32,070 bases of DNA from Thermoplasmata archaeon (GTDB taxonomy: Archaea; Thermoplasmatota; Thermoplasmata; Thermoplasmatales; Thermoplasmataceae): positions 1 to 32,070 of the forward strand of contig JAKACH010000013.1 in assembly GCA_021821635.1 (NCBI GenBank), written 5' to 3'. This document shows positions 1 through 32,070 of the stretch, piece by piece. The position numbers were made by a program, and so were the translations under genes. The notes under the pieces are model-generated. The model had not been told where the DNA came from. It saw only the letters and a program-made list of their open reading frames with translations, and ran no database searches. The stretch's first letter is position 1. Each line of letters opens with the position of its first letter.

Positions 1-2
1 TG

Positions 3-101
3 GGTGATAGCAAGGATGTATTAATAAGCACCACGTATGTAATACACAACATCAATACACATCAACAACCTAAAATGCAAACAATGAGGATTCAGGTATG
101 A
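3..101 (+). CDS. Possible C-terminal end of an upstream gene (partial)
   Basis: The third forward frame is open from the window edge to a TGA at 99-101 and gives about 32 residues. No start is visible, so this could be the tail of a gene beginning outside the window. The residues are polar and fit an extracellular protein, like the next gene, but nothing is recognisable. It could be a chance open frame. Confidence 0.25.
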   Translation, partial: GDSKDVLISTTYVIHNINTHQQPKMQTMRIQV

Positions 102-225
102 AACTCTAAAACTAAACTAATTCAATTTCAGGAGATTTCTATAATTAATGCGGGTATTATAGAAGCCTGCAAAATAATTTTCAGCTAATTGCATATTGTT
201 AAATGCAAAAAACTGATACTTTGAC

Positions 226-1005
226 GTGCGGAAGATATTTGCAGGATTGGCAGTTGGAATCGCGCTGCTTATAACCGTACTGCCATTGGCTGATATTACT
301 TCAACTTACCCTGCCGATGCGATCGGCCAGAACATTCAATGGTCTGCCAACGACTGCTTTAACTATACTGCAACGATAACAATTGTTAATTTATCTCATA
401 CAGTTTCAACGGCTAGGGGATACTTTATGGTCTTATTTGAGAAAATTTTTCCTTCAAACGGCACAGCAACTTTAAGAATAGAACAAAATGTTGCATACAG
501 GGGTGCGAATCCTTCCTACATAATCAATGTACCAATCCACAGAATTTCTAGTTATCTTCCTTATCTCATGATTTCCAATCTTAACAATATATCCAGTATA
601 AAAGAGTCCTTGAACATCAGCTACGGTCAAGGCTTATATTCAATTTTCATCCAGCCCATGGAGAATAACATCCAATATCAATTGCTAAGGACCTGCGAAG
701 TTTCTTTCAACTCTCAAAACACTTCAGGCAGAATTTATCTCGATTCCTTTAACGGTCTCATTGTCAAGGGTTCAGTAAACTGCAAGTTCACAGATCTTAA
801 TCTGCAGATGAACGTTGAAAAAAAATCGACTTTTGTGCTTGAAGGGACAAACGTCCCGATGAACGGCTCCATAAACCCTGGGGGACCAGAACAAGGAGGT
901 TCATACCCGCCATATCTGACCTATTTTTACTACTTTATAATTGGGATATTAGCATTCTTATTTGGGGTTGCAGTTATCTGGCTCCTTCGAAGCATTAAAA
1001 ATTAG
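226..1005 (+). CDS. Secreted, membrane-anchored protein of unknown function
   Basis: I do not recognise the family. The start is GTG. An AT-rich box (ttgttaaatg) about 25 bases upstream suggests a leaderless transcript and supports this start. The first 25 residues form a signal peptide (MRK, then a hydrophobic stretch). A long, Asn/Ser/Thr-rich extracellular part follows, with many N-x-S/T sites that could be glycosylated by archaeal oligosaccharyltransferase. A Gly/Pro-rich linker at about residues 215-228 leads to one C-terminal transmembrane helix at about 232-255 and a short basic tail. The predicted topology is an extracellular domain held by a single C-terminal anchor, as in archaeal surface proteins. 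Two cysteines near residues 44 and 154 may form a disulphide. The region is AT-rich compared with the metabolic genes to the right. Confidence 0.75.
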   Translation: MRKIFAGLAVGIALLITVLPLADITSTYPADAIGQNIQWSANDCFNYTATITIVNLSHTVSTARGYFMVLFEKIFPSNGTATLRIEQNVAYRGANPSYIINVPIHRISSYLPYLMISNLNNISSIKESLNISYGQGLYSIFIQPMENNIQYQLLRTCEVSFNSQNTSGRIYLDSFNGLIVKGSVNCKFTDLNLQMNVEKKSTFVLEGTNVPMNGSINPGGPEQGGSYPPYLTYFYYFIIGILAFLFGVAVIWLLRSIKN

Positions 1006-1429
1006 GCATTAGAAAAGAGGACTCTAATAAAGATAACATTACATTTGTTTACTACCATTCTCTATTGCCAATGATTTCGTATTTCTTTTGCAATCTTTCG
1101 AGCAAGAAAGCTCCGACCTTCAGGGAGGAGAGAATGTCAGAAGATAAAGGAATGGCGTCAGTGCTTAAAATAGCCTTAGCACTCATTCACGAAATTTAAA
1201 TTTTTAATGGGTATGTATATGATAAGAAACTTTACTGGAACTTTTCTTATTCTGAAAGCAGGAAACTTGCCTCAATATGTATAGCTAAGGAAAGATAAAT
1301 TTATTTTATGCTGAAATGTATTTTTCATTACCTTCGTCCCTACTTTTGCAGAATACATTGGTTTTTATGACTTTTTATGCGAAGGAGTTCAGTTCGCAGA
1401 TGTTAAGTATCAATTACATATATAGAAAT
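1006..1429. other. Long intergenic stretch with no clear gene
   Basis: About 420 bases lie between the surface protein and the next small gene. An imperfect hairpin at 1111-1130 (CTCC GA CC, loop, GG A GGAG) is followed by ATG at 1134, which opens only 21 codons. A short inverted repeat, GTGCT/AGCAC, lies at 1161-1165 and 1178-1182 before an AT-rich run and could act as a terminator. The hairpin resembles the right-end hairpins of IS200/IS605 elements, but no transposase can be read. I see no tRNA or conserved gene here. Confidence 0.4.
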
Positions 1430-1600
1430 ATGGAAGAAGAGTCAATAGTCGAGAATTTCATAAAGGCAGTTGAAGGCACAAAGAGCACAGTCGAATTGGT
1501 TTTTGACAATTTAACAGTAAAGTTACCAGGAATGAACGCTGTTTTTGCCATAAACGGTAAAGTCAACGTGACCGCAAGACCGGTTCATGAGCGACAGTAA
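1430..1600 (+). CDS. Small protein of unknown function, first of an overlapping pair
   Basis: The frame is open from 1316, but the likely start is the ATG at 1430, which gives 56 residues beginning MEEESIVENF. A TATA-like gttaagta lies about 26 bases upstream, which fits a leaderless start. The residues upstream of this Met are hydrophobic and of poor composition. The protein has an acidic N-terminal helix, then alternating hydrophobic residues that look like beta strands. Its last 14 bases overlap the start of the next gene in another frame, so the two are probably translated together. No family is recognised. Confidence 0.5.
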   Translation: MEEESIVENFIKAVEGTKSTVELVFDNLTVKLPGMNAVFAINGKVNVTARPVHERQ

Positions 1601-1937
1601 AAGCTTACCAATAGCTGGTAAGATTTTTTCTCACATATCGGGCTCTCTGACTGTTATTATCAACGGCAAGGAGTTTTCCAGGATCAGGTTCGTGGATTCA
1701 TCTATGGAACTTTCCCTCCTTAGTGAAAAGTTAAGCTCTTCCATGATCAAGGTTGTCCCGAAAGAGGCAAGGAAGCTGTCCTTCCTTAGAAGAATCTCGA
1801 AGCTATTGGCTAAGCTTGGACTCACAGTGATCATTTCTGACAACAGGGGAGAGCTCATGGTCATCGGCTACAAAGTACATTCAGTACTGGGCGACGTAAA
1901 GATCAAGGTTCTCAGACTCAGAAAATACATGAAATAG
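1587..1937 (+). CDS. Small basic protein of unknown function, second of an overlapping pair
   Basis: This 116-residue protein starts at an ATG inside the end of the previous gene (14-base overlap), indicating translational coupling. The N-terminal half looks like beta strands (around SGSLTVIINGKEF). The middle is a basic helix rich in Lys/Arg (residues about 58-77), and the end is strand-like with a basic tail. There is no signal peptide or membrane segment, so it is probably cytoplasmic. I do not recognise the family. It may be lineage-restricted and act with the 56-residue partner; this is inferred only from the overlap. Confidence 0.6.
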   Translation: MSDSKSLPIAGKIFSHISGSLTVIINGKEFSRIRFVDSSMELSLLSEKLSSSMIKVVPKEARKLSFLRRISKLLAKLGLTVIISDNRGELMVIGYKVHSVLGDVKIKVLRLRKYMK

Positions 1938-1953
1938 TTTCAATAAGGCGTAT

Positions 1954-2286
1954 TCAGATCTCGCCTGATTCGCTTGGATAGCCGAGAGACCTCCATTCTT
2001 CGATACCGCCCCTGAAAGCAAGCGCCTTGAAACCATTCTCCCTAAGAATGTCCGCGGCAAATACTGAGGACATACAACTCTCATTCTTGCAATACGTGAC
2101 TATCGTCTTGCTGCTGTCCAGATGAGAGAAATCATGGTCCTCAATCTCGTGGAATGGTTTCCAGATTGAGTTCTTAATTCTGTACTCTACGAACAAATTT
2201 CTAGACATAATGTGGACAGGTAAAATTGAATCACTTTGAAGTAACTGAAGCAGCTGTCGCGCAGTTATGGTCTGATCATCCACCAT
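1954..2286 (-). CDS. Rhodanese-like domain protein
   Basis: This is a single rhodanese domain of 110 residues. Such proteins carry sulfur as a cysteine persulfide and pass it to acceptors such as cyanide, thiols or tRNA-modifying enzymes. The active-site loop is visible as TYCKNESCMSS, with the likely catalytic Cys66 and a second Cys71 in the same loop, followed by the usual helix and the closing FRGGIEEWRSLGYP element. The N-terminal D-x-R signature of typical rhodaneses is degraded (HIMSRN), so substrate range may differ. It is transcribed divergently from the flavin reductase-like gene, with about 96 bases between them. Its convergent neighbour is the basic protein ending at 1937. Confidence 0.8.
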   Translation of the reverse strand: MVDDQTITARQLLQLLQSDSILPVHIMSRNLFVEYRIKNSIWKPFHEIEDHDFSHLDSSKTIVTYCKNESCMSSVFAADILRENGFKALAFRGGIEEWRSLGYPSESGEI

Positions 2287-2382
2287 GCACTATAGAAATC
2301 GATTTGAAAAATGTTTCTGGTTAGTTTATCTGTTAGTAGTTTTTGTACACAAAATTTATTGCGCCTCTTTGCATGGTAAGAC

Positions 2383-3108
2383 ATGCCTGAGCAGTTCAAC
2401 CTAAAGCTTGTCAGCCGGGAGTACGTTGCCAAAGACACAATGGCGTTCCAATTCAGGATTATCAATAATACCTTGACTTTCAAGCCAGGCCAGCACATAC
2501 AGCTTATGATACCTGAAATATACGATAAAAACAAGGTTGAGGGTACACGCTTTTTTTCCTTGATTTCTGATCCAGCAGACCATGGGAGCTTATCCATTGC
2601 AACCCGCCTTTCAAATTCAACCTTCAAGAGGTATCTTCTTACCAGCGACCTAAACAAGGCATTCATTGCATTTGGACCGCTTGGATCTTTTGTCGCTCCC
2701 CTTGGGGAACGTCCGCTCATTCTTTTTGCTCTCGGCATAGGCATAACAGCTCTTCTGCCAATTGTGAGAGAAGCTACCGCATCAGGGAACAAGAAAGTAT
2801 TCCTTTTCTATATCAACAACAAATTGGAGGAAGTCGCGTTTGCCTCAGAACTCTTCAATCTTCAGAAGAAATATGGATACTTTAATTTCTATCCATATCT
2901 TCTGGGCGGGAACCTTGGGATTGAGTCATACCGGACTGGGAAACCCTCGGACGAGTCTATTATCGAGGCACTTGGAACTGATTTGCAAAACATGGATGTA
3001 ATGATGGCCGGTCCGCCCAGGCAGGTTTATGAGTTCAGGAAACAGCTCCAGTCTATCGGGATCCCCCAGGCAAGCACAAAAGTGGAAATATTTTCAGGAT
3101 ACCAGTAA
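2383..3108 (+). CDS. Ferredoxin-NADP reductase-like FAD/NAD(P)H oxidoreductase
   Basis: This 241-residue protein has the two-domain layout of the ferredoxin reductase superfamily. An N-terminal FAD-binding barrel carries the RFFSLIS element (RxYS-type isoalloxazine-binding motif, residues about 56-62). A C-terminal NAD(P)H-binding Rossmann-like domain has FALGIGITALLPI at about 114-126, MAGPPRQV at about 207-214, and VEIFSGY at the end, matching the closing element of the family. No [2Fe-2S] domain is fused, so it probably passes electrons between NAD(P)H and a separate protein or small carrier. A TATA-like aaaatttatt about 28 bases before the ATG suggests a leaderless mRNA. The exact partner is unknown. 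Confidence 0.85.
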   Translation: MPEQFNLKLVSREYVAKDTMAFQFRIINNTLTFKPGQHIQLMIPEIYDKNKVEGTRFFSLISDPADHGSLSIATRLSNSTFKRYLLTSDLNKAFIAFGPLGSFVAPLGERPLILFALGIGITALLPIVREATASGNKKVFLFYINNKLEEVAFASELFNLQKKYGYFNFYPYLLGGNLGIESYRTGKPSDESIIEALGTDLQNMDVMMAGPPRQVYEFRKQLQSIGIPQASTKVEIFSGYQ

Positions 3109-3114
3109 TATTGT

Positions 3115-4029
3115 TTATCTTCGAACCGGTACCTCATATTCCAGCAGTTCCCTGCTGAGAAATGACTGAGAGAAAACCCCTCTCGCCTCTGAGAGGAGCC
3201 TTTCAAGGTTGTCCACCCTCGGGCTGTAATGAAACAGGTAGAACCTGCCAACCTTCGCTGCCTTCGCAATTTCAGCAGCCTGTTTTGCCGATGTATGGCC
3301 AAATTCGTTCACCTTCGGCTCCAGGGATGAGTCAGTCGTTGTGTCATGGATAAAGACATCAGCATCCTTTGCGAACTCCTTCATATCTTCCTTTGGCCTC
3401 GTATCACCTGAATAAACTATCTTCCTGCCTCTGCGCATCCCTGAACTGACATCGTCAATGGAAAAGCTTCTACCGTTTATGACAAGAAGACCCTTCTCCC
3501 TGAGTTCTTCAAGCCTGTTTCTGGGGAACCCTATCTTGAGGGCTTTATCCAGATCGATCTTCGGGAAATCAGGTTCCTCAAATGAGTATGCAATGCAGGG
3601 AACAGGATGGTCATTCTGGTGGGTTCTCACCTTGAACTTTCCAAAATCATAGGTTTCTTCAGGTGCCAGCTCATGGATTACTATCTCATAACCGAGCGTG
3701 AAATACCCAACATTGAGTGCATTTGTGATCATCCTGAAAGCACCTCTGGGTCCATATATGTTAAGAGGGCGTTCTCGAGAATTGAAGGACATGCTCTGAA
3801 TCAGACCCAGGAGACCCAGAAAATGATCACCATGAAAATGTGTGATGAAGACATTATCTATCTTCATGAACGAAAGCTGGCTCTTCATGATCTGCTTCTG
3901 GGTCCCCTCTCCGCAATCCAGAAGGTTGAATATATCGTCTATCTGAAGTGCAATGGCGGGCAGGGATCTTCCTATCGCCGGCCATGAACCTCCTGTGCCC
4001 AGGAATGTTAATTTAACGTTTGATGCCAA
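3115..4029 (-). CDS. rnz: Ribonuclease Z (tRNA 3' endonuclease)
   Basis: tRNase Z removes the 3' trailer from precursor tRNAs. The protein is 304 residues, the normal length of the short form. It has the metallo-beta-lactamase fold signature HFHGDH at residues 64-69, GTGGSWPAIGRSLP near the N-terminus, the metal-binding YSGDTRP, a conserved HTSAKQAAEIA element typical of tRNase Z, and a C-terminal LFHYSPR histidine. The start overlaps the end of the upstream Toprim gene by 17 bases on the same strand, so the two form an operon. The gene converges on the flavin reductase-like gene, with stop codons 6 bases apart. The function call is secure. Confidence 0.95.
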   Translation of the reverse strand: MASNVKLTFLGTGGSWPAIGRSLPAIALQIDDIFNLLDCGEGTQKQIMKSQLSFMKIDNVFITHFHGDHFLGLLGLIQSMSFNSRERPLNIYGPRGAFRMITNALNVGYFTLGYEIVIHELAPEETYDFGKFKVRTHQNDHPVPCIAYSFEEPDFPKIDLDKALKIGFPRNRLEELREKGLLVINGRSFSIDDVSSGMRRGRKIVYSGDTRPKEDMKEFAKDADVFIHDTTTDSSLEPKVNEFGHTSAKQAAEIAKAAKVGRFYLFHYSPRVDNLERLLSEARGVFSQSFLSRELLEYEVPVRR

Positions 4030-4450
4030 TTCCCTGGAGAATAGTATATCTCTTTATTGCTTTTCCCATTCCCAACGATACAACGCCGCGTTCTATTGCC
4101 TTCGGCAGATCCTCAATGCAAGCAACGAGGCTGAACGACCTTATGCGGTTCCAATAATATGTATCAGCAGTTTTACCCATTCCCTCCACGTACCGCTTGA
4201 TAGTATCCTTAAGTGCAACGCCTTTTCGGTCAAAGTCAGGGAGCACTATCAATTCTTCTCTGCATGCAGAAATCTCCTCAACCCTTTGCAGAAGGCTCTT
4301 TCCCTGATTCAGGCTATGTATTTCACCCTTTAAGCCAAGTGAACGAAGCCCGTAGATATCATTCCTGCCCTCAACAATTATTGGTACCCCCTCATTTTTC
4401 TCTGAAAGTAGATCAATGACTTCAATCAGTTCCTCTAAGGGCTGCATCAT
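4013..4450 (-). CDS. Small Toprim-domain protein (UPF0292-like)
   Basis: This 145-residue protein is essentially one Toprim domain. The first motif is IIVEGRND with Glu27; the second is VLPDFDRKG with Asp72 and Asp74, the metal-binding residues of the fold. Small stand-alone archaeal Toprim proteins of this kind (UPF0292) have no settled function; relatives include primases, topoisomerases and RNase M5-type nucleases. Being the first gene in an operon with tRNase Z makes an RNA-processing role plausible, but that is inference. A TATA-like tgtttaagctta (minus strand) lies about 25 bases before the start. The second Met (4447) is an equally possible start. Confidence 0.8.
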   Translation of the reverse strand: MMQPLEELIEVIDLLSEKNEGVPIIVEGRNDIYGLRSLGLKGEIHSLNQGKSLLQRVEEISACREELIVLPDFDRKGVALKDTIKRYVEGMGKTADTYYWNRIRSFSLVACIEDLPKAIERGVVSLGMGKAIKRYTILQGIGIKR

Positions 4451-4503
4451 TAACCTTCTAACAAAGCAATAAGCTTAAACATTTCTGTCAAAACCGTCTA
4501 ACA

Positions 4504-4797
4504 TTACCGGTAATGTACAAAGAGCCTGTGATCGCCTGAACCGGACAGTATACCCAGTCTTACGCCTGCATCAAGCCATCCGTAGGAATAATTGATGGCT
4601 GAAATGCAATTAATATAGTCGTTCTTGCCCATGAAACTTTTTGCATCTGAGTAATAGTCCTTGGCCATCCCCAAATAATCTTCGGCAATATTGTATAGAG
4701 CTGAATCTTGTGGAACAGCAATGCTGATCTTAAGAAGGGCCTCCTCCTCCAGTTTCAAGTATTTCTCGGCCTTGGCCCTGAGCTCATCGGTGTTCAT
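4504..4797 (-). CDS. DUF357 family protein
   Basis: This is a short all-helical archaeal protein of 97 residues. The family hallmark is the helix pair around residues 50-80, including SFMGKNDYINCISAINYSY and then GWLDAGVRLGIL. The function of DUF357 is unknown; members are widespread in euryarchaea. The ATG overlaps the stop of the upstream gene (4 bases, ATGA), so the pair is co-translated. The C-terminal tail after LGILSG is short and unusual. Confidence 0.85.
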   Translation of the reverse strand: MNTDELRAKAEKYLKLEEEALLKISIAVPQDSALYNIAEDYLGMAKDYYSDAKSFMGKNDYINCISAINYSYGWLDAGVRLGILSGSGDHRLFVHYR

Positions 4798-5123
4798 CTG
4801 TACTTGCTGTAATCAAAAACGAGATCTATTAACTTCTTCTCTGTTTTCGCGTCAATGACCCCTTCATCCTTCTTCTTTATAATGAACTCCCTGGCTTCTT
4901 TTGTACCTTTTTTAGCTGCGATAGAGTACACGCTTCCCTTGATAGCACCCCTGACGCTGTCCGGAAGTGTTTCTATAATCTTCGAAAGAAGGAACCTGAA
5001 CTCCTCCTCCTTCCTCATGTCAAGTTTTTTAATTCTTTCGGATACCTGATCATATTGATTTCCTGAATTACTGTTTGGTCCTCTTCTATATCCACCAGCT
5101 CTATATTTCCTATACCCGGGCAT
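4794..5123 (-). CDS. Conserved archaeal helical protein paired with DUF357
   Basis: The frame opens at 5141, but the ATG at 5123 (starting MPGYRKYRAGG, 109 residues) is the better start: a TATA-like gtaaataaa on the minus strand lies about 25-30 bases upstream, so the message would be leaderless. The N-terminus is a flexible Gly/Arg/Tyr/Asn-rich stretch of about 25 residues that could touch nucleic acid. The rest is charged and helical, with a lysine-rich C-terminus. I do not assign a function. The 4-base overlap with the DUF357 gene indicates a two-gene operon. Confidence 0.7.
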   Translation of the reverse strand: MPGYRKYRAGGYRRGPNSNSGNQYDQVSERIKKLDMRKEEEFRFLLSKIIETLPDSVRGAIKGSVYSIAAKKGTKEAREFIIKKKDEGVIDAKTEKKLIDLVFDYSKYR

Positions 5124-5301
5124 TATACAGATGAAGGTCAAGAAGGTTTATTTACATTTGCTATTATGTTTCTATCCTCTGACTGAATTAGCAAAATCAC
5201 GCATATACAAGCCGAGAGCGGTCAAGGATATACCCTAGCTTTATGTTGAGGCTAAAAGTTTCTGACCTAAAAGTGCCGGAAATTAGCTTTTGAGTGCGAA
5301 T

Positions 5302-5310
5302 AATATTTAT
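5302..5310 (+). promoter_or_regulatory. TATA box of the GltD-like gene
   Basis: The AT-rich aatatttat is centred about 32 bases before the ATG at 5338. It fits a leaderless or nearly leaderless mRNA. It lies inside the upstream TTG-initiated extension of the frame, which argues that the extension is not translated. Confidence 0.5.
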
Positions 5311-5337
5311 CTAAGTTGGTCGCATCAAGTATTACCA

Positions 5338-6780
5338 ATGCTGAATTTTGAGAGGGTCAAGATCAAGCATGAGGATCCTGAGCGGAGACTCAAAAGCTTC
5401 ACGCTAGAACCAGTCTTAGAATACACAGATGGTGAGGGCACCGCCGAAGCTAGCAGATGTATAGGCTGCAATATATGCACCCAGGCATGTCCCGCCAGCC
5501 TCGATATTGGCGGATACATAAGAAGCACCGCCGTGGGGGACCCTGCAGAAACAGTCAGAATTGTATTCGAGAATCTCCCTTTTCCTGCAATTATAGGCAG
5601 AGTCTGCACCCATATGTGCGAGGACATCTGCGTGCTTTATGACGATGGCGGACCAATCGCAATAAGGCACTTGAAGAGATTCGCGGCGGACAAATTCGCC
5701 GATTACAGTCAGGTTGTTAACCTGCCGAAGAGAAATTTCATAAACAAGAAAGTGGCGATAATAGGCGGCGGTCCTTCCGGTCTTACCCTTGCTTATTATC
5801 TTCTTATTCAGGGAGTCCAGGTTGCAATATACGAAAGCCTTCCTGTACTTGGGGGCTTTATGAAGACAGGTATCCCAAGGTACAGGCTTCCTCAGGAAAC
5901 GCTCGATAAGGAGATAGGTTTCATTGTTTCTCAGGGGGCAGAGATACACCTGAATACCAAGGTTGGAAAGGACATAAAATTTGAAGATCTGATGAGCAGA
6001 TATGATGCTGTTTATCTTGGCATAGGTAACCATGATCCAAGGATGACAGGAACTCCGGGAAGTAACACAAAGGGAGTTTACCATGCCCTCAACTTTCTCC
6101 AGGAGGTCAGCCTGGGCAGCAAGATAGAAGTCGGAAAGAACGTCGTTGTCATAGGAGGAGGTTTCACCGCAAATGATGCTTCCAGAACGTCGATGAGACT
6201 TGGAGCTGAACATGTATATATTTTGTACCGCCGCAGGGAGATCGACAGGCCCGGGTATCCTTCCATGAACGCTGAGGAGGAAATGGAAGAAACCGTGGAG
6301 GAGAAGGTCCAGTACATGTGGGAAGTAACACCCTTTGAGTACGTATCCGAGAACGGTCATCTCGTGGGTGTAAAATACTGGCAGAATGAAATGGTCATTG
6401 AAGCACAGGGAAGGGCAAAGCCTGTGCCCAAAAAAGAAAAGGTGCTTTACATTGAGGCGGACACAGTCATAGAAGCTACAGGACAGGAACCCGATTTTTC
6501 CTTCCTTGGTGATAAGTATCTCAGGCAGCTGAGGCTTACCCCGCATGGCACTCCAATTATTGACGAGAGGGGCATGACATCCATTGATGGCCTCTTCTCT
6601 GGCGGTGACTGCACAAATGCCACAAGAGATCTCATAAGTGCTGTTAGAGACGCGGATCGTGCAACCGTCGGCATACTTGAGCACCTGAACGTGATGGATC
6701 AGATAGCTGATGACAAATGGCTCCCGATCCTGGACAGGTGGAAGAAGTATTCAGCCACTGCAGGCAGATCAAAGAAATAA
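5338..6780 (+). CDS. GltD-like FAD/Fe-S oxidoreductase (glutamate synthase small-subunit family)
   Basis: This 480-residue flavoprotein takes electrons from NAD(P)H and passes them through FAD and Fe-S clusters. The N-terminal Fe-S domain has CIGCNICTQACP and a second cysteine group, VCTHMCEDIC. The FAD-binding Rossmann motif is IIGGGPSGLTLAYYL and the NADPH-binding one is VIGGGFTANDASR; the C-terminal FAD element is IDGLFSGGDC. No large glutamate synthase subunit (GltB) is adjacent, so it may serve glutamate synthase, an NfnB-like or sulfide dehydrogenase-like complex, or a ferredoxin reductase role; the sequence alone does not decide. The frame is open from a TTG at 5290, but the ATG at 5338 with a TATA box about 32 bases upstream is the likely start. 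It converges on serS with 16 bases between stops. Confidence 0.85.
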   Translation: MLNFERVKIKHEDPERRLKSFTLEPVLEYTDGEGTAEASRCIGCNICTQACPASLDIGGYIRSTAVGDPAETVRIVFENLPFPAIIGRVCTHMCEDICVLYDDGGPIAIRHLKRFAADKFADYSQVVNLPKRNFINKKVAIIGGGPSGLTLAYYLLIQGVQVAIYESLPVLGGFMKTGIPRYRLPQETLDKEIGFIVSQGAEIHLNTKVGKDIKFEDLMSRYDAVYLGIGNHDPRMTGTPGSNTKGVYHALNFLQEVSLGSKIEVGKNVVVIGGGFTANDASRTSMRLGAEHVYILYRRREIDRPGYPSMNAEEEMEETVEEKVQYMWEVTPFEYVSENGHLVGVKYWQNEMVIEAQGRAKPVPKKEKVLYIEADTVIEATGQEPDFSFLGDKYLRQLRLTPHGTPIIDERGMTSIDGLFSGGDCTNATRDLISAVRDADRATVGILEHLNVMDQIADDKWLPILDRWKKYSATAGRSKK

Positions 6781-6796
6781 GATCATCTTTACACCA

Positions 6797-8125
6797 CTAT
6801 GAAGAGATGAAGTCGAACCCGGTGTATGGTACCAGGGCTTTCGGGATGGAAATTCCTCCATTGTCCTGTTGCTGGAAGTTTTCTGTTATTGCGACAAGCA
6901 TCCTTGTGGTTGCGACCTCTGTACTGTTGAGAGTGTTCACAATCTGGTTTCCATTCTTTGATCTGTACCTGATGTTAAGGGATCTTCCCTGGTAGTCTGT
7001 GTTATTCGATGCAGAAACAACCTCCCTGAACTTACCCTGAGCAGGGAACCATGCCTCTATGTCATACTTTTTCGCATTCAGGACGCTTAACTCGCCGGAG
7101 CATATGTTAACCACCCTGTACGCGATACCTAGACTGGAGCAGAAATCCTCGGCGTTTTTAAGCAACTCCTCCAGGAAATCCCACGAATGCTCCGGTTTGC
7201 AGAAAACAAACTGCTCTATCTTGTTGAACTGGTGCACCCTGAATATTCCTTTTGTGTCCTTGCCATGTGCGCCAGCCTCCTTTCTGAAGCATGGCGAAAT
7301 GCCGGCTAACCTGAGAGGAAGCTCAGACTCTTCAAGTATCTCGTCCTTGAGCATGGCACCTATCGGGTGCTCCGCAGTGGCTATAAGGTAAAGATCCTCC
7401 CCTTCAATCTTATAAAGAGCATCTTTGAATGTTTCGAGATCCGTGACTGCGTTCATTGAAGCATAATTGAGCATGAATGGTGGCTCCACTACGGTGAATC
7501 CTCTTTCCGAGAGAAAATCAACAGCGTAATTCATCAGGGCCATTTCCAGCTTCACAAGCCTGTTTTTGAGGTAGTAGAATCTTGCTCCGGCAGCTTTTCC
7601 AGCTCTTGCCATGTCTATGAGGCCGAGCTTCTCCAGCAGATCGACATGGCTTACGGCCCTGTTCTTTGTTATCGTAAAAAGCGATCCATCGGGTGTGCTT
7701 TCCTTGAAGTACTTGACATCATCCTCATGCACAACTGCATTTCCGATATAGCGGACAACAGCGTTGTTCTCATCCCCCTTGCATACAGGGACCGACTCAT
7801 GAACAAGATTCGGTATTGAGCGGACTACTTCGTTTCTTTCCTTATCTATGGAAGAAAGTTCAGTTTCCAGTTTCTCAATGCTTTCACCCAGTTCCCTGAC
7901 ATCTTTCTTGAGGTCAGATGCATCGCTTCTGGACTTTACGAGATCGGCAATCCTGATCGAGATCTCGTTCTTATGATGCTTAAGGTCATTTACAGCTTTC
8001 AGTTTCTGCCTCCAGGCCTCATCGAGGGCAAAGAAACGATCCAGCGAAGCAGGTTCCATGAATCTCTTCCTGCAGCTATCGTAAAAAAGTTCCTTGTGCT
8101 CCCTCAAGAGCTTCACATCTATCAT
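6797..8125 (-). CDS. serS: Seryl-tRNA synthetase
   Basis: SerS attaches serine to tRNA-Ser, and to tRNA-Sec where present. The protein is 442 residues. The N-terminal about 110 residues form the long antiparallel coiled-coil tRNA-binding arm, rich in Lys/Glu/Leu. The class II catalytic core follows: motif 2 around PCFRKEAGAHGKDTKGIFRVHQF and motif 3 around NSTEVATTRMLVAITEN, then the serine-pocket ending DNGGISIPKALVPYTG. It is the common (bacterial/eukaryal/most archaeal) type, not the rare methanogen type. An AT-rich aaaatatt on the minus strand about 25 bases upstream suggests a leaderless transcript. It converges on the GltD-like gene. Confidence 0.95.
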   Translation of the reverse strand: MIDVKLLREHKELFYDSCRKRFMEPASLDRFFALDEAWRQKLKAVNDLKHHKNEISIRIADLVKSRSDASDLKKDVRELGESIEKLETELSSIDKERNEVVRSIPNLVHESVPVCKGDENNAVVRYIGNAVVHEDDVKYFKESTPDGSLFTITKNRAVSHVDLLEKLGLIDMARAGKAAGARFYYLKNRLVKLEMALMNYAVDFLSERGFTVVEPPFMLNYASMNAVTDLETFKDALYKIEGEDLYLIATAEHPIGAMLKDEILEESELPLRLAGISPCFRKEAGAHGKDTKGIFRVHQFNKIEQFVFCKPEHSWDFLEELLKNAEDFCSSLGIAYRVVNICSGELSVLNAKKYDIEAWFPAQGKFREVVSASNNTDYQGRSLNIRYRSKNGNQIVNTLNSTEVATTRMLVAITENFQQQDNGGISIPKALVPYTGFDFISS

Positions 8126-8204
8126 ATGACAGCTATAGAGAATGAATATTTTAGGCTAAGCTCCTTTTCCTGTTACCAGGGATTTTAAAACATGTGTAAT
8201 TAGT

Positions 8205-8335
8205 AATAATAATATATTCGGTGCTTTACAGTTTCAGAATTCATTGAATATGAACTTGAAAGCGAGCGAAAGGTACCTGATTCTGGGAGAGCTTGAAAGT
8301 TTCCCCCTGAATCCCTTATTTTTTTTCTCCAAGTC
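8205..8335 (+). ncRNA. Candidate small RNA or very small gene (weak)
   Basis: A TATA-like ataatatatt at about 8208-8217 is followed by a hairpin, GGGAGA at 8285-8290 with TTTCCC at 8300-8305, and then a T-rich run at 8316-8326 that reads as a terminator on the plus strand, where no gene is otherwise present. The same stretch also opens an ATG at 8250 for about 48 codons that runs past the T tract into the opposite gene. Either a small RNA or chance AT-rich sequence is possible. Confidence 0.2.
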
Positions 8336-8356
8336 TTTTTCCCTCCTTTTCATCCG

Positions 8357-9034
8357 TCAAAGTGTGTGCCAGTCAAGGCCAGAATCCTCGTAGGACTGTG
8401 GCTGGTATCCTGCCCATCTCTGTATGCCTCTTGAGTTTCGGTCTTCAAGCTCCACTCTTGGAGTATTCTTGCTGGCCAGATATGTTCCGGAGTAAATCCT
8501 GGTGTTGAAAGCCTCATTCAATCCCTCCTCGTTCTCTTTCAATTCTGAGTACACGCCGCCTGCATAGCTGAATGATATCAGTGTGAGGATTGAACTCGGA
8601 AGTATGAGCGTGAATGTCTGGACCAGGCCATATCCGGTATAAAGGTCATTGATAACAGACGAACTGGCGAATAGCTTGCTCTGTGCAAGTGCGGCAACTC
8701 CGCTTTCCATATATCTGCCAACCAGGCCAAGCCCGTTTGCATTGAACGGAATAAGCAGGTATGTCAGAAGTACGAAAACTGCGGTTGTGATAAGCGAAGC
8801 ATGCAGGGCTTTGACCGGGTTTCCTGATTTCCTGCCAGATATATACCCGGCAGCAGCCGGTCCGGCTATCGGTATCCACCAAAGGAGTATGGAAAAAACC
8901 ATTGAATAAAGCAAGCCTTTTTTAGTCGAGTATGCAAGTGATCTCTTTTTTGAGTTGCTTCTGAGCGTTGAAGTCACGGCTCTCGTATTGGCACTTCGCA
9001 TCTTCTCATCAAGGAAGCTTCTTTTGGTTATCAT
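8357..9034 (-). CDS. Membrane protein of unknown function with three or more transmembrane helices
   Basis: The frame opens at a TTG at 9058, but the ATG at 9034 (starting MITKRSFLDEK, 225 residues) is the better start. The N-terminal about 45 residues are polar and basic. Hydrophobic segments follow: one with the Gly/Ala-rich WIPIAGPAAAGYISGRKSGN hairpin (an arrangement seen in small archaeal DUF5518-like membrane proteins), a second ending TYLLIPF, and a third with FTLILPSSILTLISFSYAGG. The C-terminal about 55 residues are polar and presumably soluble. Basic residues at the N-terminus suggest that end is cytoplasmic. The function is unknown. It stands alone between serS and apgM on the same strand. 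Confidence 0.65.
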   Translation of the reverse strand: MITKRSFLDEKMRSANTRAVTSTLRSNSKKRSLAYSTKKGLLYSMVFSILLWWIPIAGPAAAGYISGRKSGNPVKALHASLITTAVFVLLTYLLIPFNANGLGLVGRYMESGVAALAQSKLFASSSVINDLYTGYGLVQTFTLILPSSILTLISFSYAGGVYSELKENEEGLNEAFNTRIYSGTYLASKNTPRVELEDRNSRGIQRWAGYQPQSYEDSGLDWHTL

Positions 9035-9106
9035 TATTGTCAGACAACATATTAGCAAAGGACTACTTAAGTTTTTCCATATACAAAGGGATTTTTCTAA
9101 TTAAAC

Positions 9107-10324
9107 TCAGGCTCCGTACTTTTCCAGTCTGTCTGACAACTGCAGGAGCATAGTCATTACATCACCACTCAGTAAATTAAAGCCTGTTGCACAACAATTT
9201 ACTTCATCGAACTGTCTGACATTATTCCTCCGCATTCCTCCCGTTGAGAACAATATGGGTACAGGGTCGCCTGAATGTTCCATAGAACTGCACGGCGTAC
9301 TGTGGTCTCCAGTGACGCATGTAACAACGCTATCTCCCAGGTCAACCAACTGTCCAAGTGCAGCGTCAATCTTTTCTATGACGTCTTTTTTCAACAGAGG
9401 ATCGCCATCATGACCTGCTATATCCGGTGCCTTGATGTTCACTATCACAAAATCATGTGAACTGAGCGCCCTGACTGCAGCTTTCACTATACCGTTGTAA
9501 TCTGTGTCGACCCTCCCGGTAGCTCCCGCGTGCTTCAAGAGATCCAGCCCAGCAAGGTTACCTATGCCCGTGATAAGCGGTATTCCAGCCAGGCATGCAC
9601 CTTTCAGTCCGTATTTTTCACCGAACGGTTGAAGTCTTGGCGTTATACCGGCACCCCTCAGCAACAGTTCATTTGCTGCAGGCTTACCTCTGCTTTCCCT
9701 GTCTGCATTTTCAGGACTGCTGTCGAGTATGGTTCTCACTCTGTCAAGATATTCATTGACAAGATCCGCAGTGTGCCTTGCGCTTTCGTCAAGTGGCTGC
9801 ACTTTTCTCGGAGCCTTTCCCTGCTCATGCGGATCAGAATCGCTAATCTCCGGAGATAGACCCTTTCCCCTGATAACGAGTGCGGCTCGGTGTTCTACGC
9901 CCTCCTTGACAATGAATTCAGCACCGTTCATTGAAAAGGAGATCTTTTTGGCAAGGGATCCGGATTCAGGTATATCCCTGCCTGCCCTGCGATCAACAAT
10001 AACTCCATCCCCGCTCCTGGTTGCGAAATTTGCCCTGAATGCAATGTCTCCAGGCTCAGCAACTATACCAAGGCCCATCGCCTCAAAAGGTCCTCTTCCG
10101 GTATACACTTTATCAGGATCATAACCCAGCAGCGAAAGATGAGAGGTGTCAGATCCGCAGACCAGTCCTTTCCTGACAGGATACATCATTCCTCCAAGTC
10201 CGGCCCGTACGAGTGCATTAAGATTCGGCCTGTAAGCGGCCTGCAAGGGAGTTTCACCGTTGAGCAGTGAATTTGGTCTGTCGCCGAGCCCGTCAAGCAC
10301 AAAGAGAAGAAGCTTTTTCATCAT
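9107..10324 (-). CDS. apgM: 2,3-bisphosphoglycerate-independent phosphoglycerate mutase, archaeal type
   Basis: ApgM interconverts 3-phosphoglycerate and 2-phosphoglycerate in glycolysis and gluconeogenesis. The 405-residue protein belongs to the alkaline phosphatase superfamily and shows its metal-binding and catalytic elements: FVLDGLGDRP at the N-terminus, GSDTSHLSLLGYDP with the catalytic Ser region, GRGPFEAMG, and C-terminal IAGHDGDP and VTGDHSTPC. The length matches archaeal ApgM. The second Met (10321) is an alternative start. A TATA-like ctttaaa (minus strand) lies about 20-25 bases upstream. It is divergent from mcm, with 118 bases between. In a non-phosphorylative Entner-Doudoroff organism it would mainly serve gluconeogenesis and serine supply (inference). 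Confidence 0.95.
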   Translation of the reverse strand: MMKKLLLFVLDGLGDRPNSLLNGETPLQAAYRPNLNALVRAGLGGMMYPVRKGLVCGSDTSHLSLLGYDPDKVYTGRGPFEAMGLGIVAEPGDIAFRANFATRSGDGVIVDRRAGRDIPESGSLAKKISFSMNGAEFIVKEGVEHRAALVIRGKGLSPEISDSDPHEQGKAPRKVQPLDESARHTADLVNEYLDRVRTILDSSPENADRESRGKPAANELLLRGAGITPRLQPFGEKYGLKGACLAGIPLITGIGNLAGLDLLKHAGATGRVDTDYNGIVKAAVRALSSHDFVIVNIKAPDIAGHDGDPLLKKDVIEKIDAALGQLVDLGDSVVTCVTGDHSTPCSSMEHSGDPVPILFSTGGMRRNNVRQFDEVNCCATGFNLLSGDVMTMLLQLSDRLEKYGA

Positions 10325-10410
10325 GTTGAAAGCATTTGAAGGTTTAAAGTTATTTTTTTATCTGCATTAAATAACTGAAATTAAATATGTTATACATTAT
10401 GTAGCGAACT

Positions 10411-10419
10411 TTTTAAATT
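10411..10419 (+). promoter_or_regulatory. TATA box of mcm
   Basis: The ttttaaatt is centred about 28 bases before the ATG at 10443, the archaeal spacing for a leaderless mRNA. The divergent apgM promoter lies in the same 118-base gap. Confidence 0.5.
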
Positions 10420-10442
10420 GCCCTATTGCTTAGACCATAGAC

Positions 10443-13100
10443 ATGATCATAGGAGATTCCGAAACTGTCTCCTCATACAAGAACCAGTGGGACCGTTTTT
10501 TTGATAAGTTTGGATACAGAGACAAGATAACAAAGCTCAGGGATTTTTACCCCGATCAGAAGTCGCTCAGTGTGCCTTACCAGGAGATAGCTAACTTCGA
10601 TAATGACTTCGCAACCTCCCTGAAAGACAACCCTGCGATCTGCATCAGGGCGGGAGAGGATCTAATCAAGTCTTTCCTCGAGTCCAGCAAGGATTTCGAG
10701 TCAAAGAGGATCAACATTCGCATAACTAGTTTGCCGGAAAAAGATTTCAGCATTGAGATACGGGACATAAGAAGCGACAGGATCGGAAAGCTGATCAGCG
10801 TTTCAGGCATAGTTCGAAAAAACACAGAGGTACTACCAAGGATACAACTAGCTGTTTTTCAGTGCTCAAAATGTGCCAGCCTGACGTCACTCGAGCAGAG
10901 CCGTGGTAAACTTGAGGAACCATCAAGATGCGAATCATGTGGCGAGGAAAGGCCCAAGATACGGTTCAAGCTCATGCCCGAGTTATGCGAATTCGTAGAC
11001 TACCAGAAGATAGAGCTCCAGGAAAACCCGGAGACAATAGAGGGCGGGGCACAGCCACAGAGAATTTCTGTCGTCCTTGAGGATGACATAACCGGCTTCA
11101 TTTTCCCAGGTGACAGGATTACAATAGACGGCATACTAATGTCAGAGCAGAAGAGGTCTGGAAACCTGCTGCTGACAGAGTTCGCCACACATCTTTATGC
11201 GCTGAGCTTCTCGAAAGAGACAAAGGAGATTGAAACACTAAACATAACGCCTGAGGAGGAAGCGCAGATCATTGAGCTTTCCAAATCAGACAATGTACTT
11301 GATAAATTCACAAAATCCATTGCACCATCGATCTACGGCCATGAGGATATAAAAAGAACACTTGCTCTGCAGATGTTCGGCGGCATAAGGAAAATAATGA
11401 AGGATGGGACAAAGATCAGGGGCGACATACACATTCTGCTGGTGGGAGACCCTGGTACTGCAAAATCCCAGCTTCTGAGATTCATGGCTGATATTTCCCC
11501 TAGAGGAGTTTTGGCGCTTGGTAAAGGTGCAAGTGCAGCAGGCTTGACGGCAGCAGCTGTGAGAGACGAATTCGGTGAAGGAAGGTGGACACTCGAGGCC
11601 GGAGTTCTTGTTCTGGCAAACAACGGTCTTGCCGCAATAGATGAGCTTGACAAGATGGATCCGCAGGATACAGGAGCAATGCATGAGGCCATGGAACAGC
11701 AATCATTTGCCTATGATACTGCCATACAGCTTGGGGACGGATCCACGATGCGGATAGGTGAATTCGTTGATTCAATGATCGAAAACAACCCTCACAGGGT
11801 AGAAGCCGGCAAAGATTGCCAAATACTCGAAGTGGAGGAAAAAATTGTGGTGCCGACATCCGATTTTGAAGGCAGCGGCTTCACCTCAATACGACAGGTG
11901 AGCAGGCATCTGGCTCCGCACGAAATGATTAAAATCGAGGTCGAAGACGGTTCCTCAGTGGAGGTGACGGCAAATCATCCATTCTGGGTTGTCAAAAACG
12001 GATCACTTCAGCTTGTGGATGCAGACCAGGTAACTGATTCAGACTATGTGATATCAACTTTATCCAAAGATAATGGGAATGAAGCGATGGACTATCTTGA
12101 GAGCCTTGTCTCTGGAACAAGGGCAAGAAGATGGTTCCGTGACCTCACACTGAAGCGGATATCTAGGATCTCAAAGGTTTCTTACTCGCGGAAATGGGTT
12201 TACGATATAGCAGTTTCAGACAACAGCACGTTCGCCAACAGCGACATGGTGCTTCACAATTCCATTACCATATCCAAGGCTGGAATAATGGCAACTTTGA
12301 GAGCAACCTGTTCAGTGCTGGCAGCCGCAAACCCGACCTTCGGGAAGTACAATGCCAATCTTCCACTGTCGGAACAGACAAAATTCCCTCTGCCTCTTCT
12401 CTCCAGGTTTGATGTCATTTTCAAGCTTGTGGACAGGGTCTCAGACGATGTTGACTACCGGCTCGCAAACCATATACTGAAAACTCACAAGGTGGGTGAA
12501 ATATACAGGGGAATGGAGTCAAACGAAATATCTGACTATACAATATCTGAGGAGAACGACCTTATACCGCAGATTGAGAAGAACCTTATGAGAAAGTACG
12601 TTTCATACTCAAGAAGCAAGGTTTTTCCCAGACTTTCTGACCAGGCAATAGATCTCATAAGGAATGATTACGTAAGGACAAGGAAGAGGAGCACTCCCGA
12701 TACCACACCCATAACACCAAGGCAGCTTGAATCAATTATCAGGCTGGCAGAGGCATCGGCAAAGTCACGTCTTTCTGCAGTTGTCACAAGAGAGGATGCT
12801 CTTCTCGCTATAGAAATAATAACCAGTTATCTCGAAAACGTATCAAGCGTGGATGGAGTCATAGATACCAACATCATAATGACTGGAACGACCTCAAGGC
12901 AGAGGGGAGAGCTTGAGAGCGTCTTCCTGATAATAAAGGAACTGTTGAAGGAATCAAATTACGCTGAGGTATCCGACGTAATAGCGGAGGGAAAGCTCAG
13001 GGGGCTTGACGAGAACAAGATAAGGGGAATAATCTCGAAGCTGAAATCCGATGGGCAGATTTACGAGCCATTCGACAACAAGCTCAAGGTGGTATCCTGA
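10443..13100 (+). CDS. mcm: Replicative MCM helicase precursor containing a mini-intein
   Basis: MCM is the hexameric DNA helicase of archaeal replication. The precursor is 885 residues; without the intein it is 699, the usual archaeal length. The N-terminal domain has a C-x2-C...C-x2-C zinc site (Cys141, 144, 163, 166). The AAA+ core has Walker A GDPGTAKS at 335-342, Walker B DELDKMD at 400-406, and the arginine-finger element LLSRFDVIF. A winged-helix domain closes the protein. Residues 421-606 are an in-frame intein placed just after HEAMEQQ, in the helix-2 insert region of the ATPase, so helicase activity needs splicing. The stop overlaps the ATG of the DUF424 gene by 1 base. Confidence 0.97.
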   Translation: MIIGDSETVSSYKNQWDRFFDKFGYRDKITKLRDFYPDQKSLSVPYQEIANFDNDFATSLKDNPAICIRAGEDLIKSFLESSKDFESKRINIRITSLPEKDFSIEIRDIRSDRIGKLISVSGIVRKNTEVLPRIQLAVFQCSKCASLTSLEQSRGKLEEPSRCESCGEERPKIRFKLMPELCEFVDYQKIELQENPETIEGGAQPQRISVVLEDDITGFIFPGDRITIDGILMSEQKRSGNLLLTEFATHLYALSFSKETKEIETLNITPEEEAQIIELSKSDNVLDKFTKSIAPSIYGHEDIKRTLALQMFGGIRKIMKDGTKIRGDIHILLVGDPGTAKSQLLRFMADISPRGVLALGKGASAAGLTAAAVRDEFGEGRWTLEAGVLVLANNGLAAIDELDKMDPQDTGAMHEAMEQQSFAYDTAIQLGDGSTMRIGEFVDSMIENNPHRVEAGKDCQILEVEEKIVVPTSDFEGSGFTSIRQVSRHLAPHEMIKIEVEDGSSVEVTANHPFWVVKNGSLQLVDADQVTDSDYVISTLSKDNGNEAMDYLESLVSGTRARRWFRDLTLKRISRISKVSYSRKWVYDIAVSDNSTFANSDMVLHNSITISKAGIMATLRATCSVLAAANPTFGKYNANLPLSEQTKFPLPLLSRFDVIFKLVDRVSDDVDYRLANHILKTHKVGEIYRGMESNEISDYTISEENDLIPQIEKNLMRKYVSYSRSKVFPRLSDQAIDLIRNDYVRTRKRSTPDTTPITPRQLESIIRLAEASAKSRLSAVVTREDALLAIEIITSYLENVSSVDGVIDTNIIMTGTTSRQRGELESVFLIIKELLKESNYAEVSDVIAEGKLRGLDENKIRGIISKLKSDGQIYEPFDNKLKVVS
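11703..12260 (+). other. Mini-intein within MCM (186 residues, no homing endonuclease)
   Basis: The intein is an in-frame protein-splicing element. It begins at Ser421 (SFAYDTAIQLGDGSTMRIGE, block A) and has a block B TxxH motif, VTANHPFWV. Its C-terminal blocks are KWVYDIAVSDNSTFANSDM and VLHN, and the extein resumes with Ser607 (SITISKAGI). The penultimate His and terminal Asn needed for Asn cyclisation are present, as is a Ser at position +1. Residue 1 is Ser rather than the more common Cys. Only about 185 residues separate the splice sites, too short for a LAGLIDADG endonuclease, so it is no longer able to home by itself. Joining the exteins restores the conserved HEAMEQQ-SITISKAGI sequence of MCM. 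Confidence 0.93.
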
Positions 13101-13405
13101 TGCCTGCAATCGTCATGAAACTTACAAAGGTAGGTGAGGAGAACCTTCTTGCAGCCACGGAACTTCGGCTCCTAAACAAGACCTTCAGGGAACGCAATCT
13201 CCACATAACAGTGACGGAGAACTTCTACGGCACAATGAGAGTATCGATTGATGTATTCAGATCTGCGCTTCGGATCTGCACAATTGCAAACCTGGTCGGC
13301 AAAACAGTGACAGACGAGGCCATTAAGTTAGGCATGATCGATCCGGAGAACATAATCACGATCGATGGGATTCCCTATGCCCAATATGCCAAGATAACTA
13401 ATTGA
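13100..13405 (+). CDS. DUF424 family protein
   Basis: This is a small archaeal protein of 101 residues. Family features visible are the LLNKTFRERNLHITVTENFYG segment near residues 25-45 and the long central helix containing ANLVGKTVTDEAIKLGMIDPENI. The function of DUF424 is unknown, although members are widely conserved in archaea and often sit beside replication or translation genes. The ATG overlaps the mcm stop by 1 base, so it is co-translated with mcm. An in-frame ATG at 13115 is an alternative start. The next gene begins 5 bases after the stop. Confidence 0.85.
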   Translation: MPAIVMKLTKVGEENLLAATELRLLNKTFRERNLHITVTENFYGTMRVSIDVFRSALRICTIANLVGKTVTDEAIKLGMIDPENIITIDGIPYAQYAKITN

Positions 13406-13410
13406 TCAAG

Positions 13411-14082
13411 ATGGCCAGTGAAGAATATGTCAGAGAGGTATTTGGCAGCATACATAGCAAATATGACCTGATTGACAGCATCATAAGCTTCGGGATGGAT
13501 GAATCCTGGCGCAATATGATGATCAGGATAATAGATGGTGATTCTCTTCATGATATATTGGACTGCGGGGCTGGAACAGGTAAGCTTTCAAGGAAGCTGA
13601 TAGAAAGATTTCCACGCGCCAACGTAACTGCTCTTGACATCTCAGGCGAGATGCTGTCCTTCATACATGACAGGAGGATAAGAACGGTAACGGCGTCAGC
13701 AATGGATATACCGTTTAAAGACGAAAGTTTTGATCTCGTAACATCGGCATTCCTCACAAGGAATGTTCCAGACAGGAATGCTTATTTCTCAGAGGTAAGG
13801 CGGCTGCTCCGCCCTGCTGGCCAGTTCATAAATCTGGATATTCACCTGCCTGAAAAACCGGTTCTCAGGGAATTGTTCTCTCTTTATTTTCTAAAGCTTG
13901 TGCCTGTGTTTGGGGACATGATCTCCCGTTCCAGCTCATACACATACCTTTCTGGATCAGTCAGAAACTTTGTCCCTCCTCATAAGTTATCTGCAGAGAT
14001 AATTCAAGCAGGCTTTTCACTTGCTTACCTTCGTACCAGGGCTATCGGTTCGATATCCATCGCGAAATACTTAAAAAAATAA
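13411..14082 (+). CDS. UbiE/MenG-like SAM-dependent methyltransferase
   Basis: This is a class I methyltransferase of 223 residues. The UbiE family N-terminus is visible (YDLIDSIISFGMDESWR, near residues 15-31), then motif I LDCGAGTGKLS, motif II ALDISGEML, and the family motif AFLTRNVPDR where the typical sequence is GLRNVxD. The C-terminal SSYTYLSGSVRNFVPP also matches UbiE. The likely role is methylation of the menaquinone-type quinone ring, or of a related membrane redox carrier; the substrate is an inference. The frame opens at TTG 13402, but ATG 13411 is the better start. It follows the mcm-DUF424 run closely. The last codons lie in an inverted repeat at 14067-14086. Confidence 0.85.
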   Translation: MASEEYVREVFGSIHSKYDLIDSIISFGMDESWRNMMIRIIDGDSLHDILDCGAGTGKLSRKLIERFPRANVTALDISGEMLSFIHDRRIRTVTASAMDIPFKDESFDLVTSAFLTRNVPDRNAYFSEVRRLLRPAGQFINLDIHLPEKPVLRELFSLYFLKLVPVFGDMISRSSSYTYLSGSVRNFVPPHKLSAEIIQAGFSLAYLRTRAIGSISIAKYLKK

Positions 14083-14086
14083 GTAT
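14067..14086. promoter_or_regulatory. Perfect 7-bp inverted repeat ahead of the trp promoter
   Basis: ATACTTA at 14067-14073 and TAAGTAT at 14080-14086 are separated by six A bases. The repeat spans the stop codon of the methyltransferase gene and ends about 23 bases before the trp TATA box. It could be an operator for the trp operon or part of the 3' end of the upstream transcript. No regulator gene is visible nearby. Confidence 0.35.
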
Positions 14087-14108
14087 GCATTAATAATATA
14101 CACTAATG

Positions 14109-14118
14109 CTTATATATA
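14109..14118 (+). promoter_or_regulatory. TATA box of the trp operon
   Basis: The strong cttatatata is centred about 24 bases before the trpB2 ATG at 14138. This places the transcription start at or very near the ATG, so the operon mRNA is probably leaderless at its first gene and has no room for a leader-peptide attenuator. Confidence 0.65.
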
Positions 14119-14137
14119 CACATCCACTTCCGAAGGC

Positions 14138-15388
14138 ATGTATCAATCCAGGGAGCAGGATATCTTACCGGAGTACTGGTATAACGTAGTACCTGACCTT
14201 CCGGAACAGCTTTCCCCTCCAAAGGACAGCAACAGGGATTCTTCCTCTATAGAGATGCTGAACCGAATTCTTCCGAAGAAGCTTCTTGAGCAGGAATTCT
14301 CTTTTAAGCGCAGGGAAAAAATTCCTGATGAGGTAATGGAACTTTACCACCAGATAGGAAGGCCAACTCCCCTTGTCCGAGCCATAAACCTTGAAAAAAA
14401 ACTTGGATACTCAGGGAAGATATATTTCAAATACGAAGGTGCTACAGTTACAGGATCGCACAAGATCAACACCGCTCTTCCACAGGCATTCTACGCTGCA
14501 AACGAAGGGGTGCAGGAGGTCGTTACCGAGACGGGGGCGGGACAGTGGGGAACGGCCACGGCTCTGGCAGCATCACTGAACGGAATGCGAAGCAAGGTCT
14601 TCATGGTCAGGACAAGCTTCAACCAGAAGCCATTGAGAAAGCAGATAATGGAGATATATGGAGCCAACGTCGTTGCTAGCCCGTCCATTGAAACCGAGTT
14701 CGGTCGAAAGACGCTTTCAGAACGTGCTGATCATCCCGGTTCCCTCGGAATTGCAATCAGTGAAGCAGTTGAATATGCGCTTGACAGAGATTTGAAGTAC
14801 CTGCTGGGAAGCGTGATGAACTCTGTTATAACGCACCAGAGCATAATCGGCCTCGAGACTGCCAGGCAGCTGGAGATTGAGGGGGAAGAGGCCGATGTTA
14901 TGATAGGATGCGTGGGCGGAGGCAGCAACTTTTCCGGTTTTGTGTTTCCATTCATATCCGGAAAAGCTGAAATGATAGCCTCTACAGCCGAAGAGGTACC
15001 AAAGTTCACGCATGGTAAATTCGGCTATGACTTCATCGATACAGCAGGAATCCTCCCGCAGCTGAAGATGTTCAGCCTGGGCGCAGGTTTTGTCCCTCCA
15101 GGCATATACGCAGGCGGCCTCAGATATCATGGTGCTGCCCCTGCGCTCTCGATGCTGGTCCATTCAGGAAGGATAAGTGCCGAGGACGTCGGTGAGGACG
15201 AAGTCCTCGCGGCTATGCGCCTGTTCGCAGCCACCCAGGGAATTATTCCTGCACCAGAATCTGGTCATGCCATTGCGTCGGCTATTCGATACGCAAAGCG
15301 GGAACAACAGTCAAGAAAGAATATCATCGTCAATGTCAGTGGCCATGGCCTTCTTGATCTTTCAATTTTCAGCAGAGGACAAAAATGA
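14138..15388 (+). CDS. trpB2: Tryptophan synthase beta chain, TrpB2 type
   Basis: TrpB joins indole and serine to make tryptophan with pyridoxal phosphate. At 416 residues and with an extended N-terminus (YWYNVVPDLP and following), this is the TrpB2 branch, not the classic TrpB1. The PLP lysine is Lys109 in GSHKINTA, followed by ETGAGQWGTA and the phosphate-binding GCVGGGSNF. SGHGLLDL near the C-terminus completes the PLP site. Unusually for TrpB2, it sits in the trp operon directly before trpA (4-base ATGA overlap). That is the arrangement described for the thermophilic archaeal TrpB2 that works with or replaces TrpB1. No TrpB1 is present in the window. Confidence 0.93.
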   Translation: MYQSREQDILPEYWYNVVPDLPEQLSPPKDSNRDSSSIEMLNRILPKKLLEQEFSFKRREKIPDEVMELYHQIGRPTPLVRAINLEKKLGYSGKIYFKYEGATVTGSHKINTALPQAFYAANEGVQEVVTETGAGQWGTATALAASLNGMRSKVFMVRTSFNQKPLRKQIMEIYGANVVASPSIETEFGRKTLSERADHPGSLGIAISEAVEYALDRDLKYLLGSVMNSVITHQSIIGLETARQLEIEGEEADVMIGCVGGGSNFSGFVFPFISGKAEMIASTAEEVPKFTHGKFGYDFIDTAGILPQLKMFSLGAGFVPPGIYAGGLRYHGAAPALSMLVHSGRISAEDVGEDEVLAAMRLFAATQGIIPAPESGHAIASAIRYAKREQQSRKNIIVNVSGHGLLDLSIFSRGQK

Positions 15389-16125
15389 AGTCACGGCTTC
15401 TTGTTTACCTGACTCTCGGGTTTCCTGACAATGAATTCGTGGAAGATTTTGTCCGGACCGTTCCGGATGGGATTGTGGATGGCTTTGAACTCGGCCTCCC
15501 ATCATCAGATCCAAGATATGACGGCCCTAAGATACGGTCAACGCATGGAAACAGGAACCATTTCAACCTGGATAAAATGGACGGGATCCTTCGGATCTGC
15601 AGCGATCGGAAAATACGTGTGAATGTGCTCTCGTATTATTCGGACATAGGAAATAGCGAGAGCTCAAATTTGCTGGCCCTCTCAGATCGCTCTGTGCATG
15701 AGATGATTGTGCCGGACCTGCTGATAGATTATGCTGAAGTTGCTGATGCCTTTATCTCAAGACTCAAGGAGACCGGCATCTCCTTGATACCTTTCTTCAA
15801 TGCTGCTACGCCTGACAGGGTCATAGAGAAATATGTGAACAAGACGTGCTCCTGGATTTATTACGGCTTGCAGCCATCTACAGGGATCAATGTACCCGTA
15901 AACATTTCTGATGTCGTGGAAAGAGCAAAATCTGTCATACCCGAAAGGGACATAATCTTTGGTTTTGGCATCAGAAACGGTGGCGATGCGATGGAGATAA
16001 TAAGGGCAGGAGGGCATGGAATCGCAATCGGATCTGCGATTGTAGATGATCTTGCCAGGCATGATAAGGCAGCAGCAATCCAGAAGATCCTGGAATATAG
16101 GGAGGCGATAGACAGTGCTGTATGA
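15385..16125 (+). CDS. trpA: Tryptophan synthase alpha chain
   Basis: TrpA splits indole-3-glycerol phosphate into indole and glyceraldehyde 3-phosphate and hands indole to TrpB. This is a TIM barrel of 246 residues, shorter than bacterial TrpA (about 265). The catalytic acids are kept: Glu35 in FELGLPSSDP and Asp46 in RYDGPKI. The C-terminal phosphate-binding GFGIRNGGDA and GGHGIAIGSAIV elements are present. The N-terminus is trimmed to SRLLVYLTLGFP. Sequence outside these motifs is divergent, perhaps to fit the TrpB2 partner (inference). It overlaps trpB2 by 4 bases and trpD by 11. Confidence 0.92.
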   Translation: MKSRLLVYLTLGFPDNEFVEDFVRTVPDGIVDGFELGLPSSDPRYDGPKIRSTHGNRNHFNLDKMDGILRICSDRKIRVNVLSYYSDIGNSESSNLLALSDRSVHEMIVPDLLIDYAEVADAFISRLKETGISLIPFFNAATPDRVIEKYVNKTCSWIYYGLQPSTGINVPVNISDVVERAKSVIPERDIIFGFGIRNGGDAMEIIRAGGHGIAIGSAIVDDLARHDKAAAIQKILEYREAIDSAV

Positions 16126-17113
16126 CATAGAAATACTGATAGATGGTAGGGACCTGAACGAACAGCATGCATTTGACCTGATGAAGACACTGATATCATC
16201 GGGCACCGATCTAGAGAAAACTGTGTTCCTCCTGGCGGTACACATGAAGGGCATGATCGGCCAGGAACTTACTGGTTATGCGAATGCGGTGCGTTCTGAG
16301 GCAAAGATAAGTATGATTCCTGATACGAGCGATATCGTAGGTACCGGGGGAGACGGTATGCATACAATAAATGTAAGCACAGCAGCCTCCATCCTTTGCG
16401 CTGGAATGGGACTCAGGATGGCAAAGCATGGTAACAGGGCGATTACAAGCCCTCAGGGCAGTGCCGACATACTGGCCCGCATGAACTACAGGTTCGAGAA
16501 GAGCCAGATGGAACTGGAGGATCACCTGGATCGCACAAACTTTGCATTCCTGCTTGCTCCACACTACAACGAAGCATTCGCCAAGTTCTTTCCTGCACGT
16601 AAAATGCTGACCTTCAGGACTGTCATGAACTACATGGGACCGATTACAAACCCTGCCGACCCTGAGAGGCTCGTCATAGGAACATCTGATCCCTCAACCT
16701 GCGACCTTTATTCCGATTATCTTTCAATCAGGAAAAAAAAGGGTTTTATCGTAAATGCTTCAGATGGAATGGATGAGATTTCTCCAATCTCCCCATCAAG
16801 AGCAATAATGGTAGATGGCGGAAGGAGAGAGTTCACCGTCGATCCGAAAGAGTTCGGGGTGCCTTCAATGCAGTACAGTCAGATAACTTTCCCTGATCCT
16901 GAAAGGAACAGGCACATGCTTCAGGAAGGTCTTTTCGGTCGTGACGAGCGCATAGCGGCATTCATCGCACTGAACGCTTCCCCAGTCCTGGTACTGAATA
17001 ATGCAGCTTCGTCCCTGGAAGAAGGCTACAGCCTGGCATTGAAAGAGATTAACGCCGGGACAGGAAAAAAATCATTCAAGCGCATATCAGGAGGACTTGA
17101 TAGGCTTGCATGA
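16115..17113 (+). CDS. trpD: Anthranilate phosphoribosyltransferase
   Basis: TrpD transfers phosphoribose from PRPP to anthranilate, the second step from chorismate to tryptophan. The 332-residue protein shows the helical N-terminal domain and the PRPP and metal motifs: IVGTGGDGMHTINVSTAASI, KHGNRAITSPQGSADIL, and the anthranilate-side FFPARKMLTFRTVMNYMGPITNPADP. The start is GTG, overlapping trpA by 11 bases. The end overlaps the trpF start. It is not fused to TrpG, unlike some relatives. Confidence 0.95.
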   Translation: MLYDIEILIDGRDLNEQHAFDLMKTLISSGTDLEKTVFLLAVHMKGMIGQELTGYANAVRSEAKISMIPDTSDIVGTGGDGMHTINVSTAASILCAGMGLRMAKHGNRAITSPQGSADILARMNYRFEKSQMELEDHLDRTNFAFLLAPHYNEAFAKFFPARKMLTFRTVMNYMGPITNPADPERLVIGTSDPSTCDLYSDYLSIRKKKGFIVNASDGMDEISPISPSRAIMVDGGRREFTVDPKEFGVPSMQYSQITFPDPERNRHMLQEGLFGRDERIAAFIALNASPVLVLNNAASSLEEGYSLALKEINAGTGKKSFKRISGGLDRLA

Positions 17114-17696
17114 TACGCTGCTTAAAATCTGCGGCATTACAAGGGAAACTGATGGCATTTCCGCTTATGAAGCGGGTGCTGATCTCCTTGGTGTTGTCAG
17201 GGCGCCAGGTTCTCCAAGATATGCTTCGGATGAAACTATCAGGTCCCTTCATGCAAAAAGGATACCGCTTGCTGGAGTCTACACCCGACTGGAGGATATA
17301 GGGAACGAAGCAGAATACCTGGATTACATACAGCTGCACTTCAGGCACAATGCAGATATTATCCGGTTGGTTAAAGAAATGCACTCAGTCCGCATAATAT
17401 CCGTTGCGTTATCCACAGATCCCAATCTTCTGGATAAGTTATCAGAATACCAATCTGGCGGGGCAGACATATTCTTGGTTGAGTTTGCAAATGGCTTCAG
17501 CAGCGACGCTGAGAGAGCGAAATCCCTGCGCCAAGATTTCAGGCTTGGAGTGGCTGGCTATATTAAGCAAGGCGATCTTGCACTCATCAAGAAACTCGAC
17601 TTCTCAATGATAGATGTGAGCAGGTCTCTCGAAGCATCCCCGGGAATCAAGGATCCCGAAAAGATGAAGACATTTATTATGGAGGCCTTGAACTAG
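17097..17696 (+). CDS. trpF: Phosphoribosylanthranilate isomerase, divergent
   Basis: TrpF performs the Amadori isomerisation of phosphoribosylanthranilate. This 199-residue TIM barrel has KICGIT with the catalytic Cys12, GSPRY, IQLH and the C-terminal IDVSRSLEASPGIKDPEKM. Several active-site features differ from the family. The general-acid Asp of LLD is Glu129 in FLVEF, the following GGSG-x-FDW phosphate loop is not recognisable, and the SSGVE of the C-terminal motif is SRSLE. The gene position between trpD and trpE, and the absence of another candidate, support the assignment. The start is TTG at 17097 after GGAGG at 17090-17094; a TTG at 17106 is better spaced from it and is an alternative. 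It overlaps trpD by 17 bases and abuts trpE. Confidence 0.85.
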   Translation: MIGLHDTLLKICGITRETDGISAYEAGADLLGVVRAPGSPRYASDETIRSLHAKRIPLAGVYTRLEDIGNEAEYLDYIQLHFRHNADIIRLVKEMHSVRIISVALSTDPNLLDKLSEYQSGGADIFLVEFANGFSSDAERAKSLRQDFRLGVAGYIKQGDLALIKKLDFSMIDVSRSLEASPGIKDPEKMKTFIMEALN

Positions 17697-18863
17697 ATGC
17701 TTCTTGAGAATCTTGAAAGCACTGTTGAAAGTCACAGAAATGTGTTTTACTTCTGCAAATTCGATCGCAAGAACATGGTCGCAGGAAGCGAGACTCTCAT
17801 GCTTGGCGATCACAAGGCAATCGAGGAATTCACTGATCCGGAAAGATTCTTTGCAACCGTAAGAACAATCACGGAGCATAAAGGTGACAGTCTTCCTATA
17901 TTGATACCCTTTGATTTCCTAACAACAATTTATCCTGACGTACATGTCCACAGGTCGAGTCTTCCGCTCCTGCAGTCGTTTGAGCCAAGCCTGACCTTGC
18001 ATGGTAAGATGACAAGACCGTTAACTCCGCCATCAATGAAGGAGAGCATTCCTTTCAAAGAGAGGAGCATGGAGGATAAAATATCCAGTGCAATCAGGAG
18101 GATCAGAAACGGCGAACTGCTCCAGGTTGTACTGTCAATGAAATTCCCCATATCTGAGCTGGACCCGGTTGAATCGCTGAAACGATATGTTCTGAATGAC
18201 TCCTCTTTGTATGCATTCCTCTACAAGGCTGATGACCTGTTGATAGTTGGAAGCTCTCCTGAGAATCTTGTTACCAGGCAGGGAAGGGAACTTGAGATAT
18301 TCCCAATAGCAGGGACGAGAAGACGATCGCGAAATCCTTCTGAGGACGACAGGCTTGGTTCAGAGCTGCTGCAATCTGAGAAAGACAAGCTCGAGCACAG
18401 GATGCTTGTTGACCTGGCAAGAAATGATCTGGGGAAAGTATCAGAGGCAGGCAGCGTCCGAGTCACGGATTCCATGAATCTAAGGAAGTACTCTTCAGTG
18501 CAGCATCTTGTTAGCAGGGTGTGCTCATCGCTTCTCGCTGGCAAATCCGACCTGGACATTATATCATCTGTTTTTCCCGCCGGAACAGTATCAGGCGCTC
18601 CTAAGAAGAGGGCATTGCAGATAATAGGTGAGTACGAGGATTCTCCCCGTGGAGCATATTCGGGAGCCGCCGGCCTGATTGGAAAAGACACCCTCGATCT
18701 CGCGCTCCTGATAAGAAGCATATTCTCATATTCTGGAAAGAAGGAGACTCAGGCCGGGGCAGGTATAGTAAAGGATTCCGATCCTGGAAAAGAGGTGCAG
18801 GAGATGTATGACAAGTCTCTGACTGTTATGGGGGGTGCGGTCCATGCAAGTCCTGATAATTGA
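17697..18863 (+). CDS. trpE: Anthranilate synthase component I
   Basis: TrpE, with ammonia from TrpG, converts chorismate to anthranilate, the committed step of tryptophan synthesis. The protein is 388 residues, short compared with bacterial TrpE (about 450-520), mostly through a reduced N-terminal part. The catalytic region is clear: IRNGELLQVVLSMKF, VGSSPENLVTRQG, the IAGTRRRSRN loop, LVDLARNDLGKV, FPAGTVSGAPKKRALQII, and AYSGAAGLIG. A NLES/TVES region at residues 5-12 may correspond to the Trp feedback-binding LLES of the family; this is tentative. The ATG follows the trpF stop immediately. Its 3' end overlaps trpG, as usual for coupled synthase subunits. Confidence 0.95.
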   Translation: MLLENLESTVESHRNVFYFCKFDRKNMVAGSETLMLGDHKAIEEFTDPERFFATVRTITEHKGDSLPILIPFDFLTTIYPDVHVHRSSLPLLQSFEPSLTLHGKMTRPLTPPSMKESIPFKERSMEDKISSAIRRIRNGELLQVVLSMKFPISELDPVESLKRYVLNDSSLYAFLYKADDLLIVGSSPENLVTRQGRELEIFPIAGTRRRSRNPSEDDRLGSELLQSEKDKLEHRMLVDLARNDLGKVSEAGSVRVTDSMNLRKYSSVQHLVSRVCSSLLAGKSDLDIISSVFPAGTVSGAPKKRALQIIGEYEDSPRGAYSGAAGLIGKDTLDLALLIRSIFSYSGKKETQAGAGIVKDSDPGKEVQEMYDKSLTVMGGAVHASPDN

Positions 18864-19401
18864 CAACTACGACTCATTTGTATACAACATAAAGCAGGTT
18901 ATAGAGAAACTGGGCCACTCTGCGTCCCTTGTCGCGAACGACAGGATCACCGAAGCAGACCTAAGGGATGCTGATAGAGTGATAATATCTCCCGGCCCCG
19001 GTAATCCTTCATATGAAGGAGATCGCGGAGCTACAGACAAAATGATCCGCCTCGGTGAAAAGAAAGTACTTGGTATATGCTTTGGGCACCAGCTTCTTGG
19101 AATGATGCTCGGCTGCAATATCAGGGTTGCAGACAGGATAATGCATGGAGAGATCGACCGAATAAGGCATGCATCCTCCCCAATTTACAGAGGAGTACCG
19201 GAAACCTTTGAAGCTGTAAGATACCATTCACTCGTCATTGAAAAGAATGACAGGGTGATTGTTGATGCCACGTCTCTTTCTGATGGATCCATAATGGGCT
19301 TTCACACGCCGGACATGATGGTGTACGGCATACAGTTTCATCCTGAGAGTTTCTACACGAAATCTGGTGAGACAATACTCAGGAATTTTCTGGAGGCATG
19401 A
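18844..19401 (+). CDS. trpG: Anthranilate synthase component II (glutamine amidotransferase)
   Basis: TrpG releases ammonia from glutamine for TrpE. It is a class I amidotransferase of 185 residues with the full triad: Cys79 in LGICFGHQLLG, and His166 and Glu168 in GIQFHPESF. ISPGPGNPSYEGD (oxyanion strand) and VRYHSLVIE are also present. The frame opens at GTG 18835, but ATG 18844, starting MQVLIIDNYDSF, is the natural family start. It overlaps trpE by 20 bases in another frame and is separated from trpC by one base. Confidence 0.95.
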   Translation: MQVLIIDNYDSFVYNIKQVIEKLGHSASLVANDRITEADLRDADRVIISPGPGNPSYEGDRGATDKMIRLGEKKVLGICFGHQLLGMMLGCNIRVADRIMHGEIDRIRHASSPIYRGVPETFEAVRYHSLVIEKNDRVIVDATSLSDGSIMGFHTPDMMVYGIQFHPESFYTKSGETILRNFLEA

Positions 19402-19402
19402 A

Positions 19403-20128
19403 ATGTCGATAGTTCAGAGCATTTACAGTGAAAACGCTGAAAGGGTTCCCATAATCGAGAACAGGAGGGTCAGGGACACAATAAGCCTGCGCAAATCAAT
19501 TGCTGAAAAGCGCAGTTCAGGCATTACACCAGTGATCGGTGAATTCAAGCGGTCATCTCCCTCCGGTTTTCATTTACCAGAGGGAATAGGACTGGCTCCT
19601 TATTTCCGGAAGCTGGCGGAACTGAAGGTGGCAGGAATCAGCGTGCTGACTGAACCAAAGCACTTCCTTGGATCTTATTCGGATATCATGGAAGCACATT
19701 CAATCGGTTTGCCGATCCTGGCCAAGGATTTCATTTCAAACGTCCAGATGATAAGAAGCGCCTACAATTCCGGAGCAGATGCCATCCTTCTTATCCTTGA
19801 CTTTTTGTCAAAGGATGAGTTGAACAATCTATTGGATTTTGCGAACAAGCTGGAAATGGAATCGCTTGTCGAGTTTCATGACCCCAGGTTCCTGGTTAAT
19901 TATGAGCCATGCGATTCCTGTATGCTCGGATATAACAGAAGGAACCTGAACACGATGATGATTGAAGACAATACCATGGAGATAATCGACCTGATTCATG
20001 GCATTCCTGGCCCTAAAATACTTGAGAGTGGCCTGAAATATGGTTCTATTGATCGAAATCTTGAAAGAGAATTCGACGGTTTTCTGATAGGAACATCGCT
20101 GCTTGAAGGACAGGAGGCAAAAAGATGA
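19403..20128 (+). CDS. trpC: Indole-3-glycerol phosphate synthase
   Basis: TrpC closes the indole ring, forming indole-3-glycerol phosphate for TrpA. It is a TIM barrel of 241 residues. Catalytic and binding elements seen are VIGEFKRSSPSG (catalytic Lys), ISVLTEPKHFLGS, ILAKDFI (Lys), SLVEFHD (Glu), LGYNRRNL (Asn), LESGLK (Glu-Ser) and GFLIGTSLL. The start is ATG 19403: a clear GGAGG at 19392-19396 is spaced 6 bases before it, and the frame upstream overlaps trpG and encodes unlikely sequence. It overlaps aroF by 4 bases (ATGA). Confidence 0.95.
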   Translation: MSIVQSIYSENAERVPIIENRRVRDTISLRKSIAEKRSSGITPVIGEFKRSSPSGFHLPEGIGLAPYFRKLAELKVAGISVLTEPKHFLGSYSDIMEAHSIGLPILAKDFISNVQMIRSAYNSGADAILLILDFLSKDELNNLLDFANKLEMESLVEFHDPRFLVNYEPCDSCMLGYNRRNLNTMMIEDNTMEIIDLIHGIPGPKILESGLKYGSIDRNLEREFDGFLIGTSLLEGQEAKR

Positions 20129-20910
20129 GATTTTCCTTTGACCTCACCGATGATCTGCTTTTTGAGGAAGGAAAGTTTCTCATGATCGGGGGTCCATGTG
20201 CAGTGGAGGATGCAGAACAGACAATCAGTACTGCAAAATACCTCAAGAAGCTCGGGATACCTGTGCTGCGGGGAGGAGCATTCAAGCCCCGCACCAGTCC
20301 AGACTCCTTCCAGGGGCTTGGCTTGAATGGGCTGGAAATACTCAGGCAGGCAAAGGAGGAGACAGGGATGGCAATTGTTACCGAGCTCATGGATACTGCG
20401 GACTTGAAGGAGCTCATGAGCGTGAGCGACATAATACAGATAGGATCAAGGAACTGCCAGAATTTCCCGATGCTCCGAAAGGTCGGAAAAGCCGGAAAGC
20501 CTGTTCTACTGAAGAGGGGATTCGGTAACACGATCGATGAATTTCTGAATGCCGCGAAATACATAACGCGTGAAGGTAATAACAAGGTCATACTCGTCGA
20601 GAGGGGAATCAGGACATTTGAAACATCGACAAGGTTCACGTTAGAGATTTCTGCAGTCCCCGTGATCCAGGAGCGGGTTGATCTTCCTGTCATAGTTGAT
20701 CCAAGCCACCCTGCCGGCATAGCAAGATATGTCGCCCCTCTCTCCAGGGCTTCAGTTGCAGTGGGGGCGGATGGTCTGATGATAGAGGTGCACCCGGATC
20801 CGCCAAGGGCAAAAAGCGATAGCCAGCAGCAGCTTGACTTCAACCAGTTCAAATCGCTGAAGGATGAAATAGACAGGCTCCTACCGGTATGCAATCGCAT
20901 TTATCTCTGA
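20125..20910 (+). CDS. aroF: DAHP synthase, type I beta
   Basis: 3-Deoxy-D-arabino-heptulosonate 7-phosphate synthase condenses PEP and erythrose 4-phosphate, the first step to chorismate. The 261-residue protein is the bare barrel of the I-beta class, the length of the Pyrococcus enzyme, with no fused ACT or chorismate mutase domain, so feedback control must be absent or external. Motifs are MIGGPCAVED, LRGGAFKPRTSPDSFQGLG, IGSRNCQNFPML, LLKRGF, LVERGIRTFETSTRFTLE, IVDPSHPAG and LMIEVHPDP. It ends the trp operon and ties supply of chorismate precursor to tryptophan synthesis. Confidence 0.93.
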   Translation: MRFSFDLTDDLLFEEGKFLMIGGPCAVEDAEQTISTAKYLKKLGIPVLRGGAFKPRTSPDSFQGLGLNGLEILRQAKEETGMAIVTELMDTADLKELMSVSDIIQIGSRNCQNFPMLRKVGKAGKPVLLKRGFGNTIDEFLNAAKYITREGNNKVILVERGIRTFETSTRFTLEISAVPVIQERVDLPVIVDPSHPAGIARYVAPLSRASVAVGADGLMIEVHPDPPRAKSDSQQQLDFNQFKSLKDEIDRLLPVCNRIYL

Positions 20911-20949
20911 TGATGCAAGGAAAAGAACTGCATCTCCTGACAACGCCAA

Positions 20950-20958
20950 AATATTAAT
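20950..20958 (+). promoter_or_regulatory. TATA box of pyruvate kinase gene
   Basis: The aatattaat is centred about 26 bases before the ATG at 20980, so a separate, probably leaderless, transcript begins after the trp operon. It overlaps ATTAAT-C-ATTAAT, two copies of a self-complementary hexamer. Confidence 0.5.
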
Positions 20959-20979
20959 CATTAATGAAAATAACCAGCC

Positions 20980-22653
20980 ATGTCGCGAACTCGAATACTT
21001 TCAACGCTCGGCCCAGCATCTGATAATAAGCAGACGCTATTGGAAATGGCGAGGAATGGACTGTCCGGTGTGAGGATAAATACTGCCCACGCCGATTTTT
21101 CTTACATATCAAAAGTAAAGGATCTGGTTGATTACGTAAATTCAAACCTGAAAACCTTTCTCTCCATCCAGGTGGATCTCAAGGGCCCGGAGCTGAGGGT
21201 CGGGGATCTCTCACAGCCTGTCGAGATAAAGGAAGGCAGCATATATGCGCTTTCGGAGAAAGGCATACCTGTGAATAGAACTTCATTCTTTAAATCTCTG
21301 AAGAAGGGTGACTCGCTTGTCATACAGGACGGCAAATATCAGTTCACAGTGGTGGATGCGTCCGAAACCGCGGTGAAAGTGAAAGCGGTGAATTCGGGGC
21401 AGATAAAGTCAAGGGCCAGGATCAACGTTCCTGGCGTAAAGATAGAAATGGGAACGCTGACAGAAAGAGATCTGAAATTCATAGATGCCGGAACGAAGAG
21501 CGACGTTGATTTCTATGCCTTATCATTCGTGCAGTCCAGGGAGGACATGTGGAAACTGGAGGACAGCATCAGGGCCGCAGGCGGCTTTGGAAAGACAGTT
21601 TCAAAGATAGAGACAAAGAGTGGATACGCAGATATTGCCGCAATAGCACACAGTTCAGACATGGTCATGGTTGCAAGAGGTGATCTTGGCGTAGAACTGC
21701 CGATCAGTGAAGTGGCGGTTGCGCAGAAGAGAATAATATGTGAAACCCACCGGGAAGGAATCCCGGCGATTGTTGCCACCCAGATGCTTGAATCAATGGT
21801 CCAGAATGATGTGCCGACAAGAGCAGAGGTTTCAGACGTGACCAACGCAATTTTCGACAACTGCGATGTCGTGATGACCTCTGAGGAGACAGCTATAGGA
21901 AAATATCCTGCCATGGCGGTATCCTACTTGAGGGAAATATCCGAATATGCCGAGAAGGCGGTGAAGAATCTCCCGGAACCAGATCAGTTCCTCGGCAACC
22001 AGATAGCCTATTCAGTGTGCAAAGCCGCAAAGGTCATGGCAGACAAGATTTCCGCAAGACACATCGTTGTATTCACAAAGAGCGGTAGTACAGCAAGAAT
22101 GATGGCTTCACTGCGGCCAGATGCTGAGATAGTGGCTGTCGTGACTTCGGAATCCCTGGCGAGAAAACTCTTCATGGTGAGGGGTGTCCGGGTGGCACTG
22201 TTGCCCATGGAACTCGAAAAGAGCATAGGTGTGATTGAGGCTTTCAAGCATATAGAACCTATGGGGATTTTTGAGGCCGGAGAGGATGTTGTAGTAGCCT
22301 CTGGAGCGCCATATTTCCTCTTCGGTGGAACAAATGATGTCCGGGTTGTTACAATCGGCGAATTTATAGCAAGGGGATATCCGGAGGGTGAGAGCGTCAA
22401 GGGGAGATGCAAGTTCGAAGCTGCAGGTAAGGGTGAGATTCTGTTTTCGGATGACATTCCTGAAAGCCTGGGCGCAGGAACAAAAGTCATAGTAACTACG
22501 AAATTCCTGACCGCATCGAGAAGAGCAATCCTCAAGGATCAGGGCATATCGTCTGTCATTCTGACACAGGTTGCAAGGGCTCCCAGAAAGAACGAGATGC
22601 TTTCTGTGAACTGCCTGACTGGCGTGATCACTTCGCTTGAATCAGCGAAGTAG
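20980..22653 (+). CDS. pyk: Pyruvate kinase with C-terminal extension
   Basis: Pyruvate kinase makes ATP and pyruvate from PEP. At 557 residues it is longer than most archaeal forms (about 450-480). The core is normal: TLGPAS, GVRINTAHAD, QVDLKGPELRVG, the substrate-side SKIETKSGY, VMVARGDLGVELP, PAIVATQMLESMV, PTRAEVSDVTNAIFD and a C-domain with FTKSGSTARMM. About 95 extra residues follow GYPEGESVKG. Their pattern (GEILFSDDIP, KVIVTTKFL, CLTGVITSLE) recalls the PEP-utiliser mobile domain fused to some bacterial pyruvate kinases, but the TSH catalytic histidine motif of that domain is absent. The gene ends inside the convergent aldehyde dehydrogenase gene by 12 bases. Confidence 0.95.
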   Translation: MSRTRILSTLGPASDNKQTLLEMARNGLSGVRINTAHADFSYISKVKDLVDYVNSNLKTFLSIQVDLKGPELRVGDLSQPVEIKEGSIYALSEKGIPVNRTSFFKSLKKGDSLVIQDGKYQFTVVDASETAVKVKAVNSGQIKSRARINVPGVKIEMGTLTERDLKFIDAGTKSDVDFYALSFVQSREDMWKLEDSIRAAGGFGKTVSKIETKSGYADIAAIAHSSDMVMVARGDLGVELPISEVAVAQKRIICETHREGIPAIVATQMLESMVQNDVPTRAEVSDVTNAIFDNCDVVMTSEETAIGKYPAMAVSYLREISEYAEKAVKNLPEPDQFLGNQIAYSVCKAAKVMADKISARHIVVFTKSGSTARMMASLRPDAEIVAVVTSESLARKLFMVRGVRVALLPMELEKSIGVIEAFKHIEPMGIFEAGEDVVVASGAPYFLFGGTNDVRVVTIGEFIARGYPEGESVKGRCKFEAAGKGEILFSDDIPESLGAGTKVIVTTKFLTASRRAILKDQGISSVILTQVARAPRKNEMLSVNCLTGVITSLESAK

Positions 22654-24117
22654 ATCATCTCGAACCGTGTTTATGGAAAGCGGCTTCCCCGAATAATCCA
22701 TGTAAACGTTCTTTACCTTCAGGTACTCTTCAATTCCATACTTGCTGCCTTCTCCGCTCTGGCCCGTCAACCTGAATCCAGTGTGATATCCCTGCGACGA
22801 TTCTGGACCCGGCATGTTGATATATACCTCCCCGAACCTGACGCGCTCTGCCGCCTTCATTGCAGTTGTGAAATCCTTCGTGAAGAGGTAGGAAGCAAGC
22901 CCATATCTTGAGTCATTTGCAAGTTCGAACGCAGTATCAAGATCCCCGATCTTCATAACTCCTGTGACAGGTCCGAATACTTCCTCCTGGAAGAGGGATG
23001 CTTTCTGGTCCTTCTCTTCCAGCACAGTTGGCAGGTAGAAATAACCGGATGCCAACTTACCGGAAAGTTTTGGCCTGCTTCCGCCAGCAAGAACTCTGGA
23101 TCCGCCATCTTTAGCAGTCTCAACGACTTTTTCCATGCTCTTCAGAGCTGATGCATTTATCAGTGGGCCCATATCGGCTGTCTCTGGGTCTCCCACTCTT
23201 ATGGAAGATGTCGCTGAAGCAAATTTCTGAACGAAGCTGTCATATATGTCAGCATGAACATATACGCGCTCAGCAGCTATGCATGACTGCCCGGAATTCC
23301 AGAACTTTGCCCATAGAAGCGTCTTTAGTGCATCCTTTATATCTGCATCCTTCCAGACAATGAAAGGCGCCTTCCCTCCCAGTTCAAGTATAAGCTTGGC
23401 CATATTGGCACTGGCTTTTTCCATTATCCGCTGTCCAGTCTCGGTGGATCCTGTCATTGTAACAACGGAGACCTTCTTGTGCGCCACCATATAGTCGCCG
23501 ATTTCCGATCCCTTTCCGGTTATGAAATTCAGGACACCCTTTGGTATACCTGCCTCAACAAATTTCCTCGTGATCCATTCGGCTGAATGTGGAGTGTCTG
23601 AACTTGGCTTGAGAACAACTGTATTACCTGTCAGCAAAGCAGGAGCAAGTTTCCTCGCAACCATTGCAGCTGGAAAATTCCATGGGGTCAGGGCCAGTAC
23701 AACTCCCCGTGGAACCTTGTACTGGAAGATCTTCCTGTCGAAACTCTCGCCTTCTGCGACGTCTCCAGTGAGCTTCCTTTCAAAACCTGCATAATAGGTC
23801 ATCTGATCAAGGACGCCGTCGACCTCTCCCACTGCTTCAATGCGACGTTTGCCGTTCTCTGCAACCAGGATATCCTCGAGCTCTTTTCTCTTTGCCGTTA
23901 TCAGATCTGCTGCCTTGAGTATGATCCTTGAACGCTCTTTTGAGCCCAGCTCATACCATGGCCAGAATGCAGACTCTGCAGCATCATAGGCGTTATCGAC
24001 TTCCTTACGATCCGCAGACGGAACCTTTTCAAGAACTTCCCCGGTGGAGGGATTCATTTTTTCTGTATAATTGCCACTTTCAGGGTCTTTCCAGTCTCCA
24101 TCTATTAACAGTTTCAT
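22642..24117 (-). CDS. NAD(P)-dependent aldehyde dehydrogenase, likely glyceraldehyde dehydrogenase
   Basis: This is an ALDH-superfamily enzyme of 491 residues. Cofactor-binding TPWNFPAAM and VVLKPSSDTPHSAEW, the TMTGSTETGQRI loop, catalytic Glu in LELGGKAPF and catalytic Cys in NSGQSCIAAERV are all seen, as are EEVFGPV and the C-terminal SGEGSKYGIEEYLKVK. Thermoplasma and Picrophilus use a related ALDH to oxidise glyceraldehyde to glycerate in the non-phosphorylative Entner-Doudoroff pathway, and the pyruvate kinase neighbour fits that route. Lactaldehyde or succinate semialdehyde dehydrogenase remain possible. A TATA-like atataaaaa (minus strand) lies about 36 bases upstream. Its 3' end overlaps pyk tail to tail. 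Confidence 0.88.
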   Translation of the reverse strand: MKLLIDGDWKDPESGNYTEKMNPSTGEVLEKVPSADRKEVDNAYDAAESAFWPWYELGSKERSRIILKAADLITAKRKELEDILVAENGKRRIEAVGEVDGVLDQMTYYAGFERKLTGDVAEGESFDRKIFQYKVPRGVVLALTPWNFPAAMVARKLAPALLTGNTVVLKPSSDTPHSAEWITRKFVEAGIPKGVLNFITGKGSEIGDYMVAHKKVSVVTMTGSTETGQRIMEKASANMAKLILELGGKAPFIVWKDADIKDALKTLLWAKFWNSGQSCIAAERVYVHADIYDSFVQKFASATSSIRVGDPETADMGPLINASALKSMEKVVETAKDGGSRVLAGGSRPKLSGKLASGYFYLPTVLEEKDQKASLFQEEVFGPVTGVMKIGDLDTAFELANDSRYGLASYLFTKDFTTAMKAAERVRFGEVYINMPGPESSQGYHTGFRLTGQSGEGSKYGIEEYLKVKNVYMDYSGKPLSINTVRDDLLR

Positions 24118-24186
24118 GATTTTACTATTGCTTCATAGATTAAGGCTTTTTATATCTGCGGGATCGAGAAAAAGATTGGCCGGGAT

Positions 24187-24726
24187 CTAAAGAAGACCCT
24201 TCAGTTTCTCATACTGTTCCGGCGTGATCTCACCGCGGACCAGTCGCATCTTGAGCTCATTCAATGGATCCTGAGACCCAGAGGCCTGCGGCTGTGATCT
24301 TTGTGAAATCTTAGCCTGCAGAAGCTGTACGCCCCGCATTGTGTGATCCCTGATCTTTTTCCAGAATGTCCAGTCTTCATTGACGCCCATCCCCGTAATG
24401 ATGATGTGATCCTCTATTAACCCCTGCTTTAGCTCAACTGAAGAGATCTGCTCATATCTGAACTGCCTCTCCTCAAAGGACATGAGACCCTTCGATACCA
24501 GCATGAGGCGCTGGTTCGTAATCACCATCCATGGGTGGCCGGCCTGCGTTCCGGAAGCACCTCCCCCATATGCGCGCACATTCATTCCCTGAGCATGTGT
24601 TCCTGCTATGCTCCGGAGAGAAAATTCTATAGTCTCTCCAGGGGAAAGTATCTTCCTTATTCTCTCAACATATTTCTCAGGCAGTTCCGTAAACTTGGAT
24701 GGTGGCTCGTTTTCTCCCTCGACCAT
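24187..24726 (-). CDS. PH-like domain protein with C-terminal SHOCT domain
   Basis: This 179-residue protein has three parts. Residues 10-40 are a helical lead-in. Residues about 65-125 look like a bacterial PH-like (YokE/bPH) domain, marked by WMVITNQRLMLVSKG and then FRYEQISSVELKQG. Residues 153-179 are a SHOCT (short C-terminal) helical domain of the DPLNELKMRLVRGEITPEQYEKLKGLL type (17 of its residues: LKMRLVRGEITPEQYEK). The pairing is common in proteins that oligomerise at membranes or surfaces, but the precise role is unknown. A Gly-rich loop at about 54-60 interrupts the first strands. Transcription begins near a TATA-like aaaattaaat (minus strand) about 30 bases upstream. Confidence 0.8.
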   Translation of the reverse strand: MVEGENEPPSKFTELPEKYVERIRKILSPGETIEFSLRSIAGTHAQGMNVRAYGGGASGTQAGHPWMVITNQRLMLVSKGLMSFEERQFRYEQISSVELKQGLIEDHIIITGMGVNEDWTFWKKIRDHTMRGVQLLQAKISQRSQPQASGSQDPLNELKMRLVRGEITPEQYEKLKGLL

Positions 24727-24778
24727 ATATGGTGCAATCTCGCTGAATATTTAATTTTATCTTTCAAGCCATAAATAT

Positions 24779-24850
24779 ATGGGTAAGCTCCCTGAACAGG
24801 CTGAAAATATCATAGCTGGTGAAACCTCACGGCTTGATACTTTCAAATAA
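24779..24850 (+). CDS. Possible 23-codon micro-ORF
   Basis: An ATG 24-28 bases after a TATA-like ttaatttta opens 23 codons ending TAA. The peptide starts MGKLPEQAENIIAGE and reads like the amphipathic start of a larger protein, so it could be a real leaderless micro-gene, a gene remnant or chance. The same AT-rich box also serves the divergent PH-SHOCT gene. Between 24851 and 24963 I see no further gene. Confidence 0.2.
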   Translation: MGKLPEQAENIIAGETSRLDTFK

Positions 24851-24964
24851 AGACATGATTGACATACAATGCATCCTTAAACAAAAACTACAAATCTAGC
24901 GTAAAACACAAAGATATCGCCTTTGACCTGAAATCCATGCAAAAGTTGCCATTCTCTTCCTACG

Positions 24965-24977
24965 ATATATATAAATA
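24965..24977 (+). promoter_or_regulatory. TATA box of the FKBP-trmJ operon
   Basis: The strong atatatataaata lies about 44-56 bases before ATG 25021. It predicts a short 5' leader of roughly 20 bases, or about 10 if the GTG at 25012 is used. Confidence 0.5.
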
Positions 24978-25020
24978 GAATCTTGACCTTCCTCAGAAGC
25001 ATTAATTTACGGTGCTTTCG

Positions 25021-25848
25021 ATGAACAGTGGAGATTTCATAAAAATCGATTATTCAATGAGGGTGGGCGATGATAAGAAGCTTGTTTCGACAAGCAGTGA
25101 GCAGCTCGCTAAGGACAACTCGATATTCAACGAGAATACGAAATATGGCCCTATAGCGGTGGTTGTCGGAGCGGATCAGGTCTTCAAAAAGATAGACGAT
25201 AGCTTCAAGGAGGCTCAGATAGATAAGGAAGTTGAGGTAACCCTTACTCCCGAAGAGGCTTATGGCGCCAGGGATCCTAAGAACATTAAGGTTCATTCAT
25301 ACATTGAATTCAAGCGCCAGAACATAGACCCTGTTCCGGGACAGGAGATTTACCTTAATCACAGGAGGGGAAAGGTTCTTTCAGTCACCCCAGGCAGAGT
25401 GCTGGTTGACTATAATCCGCCCCACGCAGGCAAGACTATTGTTTATTCGTACACGCTTCGATCAGTCATAAGCGACCCGAAAGATAAGGTGCAAGCATTG
25501 ATCGAGATGAACTATCCCGCTTCAGACGCTGTCTTCACAGTCAGTTCGGAAGGGGAGACAATAAGAATAGAAGTTCCCGAAGCAAGCAAGTTTGACCCCG
25601 TCTGGATGGAGGCAAAATTCAGGCTCGTGAACGAGATCAGGAAGTACCTGCCTGGATATACTATTAGCATTGTGGAGAATTATACTCCGGGAGAGATTCC
25701 TAAACAGGAATCGGCGCCTGAGAGTGAAGTAAAATCCGAAGGAGAGGCGCCTGCTGAGACTCCAGAAAAAGCTCCAACCGAAAGTCCTCAAGCTTCAAAC
25801 GAACAGGGAGAAGCTCAGGATGGACAAACCTCAGAAACAAAAGCCTAG
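25021..25848 (+). CDS. FKBP-type peptidyl-prolyl isomerase, long archaeal (SlyD-like) form
   Basis: This protein catalyses cis-trans isomerisation at proline and acts as a chaperone. The 275-residue protein begins with the FKBP half-domain (GDFIKIDYSMRVGDD, then GPIAVVVGADQVFKKIDDSF). An inserted IF domain follows (LTPEEAYGARDPKNI and GRVLVDYNPPHAGKTIVYSY), typical of long archaeal FKBPs. A separate C-terminal alpha/beta domain covers about residues 155-228. The last about 45 residues are an acidic, Pro/Glu/Ser-rich disordered tail. The frame opens at GTG 25012, but ATG 25021 fits the family start. It overlaps trmJ by 29 bases, which lies inside the disordered tail. Confidence 0.9.
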   Translation: MNSGDFIKIDYSMRVGDDKKLVSTSSEQLAKDNSIFNENTKYGPIAVVVGADQVFKKIDDSFKEAQIDKEVEVTLTPEEAYGARDPKNIKVHSYIEFKRQNIDPVPGQEIYLNHRRGKVLSVTPGRVLVDYNPPHAGKTIVYSYTLRSVISDPKDKVQALIEMNYPASDAVFTVSSEGETIRIEVPEASKFDPVWMEAKFRLVNEIRKYLPGYTISIVENYTPGEIPKQESAPESEVKSEGEAPAETPEKAPTESPQASNEQGEAQDGQTSETKA

Positions 25849-26623
25849 TCAGGTTTTCAGGGAAGAAGAAACTAAGCGACTAGCTGAAATTTATGGCGCA
25901 ATCGAAACCCTGAAAGAAAAGGTGAGCGTTGTTCTTGTTGAGCCGAAATACGACGGAAACATCGGCGCAACAGCAAGAACCATGCACAACTGCGGGCTAG
26001 ATAACCTCATTATTGTAAATCATCAAGAATTATCCGCAGAAGCGTACAAGTTTGCAATGCATTCCTCATCTATTCTTGATAATGCCAGGCATATAGCATC
26101 TCTCTCTGAAATAAGGGAAGAATTTCAGATCATCGCGGGAACATCGAGCGTTGTTACATTCAATGGAAGAAAATTCCGCAGAATATCTTACGATCCTGCC
26201 GGCTTCTGGAAGACATACCTGCCCGTTGAGGGTAAAATTGCCCTGGTCTTCGGAAGGGAGGACGACGGGCTGAGGAACTACGAGATTGAACAGTGCGACA
26301 GCTTCATACACATACCTGCAAACCCGGGATATCCCGTTTACAACCTGTCCCATTCGGTTGCTGTCATCCTTTATGAGATGCTTCAACAGTCGATCCACAG
26401 AGGTGTCAACAATAAAACAAGCTCAAACAATATCTCACTTCTGGTTGATAGTATAGTTAAGGCGATGGAACTCACATCTTATCCTGGTTATAAAAGTAAG
26501 AATACCACTGTCATGCTAAGGCGCATGTTCTCACGAGCGGCACTCACTGATACCGAATATCATAAGCTTATGGGCGTTCTCCGCTATATAATCTTCCACC
26601 TGGACCCGGATTCAGAGGACTGA
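25820..26623 (+). CDS. trmJ: tRNA (cytidine/uridine-2'-O-)-methyltransferase TrmJ
   Basis: TrmJ 2'-O-methylates position 32 of tRNA anticodon loops. It is a SPOUT (SpoU) family protein of 267 residues with the knotted-fold motifs: EPKYDGNIGATARTMHNCG (motif 1, Asn and Arg), ALVFGREDDGL (motif 2) and PVYNLSHSVAVILYEM (motif 3). A C-terminal helical extension from about residue 190 matches archaeal TrmJ. The first about 30 residues are a lysine/glutamate-rich helix. The ATG lies within the end of the FKBP gene, preceded by GGGAG about 10 bases upstream, so the two are co-translated. Confidence 0.92.
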   Translation: MDKPQKQKPSQVFREEETKRLAEIYGAIETLKEKVSVVLVEPKYDGNIGATARTMHNCGLDNLIIVNHQELSAEAYKFAMHSSSILDNARHIASLSEIREEFQIIAGTSSVVTFNGRKFRRISYDPAGFWKTYLPVEGKIALVFGREDDGLRNYEIEQCDSFIHIPANPGYPVYNLSHSVAVILYEMLQQSIHRGVNNKTSSNNISLLVDSIVKAMELTSYPGYKSKNTTVMLRRMFSRAALTDTEYHKLMGVLRYIIFHLDPDSED

Positions 26624-26649
26624 AGAAATCTGGAACTGCCAGTGCAGGG

Positions 26650-26666
26650 CCGCAGCGGTAATTTTT
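26650..26666 (+). terminator. Candidate terminator after trmJ
   Basis: A tiny GC palindrome (CCG CAG CGG) is followed by A and five T. The short stem makes this weak; the T run alone can serve in archaea. Confidence 0.3.
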
Positions 26667-26842
26667 CATTCACCTTCAGGAAAAGTAAGCATGTGGGATT
26701 CTCTCTGTAAATTAACGGTAGATGGTAGAACATGCAAGATGGTTTATAGAGAATGTTGTCCTGCATGACAAATGTATTGCTACCAATTCAGTTTTATGGG
26801 TTCCACTCGATATTCTCGATAACTTTCAAAGGCACAGGTAAT

Positions 26843-26852
26843 AATTATATAT
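26843..26852 (+). promoter_or_regulatory. TATA box of the L18e ribosomal operon
   Basis: The aattatatat is centred about 90 bases before the L18e ATG, so the mRNA should carry a leader of about 60 bases. This is unlike most genes in the window. A GAGTGAT at 26927-26933 before the ATG can pair with the 16S 3' end. Confidence 0.5.
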
Positions 26853-26937
26853 CGACCAAACATATCCGACGGTAGCTTTACTGCACTTCCTTTCATGTCC
26901 GACTATTAGGAATTGAAGGGATAAAGAGTGATTCAAG

Positions 26938-27306
26938 ATGTCATTAAATGGTAAGAACAAGGAGAGCAACGAGATTGCGGATACAATAGATACTTTGGTA
27001 AAGGTATCCAGGGAGAATAGCTCCTCCATGTGGAGAGATATAGCTGAACGCCTTTCAGGTGGAAGCAGGCGTTATGCTTCTATCAATGTAGGGAAGATTA
27101 ACAGGCTGTCTAATGACGGTGATATTGTTATTGTTCCGGGTTCAGTTCTGGGAAGTGGGATCATCAATAAGAAGGTCACTCTCTCCGCCCTGAAGATTAG
27201 CAAGTCTGCGATGGAAAAGCTACAAAAGTCCGGATCAAGTTTTAAGCCTATCAAGCAATTTGCAACGGAAAATCCAAAGGTTAAGAACCCAAAAATACTT
27301 AGGTGA
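26938..27306 (+). CDS. rpl18e: Large-subunit ribosomal protein L18e
   Basis: This is an archaeal/eukaryal-specific 50S protein of 122 residues. It has the conserved core NVGKINRLSNDGDIVIVPGSVLGSG (opening NVGKINRL, residues about 49-56) and the ALKISKSA helix. The N-terminal helix with MWRDIAERLSGGSRRYASIN matches the family. It heads the conserved archaeal run L18e-L13-S9-RpoN. L13 begins 4 bases after its stop, with GGTGAGG overlapping the L18e end as its ribosome-binding site. Confidence 0.95.
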   Translation: MSLNGKNKESNEIADTIDTLVKVSRENSSSMWRDIAERLSGGSRRYASINVGKINRLSNDGDIVIVPGSVLGSGIINKKVTLSALKISKSAMEKLQKSGSSFKPIKQFATENPKVKNPKILR

Positions 27307-27310
27307 GGAA

Positions 27311-27730
27311 ATGAAAGTTATCGACGCATCCAATTCAATATACGGGAGGCTCTCTGCCCATGTTGCGAAGCAGCTTCTCGAGGGAGAATCCATCAAGATT
27401 ATAAACGCGGACAAATGCGTTATCACGGGTACAAAGGAATTCATAATAAAGGATTTCGAGGAAAGAAGGGATATAGGAAGCGTCCGTAAGGGACCTTATT
27501 ATCCAAGAACCCCAGACCAGATACTCAGGAGATCGATCAAAAATATGCTTCCGTCAAAGAAGACTCACGGGAAGGACGCACTTGCCAGATGCCTCGTTTA
27601 TTGCGGTGTCCCGGCGGATCTGAAGGATGCCCAGGTCGAGATCGTGGAAAAAGCAAAAAACAAGAGGCTAAGCAATTTTATGACGCTTTCGGAAATTTCG
27701 GAGCGGTTAGGGTATAAGGTGAAACTTTGA
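27311..27730 (+). CDS. rpl13: Large-subunit ribosomal protein L13
   Basis: This is a 50S subunit protein of 139 residues. It begins MKVIDASNSIYGRLSAHVA and has INADKCVITG, the VRKGPYYPRTPDQILRRSIKNML block (central part PYYPRTPDQILRR) and a C-terminal helix, all typical of archaeal L13. The frame is open upstream to 27260, but ATG 27311 with GGTGAGG just before it is clearly the start. The stop TGA overlaps the TTG start of S9 by 4 bases. Confidence 0.96.
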   Translation: MKVIDASNSIYGRLSAHVAKQLLEGESIKIINADKCVITGTKEFIIKDFEERRDIGSVRKGPYYPRTPDQILRRSIKNMLPSKKTHGKDALARCLVYCGVPADLKDAQVEIVEKAKNKRLSNFMTLSEISERLGYKVKL

Positions 27731-28131
27731 AATCACAGACAATACTTACATCTGGAAAGAGAAAAACTGCGGTAGCAACAGCAGCGACAAAGAAAGGCAA
27801 GGGAATTATTACAATCAACGGCTATCCGATAGAGTTCCACCCCGTCCAGATTTTAAGAGAGAAAATATTCGAGCCAGTCCAGCTGGTTGGAGACAAGATA
27901 AATGAAGTCAATATCGAAGTACAGGTCCATGGTGGTGGAACCACGGGGCAGGCTGATGCTGCGAGAACAGCTATTGCCAAGGGAATAGTAGAATACTTCG
28001 GCGATGACAAGATAGAAGAAATGTTCAGGCAATATGACAGGACCCTCCTCGTAAACGATATAAGAAGGAAGCTGCCAAAGAAGCCTCAGGGTTCTGGAGC
28101 AAGGGCGAAGAGGCAGAAGTCGTACAGGTGA
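27727..28131 (+). CDS. rps9: Small-subunit ribosomal protein S9
   Basis: This is a 30S protein of 134 residues whose C-terminal tail reaches the decoding site. Features are [12 protein letters not shown], the [19 protein letters not shown] block and the basic tail ending [11 protein letters not shown], where the final Lys-Ser-Tyr-Arg is nearly universal. The start is TTG, overlapping the L13 stop, which implies translational coupling. The rpoN gene begins 4 bases after its stop. Confidence 0.96.
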
Positions 28132-28135
28132 AGAT

Positions 28136-28354
28136 ATGATAATTCCGGTAAGATGTTTTAGTTGTGGCAAAGTCATTGGTTCGGATTACAAGAAATTCTC
28201 CGAGAAGGTGCAGAAAATCAGGAACGAGGGCAGGGAACCAAAACCGGAGGAGATCCAGAAAATCCTAGACGATCTTCACCTGACCAGATACTGCTGCAGA
28301 AGAATGATTATTTCTCACATTGACCTTATCGATGAAATAATCCCATTCTCTTAA
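28136..28354 (+). CDS. rpoN: RNA polymerase subunit N (Rpb10 homologue)
   Basis: This 72-residue zinc-binding subunit of archaeal RNA polymerase helps assemble the D/L/P platform. The zinc site is visible as Cys7 and Cys10 in [11 protein letters not shown] and the Cys53-Cys54 pair in TRYCCRRM. In other archaea rpoK and rps2 often follow in the same operon. Here a tRNA gene and a mobile element follow instead. Confidence 0.95.
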
Positions 28355-28369
28355 TCTAGAAGCATATCT

Positions 28370-28442
28370 GGGACCGTGGGGTAGCCTGGTATCCTACCAG
28401 CTTGGGGTGTTGGTAACCTGAGTTCAAATCTCAGCGGTCCCA
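28370..28442 (+). tRNA. tRNA-Pro (anticodon GGG)
   Basis: The cloverleaf is read by hand. The acceptor stem is GGGACCG paired with CGGTCCC; the D arm carries TAGCCTGGTA. The anticodon stem is CCAGC/GTTGG around loop TTGGGGT, with anticodon GGG at 28404-28406. The variable loop is TAAC; the T stem is CTGAG/CTCAG around TTCAAAT; the discriminator base is A. CCA is not encoded and no intron is seen. It begins 15 bases after rpoN on the same strand. The 3' end, from about 28424, is shared with the 3' end of the integrase gene on the other strand, marking it as an integration site. Confidence 0.95.
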
Positions 28443-29395
28443 TCAAGTGCAAGTGCGGTCCCATGCGGATTTGCACTTGTTACACTTATTTTATTCATGC
28501 GAAAAAACTCTCCCATGTGCTCCGATGCGCGTTCCGCTACATCTCTGGATTTGATGTGCGTGTAGACCTGGGTGCTCGCCAAGCTCGCATGCCCCAGGTG
28601 GATTTGAACCTCCCTGATGTCTAAACGTTTTCCGTCTTTCCCATCCCTCAAAAGAGCGGTGGCACACCAGTGCCTTGCAGCATGTGCATGGAATTTCGGT
28701 ATTCCTGCCCTTTTGGCGATCAGCTTGATTATGTTTCTTGCCCAGCCATAATTCATCCTTCCTTTCTCTGTCGTGAAGAGGGCAACCGGGTCCGTCTTTG
28801 ATCTATACATGTCGATGTATTCGTGCAGCCTCTCTGAGAGACTCTGCGGTAACCCGATAATCCTCGGTGCCTCGCCCTTCTCGCTGATTATCGTCAAAAG
28901 GTTCCCGTCTACATGTTCGAGGTTTATCCTGATGAGTTCGCCAATCCTCATTCCACCTGCGAAAAGAAGATCCACTATGCATGAGTTCCTTGAGGCGTTC
29001 GCCCTGTCGCCGAATGATGCAGCCGCCTTCCTGATCCTCATGACATCTTCATCGGTCGGTATCCAGGGCTCCTGCGACCTGCTCGCCTTGAACCTCGGTA
29101 TGTTCACTGGCTGCCCCAGGAATCTCGCCCATGCTTCGAGATCGTATATGACATGGTTCAGGGTCTGCGGCTTGATTCCCCTCTCCGATTCCCTGACAAG
29201 CTCGTCCAGGACGTCATTGACCATCATCTTCGGATTAAGCATGTCACAGATCTCACCGAACCTGCGGATAGTGCGGATCTGCTTTGGTATGGTGGAAGTC
29301 GCATGATAACCGCCGTAGGTCCTTGCCCACTGCCTGTACTCGCCCAGTTTCGCCTCGAGTTGTGGGTTCTTCCTCTCCCGTCTGGTTGGGCTCAT
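28424..29395 (-). CDS. int: Tyrosine recombinase (element integrase)
   Basis: This 323-residue integrase cuts and joins DNA at the attachment site. Residues about 12-95 form the SAM-like core-binding domain. The catalytic set is complete: Arg150 in FAGGMRIGEL, Lys173 in SEKGEAP, His238-x-x-Arg241 in HAHAARHW, His269 in LGHAS and the nucleophile Tyr278 in TQVYTHI. The gene is intact, not split as in SSV-type integration. Its last five codons and stop lie inside the tRNA-Pro 3' half on the opposite strand. The ATG overlaps the stop of the 47-codon ORF (ATGA). It resembles XerA-like archaeal recombinases, but its location makes it the element integrase. Confidence 0.92.
   Translation of the reverse strand: MSPTRRERKNPQLEAKLGEYRQWARTYGGYHATSTIPKQIRTIRRFGEICDMLNPKMMVNDVLDELVRESERGIKPQTLNHVIYDLEAWARFLGQPVNIPRFKASRSQEPWIPTDEDVMRIRKAAASFGDRANASRNSCIVDLLFAGGMRIGELIRINLEHVDGNLLTIISEKGEAPRIIGLPQSLSERLHEYIDMYRSKTDPVALFTTEKGRMNYGWARNIIKLIAKRAGIPKFHAHAARHWCATALLRDGKDGKRLDIREVQIHLGHASLASTQVYTHIKSRDVAERASEHMGEFFRMNKISVTSANPHGTALALDGTAEI
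28434..28464. repeat. Direct repeat of the tRNA-Pro 3' end (likely attachment-site sequence)
   Basis: GCGGTCCCAT occurs at 28434-28443, forming the end of the tRNA, and again at 28455-28464. It could be arm or core sequence for the integrase, or a leftover from repeated integration. Confidence 0.5.
28444..28479. repeat. Perfect 9-bp inverted repeat just after the tRNA
   Basis: CAAGTGCAA at 28444-28452 and TTGCACTTG at 28471-28479 flank an 18-base loop that contains the second GCGGTCCCAT. A T-rich stretch follows at about 28480-28494. It may end the tRNA transcript or bind the integrase. Confidence 0.5.
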
Positions 29396-29535
29396 GCTGT
29401 CACTCCGCTGGAACTGGCTTGGGTGTCTGCTCCCGAAGACCTCAACTCCTCAAGGTTTGCCCGGCCGCTCTTTGAAAACGAGAGCGACACCCATCTGGCT
29501 TCCAAATCATCGTTAAATCTGGCAGGCGAAAGCAT
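29392..29535 (-). CDS. Small coupled ORF between recT and integrase (47 residues)
   Basis: The ATG at 29535 shares a base with the recT stop (TAATG), and the TGA at 29392-29394 overlaps the integrase ATG (ATGA). Both junctions are typical of translational coupling, and the ORF fills the gap exactly. The peptide begins MLSPARFNDDLEARW, has a polar, slightly amphipathic N-terminal half and a Ser/Ala/Gly-rich tail. No cysteine motif or membrane segment is present. Excisionase-like or regulatory roles are possible from its position only; I recognise no family. Confidence 0.5.
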   Translation of the reverse strand: MLSPARFNDDLEARWVSLSFSKSGRANLEELRSSGADTQASSSGVTA

Positions 29536-30611
29536 TATTTCGAGCCTCCCTGTGCATCTCCGTCAACGACAATCTCCTCCTCGGAGTAGATGCCCCCTAA
29601 TTCTTCCGGGAACATTCTGCTGAGCAGGAGCGACAGGGCGCACTTTTCAAGCATCATGTGCTTCTTTCCCGCCCACATCTTTGTCGGCGATCCATCCTTT
29701 CTCTTCTTCTCGTATTCTGAAAGATAGGCTGTGGCCTGAATTGGATGTGCCATGTCCTTCCTCCATCCTTTCGCCTCGTATGCTATCAACTCTCCCTCTG
29801 CATCGGTTATCGCTCTTGTTTCATAACCATCGAACTGGTGGGTGTCCATCGCCTTTGAAAGCTTTCCATGGATGGATGCCATGATAACGACTTCATCATC
29901 CTGTTTCCAGAACCAGATCTGCTTTTTCAGTGGATCAAGGCCGCTCTTGAACGCAACATACAGGAATACGGAAAACTCATCGTCCGACGCATCCCTCGCT
30001 ATCATCCTCCGAATAAGCTTTACTTGCTCGTCAGTCCAGTTAGTCTTTACAATTATGCCGTTTGAGTTCCGAGTTTGTTTTGGGTCCGCACTAACCTGAA
30101 CAGGAGGGCTTGATGCGCTGTCGATGAGTTTCTGAAGGTGCTCCTTATCCAGCGAATCAAGTGGGGCTCCTGCCAGATCCTTGACGGATAGCCTATGCTG
30201 CATCAGTAGGGCATTTACTTTCTCCCTCAGTGCGACAAGTTCCGAATCAGGCTCGAGGGCTTTCTTATCCGTGGTCTCCTCATCGCTCTTGCCGGATTCT
30301 TTTGCCTCTTCCCTGGCATCATCCAGTTTGAACTTTGCCAGTTCAGGAAGCAGCTTCACCATCTCCCTGAAAGCATCAGTCTTGCTGATAACGTGGTTCT
30401 CTTCCTTCTTGTAGAGGTCCACAAGTTTTATGCAGAGTGCTTTCTCCCTCGGTGTGAACGAAGCTGGAGGCTCTTTCTGCTTGACAAACCTTATCCAGGC
30501 TGTTTCTCCACCATCGGCAGTGAAGAGGATCTTGTACGGATCGTCCGTATAAACGAACAGGTGTGCCTCGACGTAGGCAGTCTGCCTTTTAGTCATGACC
30601 TGCTCAGTCAT
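29535..30611 (-). CDS. RecT/Bet-family single-strand annealing protein with N-terminal extension
   Basis: RecT/Bet proteins coat single-stranded DNA and pair complementary strands during viral recombination. Residues about 200-345 match Bet: WTDEQVKLIRRMIARDASDD, then FKSGLDPLKKQIWFW, IHGKLSKAM, and the C-terminal HMMLEKCALSLLLSRMFPEE with LGGIYSEEEI. The first about 190 residues are not part of the usual family. They contain a possible small alpha/beta domain (residues 1-60), a charged Glu/Lys linker near 105-125 and a helical SAP-like stretch near 130-165. A strong GGAGGAG about 8 bases before the ATG supports this start. A partner exonuclease is not in the window. Some 83 bases separate it from the coiled-coil gene. 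Confidence 0.85.
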   Translation of the reverse strand: MTEQVMTKRQTAYVEAHLFVYTDDPYKILFTADGGETAWIRFVKQKEPPASFTPREKALCIKLVDLYKKEENHVISKTDAFREMVKLLPELAKFKLDDAREEAKESGKSDEETTDKKALEPDSELVALREKVNALLMQHRLSVKDLAGAPLDSLDKEHLQKLIDSASSPPVQVSADPKQTRNSNGIIVKTNWTDEQVKLIRRMIARDASDDEFSVFLYVAFKSGLDPLKKQIWFWKQDDEVVIMASIHGKLSKAMDTHQFDGYETRAITDAEGELIAYEAKGWRKDMAHPIQATAYLSEYEKKRKDGSPTKMWAGKKHMMLEKCALSLLLSRMFPEELGGIYSEEEIVVDGDAQGGSK

Positions 30612-30694
30612 AGATTACTCCTCCCATTCTGTACACAATTGCTGGCCTCGCTTTTATTCCCCAAATTTATTTCGTTTTTCATTTTCTTCCCTCC

Positions 30695-30880
30695 TCATAT
30701 GAGTGTTATTCTTGGCGCACTTTCCTCGTTTTTGTGCGCTGAAACCTTGTCCATCTCCTCAAAATCCCTGACCTTGCTCTCAAGATCCTCGATCTTCTCT
30801 GCCATCTGCAGGATCAGGCCCTGCAACTGTTTCTGCGTCAATTCCTCATTTTTCAGAGCGTCTTTTACGTGTTTCATCAT
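30695..30880 (-). CDS. Small coiled-coil protein
   Basis: This 61-residue charged protein begins MMKHVKDALKN. The central residues about 12-45 form a continuous heptad-rich helix (LQGLILQMAEKIEDLESKV), followed by a polar tail. It could oligomerise or be a small regulator; no family is recognised. Its ATG overlaps the stop of the zinc-finger gene (ATGA), so they are co-translated. A 14-codon frame starts at its own stop (ATGA) and is probably too short to matter. Confidence 0.6.
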   Translation of the reverse strand: MMKHVKDALKNEELTQKQLQGLILQMAEKIEDLESKVRDFEEMDKVSAHKNEESAPRITLI

Positions 30881-31122
30881 TTCTTATCCCTTCTCCCCTT
30901 AAGCAGCCTCAAAAATTTCATGCCGTTTTTAGTGAAAACCAAAAGTGTAGAATTTTTATGCTTCACGGCCGCAGCACACTGGTTTTCATGCTCCCTCGCC
31001 TTGATCATGTTAGGGAAAGCTGCACCGCACTTCTCGCAGTTCCATTCTATTATTTCAAGCGGAACTGGACCCAGCGGATTGTTATTATAGATGACCCCTT
31101 GCCTAACCAATATGCTCACCAT
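30877..31122 (-). CDS. Small C2HC zinc-finger protein
   Basis: This 81-residue protein has one zinc-finger-like motif: Cys29-x2-Cys32, x12, His45-x3-Cys49 in WNCEKCGAAFPN and KAREHENQC. Such C2H2/C2HC proteins are common in archaeal viruses and plasmids, usually as DNA-binding regulators. The C-terminus is basic (LKGRRDKK). The frame opens at GTG 31134; I prefer ATG 31122, but this is uncertain. It overlaps a 28-codon ORF upstream and the coiled-coil gene downstream. Confidence 0.7.
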   Translation of the reverse strand: MVSILVRQGVIYNNNPLGPVPLEIIEWNCEKCGAAFPNMIKAREHENQCAAAVKHKNSTLLVFTKNGMKFLRLLKGRRDKK

Positions 31123-31189
31123 CCTCGTTATCACAATCGAAGACCGTCAGCCTCGAAGGCTTTCCAATGGAAATTGTTGCTACCATCAT
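31103..31189 (-). CDS. Possible 28-codon ORF at the head of the minus-strand small-gene run
   Basis: ATG-ATG at 31189 is preceded by GAGGTG about 5 bases upstream, a good ribosome-binding site. The 28-residue peptide includes ISIGKPSRLTVFDCDNEDGE and overlaps the zinc-finger start. It may be a leader for translation of the next gene or a small protein. Confidence 0.3.
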   Translation of the reverse strand: MMVATISIGKPSRLTVFDCDNEDGEHIG

Positions 31190-31281
31190 AGAGCACCTCT
31201 CTTGACATTCATAGAATTTAGGAAATTTCCTTGGGCGCATGATTTGAATTTTGTGAAAGAAATCTTATATCTACTATTAGA

Positions 31282-31605
31282 ATGGATACTTTGAGAGGAA
31301 TGTTTAGACGCAAAAAACCCATGACTAAAAGAGAGAGAACCAAAAAGGTTAAAGAGGCCAGGTCTGCACGCATGAAGTCTATAAATGAGGGAAGAAGGGC
31401 ACGGAAGGAGGCAAGAGCTGCTGCTGACGCTGGGAAAAGCATAGCTCTCGACCATGCAACCGGCGGACTCTATAGCAAAGCAAGGTTTTCTTTTCATCTT
31501 GGAAAGTCCCTCAGTCACGTACTTGAAGGGCGCAGCCAGGAAAAGATTGCGAAGAAGGCTGTAAAAGCGCTCAAGAAAGATAAGAAAAGAAGACAGCTCA
31601 AATAG
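31282..31605 (+). CDS. Small, very basic protein of the element
   Basis: This 107-residue protein is rich in Lys, Arg and Ala along its whole length (for instance KPMTKRERTKKVKEARSAR and the end KALKKDKKRRQLK). It is probably helical and nucleic-acid binding. No family is recognised. It is the only plus-strand gene of the element in view and is divergent from the zinc-finger run. A TATA-like ttatatcta at about 31265-31273 sits only about 13 bases before ATG 31282, so the in-frame ATG at 31300 (starting MFRRKKP) may be the true leaderless start. It converges on the next gene, with 8 bases between stops. Confidence 0.6.
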   Translation: MDTLRGMFRRKKPMTKRERTKKVKEARSARMKSINEGRRARKEARAAADAGKSIALDHATGGLYSKARFSFHLGKSLSHVLEGRSQEKIAKKAVKALKKDKKRRQLK

Positions 31606-31613
31606 TGGTCGTT

Positions 31614-32009
31614 TCATTTCACCACCTCAACTATTATGTCATCATAAATCGCATCTGCCCCTTCGTCCCCCAGGAAGAATTTCGCATGAATGGTCAATTC
31701 CCTAAACAATGCTTTTGTTATTTCGGAGCGTGTCCCCTCAATTGATGCTGATACAACCGAACATTTCCCATCATATTCGATAGAAAGTGAAGCGAATTCG
31801 CTTCTATCCCATGCTATCTGTTCTTTTCTCTCTTTATAGGCGCTTAGGCTTTCCACATATCTCTCCACCAATGTCATTTTAGTATCATGCTGCGGGCCAC
31901 TAACTAAAACGTTGAATTCGTCAGGAATCCTCCCAACCACAAATTTGTGTTCCCCGACCTCACACACATAAGGTGGATTTCGTTGTACAAAGTCCTGTTC
32001 ATGACCCAT
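31614..32009 (-). CDS. Protein of unknown function in the mobile element
   Basis: This 131-residue soluble protein has mixed alpha/beta character: strand-like EVGEHKFVVGRIPDEFNVLV, a central helix with VERYVESLSAYKERKEQIAW, then strands SLSIEYDGKCSVVSASIEG and a C-terminal helix. No family is recognised. ATG 32009 is preferred over the TTG at 32030 because GGAG lies about 6 bases upstream. A preceding frame ends at 32023, just before it. Confidence 0.6.
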   Translation of the reverse strand: MGHEQDFVQRNPPYVCEVGEHKFVVGRIPDEFNVLVSGPQHDTKMTLVERYVESLSAYKERKEQIAWDRSEFASLSIEYDGKCSVVSASIEGTRSEITKALFRELTIHAKFFLGDEGADAIYDDIIVEVVK

Positions 32010-32022
32010 TGCATCTCCTTCA

Positions 32023-32070
32023 CTACCCAACTCGCTCCCCCCTTTTGATCTTCTCCTTGCAGGATTCGCA
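32023..32070 (-). CDS. C-terminal end of a further element gene (partial)
   Basis: A minus-strand frame is open from the window edge to TAG at 32023-32025 and contains a CESC (C-x2-C) close to the end, followed by a basic tail. It ends 13 bases before the next ATG, as expected of another gene in the same operon. It is probably a small zinc-ribbon protein, but too little is visible. Confidence 0.3.
   Translation of the reverse strand, partial: CESCKEKIKRGERVG

Follow-up and report, generated by a model that had tools for sequence, protein, structure and literature searches.

An archaeal RecT/Redβ-type annealase with a portable N-terminal module that may stand in for the Redβ C-terminal tail

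Introduction

What does a RecT-type annealase gain from 190 residues in front of its annealing core, when almost nothing follows behind it? This question is raised by a gene near the end of a 32,070-nucleotide stretch of DNA (the window in the following) from an acid-loving archaeon of the Thermoplasmata, which is contig G000:C21 of a draft genome of 79.8% completeness; the relatives with which we compare it are draft metagenome assemblies (MAGs). RecT and Redβ typically, though not by strict definition, carry their annealing domain at the N-terminus, as a structural survey of these proteins describes (PMC11783212), and a partner-binding tail at the C-terminus. The C-terminal domain of Redβ binds λExo and probably SSB, and while annealing is possible without it, recombination is not (PMC5052646, PMC9512822). 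The literature thus places the partner-binding part of annealases at the C-terminus, and annealase-based genome engineering beyond the usual bacteria is limited by host compatibility. In the following, we describe the gene, the element that carries it and two further proteins with the same extension, and discuss what this extension might do.

Results

The annealase gene and its core

The annealase, here called P0001, is encoded on the minus strand at positions 29,535–30,611, as delineated from the list of open reading frames, profile matches and Foldseek. Its reading frame begins with ATG, spans 358 amino acids and has no internal stop. Six nucleotides upstream of the ATG lies GGGAGGAG, a likely ribosome-binding site (30,618–30,625, minus strand); the start is supported both by this sequence and by the two homologous proteins described below, P0002 and P0003, which start at the same place.

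Residues 191–347 (29,571–30,041, minus strand) form a RecT/Redβ annealing core. The Pfam RecT profile PF03837 matches P0001 with 88.6 bits (E 5e-25, cut-off 24) over profile positions 2–187 of 198, and the RecT/Bet families of PHROG match with up to 109 bits (phrog_2780). With TIGR01913 (bet_lambda), the score of 71.9 bits falls slightly below the equivalog cut-off of 76.95; judged by its sequence, P0001 is Bet-like and not a Bet equivalog. A profile built from seven sequences finds λ Redβ (PDB 7ujl) with an E-value of 1e-20. In the AlphaFold (AF2) model, the core has a pLDDT mostly above 80, with a maximum of 98, and displays the β-hairpin, helix, three-stranded sheet and helix of the solved Redβ and RecT structures; the best solved structures found by Foldseek are λ Redβ (7ujl, E 8e-8, probability 1.00) and phage A118 RecT (7ub2, E 2e-4). 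Given this agreement between Pfam, PHROG, the PDB profile and the AlphaFold/Foldseek matches, the assignment is secure, and P0001 is confirmed as a RecT/Redβ single-strand annealing protein by family and fold. A preliminary description, made from the DNA sequence alone, had already proposed a RecT/Bet-type annealase on the basis of Bet-type motifs, IHGKLSKAM and FKSGLDP among them. These motifs are indeed present, profile and structure comparisons place residues 200–345 inside the RecT fold, and the proposed extension of 190 residues is exact, with the RecT match starting at residue 191.

An inverted layout

With 190 residues before the core and 11 behind it, P0001 departs from the usual RecT/Redβ layout. 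In the 43 complete viral RecTs closest to its core, the N-terminal extension measures 3–50 residues (median 11) and the C-terminal tail 62–231 residues (median 91); tails of 59–213 residues are also found in the viral relatives of P0002. By contrast, the cores of P0001, P0002 and P0003 all end within 2–11 residues of the C-terminus. A RecT of another genome binned to Thermoplasmatota, a provisional binning (L009:1498-2748, minus strand), also has a C-terminal core, preceded by an unrelated, zinc-ribbon-like extension. Several other RecT matches in the phylum resemble phage contigs and may be misbinned; they are left out of any claim about archaeal frequency.

A recently moving element at tRNA-Pro

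A tRNA-Pro (GGG) gene at 28,369–28,444 (plus strand, ARAGORN) is the presumed attachment site, and identity with a sister species breaks there. It is overlapped by the 3' end of a gene for a tyrosine recombinase, an integrase of 323 residues (28,424–29,395, minus strand; PF00589, 88.7 bits). Two features expected of a tRNA-integrated element, an integrase at the tRNA and a break of identity at the tRNA, are present. Like the integrase gene, those upstream of it all lie on the minus strand: the annealase gene, a 61-residue open reading frame without a family in Pfam and PHROG searches (30,695–30,880), a gene for an 85-residue zinc-finger-like protein (30,877–31,134) and further reading frames up to the contig edge, among them one of 138 residues to which the same searches assign no function (31,614–32,030). 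The zinc-finger-like protein resembles DUF7128, with a PF23447 score of 25.2 bits, below the cut-off of 25.7, and its gene overlaps the 61-residue frame by 4 nt.

Between position 28,300 and the window end, the window and a second species of its genus (G003, MAG YP2.bin63) differ at one position only (28,363). From the tRNA onward, the two are 100% identical, whereas the flanking core genes are only ~78–87% identical, which marks the element as mobile and recently moving. The P0001 annealase is absent from the four other genomes of the genus. P0001 is therefore carried by a recently moving element integrated at tRNA-Pro, and the archaeal mobile element that had been supposed as its setting is borne out by the integrase at the tRNA and by an element that is identical across two species with diverged flanks.

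The contig of the second species (L011) extends the element by ~5.4 kb, such that ~9 kb of it are seen in total. The additional part encodes a winged-helix regulator, a PKD-repeat protein, and MazE-like and small putative DNA-binding proteins. It also contains a tail-to-tail gene pair (L011:1411-2241, plus strand, and 2238-2699, minus strand; DUF1828 and DUF6978-like) that matches the PADLOC candidate defence system PDC-M24. A search for an attL/attR direct repeat found no second tRNA 3' end in L011, whose contig stops before the far end of the element. In a sister species, a relative of the winged-helix gene lies at the same tRNA-Pro (L299, G004:C12, 1-1140), with no integrase or annealase before the contig edge; this is perhaps a decayed or rearranged copy.

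Elsewhere in the window, the gene for the MCM replicative helicase (10,443–13,100, plus strand) appears to contain a small intein, an insert of ~170 residues. The extein sequence EAMEQQ is followed by an insert that starts with S-F-A-Y-D and ends with VLHN, after which the sequence continues with S-I-T-I-S-K-A-G. The first residue of this putative intein would be serine and not the usual cysteine, and the insert is too small for a homing endonuclease.

The N-terminal module

When we searched 100 relatives with the whole P0001 sequence, the extension, and nothing else of P0001, was matched by two proteins that are both encoded in a third genome from the same family (G047, MAG YP2.bin70). These proteins, P0002 (353 residues) and P0003 (283 residues), have ~110 N-terminal residues in common with P0001. 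We refer to this region, residues 1–110 of P0001 (30,282–30,611, minus strand; delineated by sequence searches, BLASTP and leave-one-out HMMs), as the module. It begins in all three proteins with the pattern [E/D/A]H-x-F-x-Y/F-x-DD-x-x-K ... W-I/L-R/K-F-I/V. Pairwise BLASTP E-values are 3e-10 for P0001 and P0002, 1e-7 for P0001 and P0003, and 7e-14 for P0002 and P0003; leave-one-out HMMs score the real sequences at 43–57 bits, compared with maxima of 9–12.5 bits among 5,000 shuffles each. On these scores, the homology of the P0001 extension to P0002 and P0003 is beyond chance. The module is followed in P0001 by a linker, residues 111–186 (30,054–30,281, minus strand), for which sequence searches found no relatives and in which AF2 predicts a small helical segment (123–167). 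The thought that this segment is a moved copy of the usual annealase tail found no support in sequence and remains an idea.

A module HMM run against 77 genomes of the family, 117 of the order and 400 of the class retrieves only P0001, with its identical copy in the second species, P0002 and P0003; matches at E >0.003 are partial. The same three proteins alone emerge from pattern scans covering 84,980 species as well as viral contigs, with patterns that are narrow and may miss diverged members. The carriers are thus three distinct proteins, two of them from one genome, and their named sources are metagenome-assembled genomes. Neither search found a stand-alone copy of the module, which is always fused to an annealase-type core. 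The module has no match in Pfam, in the PDB by sequence or by Foldseek, in keeping with the preliminary description, which had called the extension unfamiliar. Its net charge is near zero or negative (-1, -6 and -1 in the three proteins). In the models of P0001 and P0003, it appears with low to moderate confidence as a small beta-meander followed by helices; the strands are predicted at a pLDDT of only ~50–62 from a partly misaligned alignment. MAFFT misplaced the N-terminal fragments of the relatives: in the alignment behind the P0001 fold, those of the two relatives are correctly placed over roughly their first 51 residues only, and the P0003 fold includes none of them.

One might suspect that the fusion, or the joint between element and host, is an artefact of assembly or binning, given that the comparison genomes are draft assemblies from metagenomes and that the element reaches the contig edge in the window. 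This suspicion is largely refuted and its probability is negligible: the identical joint is present in two genomes whose flanks differ, and the extension lies in one open frame with its own ribosome-binding site, has a GC3 close to that of the core (0.57 versus 0.60) and is conserved at 19–31% identity in other proteins. We regard the module as a separate, portable domain of these archaeal elements and the extension as the new part of P0001.

The cores of P0002 and P0003

By its C-terminal part, P0002 falls into phrog_10048 (E 4e-41), a family listed with 'unknown function'. In Acinetobacter phage Silvergun, a relative of the P0002 core adjoins genes for an exonuclease and an SSB, and in Geobacillus virus E2 another relative comes after a Gp157-like gene. 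The family of the P0003 core is found mostly in uncultured viruses, including the methanogen viruses vir080 and vir075. The two core families are homologous (hhalign probability 94.9%, E 5e-8), whereas that of P0003 has no sequence relation to RecT that hhalign could detect (0.3%).

The model of the P0003 core (pLDDT ~90–97) consists of a hairpin, a helix, three strands and a helix, the same order as in the RecT core of P0001 and in agreement with the β-sheet and β-hairpin that have been described as the shared annealase motif (PMC11783212). Among predicted structures of viral proteins (BFVD), the confident matches that carry a name (probability 0.90–0.99) consist of Sak3 annealases, Erf, RecT and the Lactococcus phage GE1 recombinase; among solved structures, the matches are weak and to dsRBD-like folds. 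As none of the 41 members of the P0003 core family matches an annealase Pfam family, the term 'Sak3/Erf-like' holds at the level of the fold only. From predicted fold, motifs and gene neighbours, we consider it probable that the P0002 and P0003 cores are annealases, and sequence comparison and models assign them to a different, Sak3/Erf-like superfamily from the RecT core of P0001.

The families phrog_10048 and phrog_22961, both listed with unknown function, are mutually homologous and look like annealases. The module is absent from the viral relatives of the P0002 and P0003 cores. Three members of the P0003 core family from uncultured viruses (L145:2623-3381, L150:2401-3417 and L175:2629-3363) have N-terminal extensions of 124–200 residues and almost no C-terminal tail; these extensions do not match the module.

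The distribution of the module over two superfamilies bears on what could be the main rival to an adaptor role, namely an intrinsic regulatory or oligomerisation role. The module would then be part of the annealing machine, controlling the oligomer (ring or filament), inhibiting the core as long as it is not required or making a second contact to nucleic acid, with no outside partner. This would fit the observations that the multimer properties of Redβ alter when its N- or C-terminus is removed (PMC5052646) and that the module always occurs covalently attached to an annealase-type core. We nevertheless consider such a role unlikely: cores of two superfamilies would need different oligomer contacts, which disfavours control of the oligomer, and the charge of the module is unlike that of a DNA-binding domain.

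Exchange of cores between sister elements

The P0001 and P0003 elements are related. Both occupy a tRNA gene, to which the integrase gene is adjacent; the annealase gene lies close upstream of the integrase gene in the same direction. They share the integrase (33% identity), the winged-helix regulator (43%) and a 76-residue protein (71%). They also have the module in common, but not the annealase core, which indicates that the core was exchanged while the module was kept.

The position of the annealase close upstream of the integrase in both elements might suggest that it assists the integrase in excision or integration and does not act in replication or repair. We hold this to be very improbable, given that tyrosine recombinases work without an annealase, that P0002 does not adjoin a tyrosine integrase and that phage RecT genes are grouped with replication genes (PMC8093625).

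Beyond the P0003 annealase, a stretch of its element (L013:10237-19710) contains a match to PDC-M30A/M41A, a PD-(D/E)XK protein with an AAA_11 helicase behind it, and DndC-like and HNH proteins; these genes are candidate defence cargo.

No nuclease partner recognised in ~9 kb of the element

According to the preliminary description, the extension may tether a nuclease, an SSB or the host replisome, giving an archaeal version of the phage recombination pair. The pairing with a nuclease is not supported: in the ~9 kb of the element seen, that is, its part in the window and L011 1-9139, no λ-Exo-, YqaJ- or RecE-like gene was recognised. The PD-(D/E)XK protein and helicase of the P0003 element, considered as a partner, appear to be separate cargo outside the annealase operon. 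The broader idea of a tether has gained strength, since one extension recurs on three annealase-type cores that differ from each other and lack the usual partner-binding C-terminal tail.

A related possibility is that the module docks an exonuclease encoded elsewhere, in an archaeal two-component (SynExo) recombinase of the λ Red kind. Redβ and RecT do bind their exonuclease through an extra domain (PMC5052646, PMC9512822), and a gene for a PD-(D/E)XK protein does exist in the P0003 element; that gene, however, lies in probable cargo, and the element of P0001 as far as seen has no nuclease to offer. We regard this arrangement as improbable.

Discussion

We propose, with a probability of roughly 0.6, that P0001 is the RecT/Redβ annealase of a tRNA-Pro element and that its N-terminal module is a partner-recruiting adaptor in place of the Redβ C-terminal tail. 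Judging from its family and fold, the core (residues 191–347) would bind single-stranded DNA and anneal complementary strands as RecT and Redβ do, and this activity would serve the repair, replication or recombination of the element's DNA. The module (residues ~1–110) would link the annealase to a partner that it recruits, most probably a replication or ssDNA-binding component of the host or the element, and would thereby do the job of the C-terminal tail in phage Redβ. The annealing activity, the adaptor role and the kind of partner are what we infer here; family, fold, mobility, the common module, the swapped cores and the layout are observed. A wider generalization, which we offer tentatively and with somewhat less than even confidence, is that Thermoplasmata elements plug interchangeable cores, RecT-type or Sak3/Erf-like, via this N-terminal adaptor into a component of the host, for instance RPA/SSB, the clamp or primase.

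If the proposal is true, the adaptor would be an archaeal answer to the problem of host compatibility, which phages solve with a C-terminal tail. It would offer a direct handle on annealase recruitment in archaea, could serve as bait for the partner there and might open a way to annealase tools for Thermoplasma-type archaea. Independently of its role, three proteins are added to a sparse archaeal set, and phrog_10048 and phrog_22961 are linked to the annealase fold.

Comparison with known systems

That annealases have rarely been described in archaeal elements, as the preliminary description stated, is correct as to their rarity; they are, however, already known there. Among 10,280 single-strand annealing proteins (SSAPs), 33 entries are archaeal, 25 of them RecT and 8 Redβ (PMC11783212), and RecT cores as in P0001 are present in the methanogen viruses PhiF3 (Methanobacterium virus, ORF1) and vir515 (Methanosarcinales virus). 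The latter resembles P0001 further in its N-terminal extension of more than 100 residues and its near lack of a C-terminal tail, whereas PhiF3 has the usual tail; the N-terminal regions of both do not match the module. An archaeal RecT as such is thus not new. What is new is the occurrence of one portable module on annealases of two superfamilies, together with the inverted layout, of which we found no description in the open-licence literature that was searched.

Compared with the λ Redβ/RecT family (PF03837; 7ujl, 7ub2), the P0001 core is alike in sequence, fold and size (~160 residues), but it is C-terminal, has no tail behind it, is preceded by the 190-residue extension and is seen without a partner exonuclease. 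The cores of P0002 and P0003 resemble instead the annealases of the Sak3/Erf/Rad52 group and phrog_10048/phrog_22961, in a superfamily other than that of the P0001 core. Lastly, the three-helix bundle of the Redβ C-terminal domain, which binds λExo and probably SSB (PMC9512822), sits at the opposite end of the protein and has no sequence link to the module that we could find; it is this domain that we propose as the module's functional counterpart.
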